Shown here: positions 1-64,000 of the stretch, one piece after another
How positions within the stretch are numbered: position 1 is the first letter of the stretch
Layout: each line of letters starts with the position of its first letter
Assembly (NCBI RefSeq): GCF_036880985.1
Contig: NZ_JBAJNO010000008.1
Coordinates: 930,001 to 994,000 of the forward strand
Direction of reading: 5' to 3'
Length of the DNA stretch: 64,000 bases
Source: Limibacter armeniacum
GTDB taxonomy: Bacteria; Bacteroidota; Bacteroidia; Cytophagales; Flammeovirgaceae
The notes under the pieces: model-generated
Databases searched by the model: none
What the model saw: only the letters and a program-made list of their open reading frames with translations
Told to the model about the DNA's origin: nothing
Made by a program: the position numbers and the translations under genes

Positions 1-907
1 GGTTATTGATCTTGCTAGTCAGGTCTTCTTTGATGGCTCCTGCTTCATACATAGCTGTCAAGTAGTCAGCAAGTCCTTCGCCATCTGTACTTCCTTTTCC
101 AAGGAATATATTTTCAATGGTGGTTACATTCGCTTTCAGTAATTCCAGAGAATGTGCGCTATAGTAAGATTCCAAAGACTTAGGGCTTACCTCACCACTC
201 AAAGCGTTTTTGCCCATTGGGTACCCCAAACGGTTGTTTTTGCTTCTCTCATAAGCCTTGTTCATCTCATTGACAATCATGCTTATTGCACTGCTTGGGT
301 CGTTCCCTGTTTTTGTGGCAAAATCAGTAGCGTAACCGTCTTCCCATGCTGTACTTACAGAAGAGGCGATAGTTGAAACTTCTTGGGTAACATCTGCCAA
401 AAACTGCTTTCTGTTTTCAGCATTGGCATCTGCGGTAAAGCTATCCAATGCCTGCTCATTGAAAAGCAAATACTCAATGGCAGGAAGCCCTTTGATTTCA
501 TTGTTGTAGATATAGGTTAGATCCCAACTGCCAGTTGCAATAGTATCATTTAGGGCAGTGATACGAGTTGGGAAAGAGTTGATATTACGAAGGAATGTAC
601 TCTCATTTACAGGGCCAAACTGGTAAGGATTTACCTCAGCCCAAGCTTCGTAAGTTGCTGTCAGTGCATCCTGAGCAGCAGTTAAGGTTGTATTGTCAGG
701 TGTGTCTACAAATGCTTGGACAGCGCTGTTTAGTGCATTTGCTGTTTCACTGAACTGTTGTGTAGCAGGAAGGATAATATTGGAACCATAATTCTCCAAC
801 ATTTTAGAACGTTCAAAGTCCACCTTTACCTCATTGTTACTGTCGTCACAGCTTGTCTGAAAGATGGAAAGTGAAAATAAAGCCGCGATTACCCAAGATT
901 TTCTCAT
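1..907 (-). CDS. Imelysin family (peptidase M75-like) lipoprotein, C-terminus cut by window edge
   Basis: Reading the minus strand from the ATG at 907 gives an uninterrupted frame that runs off position 1, so the C-terminus is missing. The N-terminus is a lipoprotein signal (hydrophobic stretch ending QTSC, then DDSNNE). The body contains the family's PAIEYLLF-type motif (GLPAIEYLLFNE, encoded near 455-490), the signature seen in imelysin/EfeO-like proteins. Members are surface or periplasmic proteins tied to iron or heme uptake; the original protease claim is doubtful. It lies 83 bp downstream of the DUF4856 lipoprotein on the same strand, a pairing often seen in Bacteroidota, so the two are probably one operon. 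Family assignment is firm; the substrate is inferred. Confidence 0.9.
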   Translation of the reverse strand, partial: MRKSWVIAALFSLSIFQTSCDDSNNEVKVDFERSKMLENYGSNIILPATQQFSETANALNSAVQAFVDTPDNTTLTAAQDALTATYEAWAEVNPYQFGPVNESTFLRNINSFPTRITALNDTIATGSWDLTYIYNNEIKGLPAIEYLLFNEQALDSFTADANAENRKQFLADVTQEVSTIASSVSTAWEDGYATDFATKTGNDPSSAISMIVNEMNKAYERSKNNRLGYPMGKNALSGEVSPKSLESYYSAHSLELLKANVTTIENIFLGKGSTDGEGLADYLTAMYEAGAIKEDLTSKINN

Positions 908-990
908 AATACTCCTTTTATCACAATAGGGTACAGCGCAACAAAGAGTTGTGCTGTACCCCACAAATTTAATGTATGTTTTTAAAAGAA

Positions 991-2019
991 TTACAGATTC
1001 AGGATTTCTGCATCTGTAAAACCGTAAACGTCTTTCAGTATCAGGTTAGCTTGCTGTAGGTTCGGAACCTCAGCATCATCCGGTTTTTCACCGAAAAGGC
1101 TGATCACTTGGTTGAATTTTTCAGTAGTGATTTTCTTGTCCAGGTTGTAAAGAAGTCCTTTAGCGAAAGCCTGTCCTTCAGACCAGTGGTGGTAAAGGCT
1201 ACCTGTATCGTTTGCATCAATATCAGCAATTACATTGTTGATGTAGTGAACAGCGCAAGCAGCTACCAGTTTCTCCCAGTTGGTCTTGATTGTTTCAATG
1301 GCAGCGTCTCTTGCTTTGTAATCTTTGTTTCCGATAGCAGTTCTACCTTCAATAAATGCATCGTAGATAGTAGCTCTTACATCAAATGCAGGAGACATTT
1401 CCTCAGCATATTTAGCCCAGTACCAAAGTGCTTCGTCTGTTTCAGGGTAGCCAGAAGCAGGAGCGCCAAAGTAACCGAATGCTTCATCCCAGTGGTGTTG
1501 CATTGTTGTACCTTTTCCTTCTGTCACTTCCTCATTGTCTACGTTCATTTTCTCTTCACCCAAGTAAACAGAAGTAGCTTGGTAATACAGTAATGCACCC
1601 ATCAGACCTTTAGCTGTCATTTGAGCCATTTCATGACCATCATTGTCGAATAGGCGACCATCGATAATGTTGTCACTGCTGCCACTGTAAAGTTCTACTT
1701 TCTCGAAGATGTCGTAAGCCTCAGACTTGAAAGGCTCAGCCGTCTTACCTGAAATATTTTTATCAGTATCGAATAGGTTGTTTGTGTTCTCGTAGATCGC
1801 AACCAGTTCGTCTTTTGTAACTTTTGTAACACCGTCATTTGCTGACTTGATTGTTGACTCAAGTGTGCTCAGCAAGTTAATTCTTGCAGTTTGACCTGAG
1901 TAGTCAACATTGTCAAAGCTGTAGTTAGTTGGTAATGTTAGCGTTGTTTCCTCATCATCACATGAAGTAAAAGTGCATACCATCATGGCTGCAGCTGCTA
2001 CTGATAAAAACTTTCTCAT
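991..2019 (-). CDS. DUF4856 domain lipoprotein
   Basis: 342 residues. The start gives a lipoprotein signal (AAAAMMVCTFTSC followed by DDEETT). The rest matches my knowledge of DUF4856: an all-helical, acidic protein beginning with a YSFDNVDYSGQTARI-type stretch and containing QHHWDEAFGYFGAP, a variant of the HHWDEAFGY core also found near imelysins. Such proteins are encoded beside imelysin lipoproteins and outer-membrane receptors in Bacteroidota and are thought to take part in iron or other metal uptake; no biochemical role is established to my knowledge. It is first in the operon with the imelysin gene and has a clear promoter at 2068-2099. Confidence 0.9.
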   Translation of the reverse strand: MRKFLSVAAAAMMVCTFTSCDDEETTLTLPTNYSFDNVDYSGQTARINLLSTLESTIKSANDGVTKVTKDELVAIYENTNNLFDTDKNISGKTAEPFKSEAYDIFEKVELYSGSSDNIIDGRLFDNDGHEMAQMTAKGLMGALLYYQATSVYLGEEKMNVDNEEVTEGKGTTMQHHWDEAFGYFGAPASGYPETDEALWYWAKYAEEMSPAFDVRATIYDAFIEGRTAIGNKDYKARDAAIETIKTNWEKLVAACAVHYINNVIADIDANDTGSLYHHWSEGQAFAKGLLYNLDKKITTEKFNQVISLFGEKPDDAEVPNLQQANLILKDVYGFTDAEILNL

Positions 2020-2036
2020 CGTGTAATAGGTGTGCT

Positions 2037-2052
2037 TTTATTTAGATTCATT
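2037..2052 (-). promoter_or_regulatory. Operator-like motif shared with the TonB receptor operon
   Basis: TTTATTTAGATTCATT on the plus strand lies 18 nt upstream of the DUF4856 start. It matches 14 of 16 positions of TTTATTTAGACTAATT, which occurs twice upstream of the TonB receptor gene (25801-25816 and 25860-25875), in the same orientation relative to the gene. Both operons are of iron-uptake type, so an iron-responsive regulator (Fur or DtxR type) is the likely binder; that is inference. Confidence 0.45.
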
Positions 2053-2067
2053 TAAAACAATGTGGCG

Positions 2068-2099
2068 CAAATGTATTTTTTACTTAGAATTATTCCAAA
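2068..2099 (-). promoter_or_regulatory. Bacteroidota-type promoter of the DUF4856-imelysin operon
   Basis: On the minus strand a TTTG box (2099-2096) is followed after exactly 20 nt by TACATTTG (2075-2068), a full match to the Bacteroidota -33/-7 consensus. The spacer holds an imperfect palindrome, TTAGAATTATTCCAA (2084-2098), well placed for a repressor that blocks RNA polymerase. The rest of the gap up to the NYN gene (2100-2355) is AT-rich and shows nothing else that I can support. Confidence 0.65.
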
Positions 2100-2355
2100 T
2101 AAATATAAATAATTGTTTGAAAAGTGAACTTTATGAGAAAAGCGAAAGGGGTAATGTTTTATTAAACAGTTGTTTAAGTGTACTGTTTAAATGTTGTAAC
2201 ATAGACACTTTTGTAGACCTTTTAAAAAGTGCATTAGAAGTACTAATCAGGTATTTTACAGTCGAAAAACCCTCGTATTCTAAATGTTAAATGAAATAAT
2301 GATGGCGTGTTTTCTAAGCTTTTATCAGGATAAACTGAGAAGTGTTTTGCCACGT

Positions 2356-3126
2356 TTATTTATTCCTTACAAAAACAATCTTGGAGTTTTGAGGTCCACT
2401 GTCTCTTTGTTGAATCTCGAAATACTCTAATGACTTAATCAGGTCAGTGAGCTTGGCAAAACCAAAGTTTCGAGGATCAAAGGTTGGCTGTTTCTTACCA
2501 ATCAGGCTTCCGACTTTAGCCAAAAGTGCCCAGCCATCATCATCAGCTAAGTCATCAATGGTGTTTGCAATCAGGTAGATGGTTTTCTTGTCTATGCGAG
2601 TGACTTTTTTACGACGTCTAGGCTTAGGGGCTTTAGGTATCCCAGCTTTAGGTTTTTCATCTTCTTCTTCCTCGTCTTCATCTTTAGAGGAGAGAATTTC
2701 CAAGTAGATAAACTTGTCGCAAGCAGTCAGGAAGGGTTTGGGTGTTTTCTTTTCTCCAATGCCAATTACTTTCATACCTGCTTCACGAAGCCTTGTGGCT
2801 AGACGTGTGAAATCACTGTCACTGGAAACGATACAGAAACCATCCACTTTTCCTGAGTAAAGGATATCCATTGCATCGATGATCATGGCAGAGTCAGTCG
2901 CATTTTTACCACTGGTATAACTGTATTGCTGGATAGGTGTAATGGCATTTTCGAGCAGGACATTTTTCCAACCACCCAAATTGGGCTTTGTCCAGTCGCC
3001 ATAAATACGTTTGAAGGTAGGAGTGCCGTATTTAGCGATTTCATTCATCATCTCGCTTACATTGGCGGAGGGGATATTATCGGCATCTATCAGTACTGCC
3101 AGTCTTAATTCGTCTTGGGTAACCAT
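2356..3126 (-). CDS. NYN domain protein with C-terminal OST-HTH/LOTUS domain (LabA/DUF88 type)
   Basis: 256 residues, cytoplasmic. Residues about 8-145 form an NYN (PIN-like) domain with the acidic positions expected for a metal-dependent RNase: D14 and D16 in LIDADNIP, D78 in NATDSAMIIDAMD, and D103/D105 in SSDSDF. A low-complexity linker follows, first acidic (148-159) then basic (165-180). Residues about 178-254 read as an OST-HTH/LOTUS RNA-binding domain. This domain order is common in bacterial proteins thought to process or bind RNA. It is downstream of menB on the same strand but separated from it by a terminator, so it is probably transcribed alone. Confidence 0.9.
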   Translation of the reverse strand: MVTQDELRLAVLIDADNIPSANVSEMMNEIAKYGTPTFKRIYGDWTKPNLGGWKNVLLENAITPIQQYSYTSGKNATDSAMIIDAMDILYSGKVDGFCIVSSDSDFTRLATRLREAGMKVIGIGEKKTPKPFLTACDKFIYLEILSSKDEDEEEEDEKPKAGIPKAPKPRRRKKVTRIDKKTIYLIANTIDDLADDDGWALLAKVGSLIGKKQPTFDPRNFGFAKLTDLIKSLEYFEIQQRDSGPQNSKIVFVRNK

Positions 3127-3235
3127 AAAAAGTATTTTGTTGGATTAATTTGCTTGAATATACAGCTTTTTGGATTGTAATAAGCATCACCTCTCTGTAC
3201 ACATTCTGAAACAGGATATGCAAGAAGCAAAAACA

Positions 3236-3272
3236 GAGCAAAAAAATAGAGACGCATGGAGTGCGTCTCTAT
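3236..3272 (-). terminator. Rho-independent terminator of menB
   Basis: Perfect 11-bp stem (3246-3256 with 3262-3272, core AGAGACGCA/TGCGTCTCT) and a 5-nt loop. On the minus strand it is followed by seven T. It lies just downstream of the menB stop. Confidence 0.85.
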
Positions 3273-3302
3273 AAGTCTAGTGTCTAAAGTATAGCCTCTA
3301 GA

Positions 3303-4145
3303 TTATGGTATCCATTTGATATCCTTGAAGTTCGGCTTTCTCTTCTCAAGGAAAGCGTTACGACCTTCTTTAGCCTCTTCAGTCATGTAAGTAAGACGGG
3401 TAGCCTCACCTGCAAATACCTGTTGTCCTACCATGCCATCGTCCGTTGCATTGAAGGCAAACTTCAGCATCTTGATAGAAGTAGGTGATTTTGCAAGGAT
3501 TTCCTGTGCCCACTCGTAAGCAGTATCTTCCAGCTCATCGTGAGGGATTACTGCATTGACCATACCCATTTCGTAAGCTTCCTGCGCTGAGTAGTTTCTA
3601 CCCAAGAAGAAAATTTCACGGGCACGTTTCTGTCCTACCATCTTCGCAAGGTATGCTGAACCGTAACCACCGTCAAAGCTGGTTACGTCTGCATCTGTTT
3701 GCTTGAAAATAGCGTGCTCCTTACTAGCAAGCGTAAGGTCACATACTACGTGCAAGCTGTGTCCGCCACCAACAGCCCAACCTGGAACTACAGCGATCAC
3801 AACCTTCGGCATAAAGCGCATCAGGCGTTGTACTTCGAGAATGTTCAGGCGGTGCATGCCGTCATCGCCTACATAACCTTGGTGTCCACGTGCCTTTTGG
3901 TCACCACCGCTACAGAATGCCCAACCACCATCTTTAGGAGAAGGTCCTTCACCTGAAAGCAGTACGACACCGATGCTTGTATCTTCACGGGCATCCAACA
4001 TGGCCTCAAAAAGTTCTGATACTGTTCTTGGGCGGAATGCGTTACGTACTTCGGGACGGTTGAAAGCGATACGTGCTACGCCATTCGCCTTTTTGTACGT
4101 AATGTCCTGATATTCTTTTACTGTTACCCAATCTATCTTGCTCAT
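3303..4145 (-). CDS. menB: 1,4-dihydroxy-2-naphthoyl-CoA synthase
   Basis: 280 residues, normal for MenB. It catalyses the ring-closing Dieckmann condensation of O-succinylbenzoyl-CoA in menaquinone synthesis, in the cytoplasm. Crotonase-fold signatures are clear: FNRPEVRNAFRP, the oxyanion segment FCSGGDQKARG, AVGGGHSLHVVCDLTLAS, and the MenB-specific QTDADVTSFDGGYGSAYLA with the conserved Asp and Tyr regions. The C-terminal FLEKRKPNFKDIKWIP is typical of the family. No other men gene lies in this window. It is transcribed away from the rlmG-like gene and ends at a strong terminator. Confidence 0.97.
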   Translation of the reverse strand: MSKIDWVTVKEYQDITYKKANGVARIAFNRPEVRNAFRPRTVSELFEAMLDAREDTSIGVVLLSGEGPSPKDGGWAFCSGGDQKARGHQGYVGDDGMHRLNILEVQRLMRFMPKVVIAVVPGWAVGGGHSLHVVCDLTLASKEHAIFKQTDADVTSFDGGYGSAYLAKMVGQKRAREIFFLGRNYSAQEAYEMGMVNAVIPHDELEDTAYEWAQEILAKSPTSIKMLKFAFNATDDGMVGQQVFAGEATRLTYMTEEAKEGRNAFLEKRKPNFKDIKWIP

Positions 4146-4332
4146 ATATTCAGCTATAAGTTGTTAGACATAATTAGTTGCATTGGATAAGATGCACAAA
4201 CATCCTGTCCAATACTTGAAAGCCTTGCAAAAATAATATTTTTTGGATGCAACTGCCTGTACAGGCGAGGATTCTTTGGCAAGGGGTGTTACCAGACTGA
4301 TTTTGACCGCCAACTTTGTCTGTTCAATTCCT

Positions 4333-4340
4333 TACCTTTG
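4333..4340 (+). promoter_or_regulatory. -7 box (TACCTTTG) upstream of the rlmG-like gene
   Basis: TACCTTTG matches the Bacteroidota TAnnTTTG element and lies 34 nt before the start codon. The best upstream TTTG is only 14 nt away, shorter than the usual spacing, so the -33 element is uncertain. Confidence 0.45.
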
Positions 4341-4373
4341 CGGCTGAATTTATTTGGCATTAGCATCTGAAAA

Positions 4374-5471
4374 ATGAAATTCCCATACGAAGGAAAAACA
4401 TACAGCATTATACGTTACCCTGAAACAAGTAACCGTTCACTTCGGGCATGGAGTGCAGCTGACGAATTGATGGTTAATTATATAGCGGAGGAAAAACTTA
4501 CGCCTACATCTCCTGTAACCTTTAATGACAGGTTCGGCTTTTTGGGTAGCCTGTTGGAGAAGTTTCAGCCTGTATCGGTGATTAACTACTGTTCCCAGCA
4601 GAAAGCCATTCAGCAGAATTTTACAGCTAATAAGGTTTCGGTAACAGGTAAAAGTTTTGCCAACCCTTTGGAGAAATTACCTTCCACAGATTTGGGCTTA
4701 ATTAACGTGCCGAAGTCAATGGATTTGTTCCGACTTTTTCTCTACCAGCTTTCGCAGTCATTGACAGGGAATGGAACTGTACTCTGCGGATTTATGACGA
4801 GACATTTCACGCCACAAATGCTGAAGATTGCAGAAGCGTATTTTGAAGAGGTAGGACAAAGCCGTGCTGTCAAGAAAGCACGCTTGCTGATACTGCGAAA
4901 ACCTAAGAATTTTGAGGAAAATAATATCCTGAACGAGGTGAGGCTGGATGAGCATACGGTACTGAAACAGTACTTCGGGGTGTTCTCTGCCAACAACATC
5001 GACTATGCTACCCAGTTTTTTATCGAACATCTGGAAGTAAAAGAATCGGATCAGAAAATACTGGATCTGGCTTCAGGCAATGGTGTGTTGGCATTGGCAG
5101 CAAGAAGGCAGCAACCTGCAAGTGAAATTCACCTGATGGACGATTCGTGGTTGGCTGTGGAATCTTCCAAGCTGAACTTGCCAGAGGAAAATACATACTT
5201 CCATTTCAACAACAGCATGGATGAGCTTGAGAAAGGAAGCTATGATCTGGTGATCTCCAATCCACCTTTCCATTTCGAGCACGAAAACAATATTGAAGTT
5301 TCGCTGACCCTGTTTGAAGAGGTGGCACAACGCCTGAAAAAAGGAGGGCGTTTTGAACTGGTTGCCAACAGACACCTGAACTATAAGGTACATCTTGAAA
5401 AGCTGTTTGGCAGGGTGGAAACGGTAGCCGAAAATGAGAAGTTTGTGATTTACCGTTGTACCAAAATTTAA
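4374..5471 (+). CDS. RlmG/RsmC-type rRNA guanine-N2 methyltransferase
   Basis: 365 residues, close to E. coli RlmG (23S rRNA m2G1835). The N-terminal half (about 1-195) is the degenerate methyltransferase-like domain usual in this family; the C-terminal half carries the SAM-binding motif I (LDLASGNGVLALA, 230-242) and the catalytic NPPF motif (296-299), typical of amino-directed N-methyltransferases acting on guanine or adenine. It overlaps or abuts an RlmF gene, which supports an rRNA-modification role. RlmG and RsmC are hard to separate by eye, so I leave the symbol blank. Confidence 0.85.
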   Translation: MKFPYEGKTYSIIRYPETSNRSLRAWSAADELMVNYIAEEKLTPTSPVTFNDRFGFLGSLLEKFQPVSVINYCSQQKAIQQNFTANKVSVTGKSFANPLEKLPSTDLGLINVPKSMDLFRLFLYQLSQSLTGNGTVLCGFMTRHFTPQMLKIAEAYFEEVGQSRAVKKARLLILRKPKNFEENNILNEVRLDEHTVLKQYFGVFSANNIDYATQFFIEHLEVKESDQKILDLASGNGVLALAARRQQPASEIHLMDDSWLAVESSKLNLPEENTYFHFNNSMDELEKGSYDLVISNPPFHFEHENNIEVSLTLFEEVAQRLKKGGRFELVANRHLNYKVHLEKLFGRVETVAENEKFVIYRCTKI

Positions 5472-5476
5472 TCACC

Positions 5477-6394
5477 GTGCAAAAGCAAAAACCACAATTG
5501 CATCCACGCAACCAACACAAGCAGCGGTATGATTTCAGTCAGCTGATAAAAGCCTGTCCGGAACTGGAAAATTATACCCTTCAGAATCCACATGGAGAGG
5601 AAACCATCAATTTTTCAGACCCAGATGCGGTCAAGGTATTGAACTGTGCCTTGCTGTCCCATCATTATGGGATAAAATATTGGGATATTCCTGAAGGCTA
5701 CCTTTGCCCACCTATACCGGGCAGGGCAGATTACCTACACTATCTGGCAGACCTGCTGGCAACGTGCAACGGTGGCAAGATACCGGAAGGCAATCAGATC
5801 AGAGGACTTGATATTGGTGTAGGTGCCAACTGCATTTATCCTCTGTTGGGAAATAGTCTGTACGGTTGGTCATTTGTGGGAGCCGAACTGGAACCGGATG
5901 CCCTGCAATCGGCAGAAAATATTGTGAAGCAGAACGGCATCACTGATATAGCACTACGCTTGCAGCCATCAGCAGCTGGTATTCTGGATGGGGTGTGGAA
6001 AGAGGATGAGAAATTTCACTTTACGATTTGCAACCCACCTTTCCATGCCTCAGAAAAAGAAGCGGAGAAAGCTAACCAAAGAAGACTCACTAAGCAGGGT
6101 GGAGAAAAAGCCACCGAAAAAGCTCTGAACTTTGGCGGACAGTCAAGAGAACTTTGGTGCAAGGGCGGTGAAGCATTGTTCCTGAAGAAGATGGTCAAGC
6201 AAAGTGCTACTCGACCACAACAGTGTATCTGGTTTACCTCACTGGTGTCCAAAAAAGATACCTTGCCTGATCTGTATAAGCATTTGAAGAAAGCAAAAGC
6301 GAAGGACATCCGCACCATTGAAATGGGACACGGCAACAAGTTGACAAGGTTTGTGGCTTGGACGTTTTTGGATGCACACGAGCGCAAAATTTAG
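5477..6394 (+). CDS. rlmF: 23S rRNA (adenine(1618)-N(6))-methyltransferase
   Basis: Starts at GTG 5477, giving VQKQKPQLHPRNQHKQRYDF, which aligns with the usual RlmF start (KPxLHPRNxH). A TTG at 5456 in frame would add seven residues and overlap the previous gene. Family landmarks: LNCALLSHHYGIKYWDIPEGYLCPP, PGRADYIHYLADLL-type segment, the SAM motif LDIGVGANCIYPLLG, the catalytic NPPFH, LNFGGQSRELWCKGGE, and WFTSLVSKKDTLP. It methylates N6 of A1618 in 23S rRNA. About 305 residues, normal length. Immediately downstream of the RlmG-like gene, so the two are cotranscribed. Confidence 0.95.
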   Translation: MQKQKPQLHPRNQHKQRYDFSQLIKACPELENYTLQNPHGEETINFSDPDAVKVLNCALLSHHYGIKYWDIPEGYLCPPIPGRADYLHYLADLLATCNGGKIPEGNQIRGLDIGVGANCIYPLLGNSLYGWSFVGAELEPDALQSAENIVKQNGITDIALRLQPSAAGILDGVWKEDEKFHFTICNPPFHASEKEAEKANQRRLTKQGGEKATEKALNFGGQSRELWCKGGEALFLKKMVKQSATRPQQCIWFTSLVSKKDTLPDLYKHLKKAKAKDIRTIEMGHGNKLTRFVAWTFLDAHERKI

Positions 6395-6419
6395 TAGAGG
6401 ATAGTTCTTTTCTGGTCTT

Positions 6420-6596
6420 AGCGTCTCACTGAATGCTGTCAACTTTAGTAAAAGTGTGGGAACAGAGCCTTGCTCTGTTCTTGCGAAGCACCACGAAACA
6501 CATGCTCGTGGGACATTTGTGACACGATTGAACACGGCAAGGCCGTGTTCCTACAGTGGTTCGTGTTGTTAAGTTGACAGCATTGAGCGTCTCACT
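6420..6596. repeat. 11-bp direct repeat flanking the MITE-like element (target site duplication)
   Basis: AGCGTCTCACT occurs at 6420-6430 and again at 6586-6596, exactly outside the inverted-repeat element. This is what a transposition event leaves behind. The right copy is part of an older hairpin (6588-6611). Confidence 0.75.
6431..6585. mobile_element. 155-bp MITE-like non-autonomous element
   Basis: Terminal inverted repeats AATGCTGTCAACTT (6432-6445) and its exact reverse complement (6571-6584), flanked by an 11-bp direct repeat. Inside are two hairpins of the same design, GAACAGAGC-CTT-GCTCTGTTC (6460-6480) and GAACACGGC-AAG-GCCGTGTTC (6530-6550), and a central weaker one (CCACGA/TCGTGG, 6491-6511). 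There is no coding capacity. An 11-bp duplication fits an element mobilised by an IS4-family transposase, but no such transposase lies in the window. It sits between rlmF and the DUF1801 gene. Confidence 0.75.
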
Positions 6597-6611
6597 TCAT
6601 TGAGCGAGACG
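6588..6611. repeat. Hairpin CGTCTCACT/AGCGAGACG interrupted by the MITE insertion site
   Basis: Nine-bp stem with one mismatch and a 6-nt loop. It resembles the GCGTCTC hairpin that ends menB (3246-3272) and may have been the rlmF terminator or a dispersed palindrome before the MITE inserted into its left arm. Confidence 0.5.
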
Positions 6612-6627
6612 TTCACCATATTCATTA

Positions 6628-6710
6628 GTCGTAGCGGAGGCTACGACCAGTTACGAGTATTTCGTCAGTCCCGAATTGACAAAATATATAAGCGATGGAT
6701 TTTAATCCAT
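6628..6710. repeat. Two short perfect palindromes downstream of the MITE
   Basis: GTCGTAGC-GGAG-GCTACGAC (6628-6647) and ATGGATT-TT-AATCCAT (6695-6710). The sequence ATTAGTCGTAG that includes the first stem (6624-6634) recurs at 62801-62811 in another palindrome, so this looks like a dispersed repeat family. The remainder of the gap before the DUF1801 gene (6711-6843) shows nothing further. Confidence 0.5.
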
Positions 6711-6843
6711 TGAAATGGACGATGAAAAATGAACAATCAAAGAGGCTATAGAAACTGGATTTTTTACTATTCTTCATTGTATATTGTTTAGCTAAAATAA
6801 GAACTGTCTAACATCTTAAACCTGATACCCCAATACTATAATC

Positions 6844-7305
6844 ATGAAATCTGATGCTACTACACCCGAATCATATCTGAATGAACTTCCCGAAGACCGA
6901 AGAACTGTAATGCAAAAAATCAGGGAAGTAATACTTGAAAACTTGCCTGAAGGTTTTGAAGAAGTGATGAATTATGGAATGATAGGCTATGTGGTGCCAC
7001 ATTCCATTTATCCTGCCGGTTATCATTGTAATACTGACAATCCTCTTCCGTTTATAAGCCTTGCCTCGCAGAAAAACTATATTGGACTGTACCATATGGG
7101 TATTTATGCCGATGTGGAGTTGATGGACTGGTTTAAGGCTGAGTATGCGAAGGTCATTACAACTAAGTTAGATATGGGGAAAAGCTGTATTCGTTTGAAA
7201 AAGATGGATCAGGTTCCTTATGAACTTATAGGAGAGTTGGTTAGTAAAATAACGCCTGAACAGTGGGTGAAGACCTATGAAGCCGCATTGAAAAAACCTA
7301 TGTAG
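6844..7305 (+). CDS. DUF1801 domain protein (YdhG-like)
   Basis: 153 residues, cytoplasmic. The sequence has the DUF1801 order: ESYLNELPEDRRTVMQKIREVI near the N-terminus, the PEGFEEVMNYGMIGYVVP core, FISLASQKNYIGLYHMGIY, and a C-terminal GKSCIRLKKMDQVPYELIGELV. The fold is known from structures, but the function is not; it is usually a single-gene unit. A terminator follows 24 bp downstream. Confidence 0.88.
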   Translation: MKSDATTPESYLNELPEDRRTVMQKIREVILENLPEGFEEVMNYGMIGYVVPHSIYPAGYHCNTDNPLPFISLASQKNYIGLYHMGIYADVELMDWFKAEYAKVITTKLDMGKSCIRLKKMDQVPYELIGELVSKITPEQWVKTYEAALKKPM

Positions 7306-7329
7306 ATAAGTCAAAATATATTCATGGAC

Positions 7330-7361
7330 AGGGTGGACTGATATGTTCGCCCTATTTTTTT
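7330..7361 (+). terminator. Terminator after the DUF1801 gene
   Basis: Stem AGGGTGGAC/GTTCGCCCT (7330-7338 with 7345-7353, two wobble pairs) and a 6-nt loop, then A and seven T. Confidence 0.65.
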
Positions 7362-7429
7362 GATTGCATTTTCCTGCCCCATTCCGTATTTTCTAAAAAA
7401 GAACCCCGCATTTTATTCCGAATAGGCGC

Positions 7430-8302
7430 TTGAAAAATCTTGATCTCCAAAAACGTATCACCATCGAAAGGCTGCTTGGTCAGGCTGATTCCTTTGCTGC
7501 AATCGCAAAGGCAGTTGGTGTACATCGTGCCACGATCATACGGGAACTGCACCGCAATTCGGAGGACGGGATTTACTGTGCCTTGAAAGCCCAAGAAAAA
7601 GCTCACCTCCGGAAAGCCATCGCCAGTATCAGGTCAATTATTCGCAGGAAAAATCACAGCATACCCCTAGGAGGCAGGAGAGGTAAAGCCAAAAAAGAAC
7701 GTGATCCGCTGTATCTTTCAGTTTACCGCATTGCAAAGCACCGCTATTACCTTTACCATAAGCGTAAGGATTTCAGAAGCCGTTTGCAGCAAGGCAGCCG
7801 TTTTACGGGCGAAGCGCAACGCACATTAAAAGCTTATCTGGATGCCCGCAGGAAAAGGGATTGGTGGAAAGCGTACCGTCATCGGAAACAGAATAAAAGC
7901 ATCCGCAGGCAATGGCAGGAAAAAGCAGCTTATACCTACAACTTTTTCAGAAGCGATTACTGGCAACCGGACAACAGGGTGTACCATTATCGCAGACGCT
8001 TTAACCGTATCTTTTGGGAGCCTCGATTCCACAGGTGGTATTGGAGGCAGGAAGTAAAGCGTCATACAAAAAGGTATCGTTATTTCTGGACTCCCACCAC
8101 TGTTGGTTTTGCCAATGCTATAAAACAAAAGCCATTTAGCCAACAAGTCCTTCAGCTGCTAATTCACCCAATCCAAAAAACAACATTCCTGCCGACCCCA
8201 TTGGCAGGCAAGGCTTTTATGTGCCTAATTTTTTTAACATGGGGTAGTTTACCTGTTTCCAATACTTTTTTCAAAATGCCATTTCCAATCAGGGTAGCCT
8301 GA
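7430..8302 (+). CDS. Orphan IS30-type HTH protein with basic, aromatic-rich C-terminus and no DDE domain
   Basis: Only a TTG start is available (7430); the frame is open from 7397. Residues about 8-65 are a typical IS30 transposase N-terminus: RITIERLLGQADSFAAIAKAVGVHRATIIRELHRNS-type HTH_38, followed by the Y.A..AQ..A..R pattern. From about residue 70 on there is no DDE catalytic core; instead the chain is dense in Arg, Lys, Tyr and Trp (for example FHRWYWRQEVKRHTKRYRYFW). The last ~45 residues (from about 8165) look like readthrough into non-coding sequence, so the true end may be earlier, perhaps by frameshift. It may be a domesticated transposase fragment or a DNA-binding protein of unknown role. 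I do not recognise the C-terminal part. Confidence 0.5.
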   Translation: MKNLDLQKRITIERLLGQADSFAAIAKAVGVHRATIIRELHRNSEDGIYCALKAQEKAHLRKAIASIRSIIRRKNHSIPLGGRRGKAKKERDPLYLSVYRIAKHRYYLYHKRKDFRSRLQQGSRFTGEAQRTLKAYLDARRKRDWWKAYRHRKQNKSIRRQWQEKAAYTYNFFRSDYWQPDNRVYHYRRRFNRIFWEPRFHRWYWRQEVKRHTKRYRYFWTPTTVGFANAIKQKPFSQQVLQLLIHPIQKTTFLPTPLAGKAFMCLIFLTWGSLPVSNTFFKMPFPIRVA

Positions 8303-8681
8303 GACACACATTTTTTCCAATCCGAATAAAACCTTCCATTTCTTTTCAAAAAAATATCTACCTGATTTGAAGGTATTTGAATTACGTAGTACAGTTGCAT
8401 TTGCTCCAGAATGGTGGATGTTCGACGTGAAATTTTATGGGTGGTGCACGGTAGGCTTCTTTTGTATATTAAAAAGAAAAGACAATTATGGAAAGCGTGA
8501 TTTTTTATACTCATTATAAAGTAATAGAAGAGTCTGATAAAAATGAGGTGACAAATATTGGGATTTATTTTGGGGAAGGGAAAAAGATTTATATTTCAGA
8601 TATTGCTGATTAGTAGTTTGACAAATACACCTGTCTGTCAGTTGTTTACATTTTTAATTATTATAAACCCAATTCATTATC
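8303..8681. other. Intergenic stretch with possible gene remnants
   Basis: No clear full-length gene. In the plus strand a frame from about 8368 to 8520 reads like the end of a membrane or aromatic-rich protein (PEWWMFDVKFYGWCTVGFF), and a separate short reading frame occurs at 8488-8613. A minus-strand frame (8164-8514, 116 codons) also stays open but resembles nothing known to me. Low G+C and fragmentary frames suggest gene decay next to the orphan HTH gene. Confidence 0.4.
8488..8613 (+). CDS. Possible 41-residue small protein
   Basis: ATG at 8488 preceded by AGAAAAG, ending in TAG TAG. The peptide (starting MESVIFYTHYKVIEESDKNE, then a glycine-containing IYFGEGKK segment) has the composition of a normal cytoplasmic protein and could be a small gene or the start of a truncated one. 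No family recognised. Confidence 0.3.
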   Translation: MESVIFYTHYKVIEESDKNEVTNIGIYFGEGKKIYISDIAD

Positions 8682-9680
8682 ATGAAAAAGATTTTCACCT
8701 GTCTTCTTGTATTCTTTTTGCTTACTCATTTGGTATCTGCTCAAAAAGTAAAGTATTCTTTTTCTGAAGGTTATGAGAATGTTTTGACAGCAAGCAAATA
8801 TAAAGTATTGGTGGACAAAGCTGTAGAACAGATTTCTGAAAGATATAAAATCAAATCAGTTAAAGACGGAGTGATCCGATTAAAAGATGGACAAGGAATG
8901 ACGGAGTTTAATCTTCATAATTTACTGTTGATTTGCAAAGATGAAGAATCAGACCAGATAGTATTATTGGTAGAGGATCACTTTAAAAAGCTGTTTGATA
9001 CGATTGATGCCCAAAGTAAACTCAACCCAGAAGATTTTGCTTCCATGCAGGATCGATTAAGCATTAGGGTATATAATGAGGGAATTATAAAGTCTATGGG
9101 AAATAAGGAAATGTTGATTACCAAAGAAGATATGGAAGGGACAGTTTCTTTATTGATGTTTGATTTGCCCAGTGGTTTTACACCTGTTCCTAAAAAATTA
9201 CTGGAATTGTGGAATCAGAAAGAGGATACCTTGTTTGGATTGGCCCAGCAGAATGTAAATAAACAAGAAGTTATTCGGGATTCTAAAAAATTGCAGGCAC
9301 AAGGAGATAGTATGGAAGTGCATATAATTGAAAATGACGATTACTGTGCGAGTTATGTACTGGATTTAACGAATAATGCGCCCGAACTGGTAGGCGAATG
9401 GGGATCGGTGATCACTATACCCAACAAAGGGGTTGCGGTGATCTGTACCATTTCTGAAGAAACACCAGTTGAGTTTGTCAATTTCATCAAAATATTAAGA
9501 CCAATTGTAGCTAAGTTTTATAATGAACATCCACAACCTGTGTCAAAAGAATTTTATTGGTATTACAATCAGACTTTTACTAAGATCACAACCTTTGAAG
9601 ATGAAAATGGACAGGTCAATGTCATTGCGCCAATAGGACTTTCACAATTAATGATAGCAGATCAGTCAAGTGATAAATGA
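8682..9680 (+). CDS. Secreted protein of unknown function
   Basis: 332 residues with a clear Sec signal peptide (KKIFTCLLVFFLLTHLVSAQ, cleavage near residue 20). The mature part is mixed alpha/beta without cysteine-rich or repeat structure; I do not recognise a domain. It is probably periplasmic or exported. A downstream TonB-C protein (10911) has the same kind of signal, but there is a 109-bp gap and no evident functional link to the next gene. Confidence 0.7.
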   Translation: MKKIFTCLLVFFLLTHLVSAQKVKYSFSEGYENVLTASKYKVLVDKAVEQISERYKIKSVKDGVIRLKDGQGMTEFNLHNLLLICKDEESDQIVLLVEDHFKKLFDTIDAQSKLNPEDFASMQDRLSIRVYNEGIIKSMGNKEMLITKEDMEGTVSLLMFDLPSGFTPVPKKLLELWNQKEDTLFGLAQQNVNKQEVIRDSKKLQAQGDSMEVHIIENDDYCASYVLDLTNNAPELVGEWGSVITIPNKGVAVICTISEETPVEFVNFIKILRPIVAKFYNEHPQPVSKEFYWYYNQTFTKITTFEDENGQVNVIAPIGLSQLMIADQSSDK

Positions 9681-9789
9681 TATTGTTTTTTACTTCCAAT
9701 TCCTTGTCAGTTAAGGTGTTGAATTAAGATTAAGTGAAAAACTAAATGATAGATGCTTCGATTTTTTAAAAACTAAACCGATTAACGAG

Positions 9790-10302
9790 ATGGAAACCTG
9801 TAAAAATTGTAAGACTGAAGTAGCTGTACATGATGTAACATGCGGATTGTGCGAGTATCCTTTGCAAGGAACAGAACAGGAGCAGTCAACCTTTATCGCC
9901 AAACAAATTGTACAGAAAAGTGAAGTGCAGTCCTCTGTTGAAAACCTGGACAAATCAAGGTGGCTACTGTTTGCTATAGGCATTTTTAACCTGATATTTC
10001 CCTTTCTGTCTGGGGCTGATACGACAACGCTGATATTTAATGCCATTTTGGGAGGCATCTTCTGTGGCTTCGGGTTTATGACCTATATATTACCTAAGCT
10101 GGCATTGACAGTTCCGCTTACCATTACTGCTTTATATTACTTATTTTTGCTGCTGCTAATGCCTCATATGTTTTGGAGTGGAATTGCCATAAAGGTAGCC
10201 ATACTGCTGGGGATGGGTTATGGCTTATTCAGTGTATGGAAGGCTGATAAGATCCTTAAAGCAAATCCATATCTGGCATCTGTCATGATGAAGAAGAAAT
10301 AA
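9790..10302 (+). CDS. Zinc-ribbon membrane protein
   Basis: 170 residues. The N-terminus carries a CxxC...CxxC zinc ribbon (C4, C7, C18, C21), followed by about 25 linker residues and four hydrophobic segments (roughly 57-75, 80-103, 108-128, 130-150) that look like membrane helices. The zinc ribbon would lie in the cytoplasm. Seven bp separate it from the SRPBCC gene, so they are probably cotranscribed. Function unknown. Confidence 0.7.
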   Translation: METCKNCKTEVAVHDVTCGLCEYPLQGTEQEQSTFIAKQIVQKSEVQSSVENLDKSRWLLFAIGIFNLIFPFLSGADTTTLIFNAILGGIFCGFGFMTYILPKLALTVPLTITALYYLFLLLLMPHMFWSGIAIKVAILLGMGYGLFSVWKADKILKANPYLASVMMKKK

Positions 10303-10308
10303 TCAATC

Positions 10309-10821
10309 ATGCAGCGAACAATCAAGCTCAAAAAAGTGCTTCCATACACACCGGATGTTGTATGGAAGGCGCTTACCGATTCAAATTTCTTGGGACAGTG
10401 GTTTATGGAAAATGACCTTGTACCAGAAGTCGGTCGTGAATTTACTTTCCGTATGGCTCCCCAAAAAGGCTGGGACGGTATTACGCATTGTCAGGTCATA
10501 GAATTGGAGCCTTTGAAAAAAATCAGCTATACCTATCGGGGTGAGGCAACCGGAGAGAAAGCGATGGCTTGTGCGGGTATCCATTCCGATACGGTAGATC
10601 GGGCAGCCAAGGGAATCTTTGCCAAGCTGGACACTGTGCTAAGTTTTACATTGGAGCCAACTTGTGGCGGCACTATCCTTCAGATGGAGCATTCGGGTTA
10701 CAGAGGATTCAAGATGGTGCTGGTTAGCCTTATTATGACCATGGGATGGAAAAAGCAGTTGGGAAAGAAACTGCCGAAATTGTTGGAGAAATTATCGGAT
10801 CGGAAGATATCGGTAAGCTAA
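10309..10821 (+). CDS. SRPBCC (AHSA1-type) domain protein
   Basis: 170 residues. It begins with the typical AHSA1 pattern: TIKLKKVLPYTPDVVWKALT, then DSNFLGQWFMENDLVPEVGREFTFRM, and LEPLKKISYTYRGE, with a late GGTILQMEHSGYRG that is the usual WxxxL/H-G region. These START-like folds bind hydrophobic ligands or act with Hsp90 in eukaryotes; bacterial members are often of unknown ligand. An insert at about 82-105 (ATGEKAMACAGIHSDTVDRAAKG) is longer than in short members. Confidence 0.85.
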   Translation: MQRTIKLKKVLPYTPDVVWKALTDSNFLGQWFMENDLVPEVGREFTFRMAPQKGWDGITHCQVIELEPLKKISYTYRGEATGEKAMACAGIHSDTVDRAAKGIFAKLDTVLSFTLEPTCGGTILQMEHSGYRGFKMVLVSLIMTMGWKKQLGKKLPKLLEKLSDRKISVS

Positions 10822-10910
10822 TAGCTAAACAAGGCTAATGTTGTGGATATGAATGGTTTTTTTAACCAATAACTCGCATCGTTTTTTATCATAATGAAAT
10901 TAGATACAAA

Positions 10911-11540
10911 ATGAAAAACAGCTTTTTTATAATCACACTCTTGTTGATTACCACTTTTTCATCTGCTCAGAAAATAAAGAAAGTTTCAGTGAAAGATGAA
11001 AGCGGATTAAAAGAAACCTACAGTGTCTTGAAGTCCGACCCATCAGTCAGGCATGGCGAGTACAAGAAGGCTACAAATTATTTGCTGGTGAAAGGTCAGT
11101 ACAGTCATGGGGAAAGAAGTGGCGTATGGGAGTACTATTCACCTAAATCAAAATTGGTTCAGCAATATGATTTCACTTCTGATACGCTTCTGTATAATTA
11201 TAATGGACTCGAATATGCAATGGACTCAACGCAGTACACTAGGTCCATTGTCATATTGGGAGGTTTGTACCCTGTCCTGAAGCAGGTTGGAAGATCAATA
11301 AGGTATCCTGCTGAAGCAAAAAAGAATCGTACAGAAGGAAAGGTCAATGTCAAGTTTGTGGTTGATGCAAAAGGAAATGTAAAACAGATGGAGGTAGTAG
11401 AAGGAATTGGTGATGGTTGTGATGAAGAAGTGATGAAGGCATTTCAAGGTGTTGAATTTGAATGTATTCCGGCTCTTGACCTGAAGGGAAGCCCTGTCGA
11501 GAGTGAGTTTGTATTGCCGATAAGTTTTAAGTTAGACTAA
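10911..11540 (+). CDS. Secreted protein with TonB C-terminal domain
   Basis: 209 residues with a Sec signal peptide (KNSFFIITLLLITTFSSAQ). The middle contains an HGEYKK...GQYSHGERSGVWEYY stretch similar to MORN-like toxin_15/antitoxin repeats. Residues about 125-208 form a TonB C-terminal domain: IRYPAEAKKNRTEGKVNVKFVVDAKGNVKQMEVVEGIGDGCDEEVMKAFQ. It lacks the N-terminal membrane anchor and Pro-rich spacer of a working TonB, so it probably is not an energy transducer; such TonB-C-only proteins are frequent in Bacteroidota, of unknown role. Confidence 0.82.
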   Translation: MKNSFFIITLLLITTFSSAQKIKKVSVKDESGLKETYSVLKSDPSVRHGEYKKATNYLLVKGQYSHGERSGVWEYYSPKSKLVQQYDFTSDTLLYNYNGLEYAMDSTQYTRSIVILGGLYPVLKQVGRSIRYPAEAKKNRTEGKVNVKFVVDAKGNVKQMEVVEGIGDGCDEEVMKAFQGVEFECIPALDLKGSPVESEFVLPISFKLD

Positions 11541-11662
11541 CGGGAATAGTAAAAAACAACTGTATATGAATCATCCATATACAAAGTGATTTATGTGAGG
11601 TGTCATGTCCGAAGAAATGCATTAATACTAACTGATTATTATATAAACTAACTGACAAGAGC

Positions 11663-12802
11663 ATGAAAAAACAATTACTGTACTTTGTTGCCTGTGTATT
11701 GCTGGTTGCTTGTAAGAACCAATCTGCACAGGACAAACAAGATACGCCTGTTCAGGAAGCAACAACCAACCACAGTGAGGCTTCAGCACAACCGATGAGG
11801 CTTTCATTGGAGAATGCGAATGTATTGGCAGAGCTTCCGTTATCCTGTATTCAAACAGAATATCCGAACATGATTCATCATAGGATGAATGAGAAAGATG
11901 AAGCAAAGCAACCGCACGAACTGTATCCGGCGTTTCATGGATGTTATGACTGGCACTCGTCAGTACACGGACACTGGTCACTGGTTAAGCTGCTGAAAAC
12001 GTATCCTGAACTGGAGAAGGCGGAGACCATCAGGTTTGCATTGCAGCAAAACATGACAAAAGAAAATATCCTGCAAGAAGTGGCTTACTTTGAGAAGGAG
12101 CACCACAAGTCTTTTGAGCGTACATACGGCTGGGCATGGTTGCTGAAACTGTCTCAGGAATTGTACACATGGAATGACCCGACAGGTAAGCAGCTAAAGG
12201 AAAACCTTCAGCCATTGACGGATGTAATCAGAAACAATTTTATAAACTTCTTGCCAAAGCTGAAATATCCGGTGAGGGTTGGTGAGCATACCAATACTGC
12301 CTTTGGACTTTCACTGGCGTGGGACTATGCCCAAACGGTAGGAGATCAGGAGTTGTCAGCATTGATTGTATCCCGTGCCAAGGATTTTTATTGGCAAGAC
12401 CAGAACTGCCCGATGTCGTGGGAACCTAGTGGGTATGACTTTTTGTCGCCATGTCTGGAGGAGATGAATCTGATGCGCCGTGTGCTGGATGAAAAAGAGT
12501 TCAGCCAGTGGGTAAGCACATTCCTGCCTGCTTTGGTACAGCCCGATTACAGTCTGGCGGTCGGAGAGGTTGCTGACCGTACTGACGGAAAGCTGGTACA
12601 TCTTGATGGACTGAATTTCAGTAGGGCATGGAGCTTTTACGGATTGGCAAAGCAATATCCGCAGTATAGTTACCTGATCGGTACAGCCAACAAACATGTG
12701 AGCCATTCATTGCCGAACCTAGTAGGTGACCACTACGAAGGAGGACACTGGCTGGGTACTTTTGCTATTTATGCACTTGAAGAAGGGTTTGTTTTACAGT
12801 AG
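11663..12802 (+). CDS. DUF2891 family lipoprotein
   Basis: 379 residues, lipoprotein signal (YFVACVLLVAC, then KNQSAQDK). The DUF2891 hallmark YPAFHGCYDWHSSVHGHWSLV is present near residues 90-112, followed by an alpha/alpha-toroid-like helical body with GWAWLLKLSQELYTW, VGEHTNTAFGLSLAWDYA, SWEPSGYDFLSPCLEEMNLMRRVL and SHSLPNLVGDHYEGGHWLGTFAIYAL. The conserved His, Asp, Trp and Glu residues suggest a glycan-active or glycan-binding enzyme, but no activity is established to my knowledge. It probably sits in the outer membrane or periplasm. Confidence 0.88.
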   Translation: MKKQLLYFVACVLLVACKNQSAQDKQDTPVQEATTNHSEASAQPMRLSLENANVLAELPLSCIQTEYPNMIHHRMNEKDEAKQPHELYPAFHGCYDWHSSVHGHWSLVKLLKTYPELEKAETIRFALQQNMTKENILQEVAYFEKEHHKSFERTYGWAWLLKLSQELYTWNDPTGKQLKENLQPLTDVIRNNFINFLPKLKYPVRVGEHTNTAFGLSLAWDYAQTVGDQELSALIVSRAKDFYWQDQNCPMSWEPSGYDFLSPCLEEMNLMRRVLDEKEFSQWVSTFLPALVQPDYSLAVGEVADRTDGKLVHLDGLNFSRAWSFYGLAKQYPQYSYLIGTANKHVSHSLPNLVGDHYEGGHWLGTFAIYALEEGFVLQ

Positions 12803-12831
12803 TAGTGTTGAATTTTTTAATGTATTTATAA

Positions 12832-14037
12832 ATGAAAAGATACCTGTTAATTTTTTTGATATTAGTCAATTTTAGTGCTAAAAGTTATACGCAAATTATT
12901 TTTGAGAAAGGTTATTTTATTGATAATGATAGTCAAAAAATTGAATGTTTAATCAAAAATATAGATTGGAAGAATAACCCGATTAAGTTTGATTATAAAA
13001 TATCAGAAAGTCAGAGCAGTGAAAGTATAGGGATAGATTCAGTTTTAGAGTTTGGTATAGGAGATGTGTCCAAATACCGTAGATACACTGTTGAAATTGA
13101 CAGGTCAAGTGAACTACTTAATAATTTATCAATACACAGGAATCCAACTTTTCAGAAAGAACAACTCTTTTTAAAAGTGTTGGTGGAAGGAGACGCAATT
13201 TTGTATGGTTATGAAGATGGTAACCTGAAACGTTTTTTCTATCAAAAAAGAAATGAAGAAGAAGCTCCTAAGCAATTAGTATATAAAGCCTATCAGAATA
13301 AAGGAGGTTATATAGGGTACAATAACCAGTTCAGGCAACAACTATGGAACCATTTAAAGTGTGAAAAAATCTCTCTAAAGGATATTGAACGCCTAGATTA
13401 TGAAAAAAAGGATCTGATAGGGCTTTTTGTTCAATACAATGGTTGTAGTGGAGAGGCTGCTGTTGTGAGCTATGAACCAAGCAAAAAAAGGGACATATTT
13501 GATCTTACCTTACGTTTAGGTATGGCTTATTCACAGCTAATGGTTAAATCAAGTATATATGGGGATTATACATCTACTGTAAACTTTGAGGATAAAATAA
13601 CTTTTAGGGTAGGTTTACAGGCTGAATTTTATTTGCCATTCAATAAAAACAAATGGTCTGTATTGACTGAGCCAACTTTTCAGTGCTTTATTTCAGAGGG
13701 AGTAATACGTGATAATGTGAACAAGATACATTATCAATCAATTGAAGTGCCTATTGGACTGAGACATTACTTTTATCTGAATCATAAAAATAAGTTATTC
13801 CTTAATGGGGTGTTTCTAGTTGATTTTAGTAACAATTCAAAAATCGATAGGGAAAATGCAGTTGATTTAGAAATAAAAACAAGAAATAACTGGGCTTTTG
13901 GTTTCGGGTATAAATACAGAAATAAGTATAGTTGCGAAGTAAGGTATCAAACTAACAGAGAGTTATTGAGTGATTACCTTTATCATAGCGCTAATTACAG
14001 CACATTGTCATTAATGCTTGGTTACACCTTATTTTGA
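12832..14037 (+). CDS. Secreted protein with C-terminal outer-membrane beta-barrel
   Basis: 401 residues with a signal peptide (KRYLLIFLILVNFSAKSYTQ). The N-terminal half reads EKGYFIDNDSQKIECLIKNIDW, a soluble beta-rich region often found in Bacteroidota proteins of this type; the C-terminal half from about residue 225 (FDLTLRLGMAYSQL) alternates polar and hydrophobic residues and ends LSLMLGYTLF, the aromatic end expected for a barrel strand. Probably a porin-like or adhesion-related outer-membrane protein; exact role unknown. It follows the DUF2891 gene by 29 bp. Confidence 0.72.
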   Translation: MKRYLLIFLILVNFSAKSYTQIIFEKGYFIDNDSQKIECLIKNIDWKNNPIKFDYKISESQSSESIGIDSVLEFGIGDVSKYRRYTVEIDRSSELLNNLSIHRNPTFQKEQLFLKVLVEGDAILYGYEDGNLKRFFYQKRNEEEAPKQLVYKAYQNKGGYIGYNNQFRQQLWNHLKCEKISLKDIERLDYEKKDLIGLFVQYNGCSGEAAVVSYEPSKKRDIFDLTLRLGMAYSQLMVKSSIYGDYTSTVNFEDKITFRVGLQAEFYLPFNKNKWSVLTEPTFQCFISEGVIRDNVNKIHYQSIEVPIGLRHYFYLNHKNKLFLNGVFLVDFSNNSKIDRENAVDLEIKTRNNWAFGFGYKYRNKYSCEVRYQTNRELLSDYLYHSANYSTLSLMLGYTLF

Positions 14038-14065
14038 CAGTATCTGCTTTTTTTAAGAATAAACC

Positions 14066-14515
14066 ATGAATTATAGAATCGATTATGTAAAGCAGTCGGA
14101 GTACCCAAAAGTGGTAGATGTTTGGGAAGCTTCTGTGAGGGCTACGCACCATTTTTTGGAGGAAGGAGATATTGAATACTTTAAGCCACTTATCTTAAAC
14201 AGCTATTTGGATATGGTAGAACTAAGGTGTGTCAGAAATGAAAGGAGAGAAATTCTGGCATTTCTTGGAGTAGCTGAAAATAGTCTCGAAATGCTCTTTA
14301 TTCACCCTGATTCAAGAGGAAAAGGTATCGGAAAAGCATTAGTGGAGTATGCAATTAATGAGTTTAAGATTACCAAAGTGGATGTCAATGAGCAGAATGA
14401 ACAAGCTGTTGGTTTTTACTTCCATTGTGGCTTTGAGGTAGACAGCCGTTCTGAGTTGGATAGCTTAGGCAAGCCTTATCCAATTCTGCATATGAAGTTG
14501 AAAACTCAATCCTAA
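14066..14515 (+). CDS. GNAT family N-acetyltransferase (YjaB-like)
   Basis: 149 residues, a single GNAT domain. The acetyl-CoA binding motif is IHPDSRGKGIGKALVEYA (Q/R-x-x-G-x-G/A type), preceded by ILAFLGVAENSLEMLF and followed by VDVNEQNEQAVGFYFHCGFE, a YjaB-like pattern. The N-terminus VWEASVRATHHFLEEGDIEYFKPLI is also YjaB-like. The acceptor substrate is unknown. It ends at a terminator shared with the convergent topoisomerase gene. Confidence 0.9.
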   Translation: MNYRIDYVKQSEYPKVVDVWEASVRATHHFLEEGDIEYFKPLILNSYLDMVELRCVRNERREILAFLGVAENSLEMLFIHPDSRGKGIGKALVEYAINEFKITKVDVNEQNEQAVGFYFHCGFEVDSRSELDSLGKPYPILHMKLKTQS

Positions 14516-14535
14516 TCAGATATACAAAGGTTTTG

Positions 14536-14569
14536 AACTGTCAGGACTATATTTCCTGACAGTTTTTTT
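14536..14569 (+). terminator. Terminator between the convergent GNAT and topoisomerase IB genes
   Basis: Perfect 10-bp stem AACTGTCAGG/CCTGACAGTT (14536-14545 with 14555-14564), 9-nt loop, then a run of T. Its end overlaps the stop codon of the minus-strand topoisomerase gene. Confidence 0.85.
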
Positions 14570-15563
14570 ATATGATTTTCAGTAAGAGTTTTTCTTCAGC
14601 CGAATGCCCAAAAGGTTTGATACTGTCCTTGTAAGTGTTTTTTGGAAAAACTTCTTGCGCTACAAGCTGCAAAATGTTTGGGTGGACATAATATTCTCTA
14701 CAAACAGATTCGGTATTGCCGATCTGCTCTGCTACTAACCTGATGAGTATGTTTGGCAACTTTTTCTTAGGTGCTTCCTTGTAAAGGCTAACAGCATCAG
14801 GGTAACACTCAATCGCTGTCCGACTTGCAGCCCAAGTACGGAAGTCTTTACAATAAAATTCTTCTCCTATGGTCTGGTGGATGTATTCGTTTACCTCTTC
14901 GCTGTTTACAGTATGCCACTTGTCTGAGTCATCCTGATAGCGGAAGAGTTCATAGCCGGGAAGTTCAGCGGACTTCTTGATATAACGAATCAGCTCATGG
15001 TTTTCAATATGAACCTCTTGCTGTTGATTACTTTTGCCGTTAAACTTGAATAATAACTCCTTTCCTTTCAGATGCAGGTGTTTACGCCTGAGAGTAGAGA
15101 GTCCATAAGAATTGTTCTGTTCTGCATATTGCTGGTTACCGATACGTATGCCAGTTTCATCAAGTAAAAGTACCATCAATGCCAGTACTTTTTCTTTTTC
15201 CCAATCTTTTTGTTCCAAATCCATCAGGCAACGCTTACGCATATCAGGTAAGGCATTGCCAAAAGGCTTCATCCTGTCAAATTTTTGCTGCTGTTGCTGG
15301 CGTTGCCATTCTTCATGATAAAGATACTGTTTGCGCCCTTTTTCATCCCTTCCTGTGGCTTGGATATGCCCCTCTGAAAATCGGCATATCCAGACCTCTG
15401 ACCACATGGGAGGAATCACTAAAGCTTCGATTCGTTCGATTGTGTCATGGTCATTGATTTTTTTGCCATGCTCATCCAGATAGGTAAAGCCTTTTCCCTG
15501 CTTTTTTCTTTTATAGCAGAGTGAATCATCATCAGTATGTTTAAGCTTTTTCACCCTTTTCAA
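14568..15563 (-). CDS. DNA topoisomerase IB
   Basis: 331 residues, the usual size of the short poxvirus-like bacterial type IB enzyme. It nicks one DNA strand through a 3'-phosphotyrosine and relaxes supercoils without ATP. Features: N-terminal GFTYLDEHGKKINDHDTIERIEALVIPPMWSEVWI; catalytic Arg in LLLDETGIRIGNQQYA; KFNGKS; the second Arg region KDFRTWAASRTA; and the nucleophile Tyr in VCREYYVHP near residue 290. It lies 2 bp downstream of the SDR gene, so the two form an operon. Confidence 0.95.
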   Translation of the reverse strand: MKRVKKLKHTDDDSLCYKRKKQGKGFTYLDEHGKKINDHDTIERIEALVIPPMWSEVWICRFSEGHIQATGRDEKGRKQYLYHEEWQRQQQQQKFDRMKPFGNALPDMRKRCLMDLEQKDWEKEKVLALMVLLLDETGIRIGNQQYAEQNNSYGLSTLRRKHLHLKGKELLFKFNGKSNQQQEVHIENHELIRYIKKSAELPGYELFRYQDDSDKWHTVNSEEVNEYIHQTIGEEFYCKDFRTWAASRTAIECYPDAVSLYKEAPKKKLPNILIRLVAEQIGNTESVCREYYVHPNILQLVAQEVFPKNTYKDSIKPFGHSAEEKLLLKII

Positions 15564-15565
15564 TG

Positions 15566-16312
15566 TTAACTCAGTACAGCTACACCACCGTCAATATTGT
15601 ATTCTGCTCCTGTGATAAATGCAGCATCATCTGAAGCAAGGAAGGTAACGAGCTTTGCCACTTCCTCAGGTTTTCCAAACCGTTTCAGCGGAATCCTATT
15701 TTCCAATTGCATCGTCATTTTTTCAAGCTGTTCCTCTGGCATACCAATTTTGCCAAATATAGGAGTTGAGACAGGACCTGGGTTGACAGCATTGACTCTG
15801 ATTTTTCTGGGAGCCAACTCAGTAGAAGCGGTTCGGGTGTATGAATTCAGAGCGGCTTTTGTTGCCGCATATATAGCAGTGCCATATGAGCCTGTGTAGG
15901 CATTGACAGAAGAAAGGTTAATGATAGCACCTCCGTCATTGATGATGGGAATAAACTTTTCAATAGTGAAAATAGCACCCTTAAGATTGATATTCATTAG
16001 CTGGTCATAGACTTCTTCCGTAACCTGACCAATTGTAGTGGGCGTAAATACACCTGCATTTACAAAAAGGATATCGATCTTGCCAAAACGTTCTTTAACC
16101 TGATTAACTAATTCATCTAGGTGAGACAGGTTACCAACATCTGCAATCATTCCCGTTACACCTAGTTCGGAAGCGGCGCTTAAGACTTTTGTTTCAGATC
16201 TTCCGGTAATGATGACTTCTGCGCCTTGGGCTTTCATTTCCTTTGCCGTTGCGTAGCCAATACCGCTGTTGCCTCCTGTGATTACTGCAATTTTCTGGCT
16301 TAATTTGCTCAT
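15566..16312 (-). CDS. SDR family NAD(P)-dependent oxidoreductase
   Basis: 248 residues, classical short-chain dehydrogenase. Cofactor motif TGGNSGIGYATA (residues about 12-23), NAG motif (VNAGVF), catalytic Ser in INLSSVNAYTG, YxxxK as YAATKAAL, and PGPVSTPIF. The C-terminal GAEYNIDGGVAVL is the usual end. Its substrate is not evident. First gene of an operon with topoisomerase IB. Confidence 0.93.
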   Translation of the reverse strand: MSKLSQKIAVITGGNSGIGYATAKEMKAQGAEVIITGRSETKVLSAASELGVTGMIADVGNLSHLDELVNQVKERFGKIDILFVNAGVFTPTTIGQVTEEVYDQLMNINLKGAIFTIEKFIPIINDGGAIINLSSVNAYTGSYGTAIYAATKAALNSYTRTASTELAPRKIRVNAVNPGPVSTPIFGKIGMPEEQLEKMTMQLENRIPLKRFGKPEEVAKLVTFLASDDAAFITGAEYNIDGGVAVLS

Positions 16313-16560
16313 AGAATATTTGGATTTGGGTTGTAGGTGTATGCTGTAAACTAAATTTAAAGAGATCTTTTAGCTTTACAGGCTAACACACTGATCTTTA
16401 TTTTATGAACTTGTACGTTTGTTGAATAAGAACTTTTTAAATTTATAAGCTTGAAGAGAGATAGCTTTAGTAGCTCATTTTTAGACATGGCTACAGGAAA
16501 TATGATATTGAAATAAATTGAACATAACAGCGATAAGCTTACAAATAAACTGACGGAAAT

Positions 16561-17136
16561 ATGTATTTGTTTTTTGATACAGAGACTACTGGCTTGCCCT
16601 TGAACTGGAAAGCACCAATGACTGATTTGGATAACTGGCCACGAATTATACAATTGGCTTATGCCAGCTATGATGAAGGTGGAAACTTATTGAAAAAGCG
16701 GGTAGAACTGATCAAGCCTGATGGTTGGATCATGCCAACTGGAGATTTCTGGATTGAGAACGGATTCTCTCAGGAGCAGAGTGAGGAGTTGGGATTACCA
16801 ATTCTTGAAGTATTGCAGGATTTCATCACTCAGGTGGAGCAGAATCCATACTTGATCGCTCATAACATGAGCTATGATTATAATGTTGCAGGTGCTGAAC
16901 TGATTCGGGCTAAACTGTTTGCCAAGAAAAAACCTGTGAAGATCTGTACCAAAGATGAAAGTACTGACTTCTGTAAGCTGGAAGGTCCTTATGGTTATAA
17001 ATGGCCAAAGCTGGAAGAACTGCACCATATCTTATTCGAAGAAGGTTTTGATAATGCACACGATGCTTTGGCAGATGTAGAGGCTTGTGCAAGATGTTTT
17101 TTTGAATTAGTTAGAAGAGGTGTGATCAACCTGTAA
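16561..17136 (+). CDS. DnaQ-like 3'-5' exonuclease
   Basis: 191 residues, one DEDDh exonuclease domain. Exo I is YLFFDTETTGLPL (D and E metal ligands), Exo II is AHNMSYDYNVAGAEL (D), and Exo III is HDALADVEAC (H and D). A Cys pair (KICTKDESTDFCK) occurs in the middle. It resembles DNA polymerase III epsilon-type or RNase T-type proofreading domains but is free-standing, so it likely trims DNA or RNA in repair. The 248-bp gap upstream shows no other gene. Confidence 0.9.
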   Translation: MYLFFDTETTGLPLNWKAPMTDLDNWPRIIQLAYASYDEGGNLLKKRVELIKPDGWIMPTGDFWIENGFSQEQSEELGLPILEVLQDFITQVEQNPYLIAHNMSYDYNVAGAELIRAKLFAKKKPVKICTKDESTDFCKLEGPYGYKWPKLEELHHILFEEGFDNAHDALADVEACARCFFELVRRGVINL

Positions 17137-17323
17137 CAGTGTTTTTTCTGACTTTTTTAGAAAAAAATTGAAAATCAACATTTTAACATTGTATAAAATG
17201 GTTTGGTGTTTGTCTATCTGATAAGTAACCCAATTGAAGTAAAGTTATTCGACTACATCCTGCTGGTAATGTGTATTGAAATGTTATCGGTATCATGTTT
17301 TGCTTATGTATATCACTTTACAA

Positions 17324-19315
17324 ATGAAAAACTTATCAGATAGAAAACAACCCAAAAACTTTTACAATCATTTCACCTTTTATCACTTTCCATTAAGAGT
17401 TTACCTGCTGTCGGCATCAATATTCCTTTTTACAAACTGTAATGATGACGGTGATTTTTCCCATTTGAATAATGGAGATGAATTGATAACCGATCTCGAA
17501 TGGGCTTCATTGAGAGACCTTTCCAGTGATGCTTTTGGAGAAAGGTTTGAGCAGTACAAAGAACGAGGCTGGATAATCAAGGATATAGATGCCTATCAGG
17601 GAAGAGCCAATATGCTTTACTCCATGGTTTGGGAAGAAAACCATGACAACCGCAAGTGGCAGGAATGGCGTGACCTTACCAATGATGGCTACCATGCAAA
17701 GTGGGAGGAGCTGAAAGGAAAAGGGTATAGGCCGAGTGATATAGAAGCCTATCTTACAGATAACTCTATGCGTTATGCGGGAATCTGGGAGGAAAATGTA
17801 GAAGGGCTGAAATGGTCTTCTCATCGTGACCTGACAGCAGAAGAATATGGAGAACTCTTTGATGAGCGATCGGGCGCGGGGTATCGCCTTGTAGATATGG
17901 AAGCCTACCAAACACCATCAGGAATCAGGTATGCCGCCATCTGGTATGAAAACACGGATAACCGTGGTTGGGCACAGTATCGGGACATGTCAAGGGAAGT
18001 CTATCAGGAGCGTATAGACGCTTTTCTGAATGACGGATACAGCGTAATTGATTTTGAGTCCTATATGCTGAACGGTCAGCAACGGTATGCCGCAATATGG
18101 GAAAAGAATCGCTACAATCGGGCGACGGCTGTACGTTCAGATAGGACAGAAACAGAATATGCCAACTACTGGAGGTATTATAGGGATCTTGGTATGAGGC
18201 TAATTGATTTTGAGCGATATGAAACACCAAATGGTACTCGCTATGCAGGTGTATGGACTGAAAATAATGCGCGTTACAGTTGGGCTGAAAAGGGAAATAT
18301 TGACAACATTATTGAGGACTACCGAGAGGCTAATGATATTCCTGGTATTTCGGTAGCCATTATTCACCAAGGAGACTTGGTATACCAGCGGGGTTTTGGA
18401 ATGGCAGATATTGGCGCTTCTAAGCAGGCACATGGGAGGACGGTTTACCTGGCGGCTTCTGTTTCAAAAGTGATAGGAGGAACCTTGGCTGCCAAGATGG
18501 AAAGTGAAGGCAGGTTGGCAGATGGTACAACGGTAAATCTGGATTTAACTAAAAAGACTACAGATTACCTAGACATTCCTGTAGAAGGGCATACGCATAG
18601 TGTCGAGGATTTGCTGGCTCATTTGGGGTGCATATGGGAATATGATAATGGCCCTGAACCACCTATTGATCACTATAATACATCTCAACTGGCTCTGGAG
18701 GAAATATGGAATACTCCTCCTATGTCAAACTGTAGTATCGGTAGTAGCATAAACTATTCTACTCATGGATTCACATTTGTGGGGGCTGTATTGGAAAAGG
18801 TGTCTGGTCGACCGGTAGCTCAATTGGTAGAAGAGGAAATAGCAGACAGGTATGGCTTTAACAGTATGAGGGTTCAGTACCGGACGCAGAACATGCGATC
18901 CAACTACGAAAGAGCAAAACCTTACAGCGATGATAATAGCCAGACAGAAGCGACCTATGAAGATAATTCTTGGAAAGTACTTGGAGGAGGAATAGAAGTG
19001 GATGCGGTTGATTTGGCTTGGTTTGGCTGGAAAACCCTCAATGGTGAAATTGTAGATGCAGATACAAGAGACAACAGAATGTGGACACGCATGTTACCTG
19101 CTTCTCCATATGGGTTGGCGTGGGCTATAGGGACAGATACCTTTGGTCATTCTCACCAATTGGTAGGACATGAAGGGAGCTGGGCTGGAGCGAGGTCTTC
19201 CCTTATGATATACAGAGGCTCAGATCAGCTGGTGATAGCAATTCTTTCTAACAGAAGAGGACATAACCCAGGACAGGATTTGGCTCAAGTGATTGCAGAA
19301 GAAATTTTGCATTAA
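17324..19315 (+). CDS. Serine hydrolase (class C beta-lactamase fold) with five tandem BTRD1-like repeats
   Basis: The ATG at 17324 is preferred over a TTG at 17276. Residues about 20-42 are a lipoprotein signal (LLSASIFLFTNC, then NDDGD). Five repeats of ~52 residues follow (about 45-310), each with the pattern W..hRDLt...Y...f......GYr..D.EaY......RYA.IWeeN...., matching the bacterial tandem repeat domain seen in polyglycine-hydrolase-like proteins. The C-terminal domain has the beta-lactamase-type SxxK (AASVSKVIGG), a YSTHG tyrosine motif and HEGS near the end. It is probably an outer-surface peptidase or esterase. 663 residues; the substrate is unknown. Confidence 0.88.
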   Translation: MKNLSDRKQPKNFYNHFTFYHFPLRVYLLSASIFLFTNCNDDGDFSHLNNGDELITDLEWASLRDLSSDAFGERFEQYKERGWIIKDIDAYQGRANMLYSMVWEENHDNRKWQEWRDLTNDGYHAKWEELKGKGYRPSDIEAYLTDNSMRYAGIWEENVEGLKWSSHRDLTAEEYGELFDERSGAGYRLVDMEAYQTPSGIRYAAIWYENTDNRGWAQYRDMSREVYQERIDAFLNDGYSVIDFESYMLNGQQRYAAIWEKNRYNRATAVRSDRTETEYANYWRYYRDLGMRLIDFERYETPNGTRYAGVWTENNARYSWAEKGNIDNIIEDYREANDIPGISVAIIHQGDLVYQRGFGMADIGASKQAHGRTVYLAASVSKVIGGTLAAKMESEGRLADGTTVNLDLTKKTTDYLDIPVEGHTHSVEDLLAHLGCIWEYDNGPEPPIDHYNTSQLALEEIWNTPPMSNCSIGSSINYSTHGFTFVGAVLEKVSGRPVAQLVEEEIADRYGFNSMRVQYRTQNMRSNYERAKPYSDDNSQTEATYEDNSWKVLGGGIEVDAVDLAWFGWKTLNGEIVDADTRDNRMWTRMLPASPYGLAWAIGTDTFGHSHQLVGHEGSWAGARSSLMIYRGSDQLVIAILSNRRGHNPGQDLAQVIAEEILH

Positions 19316-19330
19316 CCTTTACAAAAATGG

Positions 19331-19367
19331 AAAAGCAGCAGTCTTACTCAATAAGACTGTTGCTTTT
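19331..19367. terminator. Bidirectional terminator between the serine hydrolase and hemerythrin genes
   Basis: Sixteen-bp stem with one mismatch (19331-19346 with 19352-19367) and a 5-nt loop; flanked by A and T runs so it can serve both convergent genes. Confidence 0.85.
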
Positions 19368-19371
19368 ATAA

Positions 19372-19827
19372 TTAGGACTCTTTGACATACCCAGCATGCC
19401 TTTCCTGCATAGCCGAACGGTACTTTTTACCCAAGGAAGATTTATGACCTTCAGTCAGTACTTTGCCTGCCAACTGGAAGAATTTGTGTTCCTCATCGTC
19501 CAAATGGTGACAAACCTTATCCTTTAAATCTTTGGCATATTGCAACCATGCAGCATTGCTCATATCCGTTTTTTCCAATTTCTCAATCAGCTCATCAATC
19601 TCATGGTGTTCGGCTACTCCATGCCTAGCATGATCTTGTGTCATGTCCTCCTGAAAGAGAGGGATATAAAAATACCGTTCTTCAGCTTCTGCATGTGCCT
19701 GAAGTTCTTTCTTGAACTCCTCAAAAACCTCTTTCCTTCTTTGGGAACTTCCTGAGGTCTGAATCAGTTCGTCAGCAAGTTTCCGCTGAATGTCATGATC
19801 TTGTCTTATCGATTCAAATATTGTCAT
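19372..19827 (-). CDS. Hemerythrin-like (HHE) domain protein
   Basis: 151 residues, four-helix bundle pattern. Metal ligands visible: H11 in RQDHDIQRK, H49/E53 in LQAHAEAEERYFYIPLF, HHEIDELIEKL in the third helix and HHLDDEEHKFFQ in the fourth. This is the HHE cation-binding type that binds two irons and senses or stores oxygen, NO or iron. It is alone on the minus strand. Confidence 0.93.
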   Translation of the reverse strand: MTIFESIRQDHDIQRKLADELIQTSGSSQRRKEVFEEFKKELQAHAEAEERYFYIPLFQEDMTQDHARHGVAEHHEIDELIEKLEKTDMSNAAWLQYAKDLKDKVCHHLDDEEHKFFQLAGKVLTEGHKSSLGKKYRSAMQERHAGYVKES

Positions 19828-20314
19828 GGCTATCAGGTTTAGGTGAATATTCTGTTGAGTTGTATATTGTGGTCAATTACTTCTAAGTGCTACGATCAGT
19901 TCATCCTCTTTCTTTTCGACCTAGCTTCACTTCTATTTTCTTGGCTTGTTCATAGAGATTCTTCAAAGGGGTAGCCTTGCTACCGCATTGGTATTTAGAA
20001 GGGGCTTTATTACCTGTTCTTTAAAATTGTTGGTGCATATAATTTAACCACTATAGACAAAACCAAGTTCAGAATCAGAGGGATTAAAGTGTCAATTTTA
20101 CGATTGAATAGGGAAGAAGCTGCTTGTATGGTATCTCAATTTTGAGATAGGATAAACCAATTAGATGCCAAGTTTGAAAATTCAATTGATCACTCAGAAT
20201 AGTTATATTTTTTCCATAATTTTCGGCGATTAATGTGACGTTTTTTTAAGAGCCATGAAATGTTTTGAAACATAGAATAGGCTCATTTTTCATTTTTAAA
20301 CCTATCTAATTAAG
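19828..20314. other. 487-bp gap with a possible gene remnant at 19901-20020 (minus)
   Basis: No full gene. On the minus strand 20020-19901 a 39-codon frame without ATG reads like a real protein end (NKAPSKYQCGSKATPLKN, then a Lys-rich helix KKIEVKLGRKERG), perhaps a decayed gene. The rest is AT-rich leader for the scramblase-like gene, with a small palindrome ATGTTT-TG-AAACAT near 20258-20271. Confidence 0.4.
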
Positions 20315-20902
20315 ATGAATTCAATCCTTAACAATAACCTGTTTTTAGTAAAGGAACATGTTGGTATGTTCAAGGCATCCAACAATTATGATATCCATGA
20401 CCCTGAGACAGGAGATATCGTACTGCACTGTAGAGAGGAAAACCTGAGTATTTTCACTAAGCTTTTCAGATTTAGTGACTACAAAAGAATGACTCCTTTT
20501 AACATTGAGATCAGAACACCTGAAGGAGAAAAAATCCTGACTGTAAGAAGAGGAATCTCTCTGTTCCTGTCAAAAGTGGAAGTCCTGAATGAAAAGGATG
20601 AAGTGGTTGGACTGTTCAAGCAGAAGTTTTTCTCTATTGGAGGTAAATTCAATGTTTTGGACCCTAGTGAGCAGGTACTTTGTTCACTGAAAGGAAAATG
20701 GACTAGCTGGGATTTCAGATTTGTGAAAGAGAATGAGGAGTTTGCTACTGTGACCAAGAAATGGAGCGGACTGGGTAAGGAGCTTTTCACTACAGCAGAT
20801 AATTATGTTTTGCAGATTGATGATAAAGTACCTTCAGATCACCCACTGCGTCTACTGATTATGGCTGCCGTAATGTGTATCGATATGGTATTGAAAGAAT
20901 AG
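20315..20902 (+). CDS. Phospholipid scramblase-related / LURP-one-like protein
   Basis: 195 residues. The sequence follows the tubby-like scramblase pattern: NLFLVKEHVGMFKASNNYDIHDPETGDIVLHCRE, TPFNIEIRTPEGEKILTVRRGISLFLSKVEVLNEKDEVVG, GGKFNVLDPSEQVLCSLKGKWTSWDFRFV and a hydrophobic C-terminal segment LRLLIMAAVMCIDMVLKE. The C-terminal helix could anchor it in the inner membrane. Family function in bacteria is not established. Ends at a strong terminator. Confidence 0.85.
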   Translation: MNSILNNNLFLVKEHVGMFKASNNYDIHDPETGDIVLHCREENLSIFTKLFRFSDYKRMTPFNIEIRTPEGEKILTVRRGISLFLSKVEVLNEKDEVVGLFKQKFFSIGGKFNVLDPSEQVLCSLKGKWTSWDFRFVKENEEFATVTKKWSGLGKELFTTADNYVLQIDDKVPSDHPLRLLIMAAVMCIDMVLKE

Positions 20903-20923
20903 TGAAAGTTGTTTTTCATAAAA

Positions 20924-20963
20924 AAGGGCTTACTCAAGTTTTTTTGAGTAAGCCCTTTTTTAT
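20924..20963. terminator. Bidirectional terminator between the scramblase-like and PepSY genes
   Basis: Perfect 12-bp stem GGGCTTACTCAA/TTGAGTAAGCCC with A runs on one side and T runs on the other, serving the two convergent genes. Confidence 0.9.
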
Positions 20964-20979
20964 GCTCCAATATTTGCAT

Positions 20980-22125
20980 TTAGTAAGTTGATATCCGTTG
21001 TTTTTGCTTTTTCTTTCTTCCAAGGTAAATGACTAGCCCTGTAATGGGTAAGGTTGCAATCAATAGACTTGTCAAAAATGCCAACACCTTTGTGGGTAAT
21101 CCCAAAATTGCTCCTACATGAATGTCATAGTTCATTCGAATAAGATGGTCTTGGAAACTTGCATCTTGGTACTTGCCATAGACACTTGGAGTGGATACAT
21201 CTTCAAGTGTATACTGATCAAAGAACAGGTAATCGGCATCAGAATAGATTCCATCCTGATAGGAAACTTCGACATAGATACTGACTGAGTCTGCATATGG
21301 AAAGTGAATTTCATAGTCCTTAGCGGTTGGGTATTGCTTTTCGAGAAAATCAGGTAGTTGGTCAATGGGCTTCAACTGGTTTTCTGAAGGGATTTTCTCA
21401 GAGGTATTTTTAGGGATAATAAAGGCAGTTTCTTTATCACCACCAATTGAACTGTAAAACAGTACGTAAAACCAGTTAAGCGCCATAACTAGCCCAGTGA
21501 TGGCAAATACTAATGCCAAAGCAGAAACATAAAAGCCTAGGACTGTATGTAGGTCAAAGTTTTTTCGTCTCCATCGTGTTGACGGTTTCCAGTCAAGTTT
21601 GAGGCGTTGCCGTCTCCCTTTTCTGTTTTTGGGCCACCATAAGACAATGCCAGTGATAATGGAAAATAGAAATAGTAACGTACCATAAGAAACGATGGGA
21701 GTTCCAATCTTGGGAGGCAACCACAAGTGTAAATGCCCATCCAACACAAATGAGAAGAAACTATCTTTGTGATTTTTTCTGTCAATTACTTTTCCACTGT
21801 AAGGATCGAGGTAAATGGAATAATAGAACTCAGGTTCTGCCTCATAAAAGATGACCTCAATAGGTTTTGCCTCATTTGAGTATAAGATACCATGAACAGC
21901 ACGGTTAGGAAGTTCATTTTTTGCAAAGGCTACTGCCTCAGTTGGTGAAAGTTTTGGTGCGTCTTTCATTTCAACTGTAATGTCCTCTTTGAGGAGTGAG
22001 GAAATTTCCTCATTAAATACCCAAATAGCTCCTGTAACTGCTTCAATAAAAACAATAAGCCCTGAAGTAAGCCCAATGAATAAGTGAATCAACCGAAAAA
22101 CCTGACGTGTATTGAAACTTCTCAT
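20980..22125 (-). CDS. PepSY-associated TM protein, XusC-like inner-membrane component
   Basis: 381 residues, four predicted membrane segments (about 12-37, 147-165, 190-216, 345-368) and PepSY-type soluble parts between. Features are RLIHLFIGLTSGLIVFIEAVTGAIWVFNEE, an HLWLPPKIGTPIVSYGTLLFLFSIITGIVLWWP stretch, LHTVLGFYVSALALVFAITGLVMA, and HDIHVGAILGLPTKVLAF; His in these helices may bind heme. Such proteins are thought to reduce iron(III)-siderophores at the inner membrane. Third gene after the TonB receptor and the DUF4374 lipoprotein, matching XusA-B-C order in Bacteroides; separated from the second by a 14-bp hairpin. Confidence 0.9.
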   Translation of the reverse strand: MRSFNTRQVFRLIHLFIGLTSGLIVFIEAVTGAIWVFNEEISSLLKEDITVEMKDAPKLSPTEAVAFAKNELPNRAVHGILYSNEAKPIEVIFYEAEPEFYYSIYLDPYSGKVIDRKNHKDSFFSFVLDGHLHLWLPPKIGTPIVSYGTLLFLFSIITGIVLWWPKNRKGRRQRLKLDWKPSTRWRRKNFDLHTVLGFYVSALALVFAITGLVMALNWFYVLFYSSIGGDKETAFIIPKNTSEKIPSENQLKPIDQLPDFLEKQYPTAKDYEIHFPYADSVSIYVEVSYQDGIYSDADYLFFDQYTLEDVSTPSVYGKYQDASFQDHLIRMNYDIHVGAILGLPTKVLAFLTSLLIATLPITGLVIYLGRKKKQKQRISTY

Positions 22126-22140
22126 ATTGCAATATTGATC

Positions 22141-22180
22141 ATATAAAAAGGTGTAGTCTATATCCTAGACTACACCTTTT
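22141..22180 (-). terminator. Intra-operon hairpin between the DUF4374 and PepSY genes
   Basis: Perfect 14-bp stem (22146-22159 with 22167-22180), 7-nt loop, followed on the minus strand by five T. It should terminate part of the transcription after the lipoprotein gene, giving less of the inner-membrane protein. Confidence 0.8.
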
Positions 22181-22196
22181 ACTTTAAGACTAGATC

Positions 22197-23456
22197 TTAG
22201 TAAAGGTTGGAGAATCCTTTAATTGTTTTGCCTTCAATTTTAGCGCCTTTTACTGCTGTAGCAGATTCAATGTCTACTTGGTAAATGTATGCATCATCAG
22301 CTGTTTCGATACTTACATAAATTTTTCCATCTTCTACATACACAGGCGTAGTATATCTCTTGGCATGTAACGGTACATTTTCCACTGGAGTAATGGTTTG
22401 GTTGGCAAGGTCAATAATTACCAGCTTTTGGTTAAAGATTGATCTACCAAAGGCTCCCCAGTAGAGCTCGTAATCAGGGTCGCTGGCAGGGTCAACGTCC
22501 TCAGTCAAGATTCTTGCAATGGCCTTGTTGTCTCCTACATAGTCAAACCAGAATAGGTTACCACCATTTTCAGCGTTTTCAATATCAAAGAAGTAGTTCT
22601 CATCAAACTCTGTTGAGCCATTTGGAATTCTTAAAATCCCAGAAGGTTTTTCAGCTACAGGCAAGAAACCAGACAGGTAAGCGCCAGATGAGAATGAGTA
22701 TAGGTCGCCATTGTCAGCTTGAATAAGACCAGTAGTTGTGCCGTTTACACCAATGTTACTGGTTCTGTCATCTTCGATGATTTTGATTGGCTCACTTTCT
22801 ACGTTAGGGTATGAGTATACTGCTACGTATGCCTTGTCAGGCTGAGGAGTAGTGTAGTAGCCATTGTCATCAACCAGATAGAAAGGAATAAAAAGCTTGT
22901 CGCCAACTACCTGCAATGCTGTTGGCCATGCCGTAACACCTTCACCTGCTGTGCCTGTATCAACATCGTAGATTTTGATCTCTTTGATACTGGTTACAGC
23001 GCCAGAAGCAGCATCTATTGAATAAAGCTTTCTCAGGCTATGCGAACCATCTCTAGGAGGATCCATTGCCAGCATGGTTTCGTTATTTACATTACCGAAT
23101 ACTTCTAAAGGAGCTTCCAGTAGGAATTTAGCCGCTTCGTAAATCTCTCCTTCGTCATTGACCTGATATACCTGAGCCTCAAAGTTGGTATACCCAACAA
23201 TGAAAAGTGATTTACCTACCGTATAAGAGAAGTTCCAGTCAAATGACTCAAAACCTGTCCCCTCAGCAGAAACAGTACCTTCCATCAGGTTTTCTTGTGT
23301 AACCACATATTCAGCTTCCTGATCACCTTTGGTTTTGAGGGTAAGTGTGATGCCTTTTGCTTCTTCTGTAGTCACTTCAGGTTCATTATCATCATCACAG
23401 CTTGCGAAAACACCAAGCGCTAATAGTAGTCCAATTGAAATGTACTTCTTCATCAT
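22197..23456 (-). CDS. DUF4374 lipoprotein, XusB-like siderophore-binding protein
   Basis: 419 residues with a lipoprotein signal (IGLLLALGVFASC, then DDDNEPEV). The body is DUF4374-like: repeated short beta-strand units such as GKSLFIVGYTNFEAQVYQVND, GDKLFIPFYLVDDNGYYTTPQPDKAYVAVYSYPN and YTTPVYVEDGKIYVSIETADDAYIYQVDIES, consistent with a beta-propeller. In Bacteroides the protein in this position (XusB) binds siderophores at the cell surface. It starts 4 bp after the receptor gene ends, so the two are cotranscribed. Confidence 0.92.
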   Translation of the reverse strand: MMKKYISIGLLLALGVFASCDDDNEPEVTTEEAKGITLTLKTKGDQEAEYVVTQENLMEGTVSAEGTGFESFDWNFSYTVGKSLFIVGYTNFEAQVYQVNDEGEIYEAAKFLLEAPLEVFGNVNNETMLAMDPPRDGSHSLRKLYSIDAASGAVTSIKEIKIYDVDTGTAGEGVTAWPTALQVVGDKLFIPFYLVDDNGYYTTPQPDKAYVAVYSYPNVESEPIKIIEDDRTSNIGVNGTTTGLIQADNGDLYSFSSGAYLSGFLPVAEKPSGILRIPNGSTEFDENYFFDIENAENGGNLFWFDYVGDNKAIARILTEDVDPASDPDYELYWGAFGRSIFNQKLVIIDLANQTITPVENVPLHAKRYTTPVYVEDGKIYVSIETADDAYIYQVDIESATAVKGAKIEGKTIKGFSNLY

Positions 23457-23460
23457 TAAT

Positions 23461-25800
23461 TTAATTGTTGTTTAAGTAGAATCTGAATTTTAGATAAAAT
23501 GCTCTTCCAGGTTTTTGAATGCTGAAATTGTCATAAGCTTTTGCGTCAAAAATATTTCTGGAAGCCAGCGAGACACTGTATTTGCCTTCTTTAAAAATGT
23601 AGCTTATGTCAAGGTCGTTGGTGAATTGAGTGGGTATCTTATTTTTTTCACTTTGTTCTCCCATACCTTCCCAATACAGGAAAAATTCATGAACGTAGGA
23701 GGAGGTCCAGTTAAAAGTCATTCTGTTGGATTGTGCAAGGTTTAGGTTATAGCCTAATCGGATATTCCAGAAAAAATAAGGGGTATTTGGAACTCTGTTT
23801 CCTCGATTTTCATTGATAGTTCCTTGACTATATTTGGATTGGTCCGTAATTGACTGGTATGTCCAATTGAAGTCTACAGCGTATTTATTTTGCCATTTCC
23901 AGAGGGTTGAAGACTCAATGCCGATGATGTTGACATCTGCAATGTTATGGTAGCTGCCATATACCCCTCTATCATTGACATATCTGATGAAATCCTTTGC
24001 AGGTCTAAAAAACAGGTTGGCTTCAGACTTTAATTTATTGGCTTGTGTATCTTTTTTGAATATGATACCATAATTCAAATTGTGAGAACTTTCAGCGATC
24101 AGGTCTGGCGATGGAAGTACAAACACGCCATCACCTAAAATTTCAATAGACTCAGGAAGACGATATGCTTTTTCAAATGAAAGCTTCATAACCCATGATG
24201 GGTGAAGCATATAACTGGCTGTAGCGCCATAGCCCGTCTTAACTAGATCTGCTTTTGTTTCTACATTTTGAAATTCACCTTCTAGGTACTCTTCAGTATT
24301 AATTATGCTTTTAAAGAAGTATTGCTTTGCAAACAATGATGCCCGAAGCCTTTCATTTAAGCTGGTATGATTTCCTGAGATACTGATGATATCTTTACTA
24401 AGTTTATTAGGGAATTCAAAGGCGTGGTTATTCTCATTGATTTCGTCACTTCCTTGACGGTTTACCTGATGGTGAAAAGCATTAAAACTTAAGTTTTTCT
24501 GATCTGTAACCTGATATTTAGCATTGAGAGAAGCTGTGAATATCTGGTCATCCATATGGAAGATGGATTTTTGATCATAGCGTTCACTGGTGACGTATTT
24601 ATATTCCTGTGCCCAATTATACCTTCTGGATAAGGTATCATAGATTACGGAGTTCTTTTGACTTGCGACTGTTTTTGCCTCGATACTGAAATCCCCCCAT
24701 TTCTTTAAATAGTGCATCATTGCCGAAAGGGAGTTTTGTTGAGAATGTAATCCTCCATAAACACGGTTGATGGATACTTCAGGGTGTTGCATGTTGTTTT
24801 TTTTCCCTGAATAGAAGAAGTCTACACTTAGTATATCGGCTATTTTTTTATCTGTAATACCAAACTTCAGGTTTGCAGTACCTGATGTATATTGGTCATG
24901 GAATCTTCTTACACGTGAGTAGGTGGAGATGTTTCCTAGGCTATCGGCAATGGGCATCCCATCCATCCAATAGTTATTGTCAGAATGGTTGAGAAAAGTC
25001 AGTAACCTCAAGAACAGCCCTTTATTATTGTTTTTCTGTAATACAATAGAGGAGCGGTGCGTATTAAATGAACCATAGGAATAGGAAACATCCAGCAATT
25101 CTTCTTTCGGGGGCACAGTTCTAATATTGATTGCACCACCTAATGCATCTGATGCCAACTCGATGGGAACTACACCTTTATAAATTTCAACTGAACGAAT
25201 GATATTGGCAGGGAGATCATTGAGTGTAGTCTCCAAAAAATCCATAGATATACCATCTATAAAGAACCTTACTTGCTTTCCAGAAAGTCCATTGATAGAT
25301 ACCTGATTGGTAGCACCTAAACCACCAGACCTTCTTATATTTACTCCTGCACTTGCCTCAACCAGCTGACTGATATCCAGATTCATATCCTGAAATTGAG
25401 AGACGTCAATAATAGAGGTATTCAGCCCTGATTCCGTGATTTCTTTGGCTTGTTTATCTGCATTTACATCAACATTCTGAAGTACTTTAGCATCGTCTTT
25501 TAACGTAATTGTAAGGTTTCCTGAAAAAGGATATGAGATGCTTATATGTTGATTGATAAATCCAACCCCTCTGATAATTAGGGTGTAATCTCCTTTTGGA
25601 ATATTGCGGACTTCAAACTTCCCTTCCTCATTCGTGATAGCGCCTTTACTGCTTATTTCTTTCAGTTGAATGGTTACTCCAGGCAAAGGTTCACCATTAC
25701 TATTCACGACTAATCCTGTGAGTACAGCATTATTTTCTTGTGAAAGCGAATGGAAGGAGATTGTTGAAGTACAGATCAGGATAAAAAGTATTCTCAACAT
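23461..25800 (-). CDS. TonB-dependent receptor, XusA-like
   Basis: 779 residues. Signal peptide (LRILFILICTSTISFHSLSQ), a carboxypeptidase-regulatory-like domain (about 25-105: LTGLVVNSNGEPLPGVTIQLKEISSKGA), the plug (about 112-232, with INIRTVPP), and a beta-barrel to the C-terminal AFYLKFRFYLNNN ending in the expected aromatic pattern. It should import an iron-siderophore across the outer membrane with TonB energy. It heads the operon with DUF4374 and PepSY genes, which favours siderophore over glycan or vitamin uptake. Confidence 0.95.
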   Translation of the reverse strand: MLRILFILICTSTISFHSLSQENNAVLTGLVVNSNGEPLPGVTIQLKEISSKGAITNEEGKFEVRNIPKGDYTLIIRGVGFINQHISISYPFSGNLTITLKDDAKVLQNVDVNADKQAKEITESGLNTSIIDVSQFQDMNLDISQLVEASAGVNIRRSGGLGATNQVSINGLSGKQVRFFIDGISMDFLETTLNDLPANIIRSVEIYKGVVPIELASDALGGAINIRTVPPKEELLDVSYSYGSFNTHRSSIVLQKNNNKGLFLRLLTFLNHSDNNYWMDGMPIADSLGNISTYSRVRRFHDQYTSGTANLKFGITDKKIADILSVDFFYSGKKNNMQHPEVSINRVYGGLHSQQNSLSAMMHYLKKWGDFSIEAKTVASQKNSVIYDTLSRRYNWAQEYKYVTSERYDQKSIFHMDDQIFTASLNAKYQVTDQKNLSFNAFHHQVNRQGSDEINENNHAFEFPNKLSKDIISISGNHTSLNERLRASLFAKQYFFKSIINTEEYLEGEFQNVETKADLVKTGYGATASYMLHPSWVMKLSFEKAYRLPESIEILGDGVFVLPSPDLIAESSHNLNYGIIFKKDTQANKLKSEANLFFRPAKDFIRYVNDRGVYGSYHNIADVNIIGIESSTLWKWQNKYAVDFNWTYQSITDQSKYSQGTINENRGNRVPNTPYFFWNIRLGYNLNLAQSNRMTFNWTSSYVHEFFLYWEGMGEQSEKNKIPTQFTNDLDISYIFKEGKYSVSLASRNIFDAKAYDNFSIQKPGRAFYLKFRFYLNNN

Positions 25801-25875
25801 TTTATTTAGACTAATTATAAATTAAAACAAACATAATAGTTGTAATGGTTTTATAAAAGTTTATTTAGACTAATT
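25801..25875 (-). promoter_or_regulatory. Promoter and putative iron-responsive operator of the TonB receptor operon
   Basis: On the minus strand TATGTTTG (25835-25828) matches the -7 consensus. It is flanked by two perfect 16-bp direct copies of TTTATTTAGACTAATT (plus-strand reading), at 25801-25816, directly before the start codon, and 25860-25875, just upstream of where the -33 box should be. A 14/16 match lies before DUF4856 (2037-2052). Two copies around one promoter suggest cooperative repression. Confidence 0.6.
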
Positions 25876-26213
25876 TTAATTAACAAGTAAAATGTTTTCT
25901 GTTTATCTGTTAAAATCGCTGTAAGCTTATAGGGAGTGAAGTCGTTATGATCGGGGTTGGTTTAGGTGTAGACAGAATGGGTTCACATTTATTTTGAAAA
26001 GGCTTTAGCCGTTATAGGGAAAAGGAGTAGGAAAGTATGTAAATATGTATTTTGATAGAGATAGCTGTGTTTTTCCAATTTTTTAAAAATGAATAATTGA
26101 GGGGAGACACAGGTGGAAGCCTTTTGATATATACTCAAGTGAAACTGTGTCAGCGATATGTTTCAGTTAGATTGAAATGTATAATTGATGGATGGCAGTT
26201 TATTTTTTAGAAG
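25876..26213. other. Divergent intergenic region between the siderophore operon and the STM4015-type operon
   Basis: About 340 bp, AT-rich, no coding frame that I can support and no terminator. Its left part carries upstream sequence for the TonB receptor promoter, and its right part precedes the 26214-26278 promoter segment. Confidence 0.5.
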
Positions 26214-26278
26214 AAATTTTTACTAAAAAAATTAGACCGTACTTCTTTTACGTTCTGCGGTTTCAAATTTGTATCACA
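26214..26278 (+). promoter_or_regulatory. Promoter segment of the STM4015-STM4014-HAD operon, duplicated at 29012-29076
   Basis: A 65-bp stretch that aligns without gaps to 29012-29076 at about three quarters of positions, with blocks AAATTTTT, CTAAAAAA, TACTTC, TTTACG and ATTTGTAT identical. It includes CAAATTTG, one base off the TAnnTTTG -7 box, about 44 nt before the STM4015-type start codon. Confidence 0.55.
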
Positions 26279-26313
26279 ATCATAAACATTCACCAGTATT
26301 TAAAATTTTTAGT

Positions 26314-27213
26314 ATGGACTTCAAAAATGTCGCTTTGTTTGATCCTGCAAAAGGGATTGAAAACCCAACACAACCCCAAAAAGTATCCGTTGATTTCGAT
26401 TCTGAAAAGCCATTTTCAGAAGTATTTGATGCTTTCCTGAATGACCCGAAAGTTGGTGAGGTTCGTCAGCTGCATATTGGTCAGTGGTTTGATGAGGTCG
26501 CGGAAGTGTTTAACGAAGTTGTTGATCAGCTTCTTGAAAACAAGGACAAGCTTCAAGGTCTTGAAACGCTGTTTATGGCTGATGTAGATCAGGATGAAGC
26601 TGAGATTTCTTGGATTGAGCAGGAAGATATGGGACCAGTACTAGTGGCTTTCCCTAACCTGAAACACTTTATCGTAAAGGGTAGTAACGGATTGATGTTT
26701 ACAGACCTGAAACATGATAACCTTGAAACACTGATTATCCAGACGGGTGGTTTGGGAAGTGAAACATTTGATCAGGTACTTCAGTCATCTTTACCAAAGC
26801 TGCAAGTATTGGAAATTTGGACTGGAGACAGTAATTACGGTGCTGACATTGAGGCAGTGCAAGTGCGCCCTCTGTTGAAAGGAGACCTGTTCCCAGAACT
26901 GAGAGTGTTAGGTCTGAAGAACAGTGAAATTGCTGATGACATTGCCAAGGAATTGGCAGATGCGCCTGTACTGGAGCAACTGCATACACTTGACGTTTCA
27001 ATGGGTATCATGAAGGATGAAGGTGCTGAATACTTGCTGAACAGTAAGTTGGATCACCTGAAAAAACTGGATGTTTCCAGCAATTACCTTTCTGCTGATA
27101 TGATTCAGAAGATTGCCCAAAAATGGCCTAACCTAGAGCTTATCAGTGGTGGACAGAAATCTCCTGATGAATATCACGGTGAGGTATATTACTATGTGGA
27201 TGTAAGTGAATAG
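26314..27213 (+). CDS. STM4015 family leucine-rich-repeat protein
   Basis: 299 residues from the ATG at 26314. The sequence matches STM4015-family proteins: N-terminal FKNVALFDPAKGIENP, EVRQLHIGQWFDEVAEVF, and leucine-rich units such as LETLIIQTGG, LPKLQVLEIWTG, FPELRVLGLKNSEIADDIAKEL, LHTLDVSMGIMKDEGAEYL and LKKLDVSSNYLSADMIQKI. It is cytoplasmic with no signal peptide. LRRs usually bind proteins, so it may be a scaffold or the substrate of the neighbouring enzymes. First gene of the cluster, 10 bp before the ATP-grasp gene. Confidence 0.9.
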   Translation: MDFKNVALFDPAKGIENPTQPQKVSVDFDSEKPFSEVFDAFLNDPKVGEVRQLHIGQWFDEVAEVFNEVVDQLLENKDKLQGLETLFMADVDQDEAEISWIEQEDMGPVLVAFPNLKHFIVKGSNGLMFTDLKHDNLETLIIQTGGLGSETFDQVLQSSLPKLQVLEIWTGDSNYGADIEAVQVRPLLKGDLFPELRVLGLKNSEIADDIAKELADAPVLEQLHTLDVSMGIMKDEGAEYLLNSKLDHLKKLDVSSNYLSADMIQKIAQKWPNLELISGGQKSPDEYHGEVYYYVDVSE

Positions 27214-27223
27214 TATTGGACTT

Positions 27224-28357
27224 ATGAAAATTGCCATTCTCGGAAACCCCGAAAACAGAAGAGTTCAGCAATTTGCACAGTCCTTTGGAGAGAAAGAACA
27301 CTGCGGTGTTCTTTCTTTTCTGGAAGTATTGGAACACCCTGACCGTTTACCAGAGCTTTTGGCAGGAGTTGATTGCCTCAAGATTGAATCATCGGGTGAA
27401 AACCACGAAGTGTTCCAACAAATCCTTGCTTGGGGAGCCGAGGAGGAAGATAGGATTGTCCAAAACCCCATCAGTAAAGCGGAAGCATTGTCATTACCAT
27501 TTGACATGGGACTTATCCAACATTCCAGACAGTGGTACTTGGGACTGCAAAAGTTTTTGAGGCAAATTGAAAAAGTGGCTGAGCAGCAGCATATTCATTT
27601 GCTGAATACACCAAGAGCAATCTTGCAGATGGCTGATAAGGTTCAGACACACCAGTTGCTGGAAAAAAACGGGATTCCAAAAGTGCCTTATTTAGGGGTA
27701 ATTGAAAACTATGAAGACTTAAGGAACCTGATCAGTGATACTGGTTTTAAACGGTTGTTCCTAAAGCTGGCACACGCTTCTTCTGCTTCCGGAGTAATGG
27801 CTTACCAATGCAAAGGCGAAAAGGAATTACTGATTTCTTCGGCTACACTAGTAGTGGAAAATGGGAAACCTAAAGTGTATAATTCACTGAAGCTGAAAAG
27901 GTACACCAACCATCAGGAGATCAGGATACTGATCGATACTTTGGCGAAACAATACCTGCTGGCAGAAAGGTGGGTGCCCAAAAAAGAATTTGAAGGGGAT
28001 ACGTTTGACTTGCGTTTGGTGTATATCAACCAGGAAGTGGAACATGCTGTGATGCGTTCCAGCAAACAGCCCATGACAAATCTTCATCTAGGAAACAAGC
28101 GAGGCAATCTTGAAAGCCTGAAGCTTAGTTTGGGCACTGAAAAATGGTGTGAAATACAGGAGGTAGTACAGAAAGCAGTAACGGTCTTTGATGGGGCACA
28201 TGTAGCAGGAGTCGATCTTTTGCTTACAGGAAAACACTATAGACCTAAAGTGATAGAGGCCAATGCCTTCGGAGATTTGTTGCCTAACATTGTTAATGCG
28301 AGAGGAGAAAGTACTTATCAATCTCAAATCCGATACCTGAAGAATAATGCCAATTAG
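27224..28357 (+). CDS. STM4014 family ATP-grasp enzyme
   Basis: 377 residues from ATG 27224 (an in-frame GTG at 27206 would overlap the previous gene). The middle and C-terminal parts are ATP-grasp-like: NTPRAILQMADKVQTHQLLEKNGIPKVPYLG, FLKLAHASSASGVMAY, a PKKEFEGDTFDLRLVYIN segment and a final VIEANAFGDLLPNIV that supplies metal ligands. The family is expected to activate a carboxylate as acyl-phosphate and join it to an amine or thiol; the substrate is unknown. The C-terminus overlaps the next gene by 11 bp. Confidence 0.88.
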   Translation: MKIAILGNPENRRVQQFAQSFGEKEHCGVLSFLEVLEHPDRLPELLAGVDCLKIESSGENHEVFQQILAWGAEEEDRIVQNPISKAEALSLPFDMGLIQHSRQWYLGLQKFLRQIEKVAEQQHIHLLNTPRAILQMADKVQTHQLLEKNGIPKVPYLGVIENYEDLRNLISDTGFKRLFLKLAHASSASGVMAYQCKGEKELLISSATLVVENGKPKVYNSLKLKRYTNHQEIRILIDTLAKQYLLAERWVPKKEFEGDTFDLRLVYINQEVEHAVMRSSKQPMTNLHLGNKRGNLESLKLSLGTEKWCEIQEVVQKAVTVFDGAHVAGVDLLLTGKHYRPKVIEANAFGDLLPNIVNARGESTYQSQIRYLKNNAN

Positions 28358-28970
28358 ATGTATACTTTTTGATCTTGACAACACCCTTATTGACCGTGAC
28401 TTTGCCTTTGAAAAATATATGGAGGCAGCTTTTTCTGAAGGGGGAAAGCCCGAAATATGGCAACAGCATAAGGTTACTATATTGGAAAAGGATAACCACG
28501 GCTTCACAAGTAGGAGGGATTTTTTTGACTGGCTGAGAAGGACTTATCAATTGGATGATTCTTTTATGCAATTTTTTGATGGGCATTTGGTCGGCACATA
28601 TACAGCACCATCGTGCAAAGGAATTGTATCAGTTTTGAAGCAGTTATCAGCTTATTACAAGGTTGGCATTTTATCTAATGGAGGAGTTCAGAACCAGCAG
28701 TTGAAATTGAAGCGATCAGGCTTGGGTGATTTTTTTGACTCAAACAACATTTTTATATCAGGAGCCTTGGGCTGTGCCAAGCCTGATCTTCAAATTTTCA
28801 GAAAGGTAGAAAGTCAGTTGGGTTTCAGTTCTGATGCACTATTGATTATTGGGGACGATCCTCAAAATGATATTGAAGGAGGCGAGAAAGCAGGTTGGAG
28901 TACCTGTCATTTTGAGTACCGACAGGGAGCACAGCAGTTACGTCAGAAGGTAGAGGCAACCCTGATTTGA
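28347..28970 (+). CDS. HAD family hydrolase inserted in the STM40xx cluster
   Basis: 207 residues. HAD motif I is LFDLDNTLID (D9 nucleophile, D11 acid), motif II is GILSNGG, the Lys of motif III is in GCAKPD, and motif IV is IIGDDPQNDIEGG. A helical cap between about 17 and 85 makes it subclass I, typical of small-molecule phosphatases. Its start overlaps the STM4014-type stop, indicating translational coupling, so it probably works in the same pathway. It is not among the five STM4011-4015 members as I know them. Confidence 0.9.
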   Translation: MPIRCILFDLDNTLIDRDFAFEKYMEAAFSEGGKPEIWQQHKVTILEKDNHGFTSRRDFFDWLRRTYQLDDSFMQFFDGHLVGTYTAPSCKGIVSVLKQLSAYYKVGILSNGGVQNQQLKLKRSGLGDFFDSNNIFISGALGCAKPDLQIFRKVESQLGFSSDALLIIGDDPQNDIEGGEKAGWSTCHFEYRQGAQQLRQKVEATLI

Positions 28971-29011
28971 CTGCAGAGTTACCTGTATATAATTAATGGT
29001 TAGTTGTAATT

Positions 29012-29076
29012 AAATTTTTTCTAAAAAATTCATACCATACTTCGTTTACGGTTTGCTCGATCATATTTGTATTATA
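29012..29076 (+). promoter_or_regulatory. Promoter segment of the STM4013-STM4012-STM4011 operon, related to 26214-26278
   Basis: See the related segment upstream of the STM4015-type gene. Here the -7-like CATATTTG (29062-29069) is about 180 nt from the start codon, leaving a long leader (29077-29249). That leader holds only tiny frames, the best a 13-codon one at 29106-29147; I see no convincing precursor-peptide gene and no terminator-like hairpin. Confidence 0.55.
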
Positions 29077-29249
29077 TTCAATTCAAACAAATTTTACTTT
29101 TTGATATGAGCTTCGTTTTGAGAAAACCTGAAAGGCGATTTCATTAAAAGATCACGGAGTAATAAATAGAACACAGTGAGGCTGTCACCGTTATTTAGTG
29201 GAAAGAGCGTAATTGAGTATAGAAACCAAAGAAGATAAATACCATTGAG

Positions 29250-30050
29250 ATGAATGCAAACGAGATTGTAGGGAAAAGAAATATCATCATGCTTACGCTG
29301 GATACCCTGCGTTATGATGTAGCTCAACGGCTATGGGAGTCTGGAGAAACGCCCAATTTTAAAAAGCTTTTGCCCAATGGATGGGAGAAAAGGCATACAC
29401 CAGGAAGCTTTACCTATGCGGCACATCATGCATTTTTTGCAGGCTTTTTTCCTACACCTGTTTCATCTCCCAAAGCGCCTAGACTTTTTGCAACACGGTT
29501 TGCCGGGAGCGAAACCTCTACGGATGAAACGTTTCTATTTGACTCACCAACCATTATTGAGGGACTTCAGGAAGAAGGATACAGGACGGCATGCATTGGA
29601 GGGGTGGGATTTTTTAATCGGCAGACACCACTCAGCAATGTATTCCCTTCCCTGTTTATGCAGAGCCATTGGAGTCCTGAACTAGGGGTGACAGCTATTC
29701 ACTCAACCAAGAACCAGTTTGAAAAAGCAAGAGACATATTACTCAGCCCTGCTCAGGAAGAGAGGCACAAGAATGTATTTCTGTTTATCAATGTTTCAGC
29801 TATTCATCAGCCAAATTGCTTCTATCTGGAAGGCGCTGAAAAAGATTCGATTGAATCCCATGCAGCAGCGTTGAAGTATGTAGACAGCCAGTTACCTATC
29901 CTGATGGAGGCTGTAAAGGAACTGGGACCTTCCTGCTGGCTAATGATGGGAGACCATGGAACGGCTTATGGAGAAGATGGCTATGAGGGACACCGTCTGG
30001 CACATGAGGTGGTGTGGACTGTGCCATATGCTGAGATTTTAAACGACTAA
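29250..30050 (+). CDS. STM4013/SEN3800 family hydrolase (alkaline phosphatase superfamily)
   Basis: 266 residues, cytoplasmic. Metal and catalytic positions of the superfamily: D18 in IMLTLDTLRYD, candidate nucleophile S53/T55 in TPGSFTYAAHHAFFAG, and the C-terminal cluster D235-H236 in MMGDHGTAYGEDGYEGHRLAHEVVW with H248 and H252. It is likely to cleave a phosphate or sulfate ester or transfer a phosphoryl group. It is shorter than sulfatases and is known only as part of the STM4011-4015 set. Ten bp before the STM4012-type gene. Confidence 0.88.
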   Translation: MNANEIVGKRNIIMLTLDTLRYDVAQRLWESGETPNFKKLLPNGWEKRHTPGSFTYAAHHAFFAGFFPTPVSSPKAPRLFATRFAGSETSTDETFLFDSPTIIEGLQEEGYRTACIGGVGFFNRQTPLSNVFPSLFMQSHWSPELGVTAIHSTKNQFEKARDILLSPAQEERHKNVFLFINVSAIHQPNCFYLEGAEKDSIESHAAALKYVDSQLPILMEAVKELGPSCWLMMGDHGTAYGEDGYEGHRLAHEVVWTVPYAEILND

Positions 30051-30060
30051 AGACAACCAA

Positions 30061-31383
30061 GTGAGACTTAAAGAACTGATTGAAGACCGCGCTTATTACA
30101 ATGGGTATGCTTATTCGTATCCGCATAAGATGGCTTACAGACCTTTCGCAACACCTAAATCCTTGAAAGCGCTTTGGAAAGATGAGCTTAAGAGAAACTT
30201 GTTTCTTTATGTTCATATTCCTTTCTGCGAAATGAGGTGCGGGTTCTGTAACCTGTTTACTGTAGCCAATCCAAAAGCTGAGATCCAGAATCCTTTCCTG
30301 ACAGCTCTTTTCAGTCAGATGGAAGCAAGCAGGGAGGCATTGGGTGATGACTTTAACTTCTCCAATTTCGCACTTGGTGGAGGAACTCCTACTTACCTCT
30401 CAGCTGAGGAGTTGACATTGCTTTTTGACAGGACAAAGACCTTGTTGAACGTGGATACCAGACAAACCAATTCTGCTATTGAGGTATCTCCCAAGACCAT
30501 TACAGACGACAAGATTGCGTTACTGAAGGAAAGAGGCATGTTCAGGGTAAGTATGGGCGTGCAGAGCATGATCGAAGCCGAAGTGAAAGCTATGGGCAGA
30601 CCGCAAAAGCTGGATGAAGTCAAGAGAGCGATTGAGGCACTGAAAGCGGCTGATTTCCCATTACTGAACTTTGACCTGATCTATGGGGCAGAAAACCAGA
30701 CCAAGGAAAGCTGGCAATACTCTTTGAAGACAATGGTAGACATTGCACCTGAAGAGATTTTCCTTTATCCGCTTTATGTCCGTCCTTTGACAGGGCTTGG
30801 CAAACAAGGCAAGGATTGGGATGATTTCAGGTTTCAGCTGTATCAGCAAGGAAGGGATTTCCTGATGGAGAATGGTTACAGACAGCTCTCGATGCGTCAG
30901 TTCAAGAAAGAAACAGCGCCGGATTTTATGCACCCTGATTACAAGACGCACAAAGACGGCATGATGGGGTTGGGAGCAGGTGCAAGGTCTTATACAGAGT
31001 TTACGCACTACAGCCATGACTATGCTGTAGGTAGCAAAGGGGTGAAGCAGATTATACATAATTACAACCAGTCAACGAAGGCTGACTTTGAGACCGTGAA
31101 ATACGGATTTAACCTCAATCTGGAGGAGAAGAAAAGAAGGTTTGTCATCAAATGTCTTTGTGAGGGAGCCGGTTTATCATATCAGGAATACCAACAGCTT
31201 TTTGGTGAACTTCCAATAGTGGATTTTCCTCAGTTACAGGAATTGATAGACCTGAATCTGGTGGAAGAAAGTACAACCCACTTGCAACTCAATAAGGAAG
31301 GTAAGTCTTTGGAAGATGTAATTGGCCCTTGGCTGTATTCTGAAGCAGTGGAAGAGGCGATGGGTAAATTCGAACTGTCTTAA
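30061..31383 (+). CDS. STM4012 family radical SAM enzyme (HemW/HemN-like)
   Basis: 440 residues from GTG 30061. The [4Fe-4S] motif is HIPFCEMRCGFCNLF (C56, C60, C63), with GGGTPTYLSAEEL and VSMGVQSM segments that place it close to HemW and oxygen-independent coproporphyrinogen oxidases. The C-terminal region (about 340-440) resembles the HemN C-terminal helical domain. Heme synthesis is unlikely because the gene always travels with STM4011-type genes; a modification of a cluster-specific substrate is more likely. Confidence 0.92.
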   Translation: MRLKELIEDRAYYNGYAYSYPHKMAYRPFATPKSLKALWKDELKRNLFLYVHIPFCEMRCGFCNLFTVANPKAEIQNPFLTALFSQMEASREALGDDFNFSNFALGGGTPTYLSAEELTLLFDRTKTLLNVDTRQTNSAIEVSPKTITDDKIALLKERGMFRVSMGVQSMIEAEVKAMGRPQKLDEVKRAIEALKAADFPLLNFDLIYGAENQTKESWQYSLKTMVDIAPEEIFLYPLYVRPLTGLGKQGKDWDDFRFQLYQQGRDFLMENGYRQLSMRQFKKETAPDFMHPDYKTHKDGMMGLGAGARSYTEFTHYSHDYAVGSKGVKQIIHNYNQSTKADFETVKYGFNLNLEEKKRRFVIKCLCEGAGLSYQEYQQLFGELPIVDFPQLQELIDLNLVEESTTHLQLNKEGKSLEDVIGPWLYSEAVEEAMGKFELS

Positions 31384-31397
31384 TAAAGCGAACCAAT

Positions 31398-32243
31398 ATG
31401 AAATGGAATATACTTTATAGGGGACCGCTCTCCAGTTGTAATTATGAGTGCAGCTATTGTCCGTTTGCCAAAACCAAGAATACAAGGGCTGAACTGCTGG
31501 ACGATGAACAAAAACTGCTGAAGTTTGAAGCTTGGGTAAATGCACAGCAACAACACAATATCGGTATCCTCTTTACCCCTTGGGGAGAGGGACTGATCAG
31601 AAAGCATTACCAGCAAGTGATGACTCGCTTAAGCCACCAGCCGATGGTCGATAAGGTAGCGATTCAGACCAACCTTTCTTCCACTTTGGATTGGATGCGT
31701 GAGGTCAATACGGATGCATTTGCCCTTTGGACCACTTTCCACCCAACGCAGATAAGCCTGTCGGCTTATCTGGATCGTTGCGAAAAACTCAATAGCATGG
31801 GGATTAACTACAGCGTAGGGATGGTTGGGTTGAAAGAAGATTTTGAGCTGATTCAGGAGATGAGAGATCGGCTTGCTCCCCACGTTTACCTTTGGGTAAA
31901 TGCCTACAAAAGGGAGGAAGGTTATTATACTGAAGAAGACCTGAATTTCTTGAATAAGATTGATCCTCATTTTCATTTCAATGCAGTCAGGCACCCAAGT
32001 TACGGAGAGGCTTGCAGGGCAGGATATTCTTCCTTTTCAATTGATGGGGATGGAGCAGTGACAAGATGCCATTTTATCAAAAACAAGTTGGGGAATATCT
32101 ACGAGACTCCACTGGAGGAGATGGTTAAAAGAACCCCTTGCAGCAATGATACTTGTGGCTGTTATATTGGCTATATCAATATGGATAAACTGGGACTTGA
32201 CAATGTGTATCAAGGAAAAATCTTGGAACGGATTGCTATTTGA
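31398..32243 (+). CDS. STM4011 family radical SAM enzyme
   Basis: 281 residues. CxxxCxxC at C14, C18, C21 (SSCNYECSYCPF) binds the SAM cluster. The C-terminal third has further cysteines (C206, C224, C248, C253, C255) in a SPASM/Twitch-like arrangement, with SFSIDGDGAVTRCHFIKNKLGNIYE typical of auxiliary-cluster domains in peptide-modifying enzymes. That points to a peptide or protein substrate. It is last in the operon, followed by a terminator. Confidence 0.92.
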   Translation: MKWNILYRGPLSSCNYECSYCPFAKTKNTRAELLDDEQKLLKFEAWVNAQQQHNIGILFTPWGEGLIRKHYQQVMTRLSHQPMVDKVAIQTNLSSTLDWMREVNTDAFALWTTFHPTQISLSAYLDRCEKLNSMGINYSVGMVGLKEDFELIQEMRDRLAPHVYLWVNAYKREEGYYTEEDLNFLNKIDPHFHFNAVRHPSYGEACRAGYSSFSIDGDGAVTRCHFIKNKLGNIYETPLEEMVKRTPCSNDTCGCYIGYINMDKLGLDNVYQGKILERIAI

Positions 32244-32297
32244 TTGCATATCGATCATTTAACCTAGTTTTAATAAGGCTTTTCTTAAACGCTATCT

Positions 32298-32330
32298 GGT
32301 CGCTCCTTCTTTAGGGGAGCGGCCTTATTT
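32298..32330 (+). terminator. Terminator of the STM4013-4012-4011 operon
   Basis: Nine-bp stem GGTCGCTCC/GGAGCGGCC with one wobble pair (32298-32306 with 32316-32324), then TTATTTG. Confidence 0.7.
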
Positions 32331-32418
32331 GTATACAAATCCATGTATAACCGAGAAACATTTGTATCAAATAAGAGGAGCAGTTAGGTAGATATTAAGA
32401 TCTGTTGATGAGTTGAAC

Positions 32419-32952
32419 ATGGCTTTGCAAATTCGTCGCATGGAAAAAGGTGTATATTTGCAAATAGTGAATCGTAGAGCAAACATATCGTTTATACTGC
32501 TGCTGATTTATGCCTTCAGCTTTTTGGACTTCCTGATACCCCATTGTCAGGAGTTGGTCATGGGTGAGTTGGGTGGATACCAACACCATAAGGAACACCA
32601 TGTCCATGAGAAGAAGGAACCAAAGGTAGCGAATCAGTTACAAGCCCAAGCCCAGATTGAGCATGAAGGGCACTTTGATACTGACTTGTATGATCTAATG
32701 ATATGTGTACTTAGTGAGATGGAGCATGCAGCAGATGACTGCAATATTGTTCACTATGTCTTCTCTAAACTGGATGGTAAGCTGAAGCTGGATGTCAAAG
32801 AAAAGTTGGCGACCATCCTGCTTTTTGTCTTCTACCTTACAACGTCAAGTAGTGCTTCAGCAGCATATACTTGTGAAGATGTTTCACTGCTTTACCTTTC
32901 CCCTCCACTTGATTCCATTTCCCTACGGGGACCTCCCGTCATTTCTTGTTAA
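32419..32952 (+). CDS. His-rich small protein at the head of the metal efflux operon
   Basis: 177 residues from ATG 32419 (another ATG at 32440). A hydrophobic segment (about 20-40) is followed by a histidine-rich loop (GYQHHKEHHVHEKKE) and LYDLMICVLSEMEHAADDC; a second hydrophobic segment (about 130-150) follows. His-rich proteins of this type commonly precede czcA in Bacteroidota and are thought to bind divalent metals in the envelope. No named domain recognised. Confidence 0.65.
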   Translation: MALQIRRMEKGVYLQIVNRRANISFILLLIYAFSFLDFLIPHCQELVMGELGGYQHHKEHHVHEKKEPKVANQLQAQAQIEHEGHFDTDLYDLMICVLSEMEHAADDCNIVHYVFSKLDGKLKLDVKEKLATILLFVFYLTTSSSASAAYTCEDVSLLYLSPPLDSISLRGPPVISC

Positions 32953-33113
32953 ATCAGCTATCGTCACATTTTATCAGGTAGGTTTTCAATACTGAGTACT
33001 CATTTTTCAGGGGCATTATATGCTTGTCCTGAAGGTTTGAGGTAGCTTATGGTATTGGAGTATCCTGTCCTGAGGTGACATTTTTTATTGTCTCAACAAG
33101 AAACTGGCTAATT

Positions 33114-36100
33114 ATGATTAATCAGATTATATCATTCTCCATCCATAACAAATTGATTGTGGGACTGCTGACGCTTACCCTGATCGTTGGTGGGATTTGG
33201 AGTATGACCAAGGTACCGCTGGATGCGGTGCCAGATATTACCAATAACCAAGTACAGGTGATTACACAGGCACCTAATCTGGGAACAGAAGACATTGAGC
33301 AGTTCGTGACTTACCCTGTAGAAGTTGCGATGGCAAACCTTCCAGGTGTAGTGGAAATTCGCTCTATTTCCCGATTCGGACTATCAGTAGTCACAATTGT
33401 TTTTGAAGACGAAATGGGGACTTATTTACCCCGTCAATTGGTATCGGAAAAGTTAACCGAAGTCAAGGAGGAAATCCCTCAAGGATTTGGTGTGCCTTCT
33501 ATGGGCCCTATCTCAACAGGACTAGGTGAAATCTACCAATATACATTGAAAGTAGATGATGCCCATAAGGGACAATATACTGCTACTGACCTGCGAACCA
33601 TGCAGGATTGGATTGTACGTAGGCAGATGTCAATGGTGTCGGGTGTTGTGGAAATTAATGCGATTGGTGGCAGTATCAAGCAGTATGAGGTAGCTGTATC
33701 CCCTGATGAGCTGAAGGCGATCGGACTCACTATTTCCGACATTTTCAATGCCTTGGAAAGCAATAACCAGAATACAGGCGGAGCTTATATTGAAAAGGAT
33801 CATTACGCCAATTTTATAAGGGGTGAAGGGTTGGCTCGAAGCCTTGATGATATCAGAAATATCGTGGTAGACAATGTGAATGGCTTGCCAATACGTGTGG
33901 GAGATGTAGCACAGGTACGTTACGGTTCGGCTATTCGCTATGGAGCACTTACGCAGGATGGAGAAGGTGAAGTGGTAGGCGGACTGGTTATGATGCTGAA
34001 GGGGGCTAACTCCAATGACGTGATTGAAAGAGTAAAGCAACGCATGGATGAAATTCAGGAGTCTTTGCCTGAAGGGGTAGTTATTGAACCGTTGCTTGAC
34101 AGAAGTAAGCTGATTGCCCAAACTACGGATACTGTGAGCAGTAACCTGATGGAGGGTGCCTTGATTGTGATCTTTGTCTTGGTTTTTCTGTTGGGAAACT
34201 GGCGTGGAGGTTTGATTGTCGCTTCTACTATTCCTTTGTCTTTGCTGTTTGCCTTTATCATGATGCACGTCTTTGATGTATGGGCAAACCTGATGAGTTT
34301 GGGGGCTATCGACTTTGGTATTATCGTGGATGGTGCTGTGATTATCGTCGAGGGGACTGTATTTCTGTTGCACAATAAAGTGTTGAAGAAAAAGCCTTTG
34401 ACGGCTGCACTCAGGGATGAAACAGCTTTTGAAGCATCAAGTAAGATGATGAACGCAGCATTCTTTGGGCAGCTGATCGTGCTGATTGTGTTTATTCCTA
34501 TTCTTGCACTGCAAGGTGTAGAAGGGAAGATGTTCCAACCAATGGCGCTTACCTTTATGTTTGCCATGCTTGGAGTGATGCTGCTTTGCCTGACATATGT
34601 ACCAATGATGTCAGCCTTATTTATCAGGATTGGTCAAACAGAAAAAACATATTGGGGTGATCGTTTTGTGAATTGGTTGGAGCGTATCTATGAACCAGCT
34701 TTGGGTAAGGCGCTTGCAAATGCCAAATGGGTGGTAGGAATAGCAGTCCTATTGTTAGGGTTGTCGGTCTTTTCCTTTTTCCGAATGGGAGGGGAGTTTA
34801 TCCCTCAACTAGATGAAGGGGATATTGCATTTCATGCCATTCTAACGCCGGGAAGTTCACTGACAGAAACTATCGAGACAACAACCAAAATTGAGAAACT
34901 GGTTAAGGAGAATTTTCCTGAAGTGGAGAAAATTGTCAGTAGGATAGGAGTGGCAGAGGTGCCTACTGACCCTATGCCGATGGACATTGCTGATGTGATT
35001 GTCATTATGAAGCCAAAATCCGAATGGGTGTCGGCAAGTAGTAAGGACGAGCTTTTGGAGTTGATGAAAGAAAAGTTGGAGCAGGTCCCTGGTGTAAACT
35101 ACGAATTTACACAGCCTATCGAAATGCGTTTCAATGAGTTGCTTGAAGGGGTAAGAGAAGATATCGCGATCAAACTGTATGGGGAGGATATCAATATGCT
35201 GGCAAGTAAGGCAGAGGAGGTTTCCAAGATAATTGCCGGTACCAACGGGATCGGTGATATGCGGGTGGAGGCTACCACAGGCTTACCCCAAATGACTGTC
35301 CGGTACAATAGGCACAAGTTGGCTCAATATGGATTGAATGTCGAAGACCTGAATACAGTTATAGAAACGGCTTTTGCTGGAGGAAAAGCAGGAGTCATTT
35401 TCGAAGGGGAAAAACGTTTTGATTTGGTGGTAAGGTTAAATGAGCGTTATCGCCAAAGCATCGACAACCTGAAAAACCTTTACGTCAACAGACCTGATGG
35501 GGCACAGATTCCGCTGAAGGAAGTAGCGGATATCAGTTATCAACCTGGTCCAATGCAGATCAGTAGAGACAATACCAATAGAAGAACCTATGTCGGGATT
35601 AACGTTAGAGGACGTGATATCAAATCGTTGGTGACGGAAATTCAACAGAAACTGGATGAAAAGTTGGTCTTGCCACCGGGTTACTATATCCGTTATGGAG
35701 GTGCGTTTGAGAACCTTGAACGGGCAAGTAAAAGGTTACAGGTGGTTGTGCCTATTGCGCTAGGACTGATCTTTATCCTGATATTCTTTGCCTTGAAATC
35801 CCTAAAGCAAACAGCCATGATTTATATCGCTGTGCCAATGGCCGCCATCGGTGGTGTTTTCTCCCTTTGGTTAAGGGGAATGCCTTTCAGTATTTCGGCG
35901 GGTGTAGGCTTTATCGTGCTTTTTGGTGTGGCTGTACTGAATGGATTGGTACTGATTAGCAGCTGGAATGAGTTGAAGGAAGAAGGGGTGACCGATCTCA
36001 ATGAAAGAATACGTTTGGGGGGCAGAAGAAGGATAAGACCTATTTTGTTGACAGCCTTGACAGACGTACTGGGCTTTTTGCCGATGGCAATCTCTACTTC

Positions 36101-37484
36101 AGCTGGGGCTGAGGTACAACAGCCTTTAGCAACGGTAGTAATTGGTGGAATGCTTTCCGCAACAATGCTCACCTTATTTGTATTGCCGATACTTTATCAG
36201 TGGATGGAGTCCAGAGATACAGCCATCAGTCTACCTAAAACGACAGCGGTGATACTGTTGGTGGGAAGTTATATCATTTTTCCTGCTGGAAAGGCGAATG
36301 CGCAAGAAGTACAGCCTAGGGTAGTGAATACAGTTGACGAAGCCATTAGTTTGGGATTAGCCAATAATGGAGATGTTCGGGTAGCGGAAATACAGGTGAA
36401 GGTGCAGGAAGAACGAGAAAAGGCAGCTTTCAACCCTAAGAAAACAGATATCGGAGTTCAGTATGGACAGTACAATAGTTTTGAGAATGACTTTGCATTC
36501 AGTGTTTCCCAAAACTTTGCATTCCCGACGGTTTACTCGAAACAACGGAAACTCGCAGAAGCCAATACCGAGGGCAGTCGTAAGCAGTTGGCAGTTCAGG
36601 CTAATACCTTGAAGCGAGACATTCGACAGCATTGGTATCAGTTGGCTTACCTGTATGAAAGGCAAAGGCTCTTATTGTATCAGGACTCACTTTACAATAG
36701 GTTTTTGCATGCCGCTACAGTGCGGTATGAGACAGAAGCGACTAATTACCTCGAAAAGTCAGCAGCAGAAACGAGCGTGATGGAAATCCAGAATATGGAG
36801 AAGGTGGTAGCTGCTGATATTGCCATTCAGGAAAGGCAATTACAGGTGTTGTTGAATGATATGGAAGGGCTTCATTTCCGTCCGGATACCTTGAAGGAAA
36901 TCAAGTTAGATCAGGGGTTGATCAGCCGTGCGGTTTCAGAAAACCCTTCTTTGGTATATGCAGAGCAGCAAGTCCAGATTGCAGCTGCTGAGAAATCAGT
37001 GGAGTCTTCCAAGCTGCTGCCTGACCTTTCCATCGGGTATTATAACCAGTCATTGATTGGTACACCTACGGCAGATGGAAATGTTGCAGGAGGCTCAGAT
37101 AGGTTCAACAGTGTGCAGGCAGGGATATCTATCCCATTGTTTTTTGGCTCTTACAAGTCTGGTGTAAATGCTGCTAAACTGAAAACACAGATGGCAGAAG
37201 TACAGACAGACTATTACCGGAATGTTTTGAAAGGACAGTATGAACAGCAGATGTCGGAGGTCGCCAAATATCAGGAAAGCCTGAAATACTACAAGGGACA
37301 AGCCCTTCCACAATCAGAGCGAATCATTGACAATGCACAAAAAAGCTTTGAGCATGGTGCGATTGGCTATATCGAATACTTCCAGAACATCAACTACGCT
37401 TTGGTGCTCAAATTCAATTATCTCAAGACCTTAAACGACAGTAATCAGGCAGCTATTCAGCTTGAATACCTGATCGGACAATAA
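33114..37484 (+). CDS. CusA/CzcA-type heavy-metal RND pump fused to a TolC-like outer-membrane factor
   Basis: 1456 residues from ATG 33114. Residues 1 to about 1040 are a complete heavy-metal RND pump: 12 membrane helices, LTLIVGGIWSMTKVPLDAVPDITNNQVQV, and the proton-relay sequence AIDFGIIVDGAVIIVEGTVF in TM4 with its Asp and Glu residues. From about 1060 a TolC/OMF domain follows, starting with an internal hydrophobic stretch (ILLVGSYIIFPAGKANAQ) that resembles its own signal peptide, then EAISLGLANNGDVRVAEIQV and long helical repeats. This fused form is common in Bacteroidota. It should export Cu, Zn, Co or Cd; the metal is not evident. The adaptor follows 11 bp downstream. Confidence 0.95.
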   Translation: MINQIISFSIHNKLIVGLLTLTLIVGGIWSMTKVPLDAVPDITNNQVQVITQAPNLGTEDIEQFVTYPVEVAMANLPGVVEIRSISRFGLSVVTIVFEDEMGTYLPRQLVSEKLTEVKEEIPQGFGVPSMGPISTGLGEIYQYTLKVDDAHKGQYTATDLRTMQDWIVRRQMSMVSGVVEINAIGGSIKQYEVAVSPDELKAIGLTISDIFNALESNNQNTGGAYIEKDHYANFIRGEGLARSLDDIRNIVVDNVNGLPIRVGDVAQVRYGSAIRYGALTQDGEGEVVGGLVMMLKGANSNDVIERVKQRMDEIQESLPEGVVIEPLLDRSKLIAQTTDTVSSNLMEGALIVIFVLVFLLGNWRGGLIVASTIPLSLLFAFIMMHVFDVWANLMSLGAIDFGIIVDGAVIIVEGTVFLLHNKVLKKKPLTAALRDETAFEASSKMMNAAFFGQLIVLIVFIPILALQGVEGKMFQPMALTFMFAMLGVMLLCLTYVPMMSALFIRIGQTEKTYWGDRFVNWLERIYEPALGKALANAKWVVGIAVLLLGLSVFSFFRMGGEFIPQLDEGDIAFHAILTPGSSLTETIETTTKIEKLVKENFPEVEKIVSRIGVAEVPTDPMPMDIADVIVIMKPKSEWVSASSKDELLELMKEKLEQVPGVNYEFTQPIEMRFNELLEGVREDIAIKLYGEDINMLASKAEEVSKIIAGTNGIGDMRVEATTGLPQMTVRYNRHKLAQYGLNVEDLNTVIETAFAGGKAGVIFEGEKRFDLVVRLNERYRQSIDNLKNLYVNRPDGAQIPLKEVADISYQPGPMQISRDNTNRRTYVGINVRGRDIKSLVTEIQQKLDEKLVLPPGYYIRYGGAFENLERASKRLQVVVPIALGLIFILIFFALKSLKQTAMIYIAVPMAAIGGVFSLWLRGMPFSISAGVGFIVLFGVAVLNGLVLISSWNELKEEGVTDLNERIRLGGRRRIRPILLTALTDVLGFLPMAISTSAGAEVQQPLATVVIGGMLSATMLTLFVLPILYQWMESRDTAISLPKTTAVILLVGSYIIFPAGKANAQEVQPRVVNTVDEAISLGLANNGDVRVAEIQVKVQEEREKAAFNPKKTDIGVQYGQYNSFENDFAFSVSQNFAFPTVYSKQRKLAEANTEGSRKQLAVQANTLKRDIRQHWYQLAYLYERQRLLLYQDSLYNRFLHAATVRYETEATNYLEKSAAETSVMEIQNMEKVVAADIAIQERQLQVLLNDMEGLHFRPDTLKEIKLDQGLISRAVSENPSLVYAEQQVQIAAAEKSVESSKLLPDLSIGYYNQSLIGTPTADGNVAGGSDRFNSVQAGISIPLFFGSYKSGVNAAKLKTQMAEVQTDYYRNVLKGQYEQQMSEVAKYQESLKYYKGQALPQSERIIDNAQKSFEHGAIGYIEYFQNINYALVLKFNYLKTLNDSNQAAIQLEYLIGQ

Positions 37485-37495
37485 TATTAGGAATT

Positions 37496-38716
37496 ATGAA
37501 ATCATACATGAGAATATATAACCTACTGTGGCTAGTCAGTTTGTTGACGCTAGCTTGTAACAGTCAAACAGGAGAGGATCATGACCACGATCATGAAGCA
37601 TCCGAAGCCTCGTTGCAACATGAAGAGGCAGGACACCAAGAACATCAGGATGAAGTCCATTTTTCAGCGCAACAGTTTCAGTCCTTGTCCATGAAAGTGG
37701 ATACGCTACCGTTCAGAAATATCTCCTCTTATGTAGAGGCAAACGGTCAGTTGGAAGTGCCACCTCAGAATGAGGCTTCCATTACGGCTATCATCGGTGC
37801 AAATGTTCAATCCATTAAAGTGATAGAAGGAGATGAGGTGAAAAAGGGACAAGTATTGGCTTACTTGAGTCACCCTGACTTGATCAGGCTTCAGACAGAC
37901 TATCTCAATAACTGGAACCAACTCCAGTATTGGGAGAAAGAGCTGAAGAGACAGCAAAAGCTGTATGAGGAAAAAGTAGGTTCAGGCAAGGAACTTCAAA
38001 AGGCACAGGCTGACTTTCTTTCGCTAAAAGGGAATGTACAAGGACTGGAGTCACAACTGAAGTTGCTCGCCTTATCTGTTAGCAGGATACAGCAAGGAAA
38101 GATTTATGAACAGGTTCCGGTGAGAAGCCCGATTGACGGTTATATCCGTTTGGTGGAAGTCAAGACAGGACAGTTTGTACAGCCGCAGACAGAGATGTTT
38201 GAGATAGTCAATATCGACCATATCCATGCAGACTTGATGGTATACGAAAAGGATATGTACAAAGTGAAGAAGGGGCAACAAGTGAAGTTTACCGTTGTTT
38301 CGTTGCCTGATAAGGAGCTTGAAGCCAAGATATATGCCGTAGGGAAATCTTTTGAGGAAGGACCAAAAGCCATTCACCTTCATGCCGAGATTGAGAACAA
38401 GGAAGGACTGCTGTTACCTGGAATGTATGTTAGGGGTAGAATCATGACCGATGATACAGCACGCTTGGCTTTACCTGAGGGCGGTGTGGTCAGGCAGGGT
38501 GACAAGTACTATATATTCAAGGCAAAACAGGAAGAAGAAAATGGACAGCAAGAGTGGGCGTTTGAACCTGTTGAGGTGGTTACAGGAACCCAAAGCGATG
38601 GGTGGATAGAAGTCAAGCTGTTAGCGCCACTGGAAGAAACAGCAAAGGTGGCATGGAACAATGCCTATTACCTTTTGGCTGAAATGAAGAAAGGAGAGAC
38701 AGAGCATAGTCACTAA
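37496..38716 (+). CDS. Periplasmic adaptor of the metal RND pump (CusB/CzcB family)
   Basis: 406 residues with a lipoprotein signal (LVSLLTLAC, then NSQTG). An N-terminal His/Glu-rich stretch (EDHDHDHEASEAS) likely binds metal. Then a typical membrane-fusion protein: barrel-sandwich hybrid (EVPPQNEASITAIIGANVQSIKVIEGDEVKKGQVLAYLSHPDL), a coiled-coil hairpin (about 130-190) and YIRLVEVKTGQFVQPQTEMFEIVN. It bridges pump and outer membrane in the periplasm. Confidence 0.95.
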   Translation: MKSYMRIYNLLWLVSLLTLACNSQTGEDHDHDHEASEASLQHEEAGHQEHQDEVHFSAQQFQSLSMKVDTLPFRNISSYVEANGQLEVPPQNEASITAIIGANVQSIKVIEGDEVKKGQVLAYLSHPDLIRLQTDYLNNWNQLQYWEKELKRQQKLYEEKVGSGKELQKAQADFLSLKGNVQGLESQLKLLALSVSRIQQGKIYEQVPVRSPIDGYIRLVEVKTGQFVQPQTEMFEIVNIDHIHADLMVYEKDMYKVKKGQQVKFTVVSLPDKELEAKIYAVGKSFEEGPKAIHLHAEIENKEGLLLPGMYVRGRIMTDDTARLALPEGGVVRQGDKYYIFKAKQEEENGQQEWAFEPVEVVTGTQSDGWIEVKLLAPLEETAKVAWNNAYYLLAEMKKGETEHSH

Positions 38717-38723
38717 GTTTTTC

Positions 38724-38766
38724 AAAAGTCAGGGATTGCCATAAACAGGTGATCTCTGGCTTTTTT
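38724..38766 (+). terminator. Terminator of the metal efflux operon
   Basis: A 17-bp stem with four wobble pairs (38724-38740 with 38748-38764) and a 7-nt loop, then T residues. It isolates the pump operon from the two-component genes. Confidence 0.75.
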
Positions 38767-38813
38767 AAAAGCGTAGGAGATCATTTATGAGATATTAATA
38801 AACAGGAATTTTT

Positions 38814-38830
38814 TCTAATGCCATTCTAAT
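38814..38830 (+). promoter_or_regulatory. Paired TCTAAT repeat upstream of the response regulator gene
   Basis: TCTAAT at 38814-38819 and again at 38825-38830, exactly 11 bp apart, about 63 bp before the start codon. This one-turn direct-repeat spacing is what OmpR-family regulators bind. The same arrangement occurs twice at 40951-40998. Confidence 0.6.
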
Positions 38831-38892
38831 CCCCCCTAGTAAGGACTCCCCTCATTTTTTGCGTAAATTGTATTTTTTGAATTGGAAGGGAT

Positions 38893-39585
38893 ATGAATAC
38901 AATCTTAATTATAGAAGACGAGCAACGTTTGGCTGACCTGATCAAGAAAGGACTTGAGGAGGAGGACTATATGGTGTACCATACTTTGGATGGTTTGGCA
39001 GGCATGGAGTTGCTTCGTGAAAAGTCAGTAGACCTGATTCTTCTGGACATCCTATTGCCAAAGATGAGTGGCTTGGAAGTTTGCAGAAAAATCAAAACAG
39101 AAGGGCATGCCGATGTTCCGATCATGATGCTGACGGCTTTAGGAAGTGCCGAAAATATTGTGTTAGGACTGGACAGTGGCGCGGATGATTATTTGTCTAA
39201 GCCATTTAAGTTGATTGAGCTTAAGGCAAGAGTCAGGGCATTGCTTAGAAGAAAGTCCATTAGTGTCAAGAGTGAGTCAGATCACCTGTATCGCTTTTCA
39301 GGAGTGGAAATGGATGACGAGACCAAGACGGTTAGACGAAATGGTCAGGAGATGTCTTTGACTTCTACAGAGTACAGGTTGCTGCTGATGTTTATGAAAA
39401 ATCCAAGGAAGGTGCTGTCTCGTACAGACTTGCTTGATGAGGTCTGGGGAATCAATTTTGATATTGGTACCAATGTCGTGGATGTATATGTGAATTACCT
39501 TCGGAAAAAACTGGACAAATGTGGTGACGGTAAGCTGATTCATACGGTTATAGGAATGGGATATGTACTAAAGGAGGCAGAATGA
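38893..39585 (+). CDS. OmpR/PhoB-family response regulator
   Basis: 230 residues. Receiver domain 1-120: acidic pocket E8-D9, phospho-acceptor D52 (LILLDILLP), T81, K103 (YLSKPF). C-terminal winged helix (about 130-228): NGQEMSLTSTEYRLLLMFMKNPRKVLSRTDLLDEVWG and VDVYVNYLRKKLD. It is downstream of the metal pump and is followed by its kinase with a 4-bp overlap (ATGA), so it is probably the copper/zinc-type regulator CusR/CzcR. Confidence 0.95.
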   Translation: MNTILIIEDEQRLADLIKKGLEEEDYMVYHTLDGLAGMELLREKSVDLILLDILLPKMSGLEVCRKIKTEGHADVPIMMLTALGSAENIVLGLDSGADDYLSKPFKLIELKARVRALLRRKSISVKSESDHLYRFSGVEMDDETKTVRRNGQEMSLTSTEYRLLLMFMKNPRKVLSRTDLLDEVWGINFDIGTNVVDVYVNYLRKKLDKCGDGKLIHTVIGMGYVLKEAE

Positions 39586-40955
39586 AAATTCATAACAAGA
39601 TCATATTACTACTGTTAGGTATCTTTTTTACCTATACACTGTTGTTCAGTGGCTTTATCTATTATTCCATCTCAAACTATGCGTTTACCGATTTTTATAA
39701 GCGATTGGAAATTCGGGCAGCGAGTATAGCCAAGATCAAGCTGGATAATAGCAACGATGTAAGCAGTATAAGGGAAGTGCATGACGATTTTCTTGAGAAG
39801 CTGCCAAGCCAGAAGGAGTACATGTTTCGAGTGGTAGATGGAAAAGCCGAGGCGGCAGCCTATCAGGGAGAATTGCCAAAGCATTTTATTCAGGATCTGA
39901 TAGAAGATCAGGCTGCCAAATACAGCAAAGGCAATAAGTTTTACTCCGGTATTTTGTATGAGACAACACTTGGTGCTAAGTATCTGGTGATTGTTGGGGC
40001 TGATAACTACTTCTATGCGCACCACATTGCGTACTTGCGTAACCTCATCCTGACCTCGCTGATGTTTGCCATCCTGATTCTGGTCATTATTTCAATCTTG
40101 ATTTCAAGAACACTGACAAGACCTGTCAACAATATCATTTCTGAGGTAAAGGAAATCAGCTCTGAAAATTTACACCTTAGGCTAAAAACATCAGACAACA
40201 ATGACTCATTGAGTGGGCTGACATCGACTTTCAATGATATGCTTAACAGGTTAGAGACTTCCTTTGAGACACAGAAAAACTTTATCAGTAATGCTTCCCA
40301 TGAGTTGAACACACCACTTACGAGTATCATAGGTGAGGCTGAGTTGGCGCTTTCTAAACCAAGGGACGGAGAAGAGTACAAGACGTCAATCAGTAAAATA
40401 TTGGAAGAAGCTGAAATGCTGGACAAAAAGACCAAGGCACTCTTGTTTTTGGCACAGACGGGATATAACGGGAAGGCTCAGAAGTTTGATAAGGTACGCA
40501 TTGACCAACTGATCTTGGATATAAAGGAGACGGTACATAACATCAATGCCAACTATCAGATCAAGATAGATTATAGCCTGTTGCCTGAAAGCCCAGAAAA
40601 GCTGAAGGTGAAAGGCAACGAACAATTGCTTCATTTAGCCCTTTCCAATATTATTATCAATGGGTGCAAGTATTCGGAAGCTAATCAGGTACAGGTCGGA
40701 TTGGCAGCATCTGATAAGGATGTTATCATTGTGGTTCGGGATACAGGCATCGGTATTCCAGAGGATGAGATGCAGTATATTTACGATCCTTACTTCAGGG
40801 CTTCAAACACAGGGGACTTTGAAGGGTATGGTATTGGTTTGCCTTTGAGTCGTAACATTATACAGATGCATGATGGGAGGCTTATTGTCAACTCAGTATT
40901 GGAGAAAGGAACCACTGTTCAAGTCAACCTGCCAATTGGTGGCTACTCGCTCTAA
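39582..40955 (+). CDS. Sensor histidine kinase (CusS/CzcS type)
   Basis: 457 residues. Two membrane helices (about 6-30 and 153-175) enclose a ~120-residue periplasmic sensor. A HAMP linker follows (176-230), then the HisKA box with H240 in FISNASHELNTPLTSIIGEAELAL, and HATPase_c with NIIINGCKYSE, DTGIGIPEDEM and GYGIGLPLSRNII. Its stop codon lies inside the first TCTAAT of the array at 40951, so the array belongs to the gap between this gene and the UspA gene. Confidence 0.95.
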   Translation: MKIHNKIILLLLGIFFTYTLLFSGFIYYSISNYAFTDFYKRLEIRAASIAKIKLDNSNDVSSIREVHDDFLEKLPSQKEYMFRVVDGKAEAAAYQGELPKHFIQDLIEDQAAKYSKGNKFYSGILYETTLGAKYLVIVGADNYFYAHHIAYLRNLILTSLMFAILILVIISILISRTLTRPVNNIISEVKEISSENLHLRLKTSDNNDSLSGLTSTFNDMLNRLETSFETQKNFISNASHELNTPLTSIIGEAELALSKPRDGEEYKTSISKILEEAEMLDKKTKALLFLAQTGYNGKAQKFDKVRIDQLILDIKETVHNINANYQIKIDYSLLPESPEKLKVKGNEQLLHLALSNIIINGCKYSEANQVQVGLAASDKDVIIVVRDTGIGIPEDEMQYIYDPYFRASNTGDFEGYGIGLPLSRNIIQMHDGRLIVNSVLEKGTTVQVNLPIGGYSL

Positions 40956-40998
40956 TGTCATTCTAATGTGAAACAAGACACTCTAATGTGATTCTAAT
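40951..40998 (+). promoter_or_regulatory. Two paired TCTAAT operator repeats upstream of the UspA-type operon
   Basis: TCTAAT at 40951, 40962, 40982 and 40993. Each pair is 11 bp apart, and the two pairs are 31 bp (about three turns) apart. The same unit (TCTAATGnnATTCTAAT) precedes the response regulator at 38814. Probably the binding site of the neighbouring OmpR-type regulator; this is inference. Confidence 0.6.
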
Positions 40999-41030
40999 CT
41001 GGTTATAAGCTGTCTGTAATCTCTCAACTC

Positions 41031-41038
41031 TACTTTTG
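41031..41038 (+). promoter_or_regulatory. -7 box (TACTTTTG) of the UspA-type gene
   Basis: A full match to TAnnTTTG, 33 bp downstream of the last TCTAAT and about 18 bp upstream of the preferred ATG (41057), giving a very short leader. Confidence 0.5.
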
Positions 41039-41056
41039 TTTTCAAATATGATGATT

Positions 41057-41545
41057 ATGAAACAGGTAGAGAAAATATTAGTCCCGACAGACTTTACGGT
41101 AAAATCACTTAATCTTGTTCGTGAAGCGATCGAGCATTCGTCAGCACCGCAGCTGGAGATCGTCTTGGCGCACGCTTACCTTCCAAGTTCAATTACAGAC
41201 TTATTATTTTTCTCTAAGAGTAGGCTGATAGAAAAGTTATCCAATAAGGAGTTTACGGAAGCATGCAAGCTGATCAAAAGCAAGTATGATACACGTATCC
41301 ATGCCATGTATGTGGATATACTGTCCAGTAATCATGCTTCTTACTTGAACAACTATTTGGAAGGTAACAAGATCGATGAAGTCTACCTGCCTGAGAATAT
41401 GGAGATGAAACCAACTACAACGGATAGTATTGATCTGGTGCCTATCCTAAGGAAGTGCAGGCATACGACGGTGATGATTCCGTTACCCAAAAGCTTGGTA
41501 TTTATCCCAAACAGGGTCAATCAGGTTTCTGACCTGTTTCAGTAA
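41057..41545 (+). CDS. Universal stress protein-like protein
   Basis: 162 residues from ATG 41057 (in-frame ATGs also at 41048 and 41051). The N-terminus KQVEKILVPTDFTVKSLNLVREAIEHS matches the UspA start with the LVPTDFS-type Walker-like strand. The C-terminal half, with the family's ATP-binding GxxGxxxxxxxGS pattern, is not visible, so ATP binding is doubtful. First gene of an operon under the TCTAAT array, so it may be part of the metal-stress response. Confidence 0.75.
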   Translation: MKQVEKILVPTDFTVKSLNLVREAIEHSSAPQLEIVLAHAYLPSSITDLLFFSKSRLIEKLSNKEFTEACKLIKSKYDTRIHAMYVDILSSNHASYLNNYLEGNKIDEVYLPENMEMKPTTTDSIDLVPILRKCRHTTVMIPLPKSLVFIPNRVNQVSDLFQ

Positions 41546-41556
41546 ACAGCTTAACT

Positions 41557-42039
41557 ATGAAGTTTATATATATCACTTATGTCTTGTTTGTACTGTTAGC
41601 GGTATCGTTTGGTAGTGTATTGCTATCGGGAGAAAGCTCACAGGAGTTACTGGTTGGCAAGTGGCAGGAAGTCTCTTGGGAGTACGAAAAAGTAGACAAG
41701 CATAATGGTGCTGAATTTGAACTGAATGAAGCCCAGATTAACGAAATCTGTAATCAGCTGGTAATTCACCAATCAGAAATATGGGAATTTGCACCAAGTA
41801 ATAAGCTACACCTGCATAACAAGGAAAGTGGTTTCAGTGAAGTACTGGATTGGAATGTCAAAGGCAGGGGACATATCCTTGAGCTGAAGCATCAGGACAG
41901 TCGATTGGAAGGATATCAGGTTCAGGAAATTTCAGAAGACAATTTGGTCATTCACTTCAATTTTGATTTGCGGGTGCGTGGCATTGTAAAATTGACATTC
42001 AAGAAAATCTCAGAACAACAATATGCTCAGAAAATATAG
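41557..42039 (+). CDS. Lipocalin-like domain envelope protein
   Basis: 160 residues. A hydrophobic N-terminus (FIYITYVLFVLLAVSFGSVLL) is a signal or anchor. The body has the lipocalin-like pattern LLVGKWQEVSWEYEK, IWEFAPSNKLHLHNK, WNVKGRGHILELKH and VQEISEDNLVIHFNFDL, a short beta-barrel. Ligand and role unknown. It starts 12 bp after the UspA-type gene and overlaps the DUF1275 gene by 17 bp. Confidence 0.65.
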   Translation: MKFIYITYVLFVLLAVSFGSVLLSGESSQELLVGKWQEVSWEYEKVDKHNGAEFELNEAQINEICNQLVIHQSEIWEFAPSNKLHLHNKESGFSEVLDWNVKGRGHILELKHQDSRLEGYQVQEISEDNLVIHFNFDLRVRGIVKLTFKKISEQQYAQKI

Positions 42040-42808
42040 CAGCTTTAGGTCGCTTTCAGACAATATAAAACTAGGTTCCCTGACAGCATTTTCGGCAGGT
42101 ATGGTCAATGTGATCTCCGTGATCGCATTTTTTGCTTTTACCTCCAACGTGACGGGGCACTATGCGATTTTGGCACAGGAAATCGCAAAAGGGAATTGGT
42201 ATCAGGCGGCAATTGTGTTTGTCTGGATCTCCCTTTTCTTCTTGGGGAACTTTGCCTCTAACCTGATGATTATTCACAATAATAAACAGGAAGATAGGTA
42301 TAAGGCACATGCGTTGCCTTTGGCAGTAGAGATACTTTGCCTGTTAGGAGTCGGTTTGTACATGCAGTTTTATTATTCGGAGACGCTTCAGGAAACCGAA
42401 ACACTAGTAGCGATACTACTATTTGCAATGGGATTACAGAATGGCTTGACTGCAAGCATTTCCAATTCGGCAGTAAAAACCACTCACCTGACAGGGCTTA
42501 CCACAGATTTAGGAATCCTCTTTTCGATGTTTACCAAGAAAGAGTTTAGGTCAGATAAGGCTTTGCTTGACAAAGCGCGATTGCTGCTCTGCATTATGGT
42601 ATCGTATATGACAGGAGGGATTATCTCAGGGGTGATCTATTATGAGTTAAACAGCATGGCGTTTTTCGTCGTATGTTTTGTGCTGTGCATCGTCATGTTC
42701 TATGATTATTACCACCTGAAGGTCACTAAAGGTAAAGGCTCAAGCGCCGGACTTGTCCATGAACAGCTTACCGGTGCTACACTCGAAGCACAAAAAGGAA
42801 ATATTTAG
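42023..42808 (+). CDS. DUF1275 (YoaK-like) membrane protein
   Basis: 261 residues, six to seven membrane segments. Family signature SLTAFSAGMVNVISVIAFFAFTSNVTGHYAILAQEIAKG at the start, GLQNGLTASISNSAVKTTHLTGLTTDLGIL in the middle and GGIISGVIYYELNSMAFFVVCFVLC at the end. DUF1275 proteins are inner-membrane proteins without an established substrate. It ends the operon at a terminator. Confidence 0.9.
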   Translation: MLRKYSSFRSLSDNIKLGSLTAFSAGMVNVISVIAFFAFTSNVTGHYAILAQEIAKGNWYQAAIVFVWISLFFLGNFASNLMIIHNNKQEDRYKAHALPLAVEILCLLGVGLYMQFYYSETLQETETLVAILLFAMGLQNGLTASISNSAVKTTHLTGLTTDLGILFSMFTKKEFRSDKALLDKARLLLCIMVSYMTGGIISGVIYYELNSMAFFVVCFVLCIVMFYDYYHLKVTKGKGSSAGLVHEQLTGATLEAQKGNI

Positions 42809-42891
42809 TGTAAACATTTGAGAGCCAATAGATATTCACATTCAATTCTACACATGTTGAGATCGCTAATATGATTTTAGCAAAATAAAAT

Positions 42892-42916
42892 ACCTGCTAC
42901 ATTGTGGCAGGTTTTT
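42892..42916 (+). terminator. Terminator after the DUF1275 gene
   Basis: ACCTGCTAC/GTGGCAGGT stem (one wobble, 42892-42900 with 42904-42912) and a 3-nt loop, then T run. Confidence 0.75.
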
Positions 42917-43059
42917 GTCTTTTCAACAGTTTTAACCGTTTAGTGTAGCCAATTTATCTAAAGCAGGTTATTGATGTAATTACAGAATATCAGTAGGTTT
43001 AACTTTTTGAGGAGCGTACATATTTAAACAATGACGTTAGAGAAGGTCAGTTTCACTAT

Positions 43060-43632
43060 ATGGAAAAATTAAAAGAAGCCATCCTAAAGCACCATCATAT
43101 AGAACAGGATATACTAGATGATTTTGTTCAGTATTGGGAAGTTGTTGATTTCTCTAAAAATGCGATTATCTCGGAGCAAGGAAAAACCGACAACTACCTT
43201 TATTTTACGGTAAGTGGTTGTCAAAAAGCTTATTACCTAAACAACGGAAAGGAAAGCATCATATCATTCACCCAACCCAATCATTTTACCTGTGCGCCTG
43301 AGTCATTTCTGACGCAAAAGCCATCCAAGTATTACTTTCAGTGTATCCATGATAGCTCTTTTTACAGAATCTCCTACCAGCATTTTAAGCGTCAGGTAGA
43401 TAAACATGTCGCTTTGCAATACTTCTTGACAAACTCACTAATGGGACTGGTCAACAACATTACTGACAGGTTTATCAAGCAGGCAACCTATTCTATTTCC
43501 ATGAAGTTTGTTGATTTCATGCATGAACATGGCAATCTAATAAATCATATTCCTCAGAAGGATATCGCCAATTTCCTGAATATTAACCCAACGAACTTTT
43601 CTAAGTTGATCAACTCCGTAAAGGTTGAGTAA
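43060..43632 (+). CDS. Crp/Fnr family transcriptional regulator
   Basis: 190 residues. An N-terminal cyclic-nucleotide-binding-like fold (about 20-125: IISEQGKTDNYLYFTVSGCQKAYYLNNGKESIISFTQ) and a short C-terminal helix-turn-helix (IPQKDIANFLNINPTNFSKLINSV). The cNMP-binding loop residues of true CRP are not conserved. It precedes the MDR oxidoreductase gene by 147 bp and probably regulates it. Such Crp/Fnr proteins in Bacteroidota often control neighbouring stress or efflux genes. Confidence 0.92.
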   Translation: MEKLKEAILKHHHIEQDILDDFVQYWEVVDFSKNAIISEQGKTDNYLYFTVSGCQKAYYLNNGKESIISFTQPNHFTCAPESFLTQKPSKYYFQCIHDSSFYRISYQHFKRQVDKHVALQYFLTNSLMGLVNNITDRFIKQATYSISMKFVDFMHEHGNLINHIPQKDIANFLNINPTNFSKLINSVKVE

Positions 43633-43778
43633 AAAGGTGCTGTCATTTATCTTTATTGGTATAGACCAAGATTTACATAGGCTTAATTTTTCAGCTTTGT
43701 CCCATCTAAACAGAACAAGGGCAAAAGGCGGTCATAAGGTCTTTATGTCACAAACTTCTATACCAAAATACGAAAGAG

Positions 43779-44717
43779 ATGAGACAGGTAAATTATTCAA
43801 AATATGGCGACAGCAGTGTTTTAAAAGTGACAGAAACGCAAGCGCCTTCCATAACAGGTAAAGACCAGGTATTGGTAGAAGTCCATTATTCATCATTGAA
43901 TGCCATTGACTGGAAAAATAGAAAAGGAGACTTCCGCTTTGTTAGTGGGTGGTTTCATCCAAGGACAAAACAGGGATTTGATGTGTATGGCATTGTGGTG
44001 GACAAGTCAGAAAACCTAAAGGATATCAGTATTGGTGATAAGGTAGTAGGTGAACTCGGTAATTTTTCGGGAGGTGCGTTAAGTGAAAGGGTGATGCTGA
44101 CAAAAAATCAATTTGTAAAGGTCATTGGTAACTTGCCTGAAGAACAACTGGGCGGATTGGCGATGGCAGGTTCTACAGCGTGGCAGGCACTTTTTGAAAA
44201 TGCACACCTCAAAAAAGGGGATAAGGTGCTAATCAATGGAGGGAGCAGTGGCGTAGGCCATTTGGCAATTCAGTTAGCAAAAGCACATGGAGCAGTCGTT
44301 ACCTCAGTGTCCAGTACAAAAAATCTGGACTTTTGTAAGGCATTGGGCGCAGACAAAGTCATAGATTATACGAAAGAAGATTTTACCACCTTGAATGAAA
44401 AATTTGATATCATATTTGATGTGGTATTCAATGCTTCGTTTTCAAAGGTGAAAGGAATTCTATCTGAAAATGGTACCTACATTGGAACCACTCCTTCCCC
44501 AACATTGATCTTTGATATAATGAGAGGAAGGCAAGCGAAATTTGTGGCCGTGAAGCCTAATACAATTGCTCTAAGTGAAATGATAGCCTTAATGGAAAAA
44601 GGCTTATTGAAAGTCCATGTTGATAAAGTTTTCGATATGGATAATATAGTCGAGGCACATAAACAGATGGAGCAATCAAGAACAAGGGGGAAATTGATCA
44701 TTAAGGTGAAAAACTAA
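43779..44717 (+). CDS. Zinc-independent MDR-type NAD(P)-dependent oxidoreductase
   Basis: 312 residues, quinone-oxidoreductase-like. GroES domain at the N-terminus (TGKDQVLVEVHYSSLNAIDWKNRKGDFR) and Rossmann domain with cofactor motif INGGSSGVGHLAIQLAKAHGA, then VTSVSSTKNLDFCKALGADKVIDY. No catalytic zinc cysteines are visible, so it reduces quinones or enones. It is located downstream of a Crp/Fnr gene. Confidence 0.93.
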   Translation: MRQVNYSKYGDSSVLKVTETQAPSITGKDQVLVEVHYSSLNAIDWKNRKGDFRFVSGWFHPRTKQGFDVYGIVVDKSENLKDISIGDKVVGELGNFSGGALSERVMLTKNQFVKVIGNLPEEQLGGLAMAGSTAWQALFENAHLKKGDKVLINGGSSGVGHLAIQLAKAHGAVVTSVSSTKNLDFCKALGADKVIDYTKEDFTTLNEKFDIIFDVVFNASFSKVKGILSENGTYIGTTPSPTLIFDIMRGRQAKFVAVKPNTIALSEMIALMEKGLLKVHVDKVFDMDNIVEAHKQMEQSRTRGKLIIKVKN

Positions 44718-44725
44718 TAAGCTTT

Positions 44726-44781
44726 GGCTATGGTTAAGCTCCTAACGAATAAGTTAGCAGAAAACCATAGCCTTACTTTTT
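44726..44781 (+). terminator. Terminator after the MDR oxidoreductase gene
   Basis: Outer stem GGCTATGGTT/AACCATAGCC (44726-44735 with 44763-44772), inner CTAAC/GTTAG stem, then TTACTTTTTT. Confidence 0.75.
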
Positions 44782-44866
44782 TATCCTAAACCTGTAAAAA
44801 ATAGCGATTGTACTTAGTCATGATAAGATACATGCTGGTTTGAAATTGATATTGCTCCAATGATGA

Positions 44867-45085
44867 TTACACATTGATTAGAAAGTCTTCCCATATACCT
44901 GCTTCCTGAAGCAGTGTTTTCATTTTGGTCTCAAGCTTACTGTTTGAGATACAGTTTTTGTGATATTCTTTTCTGAGTTCCTGTAATAGTTTTTTTCGCT
45001 CGTTTTCCTGATTTGGGGCTAGAGATAATAGCTTTTCCACAAGATGAATAAATTGGATTGAGCCAAAAGCATAAGTCTGTTTCAT
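44867..45085 (-). CDS. Small protein, paralogue of 46008-46229
   Basis: 72 residues, cytoplasmic, helical and charged. It shares with the protein at 46008-46229 the pattern MK..Y.FGSIQFI.LVEK.L.L...E..(K/S)LL.EL..EY..NC.SN.KLE..M..LL..AGIW..F, over the full length. I do not recognise the family. The two copies flank the GrpB gene on the opposite strand. AT-rich upstream, no terminator seen. Confidence 0.7.
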   Translation of the reverse strand: MKQTYAFGSIQFIHLVEKLLSLAPNQENERKKLLQELRKEYHKNCISNSKLETKMKTLLQEAGIWEDFLINV

Positions 45086-45384
45086 AGCTGTTAGTTTGTT
45101 AGTCCTAATAAAAAGTCATCTGGTTGTAAATAGTCTTTAATCAATACGTTGCTATTCTTGAAATAGTGTAACTTTATTAAGAAAAGTTCTAGTGATGTAA
45201 GGTTGTAGTGCTTTTTGTCAGAAAATGTATATAGCATTAGAAATGATAGGAAGAGGGGTTTGTTAAAGCCTTACAGGTATAGGTATGATTGACCTATTGT
45301 TGAGTGTTAAAGACAAGGTTAAAAGCCCAATGTCCCTAGGCTTGGCGAGTGTAGCGACAGCGACATATAATACAGGTAAGAAAC
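45086..45384. other. Intergenic region upstream of the GrpB gene
   Basis: Holds the upstream sequence of the minus-strand 72-residue gene and of GrpB. One small plus-strand frame (45285-45401, 38 codons, overlapping the GrpB start in another frame) has acceptable composition but no support beyond being open. Nothing else seen. Confidence 0.4.
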
Positions 45385-45385
45385 T

Positions 45386-45961
45386 ATGGAGAAAAGATTA
45401 GAAGAGCTGACAAAACAAGAATGGGATACACTTTTTCCTGTGGAATTGGTGGAGTATAATCCACGGTGGAAACTAACATTTGACACTGAGCAGCAAAAGA
45501 TAATAGAAAAAATTGGGGCTAAAGTTATTAGGGTGGAGCATGTAGGAAGTACTTCAATACCTAATATTTACGCTAAACCATATATTGATATTTCAATTGA
45601 GATATCAAAGAAGGATTTGTTTAATGATGTCCTTATAAGTGGACTTACAGCGCTGGGCTATCACTATTTCAGACAAGCAGGAAATGGGTCAGACTATATG
45701 GTATTTGTGAAAGGGTATAAGTTAAATGGAGATAAGGCGCAAATATTCCACATTCATATGTGCCCGTCAGGTCATGAAATGCTGAATCAAATATCTTTTC
45801 GTGACTACTTAAGAGCCCATACAAAAAGAGCGAAAGAATATGAACAATTGAAACTGGATCTAGCCTCCAAATTCAGAAATGATCGAGTAGGGTACCGAAT
45901 GGCCAAGGATGGATTTGTTGAAGAAACAATGAAGCTTATAGAGCGAAGAGGTAAGGCTTAA
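45386..45961 (+). CDS. GrpB family protein (UPF0157)
   Basis: 191 residues. GrpB landmarks: VELVEYNPRWKLTFDTEQQKI, VIRVEHVGSTSIPNIYAKPYIDISIEI (a nucleotidyltransferase-like GS...D signature), AQIFHIHMCPSGHEML and FRDYLRAHTKRAKEYEQLK. The fold is nucleotidyltransferase-like; no function is established in most bacteria. It lies between two paralogous small genes on the other strand. Confidence 0.92.
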   Translation: MEKRLEELTKQEWDTLFPVELVEYNPRWKLTFDTEQQKIIEKIGAKVIRVEHVGSTSIPNIYAKPYIDISIEISKKDLFNDVLISGLTALGYHYFRQAGNGSDYMVFVKGYKLNGDKAQIFHIHMCPSGHEMLNQISFRDYLRAHTKRAKEYEQLKLDLASKFRNDRVGYRMAKDGFVEETMKLIERRGKA

Positions 45962-46007
45962 TTCTAGAAATTCGAAGGGAGGTAAGGTAAAAGAGTTTGG
46001 GATGAGA

Positions 46008-46229
46008 TTAGACCCGAAGGGCCATAAACTCATCCCATATACCTGCTGCTTTCAGTAAAGCATCCATTCTGTTTTCAAGTTTTTTGTTTGATCTACAGTT
46101 ATTGAGATATTCTTGCTTGAGTTCATCAAACAGCTGGCTACGTTCCTTATCCTTTTTTGAGTCTAGATATAAAATCTTTTCTACGAGTTGGATAAATTGA
46201 ATTGAGCCAAACCTATAGACATGTTTCAT
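46008..46229 (-). CDS. Small protein, paralogue of 44867-45085
   Basis: 73 residues, same family as the 72-residue protein at 44867-45085. It keeps the N-terminal FGSIQFIQLVEKILYL, the NCRSNKKLE centre and the LLKAAGIWDEF end. A short duplicated gene with a conserved sequence suggests a retained function. It is convergent with the GrpB gene. Confidence 0.7.
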   Translation of the reverse strand: MKHVYRFGSIQFIQLVEKILYLDSKKDKERSQLFDELKQEYLNNCRSNKKLENRMDALLKAAGIWDEFMALRV

Positions 46230-46539
46230 TACTGTTATCTGATAATTTTAATGGTATTAATACCATCAGTAGATGGTTATTTATGAAGAGGTGCAAATAT
46301 ATTGATATATACTTTGTTAGCCTATAGTTATTATTTGCGAAATGAGTGAATAAAGGCATAAATATGGTAATAGAAGTTAATAATGCGAGTTGTTATGGCA
46401 AGTGATTTTGTAGAAAAACTTGAGTGGGATAGAGGCATGATATAAAAGAGAAAAAGCTATGTGCTTGAAGTAACATTGACAAGGCATTTTAATTGATCGG
46501 CTAGAACCCATACCTGACAGGGGTGTTTGTTATAAAAAC
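46230..46539. other. Gap between the small paralogue and the lipoprotein operon
   Basis: AT-rich sequence upstream of the 73-residue gene. No frame longer than 50 codons that I would support. A TTAATGGTATTAATACCATCA stretch near 46248-46268 contains a short ATGGTATT-AATACCAT palindrome. Confidence 0.4.
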
Positions 46540-46573
46540 AAAACCCCTTGTAAAGAACCTGCTTTACAAGGGG
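46540..46573 (-). terminator. Terminator of the lipoprotein operon
   Basis: Perfect 12-bp stem CCCCTTGTAAAG/CTTTACAAGGGG (46544-46555 with 46562-46573), 6-nt loop, then a T-rich tail on the minus strand. Confidence 0.85.
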
Positions 46574-46636
46574 AATTTATATGTTCTTATCTTGATAGTA
46601 TAAAAGAAACTTCCATTCAATAGTTAAAAGTATTCC

Positions 46637-47674
46637 CTATTGAATTAGCCATGTTGTAGTTTCTCCTTCATTGATCTCAATACTTTCAGATTTTATCACA
46701 CTTCCAGACTCTGGTCTTACTGCTTGCAGCAGAATTTCTCCGACAGGCAGCTTAACTGTCAGCTGACTAGCATTACTATCAGTACTACCTATGTAAGACA
46801 TTCCTTTTGTTGACTCTTGCTGAATGATAAAGTCTTCGAGTAATTGCCCGTTTGCTTTAAGTAATAAAGAATACGAAGAGCTGTTCTGAATATTCAAGAA
46901 ACCTGTTTTCTCATTGTCATATTCATTGAAATACAAAGGTATCTCAAAGTCAATTTCCTTATTAGCATTATTGGCTACTACAGAATAGGTGGTTCCATTA
47001 GGCTTATGCTTAACCCAACCTATTTCTTCTATTCCTGCATTGGTGGACTTGTCTGACACCCAGTACTTGAATATCAATACCTGATAGCCATAATCCAAGG
47101 CGATTTTTCCAGAACCGGCAGGGTTAAATGAGGCCAGCTTAGTACCTGTTTCGCCATTAAGGTAGACATCGACAGAGTAAGTATTTGTATTACCGTCAAC
47201 GCTATAGATCGGATACTCAAAGTTGACGATTGATTTTTCAAGTTCGCCTTCGCTATTGTCTATTACCCAGGAAACGGCATCATAGCTATTACTGGACAAT
47301 ACAGCATCCCATTGTTTAAAAATCTTATCTGATGAAGGAGCACTAACTTCTTCTTTGGAAAGGTCTTCTGCCTTATAAAGTTTCAGGTTAATTGTTTCAA
47401 TACCTGTAGTAGTAATAGCAACGCCAAAATTGTAGGAGTGTGATGGTATAATTCTTTCGAATTGACCTTTTACATATAGGTAAAGGTCATAATCAGTATC
47501 GTTGGTAAGTAGCAGGTTAGGTTGGGGATCCTGCTGAGCTAAATATCTATCATCTATAGTGGAGTAGCTGCCTTCTTCAATAGTGAGGGTGTCATCATAT
47601 GCTCCTTCAAATGTAGAACAAGAAAAGACAAAGATGGAAAGCAACCAATATATAATCAGGGAAAAATGACGCAT
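46637..47674 (-). CDS. Lipoprotein of unknown function, paralogue of 47774-48829
   Basis: 345 residues, lipoprotein signal (LLSIFVFSC, then STFEGAYDD). The mature part consists of two or three beta-sandwich-like units containing PNLLLTNDTDYDLYLYVKGQFERIIPS and later FLNIQNSSSYSLLLKANGQLLEDFI. The next gene encodes a related protein with the same pattern (NLVINNYSDHALALYHNGRMIKKIPN). Probably exported to the outer surface together with the beta-barrel protein encoded upstream. No named domain recognised. Confidence 0.7.
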   Translation of the reverse strand: MRHFSLIIYWLLSIFVFSCSTFEGAYDDTLTIEEGSYSTIDDRYLAQQDPQPNLLLTNDTDYDLYLYVKGQFERIIPSHSYNFGVAITTTGIETINLKLYKAEDLSKEEVSAPSSDKIFKQWDAVLSSNSYDAVSWVIDNSEGELEKSIVNFEYPIYSVDGNTNTYSVDVYLNGETGTKLASFNPAGSGKIALDYGYQVLIFKYWVSDKSTNAGIEEIGWVKHKPNGTTYSVVANNANKEIDFEIPLYFNEYDNEKTGFLNIQNSSSYSLLLKANGQLLEDFIIQQESTKGMSYIGSTDSNASQLTVKLPVGEILLQAVRPESGSVIKSESIEINEGETTTWLIQ

Positions 47675-47701
47675 GACTTTCAGTTTGTTTAAGTGAAAAC
47701 T

Positions 47702-47744
47702 TAATAAAATAGAGTCAGCCCTATAGTAGGGTACTGACTCTATT
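47702..47744 (-). terminator. Hairpin between the two paralogous lipoprotein genes
   Basis: Stem AATAGAGTCAG/CTGACTCTATT with an inner CCCTA/TAGGG stem (47708-47744), then TTTTATT on the minus strand. It should attenuate or separate the second lipoprotein. Confidence 0.75.
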
Positions 47745-47773
47745 TATTGCTTGTCACTGAATTTTCATTCTAA

Positions 47774-48829
47774 TTATTGAGCTTCTTCAGTTACAGGCTC
47801 TTCGTCTTTTACTTCAGAAACTACTTTACCATCTACCACTTTAATCAGCCATTCAGCATTTTCTCCTACTGAAAGGTCAATAGTGACATTTGCAAGTGTT
47901 CCGCTACCGTTCAATGTAGAAGCCTCTAGCGTATAAATGTTTTCATTAAGGATAAAGTCGATTGCATCACCATACGACAGAATTGAAGCCGCTTGTGCAT
48001 CACCATCCAAGTACATTAGTTCTTCGATATCCTTACCGTTAGCTCTGATAACGATTGGCTCAGGATACTGGTTAATGATCTTGATAGTACCTCTCTTATC
48101 AGGGACAGCGTTGATCTGGTCGTAATGAGGAATGAACATGTGCATTTCTGGTCTGTTGGCATTGATAACTGCCCAGATATCTACCTCTGTACCAGCAACC
48201 ACTTCTTTTTCAAGCCATCCAGTGATTTCCATGCCGTCAGGTGTGTTTGGATCAGAAATCCAGTAACGGAAATGCAGTGTGTATGCACCATAGTCAACAC
48301 CAACAAGTTTCTCATATTGGTCACCTGGCTTCATTGTCATGATTTTAGCACCATTTTTACTGTTCAGGAATACGTCTACCTGATAGTCAGTACCACCAAC
48401 ATAAGAGAACTTCAGGTTACCTGAGTTGATCTCAGAAGGGTTGTTCGTGATGTGCCATGTAACACGCTTTTCTACTTCTGTAGAGTTTGACAAGTTAATG
48501 CTCCAACGCTTAAAAACTTGTGACAGATCCGGGTTGTCCGGAAAGTTGTCTTGTGCTACATCATCATATCTGTACATCTGCAAATCAAAAGTCATGTCGT
48601 TATCGTTTGGAAGCCAAACAATGAAGTCAGTAGCACTGTTAGGGATTTTCTTGATCATTCTACCATTATGGTAAAGCGCCAAAGCGTGGTCAGAGTAGTT
48701 GTTGATAACAAGGTTACCTGAATCCTCTGATACATCAAAGCTTGCTACCTCATCTTCACTGTCCCAGAAACATCCGTTCAGCACAAACATAGCTGACAGA
48801 ATGCACATCAATTGTACAAATTTTTTCAT
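47774..48829 (-). CDS. Lipoprotein of unknown function, paralogue of 46637-47674
   Basis: 351 residues, lipoprotein signal (LSAMFVLNGC, then FWDSEDEVA). It shares the repeated NNYSDHALALYHNGRMIKKIP and KIINQYPEPIVIRANGKDIEEL segments with its neighbour, showing a gene duplication, and each protein itself contains the motif twice. It is in the middle of an operon with a predicted beta-barrel gene (48864). A surface-exposed complex is likely, but the role is unknown. Confidence 0.7.
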   Translation of the reverse strand: MKKFVQLMCILSAMFVLNGCFWDSEDEVASFDVSEDSGNLVINNYSDHALALYHNGRMIKKIPNSATDFIVWLPNDNDMTFDLQMYRYDDVAQDNFPDNPDLSQVFKRWSINLSNSTEVEKRVTWHITNNPSEINSGNLKFSYVGGTDYQVDVFLNSKNGAKIMTMKPGDQYEKLVGVDYGAYTLHFRYWISDPNTPDGMEITGWLEKEVVAGTEVDIWAVINANRPEMHMFIPHYDQINAVPDKRGTIKIINQYPEPIVIRANGKDIEELMYLDGDAQAASILSYGDAIDFILNENIYTLEASTLNGSGTLANVTIDLSVGENAEWLIKVVDGKVVSEVKDEEPVTEEAQ

Positions 48830-48863
48830 CTTGATTTGTTTTTAGCCTCAGTTTATGAATTGA

Positions 48864-49625
48864 TTAATATTTTTTCTTTCCTCCTAAAATGATCGATGTT
48901 GATAACTTCAATACAGGCTGTTGATCCATGGCCTGATAAGGTCGCTCAAATACATCGTTTACATAGCTGCCATTCATGCTAGACGTTGGGTAGTATGCAA
49001 GTTCAATGTTAACGAAACTGATATTGATACCGCCTACTAACGATGTGCTGATCAAATCGAATTCTTTGTCCTTTGCAGATAACGAACGCTTTAATACTAC
49101 CTCATCATTCCAGCTACTTTTTTGGAGCTGACTTCCAGCAATGTTAAAATGAATTCTCCCCCCTGCATAAAAAGAGAATACTCTTGTCTTTCTTCTCAGA
49201 TCAAGAAAAAGTGGGATAGCAACCGAATGGATTGTATTGTATTCTTTGATATAATAATCTTGAAAAGTACCCGCATCAGCACTTTTGTAAACCGTTCTGG
49301 TTGTAACAGGCTGATACTCTAGTCCAGTAGTTAAAAGAAAGGGGAATGAGATATAGATACCCCCTACAGGCAATCCCGGAACAACGAATGGTGTATTCAT
49401 TGAACTTTTATCATCCGAAGCACTTTCAAGGGCATTGTATGGGATCACTCCTTCAGGAGAGTCCATCAACCTTGAGGTTTCGTATGAAGCTGTTTGGAAA
49501 TCACCAATAAAGTTGATTCCTCCTTTGACATACCATCTGACTCTTTTGTCGGTTTGTGCCCCAGCATTTGACGTATAAAAAGTCAACAGCCCACAACATA
49601 GAATTATGAGTAGCTTTCTCATCAT
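48864..49625 (-). CDS. Outer-membrane beta-barrel protein
   Basis: 253 residues with a signal peptide (LLIILCCGLLTFYTSNAGAQ). It has alternating polar and hydrophobic segments and ends QPVLKLSTSIILGGKKKY. Regions such as RWYVKGGINFIGDF, GLPVGGIYISFPFLLTTGLEYQPV and FDLISTSLVGGINISFVNIELAYYP fit the OmpA-like/PorT-type barrel. First gene of the operon with two paralogous lipoproteins. Confidence 0.72.
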   Translation of the reverse strand: MMRKLLIILCCGLLTFYTSNAGAQTDKRVRWYVKGGINFIGDFQTASYETSRLMDSPEGVIPYNALESASDDKSSMNTPFVVPGLPVGGIYISFPFLLTTGLEYQPVTTRTVYKSADAGTFQDYYIKEYNTIHSVAIPLFLDLRRKTRVFSFYAGGRIHFNIAGSQLQKSSWNDEVVLKRSLSAKDKEFDLISTSLVGGINISFVNIELAYYPTSSMNGSYVNDVFERPYQAMDQQPVLKLSTSIILGGKKKY

Positions 49626-50159
49626 TGATTATTAGTGTTAGTTTTTAGCAGTTTTGAAAAATACTTGAACTATCTCTCCTGCAACAAAAGGACAAACGAA
49701 TTCATAGTAGAAACAAAAACTTTTTAATATTCTCTTTAATTGGTGTCGTGCTATCACAAGTTATAACAGCACTGTACAGTCGTTATTTTGGGCGCAAATA
49801 AAATGTTTTTTATATAAATTTTCTTAAAAAAATTCTTGATTTAATGTTTGGTTGTTATCTACTTCTCATACAATCAACTTGTTATGGTGTATTAAAAATG
49901 TCAATTTGGAAACGAATACCACTGATGATGATTTAATCACTTGGAAAAAATGATTGTTTAACACCGGTTTCCTAATTAGTATCAAGAAAAAATAGATTTA
50001 TCACACGATGCGAGATTTTGTTTTTGTCTTTTGAGCAAAGTTGTTAGCTAGAGCTTCTGTTCTTAGGCATTAAATCAACGGATATATGATCTCGTTATTT
50101 GTAGTTAAGTGTTTGATATTTAGATGTATTGCAGATAATGTAAATGCAAGTGTATAGAG
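49626..50159. other. 534-bp divergent gap between the beta-barrel operon and the 50160 gene
   Basis: AT-rich. The minus strand has TTTATTTG (around 49794-49801), one base off the TAnnTTTG -7 box of the barrel operon. No reading frame or hairpin that I would support elsewhere in it. Confidence 0.4.
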
Positions 50160-50780
50160 ATGGATGAAATGGATGTAGAAGCATACCTTTTGAAGCTGAA
50201 TGATCGTGATTTTGTATTGGATGAAATACAATCATTGGAAGCAAGTCTTGAGCAGTATTTGAATCAGGGTAAGGATATGGAGCTAATAGAGACTGCAGCT
50301 CAACTGTCATTAGGCAAGTCAATGAGGTTAGAAACGGGGTTGATTTTGATCAGGTCAATCTTGTTTAGACCTGTATCAGGACATTTCCTAGAACCAAAGT
50401 CATGGAGAGACATAGTGAAGGTACTTATTTATCGCCTATACGATGTGCCAGAGATTTTAAGGGAAGTGGAAAATGTGGATCTGGAAGATAAACGTATCCT
50501 ATTGTTGGATGTAGAAACGGTCTTTGAACCTCTTGAGGTAGCTTCACCTATGCTGGAAGGATATCGCAGTAATGAAATAAAATTTGCTGTGTGTATCTCG
50601 GCTATTTTAAATGACTTTTCAACTATCCTTCTGCTTTTGCTAAAAGAAAATCAAGCGTCTAATGGTTTGATAGATAGCCTGTTTCAGGGTGTTGATTCAC
50701 TGTTGGGCATTGAAAAAAGTAATTACAGAGTAAAGCATTTTACTGACCGTATTATCAGTATCCTTGACCGACTGATTTGA
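50160..50780 (+). CDS. Protein of unknown function
   Basis: 206 residues, mainly helical, no signal or membrane segment. The sequence DEIQSLEASLEQYLNQGKDMELIETAAQLSLGKSMRLETGLILIRSIL suggests a helical bundle. I do not recognise a family. It is 40 bp before a tandem GNAT gene in the same direction. Confidence 0.65.
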   Translation: MDEMDVEAYLLKLNDRDFVLDEIQSLEASLEQYLNQGKDMELIETAAQLSLGKSMRLETGLILIRSILFRPVSGHFLEPKSWRDIVKVLIYRLYDVPEILREVENVDLEDKRILLLDVETVFEPLEVASPMLEGYRSNEIKFAVCISAILNDFSTILLLLLKENQASNGLIDSLFQGVDSLLGIEKSNYRVKHFTDRIISILDRLI

Positions 50781-50820
50781 ATGTGTGCGTACAAAAGAGA
50801 TAAACAAACTAAAAAAGAAA

Positions 50821-51672
50821 ATGGAGATAAGGTCACTTAGTGGAGTGGGTCTTGATACAATATACAAGGCTTTCAGTCAGGCTTTTGCTGATTATGATTT
50901 TCAATTTAGTAGAGAACAACTTCAAGCCATCTTAAAAAGAAGAGGTTTTGTTTCAGACTTATCTTTTGCAGCGTTTGACAAGGATGAAATAGTTGCTTTT
51001 ACGTTGAATGGAATCGGAAATTTTAATGGAATACCAACAGCTTACGATACAGGGACAGGTACCTTGAAGGATTATCGTGGAATGGGTCTCGCTACAAGGG
51101 TTTTCGAGTATTCTATCCCATATTTAAAAGAGAAGAATATCCAACAATATTTGTTGGAAGTACTGCAACATAATACAAAAGCGGTTTCTGTTTATCGAAA
51201 TATCGGATTTGAAGTAACCCGTGAATTCAATTATTTCAATCAGAGGAACGAGCATATTAACAGTGAAATCAAGAGTCTTGAAACACCTTATTCAATTCAG
51301 CAAATTGATATAAATACTATCAGTTCATTGACAGGTTTTTGGGACTTTTCTCCTTCTTGGCAAAATGACTTTGAGTCCATTCAAAGAGCAATTGAGGGTT
51401 TTGTTAGTTTAGGTGTTTTTACAGATCATAAGCTTATTGGGTATTGTGTATTTGAGCCTAGCTCTGGGGATCTAACGCAGATAGCAGTAGCAAAATCCTA
51501 CAGAAGAAAGGGAGTAGGAACACAATTACTACAAGAAATCATTAAGCTAAATAGCAATGAAAGTATTAAAGTAATTAATACAGACATTGGGTATGACTCA
51601 ATCACCAATTTCTTGCAAGCAAAAAATATCCTCTTAAGGGGCAAACAATTTGAAATGATCAAAAAGTTATAA
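50821..51672 (+). CDS. Tandem-GNAT N-acetyltransferase
   Basis: 283 residues from ATG 50821 (a GTG at 50785 is in frame). Two GNAT domains: the first (about 15-135) has GTLKDYRGMGLATRVFEYSIPYL, LLEVLQHNTKAVSVYRNIGFEV; the second (about 185-283) has LTQIAVAKSYRRKGVGTQLLQEII. One of the pair may be catalytic and the other structural. Substrate unknown. Confidence 0.88.
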   Translation: MEIRSLSGVGLDTIYKAFSQAFADYDFQFSREQLQAILKRRGFVSDLSFAAFDKDEIVAFTLNGIGNFNGIPTAYDTGTGTLKDYRGMGLATRVFEYSIPYLKEKNIQQYLLEVLQHNTKAVSVYRNIGFEVTREFNYFNQRNEHINSEIKSLETPYSIQQIDINTISSLTGFWDFSPSWQNDFESIQRAIEGFVSLGVFTDHKLIGYCVFEPSSGDLTQIAVAKSYRRKGVGTQLLQEIIKLNSNESIKVINTDIGYDSITNFLQAKNILLRGKQFEMIKKL

Positions 51673-51762
51673 GCTTGGTTGAAGTAGCAAGTACCGTTAA
51701 AAAATATGATAGAAAAGCTGACACCAGCTTTTCAGTAGAGACTTTGATTAGGTAAGTGAAGG

Positions 51763-52353
51763 ATGGAGCAATTCAAGACATTTTTGGAGAAAAAGTTTGA
51801 TCTGAAAGGTCGTAACTCACCAACTGATAGAGATTGGGAAATCATTTCTTCGCATTTAAGGAGAGAGGAGTTCTCTAAAAAACATACCCTTATTGAAACA
51901 GGGCAAACAGAAAGGACTCTCTCTTTTATTGAAAAAGGGATTATCCGTTTTTTCATGCCTAAAGAAGAAAATGACCTGACATTCAACATTGTTTTTGAAA
52001 ATGGGTTTTTGAGTGCTTATGATTCACTTCTAACCCAAACACCTTCAAGTTATAGTATAGAAACTTTAACTGATACGGTTCTATGGCGAATCGATTATGA
52101 CAGCTTACAAGCAGTTTATAAAGAGACAAATTTTGGAGATTTTATTGGGCGTTTGGCAAGTGAAGAATTGTTCTTGAAAAAACAGAAACGAGAACTTTCA
52201 CTTCTCAATCATACTGCAGAACAGCGTTATCTAAACTTGTTTAATGAACAGCCAAGATTAGTTCAGCAAATTCCATTGAAATACATAGCTGCTTATATTG
52301 GAATTACTCCACAGGCATTGAGTAGAATACGTAAACGTATTTATTCTTCATAG
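51763..52353 (+). CDS. Crp/Fnr family transcriptional regulator
   Basis: 196 residues, effector fold at the N-terminus (about 35-130: FSKKHTLIETGQTERTLSFIEKGIIRFFM) and the C-terminal HTH IPLKYIAAYIGITPQALSRIRKRI. Precedes the NAD(P)-binding protein gene in the same direction; one of three such arrangements in this window. Confidence 0.92.
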   Translation: MEQFKTFLEKKFDLKGRNSPTDRDWEIISSHLRREEFSKKHTLIETGQTERTLSFIEKGIIRFFMPKEENDLTFNIVFENGFLSAYDSLLTQTPSSYSIETLTDTVLWRIDYDSLQAVYKETNFGDFIGRLASEELFLKKQKRELSLLNHTAEQRYLNLFNEQPRLVQQIPLKYIAAYIGITPQALSRIRKRIYSS

Positions 52354-52461
52354 TTGTGTTGCATACCTGTGAATGCTTTCATTACTTAACTTGGGTTCAT
52401 TGTATTGCCTCTCAAATTGTTATTCCTTTGTCCAGTTATTTTAAATGTTTAGATCATTATT

Positions 52462-53391
52462 ATGCAAACAATACTTGGAGCCAACGGGCAAATTGCAGAA
52501 GAATTAGCAAGGGACTTGTGTAAGAATTATACGACTGATATAAGGTTGGTAAGTCGAAATCCTAAGAAGGTTAATGAAACTGACCAACTGTATCCTGCCA
52601 ACTTATTAGATGCTCAAGCAACTGAAAAAGCAGTGGAGGGAAGTGATATTGCTTACCTGACTGTTGGTCTGCCCATGGACTCAAAAATGTGGGAGGATCA
52701 ATTTCCGATAATGATGAAAAATGTCATTGAAGCTTGTAAAAAGCACAAATGTAAATTGGTGTTCTTTGACAATACCTATATGTATGCCAAAACAAGTGCT
52801 CCACAAACGGAAGAAAGTCGCTTTGAGCCAGTGGGCAGAAAATCAACTGTAAGGGCAATTATGGCTGAACTGCTTTTAAATGAAATCAATAATAAATCCT
52901 TAGAAGCAGTTATTTGTAGAGCGCCTGAATTCTATGGTCCTGGCAAAACGCAGAGTATTACAAATACATTGGTTTTTGAAAAAATCAAGGAGCATAAAAA
53001 GCTGATTGTACCTCTAAGGGAAGATACTAAACGCACTCTGATTTGGACTCCTGATGCAAGTCGAGCGATGGCGCTTATAGGGAATACGCCTGACGCTTAT
53101 AACCAGACTTGGCATTTGCCTTGTGATGATAATCGACTTACTTACAAAGAATTGATCAAGTTAGTGTCTGAAGGGTATCACCAGAATTTCGATTACACTG
53201 TGGTGAAAATGTGGAAGTTCAAATTGGGTAGCTTGTTTAATAAACAACTTCAGGAATTAAAAGAGCTATTACCTCGATACAAATACGATAATATTTTTAT
53301 TTCAGATAAATTCAAGAAGAGGTTTCCTGACTTCAAAACGACAACTTATCAAGAAGGTGTGACTGTTATGATAAATGAAAATAAAGGCTGA
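52462..53391 (+). CDS. NAD(P)-binding (atypical SDR/NmrA-like) protein
   Basis: 309 residues. N-terminal ILGANGQIAEELARDLCKNYTTDIRLVSRNPKKV contains a GxxGxxA-type dinucleotide site. NTYMYAKTSAPQTEES and RAPEFYGPGKTQS follow, resembling the epimerase/NmrA class. A short TYKELIKLVSEG segment near the end is typical. Reaction unknown. It is downstream of a Crp/Fnr gene. Confidence 0.88.
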   Translation: MQTILGANGQIAEELARDLCKNYTTDIRLVSRNPKKVNETDQLYPANLLDAQATEKAVEGSDIAYLTVGLPMDSKMWEDQFPIMMKNVIEACKKHKCKLVFFDNTYMYAKTSAPQTEESRFEPVGRKSTVRAIMAELLLNEINNKSLEAVICRAPEFYGPGKTQSITNTLVFEKIKEHKKLIVPLREDTKRTLIWTPDASRAMALIGNTPDAYNQTWHLPCDDNRLTYKELIKLVSEGYHQNFDYTVVKMWKFKLGSLFNKQLQELKELLPRYKYDNIFISDKFKKRFPDFKTTTYQEGVTVMINENKG

Positions 53392-53485
53392 TTGCAGATT
53401 TAAGAATTGTCAAACACTTTGAGAGAAATACTACCTTGAATAAGAGGGGATTAAATTATAGGATGAATGAAAGTTTAAATGAATT

Positions 53486-53932
53486 ATGACTTTTAGAGAA
53501 GCCCAAATAGGTGATATTGAGCAAATTCAAATTGTAAGAAATTCAGTAATTGAAAACACTTTATCAGACCCAAGCTTGGTCAGTGATAAAGACTGTATCC
53601 AGTTTATTACTCAAAAAGGAAAAGGGTGGGTTTGTGAAATTGATCAGCAAATTGTTGGCTTCTCAATTGTGGATTTAGAAGGACATAATATTTGGGCTTT
53701 GTTTATAAAGCCTGAATTTGAGAAACAAGGAATCGGAAAGAGGCTTCATAACATTATGCTTGATTGGTATTTTGAGCAAACTAGAAGTCCTGTTTGGTTA
53801 GGGACTTCACCGAAGACAAGGGCTGAAATGTTTTATCGAAAGGCTGGATGGAGAGAAGTTGGAACACACGGGAAAAGTGAGGTGAAATTTGAAATGACGT
53901 TTGAAAGTTGGGTTCATCTAAAAAAACACTAG
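53486..53932 (+). CDS. GNAT family N-acetyltransferase
   Basis: 148 residues. Single GNAT domain with ALFIKPEFEKQGIGKRLHNIML as acetyl-CoA motif and the C-terminal GTSPKTRAEMFYRKAGWREVG. Substrate unknown. Confidence 0.9.
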   Translation: MTFREAQIGDIEQIQIVRNSVIENTLSDPSLVSDKDCIQFITQKGKGWVCEIDQQIVGFSIVDLEGHNIWALFIKPEFEKQGIGKRLHNIMLDWYFEQTRSPVWLGTSPKTRAEMFYRKAGWREVGTHGKSEVKFEMTFESWVHLKKH

Positions 53933-53987
53933 AGGCGTAAAGTGTTAATAAAATGTCTAGACCTTAGGGTGTTAATTGTTAGTGTAT

Positions 53988-54392
53988 CTATTTCAGTAAC
54001 CATTCCATAGCTTCAGCCTCTTGGATAAATGACTTGTATAAAATACTTCCATGGCTCAGCTCAAATTCCTCAATTAATAGTTTTGCATAGGTATGTGAAT
54101 CAGAGGGTGTACATCCTACTAGATAAGCAACCTTTTTTAGGTTAGTCAGTTTCAGAGGTTCTAACCATCTGTGGCTATCGGCTATGACGTTTACGGGTGA
54201 TGTATCTATCAGAACCTTGGAAAGGTCAATCAGCCAGAGATACGGTTGGAAGCGGAAAAGGTACTGTTGTGAAATTTGTTCTTCTTCCAGCAGTACCTTT
54301 TGGTTTGGAGGAATACTAATGCTTCTCGTTATAAAGAGTGTGTTTTCAGCATAAAATTCATACGTGGTATATGCCGTTGTAGTTTTTTGCAT
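53988..54392 (-). CDS. STAS/SpoIIAA-like protein of unknown function
   Basis: 134 residues, cytoplasmic. The pattern with PYLWLIDLSKVLIDTSPVNVIADSHRWLEPLKLTNLKKVAYLVG resembles the SpoIIAA-like fold used in many small Bacteroidota proteins, but catalytic or phosphorylation sites are not obvious. Convergent with the previous GNAT gene. Confidence 0.6.
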   Translation of the reverse strand: MQKTTTAYTTYEFYAENTLFITRSISIPPNQKVLLEEEQISQQYLFRFQPYLWLIDLSKVLIDTSPVNVIADSHRWLEPLKLTNLKKVAYLVGCTPSDSHTYAKLLIEEFELSHGSILYKSFIQEAEAMEWLLK

Positions 54393-54927
54393 AATGAGGG
54401 TCTTTTTAGTTTAACTCTCTTGTATTGTCAGCCAAAATAGAGAGGGTAATTTTTTTGATTATATGCATAGAGAATTTTACATATGTCATGACTTTTTTAC
54501 TTTATTATATGGGCTTATCATCTAAAAGGTAAACTTCAGTCAATTCCTGTTGGTAGATTCAATTGACAGGTTTGAGATCCTTTCTGATGTTGTTTGGGTA
54601 AAGCAATTTCAATACTCAAATTTTGAAAAAACGATGTAGTATAAGCATATAAGTTTTTCAGCAAGCGTATATGGGCTATTAACCGTAAACTGTTTATATG
54701 GTGGTATTGTTAGTGAGAGAGCCACCTGACCAGCTACTTTTTTATTAATGTGAATACTTGAATATACTTTTATATTTACCACTTACCAATTTTACCTTGA
54801 TATGTGAAAATCCCTTTATATGGGTTACTTCAAAGTGAAAATAACCTTAAGCTTTGCCTGTTTTGTTTTACCCACTATACCTTTATTAGCGAAAAACTTT
54901 AAAACAGGTAATAACACCCACTAGTCG
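54393..54927. other. Long AT-rich gap upstream of the second serine hydrolase gene
   Basis: About 535 bp without a supported gene. No obvious terminator for either strand. It leads into the conserved upstream segment at 54928-54987. Confidence 0.4.
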
Positions 54928-54987
54928 TTTATTAAATCTTGTATTAACTCTATATTGAGGGACTCCAAACTTTAATAAACGATAGCT
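54928..54987 (+). promoter_or_regulatory. Upstream segment shared with the HAD gene at 58801
   Basis: A 60-bp stretch related to 58729-58787: TTTATTAAA, then CTATATTGA, then GATAGCT in the same order with spacing that differs by one base. In each case GATAGCT is about 14-23 bp before the start codon. Probably a shared promoter or regulator site. Confidence 0.45.
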
Positions 54988-55009
54988 TTACTTTATTACA
55001 CATAATCAT

Positions 55010-57034
55010 ATGAGGCTCATTCTAACCCTATTTTTATTTGTAAGCCTAATCATAAGCGCTCAGTGTCAAATTACCCTTTCAGGAAGTGTTGTAAACAACC
55101 AAACCAAAGCGCACATACCTTATGCAAATATTGGTATAGCCAATACAGAAGTTGGAACCATTTCGAATGAGGATGGAACTTTCTTAATCCATATTCCATC
55201 TATGTATGTCAATCAGGAATTATTGTTTTCATCGGTTGGGTATATAAGAAAATCAATTCCCATCGCTTCACTTTCCAAACGTTCGGAACTATTGGTATCA
55301 CTTGATGAAAACGTAATTGAGTTAAGGGAGATGGAAGTGCTGGCTAAGCGTGAAAAAATGAAATCCAAAGTTTTAGGTAATGGAAAAAGCCTACTGCTTA
55401 CAGGTCAGCTACATTATGATACACTTTCAGCAGGTAGTGCTATGGCATTGCTAATTGATAAGACAGGTAATGAAGACTTGACCTTTCTTACTGAGGGATC
55501 CCTTTATATCGCTAAAAACCTTTCACCTGAGTTTAAAATAAGGTTGAGAGTGATGGCTGTAGACCCACTGTCAAAGCAACCAACTACAGACTTATTAGCA
55601 GAGCAAATCATCAAGACTTCAGATCTAAAGAAGGGGTGGTTGGACTTTGAATTAAAAGGATATCAGCTAATCGAAGAAGCGCAGTTCTTTATTGTTTTTG
55701 AGTGGATTATGGATAAAGCAGATCGGGAATATGTTGCCAAAAAATATGAACAATATATCAAGTCCTACCCTGATCGGGTATCATTTGATACTGTGATTGT
55801 CAACGATGAAAAGGTATCCATTCCTAGAGTCAGCACAGTGGTAGCAGGAACGGTATTTGGCGTTACCAAGTCACAGAAAGACCGTGAAAAGTTTATATGT
55901 TATTACCGCTCCAATAGTTTTGGCGAATGGAAAAGATCTTCCGGAATACTTTCAGCAAAAGTTACACTGTCTAATTATCCAGTAGAAAACAGTGTCAGTA
56001 AAAAAGAGTCACCTTGTTGGGATTTAGCCTGTAAGGTAGATAGTTGGGCTGAAGCTTTTAAAAATGAATATAGCATTCCTGGGTTGCAGTTATCTATAGG
56101 AAAACTGGATACAATTATCGTTTCTAAAGGCTATGGCTTTTCTGATATAAAAGCAGCAAAGAAAGTTGACCGCAATACCCAGTTCAGGGTGGCTAGTGTT
56201 TCCAAAACCATGACATTAGCTGCAATAATGCAACTAAACTCAAAAGGATTGTTGCAGCTTGATACTGCCATACAACAATATGTACCTGCTTTTCCAAACA
56301 AAGAGTACTCGGTTTCTATAAGGCAACTAGCAGGACATTTGGGTGGAATACGAGGCTATTATGGAAAAAGTTGGGACGAAATATTCATTCAACAGCATTA
56401 TAAGAGTTTGTCAGATGCGCTGAATATTTTTAAGAATGATCCGCTTGCAGTAAAGCCTGGAACAGAGTTCTTATACTCTTCATATGGATATATTCTTTTG
56501 GGTGCAGCCATTGAAAATATAACGAGTCAGCCTTATTTGAGCTATATGAAACAGCATGTATGGAACCCTTTGAACATGCTCTCAACTTATGGTGATGTAT
56601 CAGATAGCCTGATGGAAAATAAAAGCAAGTTCTATTATCTGAATGGTGAAGAGGCGGCTCCTTATGACCTTAGTTATGCTTATTCCACAGGAGGGTTGGT
56701 CTCCACATCTGATGATCTTGTTAAGTTTGGTTTAGCTCTTACCCAAAACAGTTTTTTCAAGGAGGAGATTAAAAAGCAATTTTTTGAAACCCAATACACT
56801 GCTAAAGGTCTGCCAACAGGCTATGGTTTAGGGTGGTATGTCACAAAAGACAGTCAAAACAAAACAGTTTGGTATCATACAGGAGAGCTACCCTCATCTG
56901 GCTCAATACTATTGATATACCCTGACGATAAAGTAGTGATAGCGCTGTTGGCTAATGCTCCAATAGTAACGGAAACTGAAGATCATTTCTTATCAGAAGT
57001 GTTAGCGTTAGTTGAAACAATACAATCGCTTTAA
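55010..57034 (+). CDS. Serine hydrolase (beta-lactamase fold) with N-terminal carboxypeptidase-regulatory-like domain
   Basis: 674 residues. Signal peptide (LILTLFLFVSLIISAQC), then a CarboxypepD_reg-like domain (about 22-110: ITLSGSVVNNQTKAHIPYANIGIANTEVGTISNEDG), a middle region of unknown type, and a class C beta-lactamase-like domain from about 350: SxxK in VASVSKTMTL, YSSYGYILLG and HTGELPSSGS. The N-terminal fusion resembles TonB-receptor N-termini and may anchor or localise the enzyme. Substrate unknown; there is a second serine hydrolase at 17324. Confidence 0.9.
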   Translation: MRLILTLFLFVSLIISAQCQITLSGSVVNNQTKAHIPYANIGIANTEVGTISNEDGTFLIHIPSMYVNQELLFSSVGYIRKSIPIASLSKRSELLVSLDENVIELREMEVLAKREKMKSKVLGNGKSLLLTGQLHYDTLSAGSAMALLIDKTGNEDLTFLTEGSLYIAKNLSPEFKIRLRVMAVDPLSKQPTTDLLAEQIIKTSDLKKGWLDFELKGYQLIEEAQFFIVFEWIMDKADREYVAKKYEQYIKSYPDRVSFDTVIVNDEKVSIPRVSTVVAGTVFGVTKSQKDREKFICYYRSNSFGEWKRSSGILSAKVTLSNYPVENSVSKKESPCWDLACKVDSWAEAFKNEYSIPGLQLSIGKLDTIIVSKGYGFSDIKAAKKVDRNTQFRVASVSKTMTLAAIMQLNSKGLLQLDTAIQQYVPAFPNKEYSVSIRQLAGHLGGIRGYYGKSWDEIFIQQHYKSLSDALNIFKNDPLAVKPGTEFLYSSYGYILLGAAIENITSQPYLSYMKQHVWNPLNMLSTYGDVSDSLMENKSKFYYLNGEEAAPYDLSYAYSTGGLVSTSDDLVKFGLALTQNSFFKEEIKKQFFETQYTAKGLPTGYGLGWYVTKDSQNKTVWYHTGELPSSGSILLIYPDDKVVIALLANAPIVTETEDHFLSEVLALVETIQSL

Positions 57035-57266
57035 AATACCAAGGCAGTAGTGAATAAGTAGTTATTGATTAGCTACCGTTAGGTGGTTATTAAATAGGAA
57101 AGCGTGTTATAGTGAGTGACTTAAGTCCGGTACCATAGCCATTTGTATTGAAATAGAGCCTGTATTCTTTAAAATATATGTCTCAATGTTATAAGGTGAG
57201 GTAGGACTTTGACAGAAGTATCTGTTTCATATCAAAACAGGTTACATCTAACAAGTCAAAACCACT

Positions 57267-58580
57267 ATGAAACAACTTAAAAGAACGCTTCTTTTTCTTT
57301 CCATATTGATGACAAGTGCCTTGATCATATCATGTAGCGACAATGATGATGATGAAGGACCTACTCAAGGTGTAGTTGAAGGGCAGGTAATGAGTAACGA
57401 AGACTCTACTCCTTTAGAAGGAGTTCAGGTAAGTGTCTTTGATTCAGATAGTAATGAACCTATAGGAAGAACTGTAAAGACAGATGCAGAAGGTAACTAT
57501 TCATTGGACCTGAATCCAGGTACTTACTATTTACGATTGGCTACATTGGGCTATCAGGAAGTACCTCCTTTAGGAGTTCCTGCGATCCCATTTACGATTG
57601 TTGTAGGAGAAACGGTTCAACTGGACTATGAATTGGTGAAAAGCGCAAATCAGGATGTTGGTGCGATTAGTGGTAAAATCCAAGGAAATGGATCAGCTCT
57701 TTCAGGTGTACTGGTTATTGCAACAAGTGAGGATGGAACTAATGCATATAGCTCAATTTCCGATCAGGATGGTAATTACACGATTTGGAATTTGCCGGCT
57801 GGTACTTATGGCGTTAAGGGCTGGTTAAAAGCCTACAACTCCGAAAATGTAAGTACAAGTGTTACTGTGGTAGCTATAATAGAGGAGACCGATATTAATA
57901 TGTCTGCTGGTGCTAACGGAAGTATCAACGGAACTGTGAAGTACTTGGCGACTGGAAATAAAGATGTAGATGTATCATTGATACATCCTATTACGCAGCA
58001 GGTGATTCCAGGCCTTTCTATATCAACCTCTGGAGCATTTACGCTTGAAGGTATTCCGGATGGCAGCTATTTAGCAAGAGCAAGCTTTAATAATGATACT
58101 TTGGTAGTAGATCCAGACTTTATTGTGAAATTTGGAGACCCTGTAGTTGCAGTTGAGGGAGGTACTACTTCTGTTTCACAAGGTACATCCATAAAAGATG
58201 TCCTTGATTTTGCAGTGACCAACTCAGTACAGTTGGATAACCCTACAAACTCTGCAGATGAGATTGTCCCTGTTGAAACAAATACTACAGGTCTAACATT
58301 TTCATGGACGCCATATTCAAGTGCTAGTGATTATGTGGTAGAACTTCAGGACTTAAATGGCAATGTTGTTTGGGGTGGTTTTGATACTTCAGGTGAAATT
58401 CCTTTGAAAAATATTACTACAACTTCTACATCTATTACTTATGACGGTCCGGCATTAACTGCTGGGAAAATCTATCGTTGGAAAGTATATGCCAGCAAGG
58501 ATGATCAAAAAAGTGCGGCAGGATGGAATCTGATCTCAGTAAGTGAGGATCAAATGGGGTTAATTAGAATTACAGAATAA
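57267..58580 (+). CDS. Lipoprotein with three carboxypeptidase-regulatory-like domains and a C-terminal Fn3-like domain
   Basis: 437 residues, lipoprotein signal (LMTSALIISC, then SDNDDDEG). Three beta-sandwich units of ~70 residues are visible: GVVEGQVMSNEDSTPLEGVQV, GAISGKIQGNGSALSGVLV and GSINGTVKYLATGNKDVDV starts. The C-terminal part (about 320-437) resembles an Fn3-type domain (LTFSWTPYSSASDYVVELQDL). Likely a surface protein for carbohydrate or cell-cell contact. Function unknown. Confidence 0.85.
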   Translation: MKQLKRTLLFLSILMTSALIISCSDNDDDEGPTQGVVEGQVMSNEDSTPLEGVQVSVFDSDSNEPIGRTVKTDAEGNYSLDLNPGTYYLRLATLGYQEVPPLGVPAIPFTIVVGETVQLDYELVKSANQDVGAISGKIQGNGSALSGVLVIATSEDGTNAYSSISDQDGNYTIWNLPAGTYGVKGWLKAYNSENVSTSVTVVAIIEETDINMSAGANGSINGTVKYLATGNKDVDVSLIHPITQQVIPGLSISTSGAFTLEGIPDGSYLARASFNNDTLVVDPDFIVKFGDPVVAVEGGTTSVSQGTSIKDVLDFAVTNSVQLDNPTNSADEIVPVETNTTGLTFSWTPYSSASDYVVELQDLNGNVVWGGFDTSGEIPLKNITTTSTSITYDGPALTAGKIYRWKVYASKDDQKSAAGWNLISVSEDQMGLIRITE

Positions 58581-58610
58581 GTATAAAGATTCAATAAATA
58601 CATTACTATA

Positions 58611-58638
58611 AAAATGGCGACCTCGTGTCGCCATTTTT
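58611..58638 (+). terminator. Terminator after the repeat-domain lipoprotein gene
   Basis: Perfect 11-bp stem AAAATGGCGAC/GTCGCCATTTT, 5-nt loop, then T run. Confidence 0.85.
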
Positions 58639-58728
58639 GTTTTGTAGGGATAAATTCTCCTTTGACTAATAAATCGAATTGAAATTCCCTTCTGTCTCTC
58701 CTCAAATAACAAGAATCCATATTTAGTA

Positions 58729-58787
58729 TTTATTAAACCTCAGTTCAGTACTATATTGAAAGGAGTAAGCTTGAACAAATGATAGCT
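58729..58787 (+). promoter_or_regulatory. Upstream segment related to 54928-54987
   Basis: See 54928-54987. Ends in GATAGCT 13 bp before the HAD gene start. The AGGAG stretch at 58761-58765 lies too far upstream to act as its ribosome binding site. Confidence 0.45.
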
Positions 58788-58800
58788 ACGTGATATGTAA

Positions 58801-59427
58801 ATGAATAAGGTTAACACAATAGTATTTGATTTATATAATACTTTAATCAAAATAAAAGAGCCAAGACATTTCTTTCTGAATTTGTTTAATAAGTCTGAAA
58901 ATGGTTTTGACTTAGATTTAGCAAGTTATACTAGACTCTTAATGACCAAAGATCTACGTGAGGTAGTGGAAAGTTTACCTTCTGAGTTTGAAGAGTTATA
59001 CAATAGGTATCTGATTGATTTAGAGGATGAATTAAAGTCAGTTGTAGTATTTGATGAGGTGCCGTTTGTACTGAATGAATTGAGACCTGAATTTCAACTC
59101 TGTTTAATCTCAAACTTAGCGTCACCATATAAAAAGCCATTCTTTGATAATGGTTTGGAGCAATATTTTGATAAAGTGATTTTTTCAAGTGATTATGGCT
59201 TTTTAAAGCCTGAAAGGACAATTTTTAAGAAGCTGGAGGATTTGACAGGTAATAAAGCGGATGAGGTTTTAATGGTAGGAGACTCTTTGAAGTCAGATGT
59301 TGAAGGTGCTAAAAAAATGGGATGGCACTATTTGAGAGTGAAAAGAACTGGTATTGTTGAAAATAGGTCTGAGATTAAAGATTTGAGTGCGGTTATAAAG
59401 CATATATCAAAAACTGAAAAAGATTAA
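58801..59427 (+). CDS. HAD family hydrolase with DxY active-site motif
   Basis: 208 residues. Motif I reads VFDLYNTLIK: the nucleophile Asp is present, but the usual second Asp (DxD) is Tyr, as in haloacid dehalogenases. Motif II is LCLISNLAS, motif III Lys in GFLKPERTIF, and motif IV MVGDSLKSDVEGAK. The change argues for a dehalogenase- or transferase-like reaction rather than a phosphatase. Substrate unknown. Confidence 0.85.
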   Translation: MNKVNTIVFDLYNTLIKIKEPRHFFLNLFNKSENGFDLDLASYTRLLMTKDLREVVESLPSEFEELYNRYLIDLEDELKSVVVFDEVPFVLNELRPEFQLCLISNLASPYKKPFFDNGLEQYFDKVIFSSDYGFLKPERTIFKKLEDLTGNKADEVLMVGDSLKSDVEGAKKMGWHYLRVKRTGIVENRSEIKDLSAVIKHISKTEKD

Positions 59428-59860
59428 GTTGATTGTAGTAGGAAATTGACAGTAATAAAAAGTGAGATATAGTAAATTGAAAAAAAAGAGATAGGATTCA
59501 TTCTTAGATAAGAATAAAAAGAAGTTTATAGTTGCTGTTATTGATCTAGTGGTTATGGTAAATGTGTGAATGATTAATAAGAAAATTGGAGAATTGAAAC
59601 TAATGAAAGAGTAATAACTATTGATGTTGAAAAGTAAAATGTGATAAAGTGGGTTTTTGAATTTACCTTTTTCATCCATCGAAAATTTTCCAATAAAGAA
59701 GATTATTTTATTAATATTGGTTGTGCTCTATTAGGAAATAGAGATGAACCAATTTGTTGAAGGTGTGATAAGAAATGCAATGACTACTGTGTTTTAAATG
59801 GTGGGGTTCTTTACATCAGATGAGTTGGCGATATAAGAGTTTTACTTTTTAAAAATAGAC
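59428..59860. other. 433-bp gap with a possible short gene remnant
   Basis: AT-rich, no strong gene. The plus-strand frame 59641-59760 (GTG start, 39 codons) reads like a real protein fragment (KEDYFINIGCALLGNRDEP) and may be a decayed gene. No terminator seen. Confidence 0.4.
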
Positions 59861-60580
59861 ATGAAAGCCTTATACGCATATAGAAAAGATTTTTTTCATA
59901 TCTACACAGGAGTACTTGACAATAAAGAAACCCTTGATCACACCATTCAGGTGATAATAGATGTGATACAAGACTACCTGAAAACGCCTCAAAGTGTTTT
60001 TTTGAATACTGCTATCTATAAAAATTTTAAGCAAATCGAGGATAGTGAAAACTCATACAATGAAGCTTTTTGGAGTATAGTAGCCAATTTCCCTCCATGT
60101 CATAACAAGGCAGAAGAATACCTTGTATTTGTCTTGGAAATACTAAAAAATGAAAAATCAGATATATGGGAAAATGATGCCTCTCAGCTTGGACAGCAAG
60201 CTGCATATCACTTGGCTTTAGCTGATAAAAGGTTTATCCAATACTACGCTCAACTGTTGGAAGTCTGGGATATGGCACATGAAGTTGATCAGGCGGAGGA
60301 AATAGATGAAATTATAGACAAGTATGAATGGTGTCCTGAGATTGAGGAGCTTATTTTTATCAGATCTACATGTAGAGGAGCTATAGGACAGCATGGGCGT
60401 GAACAGTTTGAACAATTATCTGACCTGATTGTCAAGCATAGTGAACCACTAGAAGAAAATGCTTTTTTCAGGAGGTTGGTATCTGCATATTTTAGGGGTT
60501 ACTCAAAGGAGACAATTGCCAAAATGGATTTTAACCCAAGACTTATTGAAGCTGCCTTGAATACTATTAAAGTCGAATGA
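59861..60580 (+). CDS. Protein of unknown function
   Basis: 239 residues, cytoplasmic, helical; begins MKALYAYRKDFFHIYTGVLDNKETLDHTIQVIIDVIQDYL. It has no recognised domain. The C-terminal half (EEIDEIIDKYEWCPEIEELIFIR) resembles HEAT/ARM-type helices. It is followed 266 bp later by another large unknown protein in the same direction; no evidence that they share an operon. Confidence 0.6.
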   Translation: MKALYAYRKDFFHIYTGVLDNKETLDHTIQVIIDVIQDYLKTPQSVFLNTAIYKNFKQIEDSENSYNEAFWSIVANFPPCHNKAEEYLVFVLEILKNEKSDIWENDASQLGQQAAYHLALADKRFIQYYAQLLEVWDMAHEVDQAEEIDEIIDKYEWCPEIEELIFIRSTCRGAIGQHGREQFEQLSDLIVKHSEPLEENAFFRRLVSAYFRGYSKETIAKMDFNPRLIEAALNTIKVE

Positions 60581-60846
60581 CTTTGAAATGATACTTGATA
60601 TACTTCAAGAGTATTTATCAAAAAAAAAAATTTAAAGTGACTGATGCAAGTCCTATTCATATATAGACTTTTTGTAATAAGGTCTAATCAATCTAGCTAT
60701 TTTTTTAAGGGAATTATTGGTGAAATAAGGAGAATGAAACTTTCATTTTGAATGATACATGTGCTTAAAAGTAAATGCTCAAAATGGATATACCTATGCT
60801 CACCACACATTACTTGATCTCTACATTTAACTAAACTTTTATCAAT

Positions 60847-62772
60847 ATGCGGAGTGACTATAAACTTCAGGTAAGACATGAGTCAACCTATTCCATTGTA
60901 GTTTTCAAACTTGAGGACAAGTTTGCTATAAAAGAAAAGAAAAAAATCGAATGGATTCTAGATCTGGAAGGAGATGCAGAGCCTATCATTTTTTGCGAAC
61001 TGTTTGATCCTACCAAGTTTTTGGTGATGAACTGGAATGGTTGGTTGCGTGCCTATGATATCGAGACAAAGACTAAAATATTTGACCGTGACTTTAATTG
61101 CGAAATAAATTGTAAGGCACTACTTAATAAATGGCGTAACAGACTTTATGTAGCTGCTGAACCCTATGATGAGGCGCAAAAAGTTGTAGTATTTGACCTT
61201 CCTTCTTTGGAAGAAATAGAGGAATATGAGTTGCCAAGGGAAGTCAATGTTCGTGAGATGAGTCTTTTGGAAGGTAATCGTTTCAACTTCTTATTTTACG
61301 ATGCAAATGAAAACTACAGCATGAAGACCCTGAGGTCTGTCAGGTTCAGCCACGGATTCCACGTCTTCGACCCTGCAAGTAAAAGCTTGACTTACCGACC
61401 GCTTCCTTCTCCACCAAAAAGTAGTATCAGCCATCAGTCTCCAATGATCAATACAGATCGAGCACTTGCTGTGATCAAGGATTGGGAAGATGTAGAGGTA
61501 AAGGTTGACAAAGATGGCAATCGACTGTTTGTACAGAAGTTGATAGTCATTGATATGAACAATCTGGAGATATTGTATCACTTCCCTGTTCGTGAATTTT
61601 ATGCATATCAGCTTGATAGGAACGAGGAGGAAAGTTTAAAAATTGCAGACATTCTGGAGCAGCGGAAAAACACAGGGCATAACACTGACGAGTACGATGA
61701 GGCTCTGACGCAGTTTAACGAAACACTTTGCAGTACGCATATCGATTCTGATCAGGAGTTTATCTGGATTACTTGGGAGGGCGGTATTGTGAGAAGAATG
61801 TTTATTAATGGTAAATACAAGTCACCGCTTTTAGTGCCCAAGGAGTTATCTCATAGCAAAGTACAAGACGCATTTGGTGTTGAATCGTCTCACACCACTT
61901 TTGTAAGTGGAAACTTTGATCAGGTAATCCTGAACCTTGAAGGTGATAAAAAAATCATTGATGTAAGTGAGATTGAGTTGGTGAATGAAGGAGATGAATG
62001 GCTTCCCGTTGATCTTCAACCTTACCTTGATGAAATAGATAATAGTGATCAGAAAGAAATAGAAAGAATACTCAAAGAACAGGAGTTTATTATCATCGAA
62101 AACCCCAACGAATCCACCAACAAATGGGGTTGTTATGATTGTTTAGAGGAAATTGCACGTATAACTGCCGATTTAGATAAATACCGAAGAGGTCATACCC
62201 TCAAGTTTCTATTCCGATTTTCGGATGGTGTAGAAATGGATGAAAAAGAATTTTTTATGAGGGCAGTTAAGGTTGAATATACATATGAAATTGTAGAAAC
62301 CATCATCAAGAATTTCACTTCTTATAAAGATGCTAGTCACCTTTATGCGAGTGATGAAGATTTAGCACTTTGCTATGCCGTCCATTATTTCTCTTGTAGT
62401 TTTGAATCTTGTTTAGACCTTGCATTCCGTTATCTGTCCGTTGTAGATTTTCAGCATGAAGTATATTGTTGTGAGACATTTATTCCTGAACTTTTCTATG
62501 TCTATAAGAACACAAAGCATTACCCGAAGCTATTGCTGATGGCAGAATTATTGGATGATTCAGATGTTTCGAGGACTTTTCTATACCGAGAGTTTCTGGA
62601 CACTAACTCCGTGTTTCGTCAGTGGTTTGATAATGGAGGAAAAGAACAAATTCCATCTTTATTAGACGAACTATCAGAGTATGGGTTTGAGGTCGATTTG
62701 AAAGTTGGTCCCTCTTCAATAAGTAAACTAGATGGTCTCAAAGAACTAATGGACTGTTTTTATGGTGCTTAG
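60847..62772 (+). CDS. Large cytoplasmic protein of unknown function with beta-propeller-like N-terminal part
   Basis: 641 residues, no signal. The first ~400 residues alternate short strands such as WILDLEGDAEPIIFCELFDPTKFLVMNWNGWLRAYDIETKTKI and RNRLYVAAEPYDEAQKVVVFDLPSLEEIEEYELP, typical of a WD40-like or other propeller, while the C-terminal part (about 430-641) is helical (DLALCYAVHYFSCSFESCLDLAFRYLS). Acidic overall. I do not recognise a family. Confidence 0.65.
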   Translation: MRSDYKLQVRHESTYSIVVFKLEDKFAIKEKKKIEWILDLEGDAEPIIFCELFDPTKFLVMNWNGWLRAYDIETKTKIFDRDFNCEINCKALLNKWRNRLYVAAEPYDEAQKVVVFDLPSLEEIEEYELPREVNVREMSLLEGNRFNFLFYDANENYSMKTLRSVRFSHGFHVFDPASKSLTYRPLPSPPKSSISHQSPMINTDRALAVIKDWEDVEVKVDKDGNRLFVQKLIVIDMNNLEILYHFPVREFYAYQLDRNEEESLKIADILEQRKNTGHNTDEYDEALTQFNETLCSTHIDSDQEFIWITWEGGIVRRMFINGKYKSPLLVPKELSHSKVQDAFGVESSHTTFVSGNFDQVILNLEGDKKIIDVSEIELVNEGDEWLPVDLQPYLDEIDNSDQKEIERILKEQEFIIIENPNESTNKWGCYDCLEEIARITADLDKYRRGHTLKFLFRFSDGVEMDEKEFFMRAVKVEYTYEIVETIIKNFTSYKDASHLYASDEDLALCYAVHYFSCSFESCLDLAFRYLSVVDFQHEVYCCETFIPELFYVYKNTKHYPKLLLMAELLDDSDVSRTFLYREFLDTNSVFRQWFDNGGKEQIPSLLDELSEYGFEVDLKVGPSSISKLDGLKELMDCFYGA

Positions 62773-62800
62773 TTTTTCGTAAGTCAGAAAAAATATACTC

Positions 62801-62854
62801 ATTAGTCGTAGGTTTTGTAAAGCAATCCTACGACTAATAGTAGCTTTAGCTACT
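62801..62854. repeat. Two palindromes: ATTAGTCGTAGG hairpin and AGTAGC-TTTA-GCTACT
   Basis: Perfect 12-bp inverted repeat (62801-62812 with 62827-62838) and a 6-bp hairpin (62839-62854). The first matches the repeat family at 6624-6647 (ATTAGTCGTAG). They could also act as a terminator of the 641-residue protein gene, though the T run is missing. Confidence 0.5.
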
Positions 62855-62883
62855 GTTTGTCAGCATTAGTTAAATTAAGAAGA

Positions 62884-63003
62884 ATGAAAGTATATATTTT
62901 CGGAAATGGCAATGTCAGCTATTCAGACTTTGAAAGCTTATACCTAAAGCCAATTAGGAGGTTAGTTATGACTGAAGAGCTTACAATTTTGGATAAACGA
63001 TAG
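62884..63003 (+). pseudogene. Short truncated gene remnant (39 codons)
   Basis: ATG at 62884; the peptide begins MKVYIFGNGNVSYSDFESLY, then LKPIRRLVM, and stops at TAG 63001. The start looks like the front of a larger, conserved protein (IYIFGNGNxS...FxxxY), but the rest is missing. It may instead be a small protein. Confidence 0.4.
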
Positions 63004-63041
63004 GTTGATGTTATATGTTAGGTTAAAAAGACAGCGTGCTA

Positions 63042-63605
63042 ATGACAATAGATATAATTCTTGACAACATATATTCTCTTCCTGAAGCTTCAAAACAGAC
63101 ACTCAGAAACCACATTGTTGAAGTTAGTTTTCCACGAGGACATATTCTGTTACGGGCTGATAGGGTTGAAAAGTCCATTTACTTTATCAGGCAAGGAATA
63201 GTCCGGGCTTATGCCAAAACCGTTGATAATGACATTACTTTTTGGTTTGGAAAAGAGGGAGATACTGTGATTTCAATGAAAAGTTATGTTTCAAACCAAA
63301 AGGGATATGAAGATATTGAACTGTTGGAAAGTTGTGAACTTTATGAATTGAAAACGAATACACTACAAAAACTTTTTGACGAAGATATACATATCGCAAA
63401 TTGGGGCAGAAGACTTGCGGAGCAGGAGCTTGTAAAAACAGAAGAACGACTTATTTCCCGCCAATTCAGAACAGCAAAAGAGCGATACGTAGAACTTTTG
63501 AACCAAAATCCCTACTTAATTCAGCGAGTTCAATTAGGGCACATCGCTTCCTACCTCGGCATCACTCCAGTAAGTCTAAGTAGAATTAGGGCAGAAATAA
63601 AGTGA
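63042..63605 (+). CDS. Crp/Fnr family transcriptional regulator
   Basis: 187 residues from ATG 63042 (an in-frame GTG at 63036 is less likely). N-terminal effector fold (about 25-120: HILLRADRVEKSIYFIRQGIVRAYA) and C-terminal HTH VQLGHIASYLGITPVSLSRIRAEI. Precedes an SMR transporter gene by about 70 bp in the same direction. Confidence 0.92.
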   Translation: MTIDIILDNIYSLPEASKQTLRNHIVEVSFPRGHILLRADRVEKSIYFIRQGIVRAYAKTVDNDITFWFGKEGDTVISMKSYVSNQKGYEDIELLESCELYELKTNTLQKLFDEDIHIANWGRRLAEQELVKTEERLISRQFRTAKERYVELLNQNPYLIQRVQLGHIASYLGITPVSLSRIRAEIK

Positions 63606-63676
63606 CTTTTCATTTCTTATCATTTGTATAATTTTCTCTCAATTCCATTTCTGACCTTTGTGAAAAAATAAAGGAT

Positions 63677-64000
63677 ATGAATTGGATTATTTTAATTATC
63701 GCAGGTTTATTTGAAGTAGCTTTTGCTTTCTGTTTAGGAAAAGCAAAAGAAGCTACAGGAAATGAGATGTATGTATGGTATACAGGTTTTCTTATTACCA
63801 TCACTATTAGTATGGGACTATTAATTAAGGCAACTCAAAACTTGCCACTTGGGACAGCTTATGCTGTTTGGACAGGAGTAGGAGCTGTAGGAACAGTCAT
63901 AGTCGGCATAATTGTATTTAAAGAACCTGCCACTTTTCTGCGGTTACTTTTTATGGCAACCTTAGTTGGTTCAATTGTCGGCTTGAAAGTAGTATCGCAC
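63677..64000 (+). CDS. SMR family transporter (SugE/EmrE-like), end cut by window edge
   Basis: Frame from ATG 63677 (preceded by AAGG) is open to the last base, 108 codons shown. Four hydrophobic helices typical of small multidrug resistance proteins: WIILIIAGLFEVAFAFCLGKA with the conserved membrane-embedded Glu, a second helix, LPLGTAYAVWTGVGAVGTVIVGII (the SMR signature) and FLRLLFMATLVGSIVGLKVV. SugE-like members export quaternary ammonium or guanidinium compounds. The C-terminal end lies just beyond the window. Regulation by the preceding Crp/Fnr protein is likely. Confidence 0.92.
   Translation, partial: MNWIILIIAGLFEVAFAFCLGKAKEATGNEMYVWYTGFLITITISMGLLIKATQNLPLGTAYAVWTGVGAVGTVIVGIIVFKEPATFLRLLFMATLVGSIVGLKVVSH

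Follow-up and report, generated by a model that had tools for sequence, protein, structure and literature searches.

A widespread radical SAM/ATP-grasp cassette with a probable link to DNA damage and a likely C-terminal ligation site on its LRR protein

In this study, we analysed a cassette of six genes in a 64,000-nucleotide window (the whole stretch of DNA examined) from a relative of Flammeovirga. We consider the chances about even that it encodes a stress pathway, probably inducible by DNA damage, that uses the C-terminal Glu of a leucine-rich repeat (LRR) protein as the point of attachment. The chemistry of this pathway is one that we infer. The proposal draws on the last residue of the LRR protein, on the ligase encoded beside it and on promoter elements that the cassette shares with recA.

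Composition and distribution of the cassette

The genes for STM4015, STM4014, a HAD phosphatase, STM4013, STM4012 and STM4011 lie in series on the + strand (26314-32243, Table 1). All six are present and intact, as a preliminary description of this DNA had claimed, and the five STM families were identified by NCBIfam profiles, each above its cut-off. All members of the NCBIfam STM4011-STM4015 set are therefore found here, adjacent to each other, but the NCBIfam entries are names only (hypothetical equivalogs, a subfamily and an equivalog by locus name), without function. The literature searched contained no published function for the cassette, in agreement with what had been stated before. No structured RNA was found.

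Table 1. Features of the cassette in the window. Coding limits are the corrected ones.
Feature	Position	Strand	Basis
Promoter element ACCGTACTTCTTTTACGTTCTGC before unit 1 (STM4015-STM4014-HAD), followed by a sequence like the Bacteroidota -7 box	26236..26258	+	Pattern search
STM4015-family LRR protein, predicted carrier or substrate	26314..27213	+	NCBIfam NF038076, 298.9 bits (cut-off 275); 2RA8 is a family member of known structure; AF2 pLDDT 95
Conserved C-terminal tail YYVDVSE-COOH of STM4015; final Glu299 codon GAA (27208-27210), predicted ligation site	27190..27210	+	Terminal-Glu counts across homologues
STM4014-family RimK/LysX-like ATP-grasp ligase	27224..28357	+	NF038074, 333.3 bits (cut-off 175); AF2 pLDDT 97
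HAD-IA hydrolase, recurrent cassette member	28347..28970	+	Pfam Hydrolase/HAD_2; generic HAD-IA
Promoter element, second copy, before unit 2 (STM4013-STM4012-STM4011)	29034..29056	+	Pattern search
STM4013-family alkaline-phosphatase-superfamily hydrolase, Thr55 at nucleophile position	29250..30050	+	NF038075, 386.3 bits (cut-off 250)
STM4012-family HemN/HemW-like radical SAM protein, GTG start, C56/C60/C63	30061..31383	+	NF006067, 543.5 bits (cut-off 380)
STM4011-family radical SAM protein, SPASM/Twitch-like C-terminus	31398..32243	+	NF038073, 380.6 bits (cut-off 200)
Terminator-like hairpin 3' of STM4011, 11-bp stem	32298..32324	+	Pattern scan; weak, scan total near chance

Instead of one transcription unit there are probably two, with STM4015, STM4014 and HAD in the first and STM4013, STM4012 and STM4011 in the second. 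This two-module architecture had been overlooked before. When the proposed comparison of gene neighbourhoods across phyla was run, STM4015 directly preceded STM4014 in 68/71 loci and STM4013, STM4012 and STM4011 were contiguous in 74/80. The cassette is thus co-conserved over many phyla, namely Bacteroidota, Verrucomicrobiota, Planctomycetota, Myxococcota, Actinomycetota, Cyanobacteriota, Chloroflexota, Deinococcota, Pseudomonadota and Bacillota. Where the STM4015-STM4014 pair is missing from the STM4011 locus, it is usually found elsewhere in the same genome, in most such genomes side by side. Among 298 Streptomycetaceae genomes, STM4015 and STM4011 were both present in 144 and both absent from 145, with 9 discordant. 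The HAD gene had been regarded as an addition to the cassette; this was not borne out, since it is a recurrent member that is present in 29/90 loci and lies directly upstream of STM4013 in every one of these (29/29). Other HAD proteins recur as well: in Salmonella, STM4011 is followed by a gene for a Cof-type HAD, and one Bacteroides locus encodes STM4011 as a fusion with a HAD-like domain.

A cluster including DUF6745, identified as such from annotations, adjoins 19 loci. DUF6745 went undetected in the window genome and was set aside as an obligate partner, although the same search gave no match in control genomes either and does not prove its absence. No E. coli copy of the cassette was detected by megablast. 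A phage or plasmid element was dismissed, with just 13 plasmid and 2 phage records matching, some of them apparently host DNA, and an anti-phage defence family was likewise rejected after PADLOC gave no convincing match.

Promoter elements and the link to DNA damage

A promoter element common to the cassette, recA and PARP had escaped the preliminary description. The pattern built from the copies at 26236 and 29034 matches these two places only in the window, with 0 matches expected from shuffled sequences. In the window genome, the same element is found upstream of recA, WGR-PARP, DUF4132-DUF7737, DUF5724 and vWA/MoxR genes, a candidate recA-PARP regulon, and diverged copies lie upstream of STM4015 in two Flammeovirga. 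The presence of one element before both units, recA and PARP points to control by DNA damage.

In Streptomycetaceae, a recA-type promoter, TTGTC[AG]GTG..TTGGTAGAACT, was found in 30/30 loci, and the 231 kb scanned on both strands contained no other copy. The box was defined as TTGTCRGTG-N8-TA at the correct spacing before the operon, with <=2 departures from the 5' half allowed. It matches the UV-inducible recA promoter of S. rimosus, TTGTCAGTGGCN6TAGggT (PMC2375139). Upstream of STM4015, no full divergent second box was found in these genomes; short half-sites occur in 16/30. The sequence and spacing of the promoter resemble those of the actinobacterial RecA-NDp/PafBC regulon, and PafBC is a candidate regulator; however, no report was found that lists the cassette among the members of that regulon. 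One paper reports that the mycobacterial motif was absent from its findings in S. venezuelae and describes vnz_31145 as a radical SAM gene induced by MMC (PMC9380542). In other phyla, phylum-specific LexA consensus boxes gave 0-2 matches per box before the operon, near expectation, and neither the Myxococcus, Xanthomonas and Cyanobacteria boxes nor the Deinococcus RDRM were enriched there. Support for damage control is therefore limited to two lineages. From their promoters, the cassette operons are predicted to be induced together with recA.

The C-terminal Glu of STM4015 and its neighbouring ligase

The last residue of STM4015 is Glu in 82/84 cassette copies (2/84 end otherwise), a feature missed in the earlier description, whereas the other five cassette families have no fixed last residue. 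The terminal Glu is retained in most copies of STM4015 that lie far from the cassette and in all copies read from Streptomycetaceae. In Gemmatales, where a diverged protein is encoded upstream of STM4014, both the LRR body and the tail motif are altered (EGDYE versus RYVAVGE), and the terminal Glu is still present in 12/13 proteins, the exception being locus L187. A translational-coupling artefact does not explain this residue, because both codons are used (GAG 43, GAA 39) and 57/58 copies without start-codon overlap keep the Glu.

ArgX/LysX and RimK are known to ligate onto the C-terminal Glu of proteins, the target of RimK being ribosomal protein S6. The ATP-grasp fold of STM4014 and its conserved residues (K139, K181, D331, E345 and N347) fit the RimK/LysX type. 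Its nearest families are CofF, RimK, MptN and LysX, and its best structural matches are ArgX with LysW, LysX, RimK and RimK with RpsF (nine entries, Z 22.6-24.6; next class 21.5). On the carrier LysW, LysX attaches its substrate to the C-terminal Glu through the gamma-carboxyl, and this Glu is essential (EDWGE; PMC10433800). STM4014 therefore belongs to the same ATP-grasp branch as the amino-group carrier system (3vpb, Z 24.6; 3vpd, 24.4), and STM4015 shares with LysW the terminal Glu. However, LysW is a small Zn-binding protein with conserved Cys, whereas STM4015 is an LRR protein of about 300 residues without conserved Cys, with a fold of the ribonuclease-inhibitor type and a tail reading RYVAVGE or EGDYE. 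LysW works with a kinase, a reductase and an aminotransferase, and the cassette instead with radical SAM, alkaline-phosphatase-superfamily and HAD proteins. RimK and S6 (RpsF) offer a second precedent, in which a protein C-terminus is modified by an enzyme of the same ligase branch (7qys, Z 24.4; 5zk6, 24.3); the putative target of STM4014, in contrast, is non-ribosomal, is genetically paired with its ligase and has radical SAM partners. No recognisable sequence or fold is common to STM4015 and LysW or S6. STM4015 is thus not a LysW, but it may work like one.

The conservation of the terminal Glu in the cassette and in Gemmatales, the closest structures of the ligase and the adjacency of the two genes together make the terminal Glu the likely ligation site, judged from sequence patterns. 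The LRR protein had been suggested before as substrate or scaffold, and this is the best fit, given a conserved terminal Glu next to a RimK/LysX-like ligase.

Partner enzymes, alternative readings and the proposed pathway

STM4011 has 8 conserved Cys. Those noted earlier as additional to the radical SAM motif (C206, C224, C248, C253 and C255) are indeed conserved in essentially all 90 aligned homologues. For the proposed resemblance to a SPASM/Twitch domain, CX9-15GX4C, then CX2CX5CX3C and a final C served as the SPASM criterion. Its first half has a counterpart in C206-X12-G219-X4-C224, and Pfam SPASM gave 25.4 bits (cut-off 21.5), but the second half reads C-X4-C-X-C, which is not the full motif. 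Like the SPASM/Twitch RiPP maturases, SkfB among them, STM4011 combines CxxxCxxC with conserved C-terminal Cys, and its profile matches the C-terminal region of SkfB; unlike theirs, its cassette contains no short precursor. Conserved residues were also found in STM4012 (C56/C60/C63 in 83 sequences), STM4013 (D18, T55, D235, H236 and H248) and HAD (D9, D11, K145, D170 and D175 in 29 homologues).

It is conceivable, though doubtful, that the LRR protein is itself the end product: the radical SAM enzymes would modify the RYVAVGE tail in place, as in a RiPP core, and STM4014 would cap or extend the terminus as RimK does with S6. The likeness of STM4011 to the sactipeptide maturase SkfB and the conservation of the tail at -3, -5, -6 and -7 would agree with this, as would the LRR body, whose strong conservation at W/Y/F/H/R columns suggests a function of the body itself. 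However, the tail has no Cys and no invariant residue besides the terminal Glu, and in Gemmatales the tail changes while the Glu stays, so that Y and V are not required substrates there.

We regard it as rather unlikely that the tail is structural, with the Glu serving folding or partner binding, STM4015 acting as an adaptor or inhibitor and STM4014 working on a small molecule. The fold of STM4015 does resemble ribonuclease inhibitor. In addition, residues 291-299 have a mean pLDDT of 96 in the AlphaFold model and the alignment with the crystal structure 2RA8 reaches the last residue, so that the tail may lie packed against the LRR and not be free, which is a caution for the favoured reading as well. 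A structural residue would, however, tolerate C-terminal extensions, and copies with residues beyond the Glu are almost absent; nor would the retention of Glu behind a different tail in Gemmatales be expected. Furthermore, the part of 2RA8 that matches the family stops at residue 354 of 362, with ITE as its end; the remaining eight residues are presumably a tag, and the protein nevertheless crystallised.

An ordinary RiPP or graspetide cluster with an overlooked short precursor is very improbable: graspetide clusters do have pairs of ATP-grasp and SPASM radical SAM proteins (PMC8939145), but the 279-bp gap between HAD and STM4013 holds no convincing precursor-peptide ORF, as had been described, related loci, L017 and L024 among them, have genes that abut or even overlap, and the place beside the ligase is taken by the LRR gene.

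In the favoured pathway on the Glu of STM4015, STM4014 would use ATP to activate a carboxylate of this residue and then couple it to an amine, either an amino acid or some other amino compound. LysX/ArgX carry out such a reaction on LysW, and RimK does so on S6; for this step the pattern evidence is strong. The roles of the other enzymes are read from family membership alone: STM4011 and STM4012 might then alter the attached group or the neighbouring tail, and STM4013 and HAD might act on phospho- or sulfo-esters of the attached group. The product would be either freed or retained on the LRR protein as the working form. In keeping with the link to DNA damage, a WGR domain is present in 19/68 STM4015 proteins and a BRCT domain in one. 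It is tempting to speculate, although we hold this only tentatively, that the Glu of an LRR carrier often fused to WGR/BRCT bears a group tailored by the radical SAM enzymes, either assembled there or displayed from it, as a carrier-protein biosynthesis of the damage response that would protect the genome or signal damage.

The families of the cassette carry placeholder names only, although it spans many phyla and is encoded by about half of the Streptomycetaceae genomes sampled. The terminal Glu now gives an exact residue, the ligase a reaction type and the promoters an inducing condition. If the proposal is true, it would provide the first testable role for a widespread six-gene set and a new use of paired radical SAM enzymes, and bacterial stress biology would gain a damage-inducible C-terminal protein modification or a carrier-based biosynthesis.

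Conservation and arrangement of the cassette

The cassette is real and conserved. All five STM proteins (named after NCBIfam families) exceeded the curated family cut-offs in a profile search, and the six genes in series of the preliminary description were confirmed. A literature search gave no published function for the STM4011-STM4015 cassette, as had been stated there. The six genes are probably transcribed as two units with 279 bp between them. The gene for a putative efflux pump is also found in the window.

Features of the window, in window positions
Feature	Position	Strand	Remarks
Cassette: STM4015 (LRR), STM4014 (ATP-grasp), HAD, STM4013, STM4012, STM4011	26314-32243	+	all intact
Unit 1: STM4015-STM4014-HAD	26314-28970	+	probable transcription unit
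Unit 2: STM4013-STM4012-STM4011	29250-32243	+	probable transcription unit
23-bp element ahead of unit 1	26236
23-bp element ahead of unit 2	29034
RND-type efflux pump gene	33075-37484		one gene, 1469 aa; apparently fused to TolC-like outer-membrane part, judged by sequence

A search for STM4011 relatives in 84,980 species genomes yielded at least 574 coding stretches, the best 80 of which were combined with plasmid records and the window into a set of 90 loci. In this set the genes are kept together, which answers the neighbourhood comparison suggested in the preliminary description: STM4014 is directly preceded by STM4015 in 68/71 loci, STM4013, STM4012 and STM4011 form an unbroken run in 74/80, and HAD directly precedes STM4013 in all 29 HAD-bearing loci. 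The relative order and orientation of the 4015-4014 and [HAD-]4013-4012-4011 blocks vary among loci. In 19 genomes, picked mostly for absence of the 4015-4014 pair near STM4011, genome-wide searches found an STM4015-family match in 18 (some weak) and an STM4014 match in 18, and strong matches to both usually adjoin each other. Among 298 Streptomycetaceae genomes, which are related and do not represent independent events, 144 carry both STM4015 and STM4011, 145 neither and 9 only one. The cassette is rare in the phylum of the window, with one full-length match among 395 sampled genomes (its own, of 8.0 Mb, excluded), and occurs in 1/17 close relatives.

In 19 loci from several phyla (e.g., L007, L008, L010 and L015), a gene pair encoding DUF6745 (LRR-like) and a protein of about 100-130 aa is next to the cassette. 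On a Bacteroides finegoldii plasmid record (L012, 7575-9533), STM4013 and STM4012 survive only as remnants, and STM4011 carries a fused HAD-like domain, putatively Cof-type by its motif. Cassette genes also occur in records labelled Salmonella plasmid (L013, NZ_LN868945.1) and Salmonella phage (H14, OR850900.1). The former stretch, with the core genes typA, glnA, glnG and hemN, resembles chromosomal DNA; the latter, a 5.9-kb record, may be host DNA.

The terminal glutamate of STM4015 and its putative ligase

Homologues of STM4015 share the C-terminal motif [RYW][YF][VI]x[VIL][GSAT]E behind a poorly conserved acidic linker. The very last residue is Glu in 82/84 complete copies, and an alignment of 60 sequences has 8 invariant columns, E299 among them; none of the other cassette families has a fixed last residue. 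In a second sample, 49/51 complete copies end in Glu, including all those from Streptomycetaceae; the two that do not are the same Herpetosiphon copy, sampled twice. The Glu is encoded by GAG (43) as well as by GAA (39), and it is kept in 57/58 copies without an overlapping start codon; thus, selection acts on the residue. In Gemmatales, an order of planctomycetes, loci were located through STM4014 and the product of the gene immediately before it was inspected (n = 13; L175-L187). Terminal Glu was found in 12/13, mostly in a tail [EQM]GDxE (new ending EGDYE), while for most of these proteins the STM4015 profile gives scores of only 83-131 bits; the exception, L187, ends in DADDS. The LRR body of these partners has diverged and some N-termini are WGR-like. 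Some genomes (L082, L085, L087, L092, L099, L106, L115, L117) harbor several STM4015 copies, in tandem or distant from the ligase gene. Most of these copies also end in Glu, as though several carriers shared a single ligase.

By sequence, the nearest families of STM4014 are CofF, RimK, MptN and LysX. The structures closest to its model (pLDDT 97) are the ArgX-LysW complex, LysX, RimK and RimK with RpsF (Z 22.6-24.6), followed by glutathione synthetase (Z 21.5). LysX/ArgX and RimK join amines to the C-terminal Glu of LysW and ribosomal protein S6 (RpsF), respectively. Since residues 291-299 of STM4015 have a mean pLDDT of 96 in the AlphaFold model, and the alignment with the solved homologue 2RA8 from Bacteroides fragilis (Z 31.8) reaches the last residue, the tail probably packs against the LRR rather than being free like the arm of a carrier. 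Within 2RA8, the STM4015-family match likewise has TE as its final residues (position 354 of 362); the eight residues beyond it are presumably a purification tag.

Promoter elements and a proposed link to DNA damage

The 23-bp element ACCnTACTTCnTTTACGnTnTGC is found twice in the window, once ahead of each unit; no match is expected in the shuffled window, the pattern having been built from those same two copies. The window genome has 8 sites at up to 2 mismatches and 16 at up to 3, versus 4 for a reversed control. Among the genes that follow these sites are recA, a WGR-PARP gene (Pfam PARP 1.7e-24), DUF5724, two operons of the DUF4132-DUF7737 type, a DUF2201 vWA gene with a MoxR-like ATPase gene behind it and, 472 bp away, a C5 DNA methylase; one site (L215, 1 mismatch) has no gene close by. 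Many sites are followed by a Bacteroidota-like -7 box, and a diverged copy precedes STM4015 in two Flammeovirga loci. The element sites (contigs C9, C3 and C4, loci L215-L224, and the two window copies) are described here as a candidate new recA regulon, with recA, WGR-PARP, both DUF4132-DUF7737 operons, DUF5724, the vWA/MoxR genes and the cassette as candidate members.

In Streptomycetaceae, TTGTC[AG]GTG..TTGGTAGAACT, with small departures allowed, precedes STM4015 in 30/30 loci and was found nowhere else in them (231 kb counted over both strands). This box agrees with the recA promoter of Streptomyces rimosus, which is UV-inducible (TTGTCAGTGGCN6TAGggT, as cited in PMC2375139), and with the damage promoter of mycobacteria (tTGTCRgtg-8-TannnT; PMC5656591), except that its -10 part is TAGAAC. 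Streptomyces damage genes are preceded by RecA-NDp promoters (PMC5087735); in S. venezuelae the mycobacterial motif was reported in one study as not conserved (PMC9380542). In the same species, a radical SAM gene that may or may not be part of the cassette, vnz_31145, has a LexA site and responds to mitomycin C with an induction of about 20-fold (PMC9380542). Because LexA boxes are not enriched ahead of the cassette in other phyla, support for a damage link comes from two lineages and from domain fusions. WGR, a domain of PARPs, is present in 19/68 STM4015 proteins, and in one protein a BRCT domain adjoins the LRR region or lies inside it.

A proposed damage-inducible pathway

Besides the three radical SAM Cys, STM4011 carries five more, in agreement with the preliminary description, and all are kept across the 90 sequences aligned. 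The spacing C206-X12-G-X4-C224 is like that in the first half of a SPASM domain, and SkfB is matched by the profile. STM4012 is HemN/HemW-like. In STM4013, D18, T55, D235, H236 and H248 are kept, the pattern expected of an alkaline-phosphatase-superfamily enzyme with a Thr nucleophile, which by motif position would be T55. The HAD protein retains its catalytic residues.

Our proposal builds on four things that the data show: a conserved Glu, paired genes, the relationship of STM4014 to known ligases, and the promoter sequences. At its core is the pairing of a LysX/RimK-branch ligase with a protein ending in an invariant Glu, from which we infer ligation. Potentially, a group would be ligated onto the C-terminal Glu of the LRR protein and radical chemistry would follow on the attached group, with the steps in this order and the cassette induced by DNA damage. 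We propose that the cassette is a damage-inducible pathway acting on the C-terminal Glu of the LRR protein.
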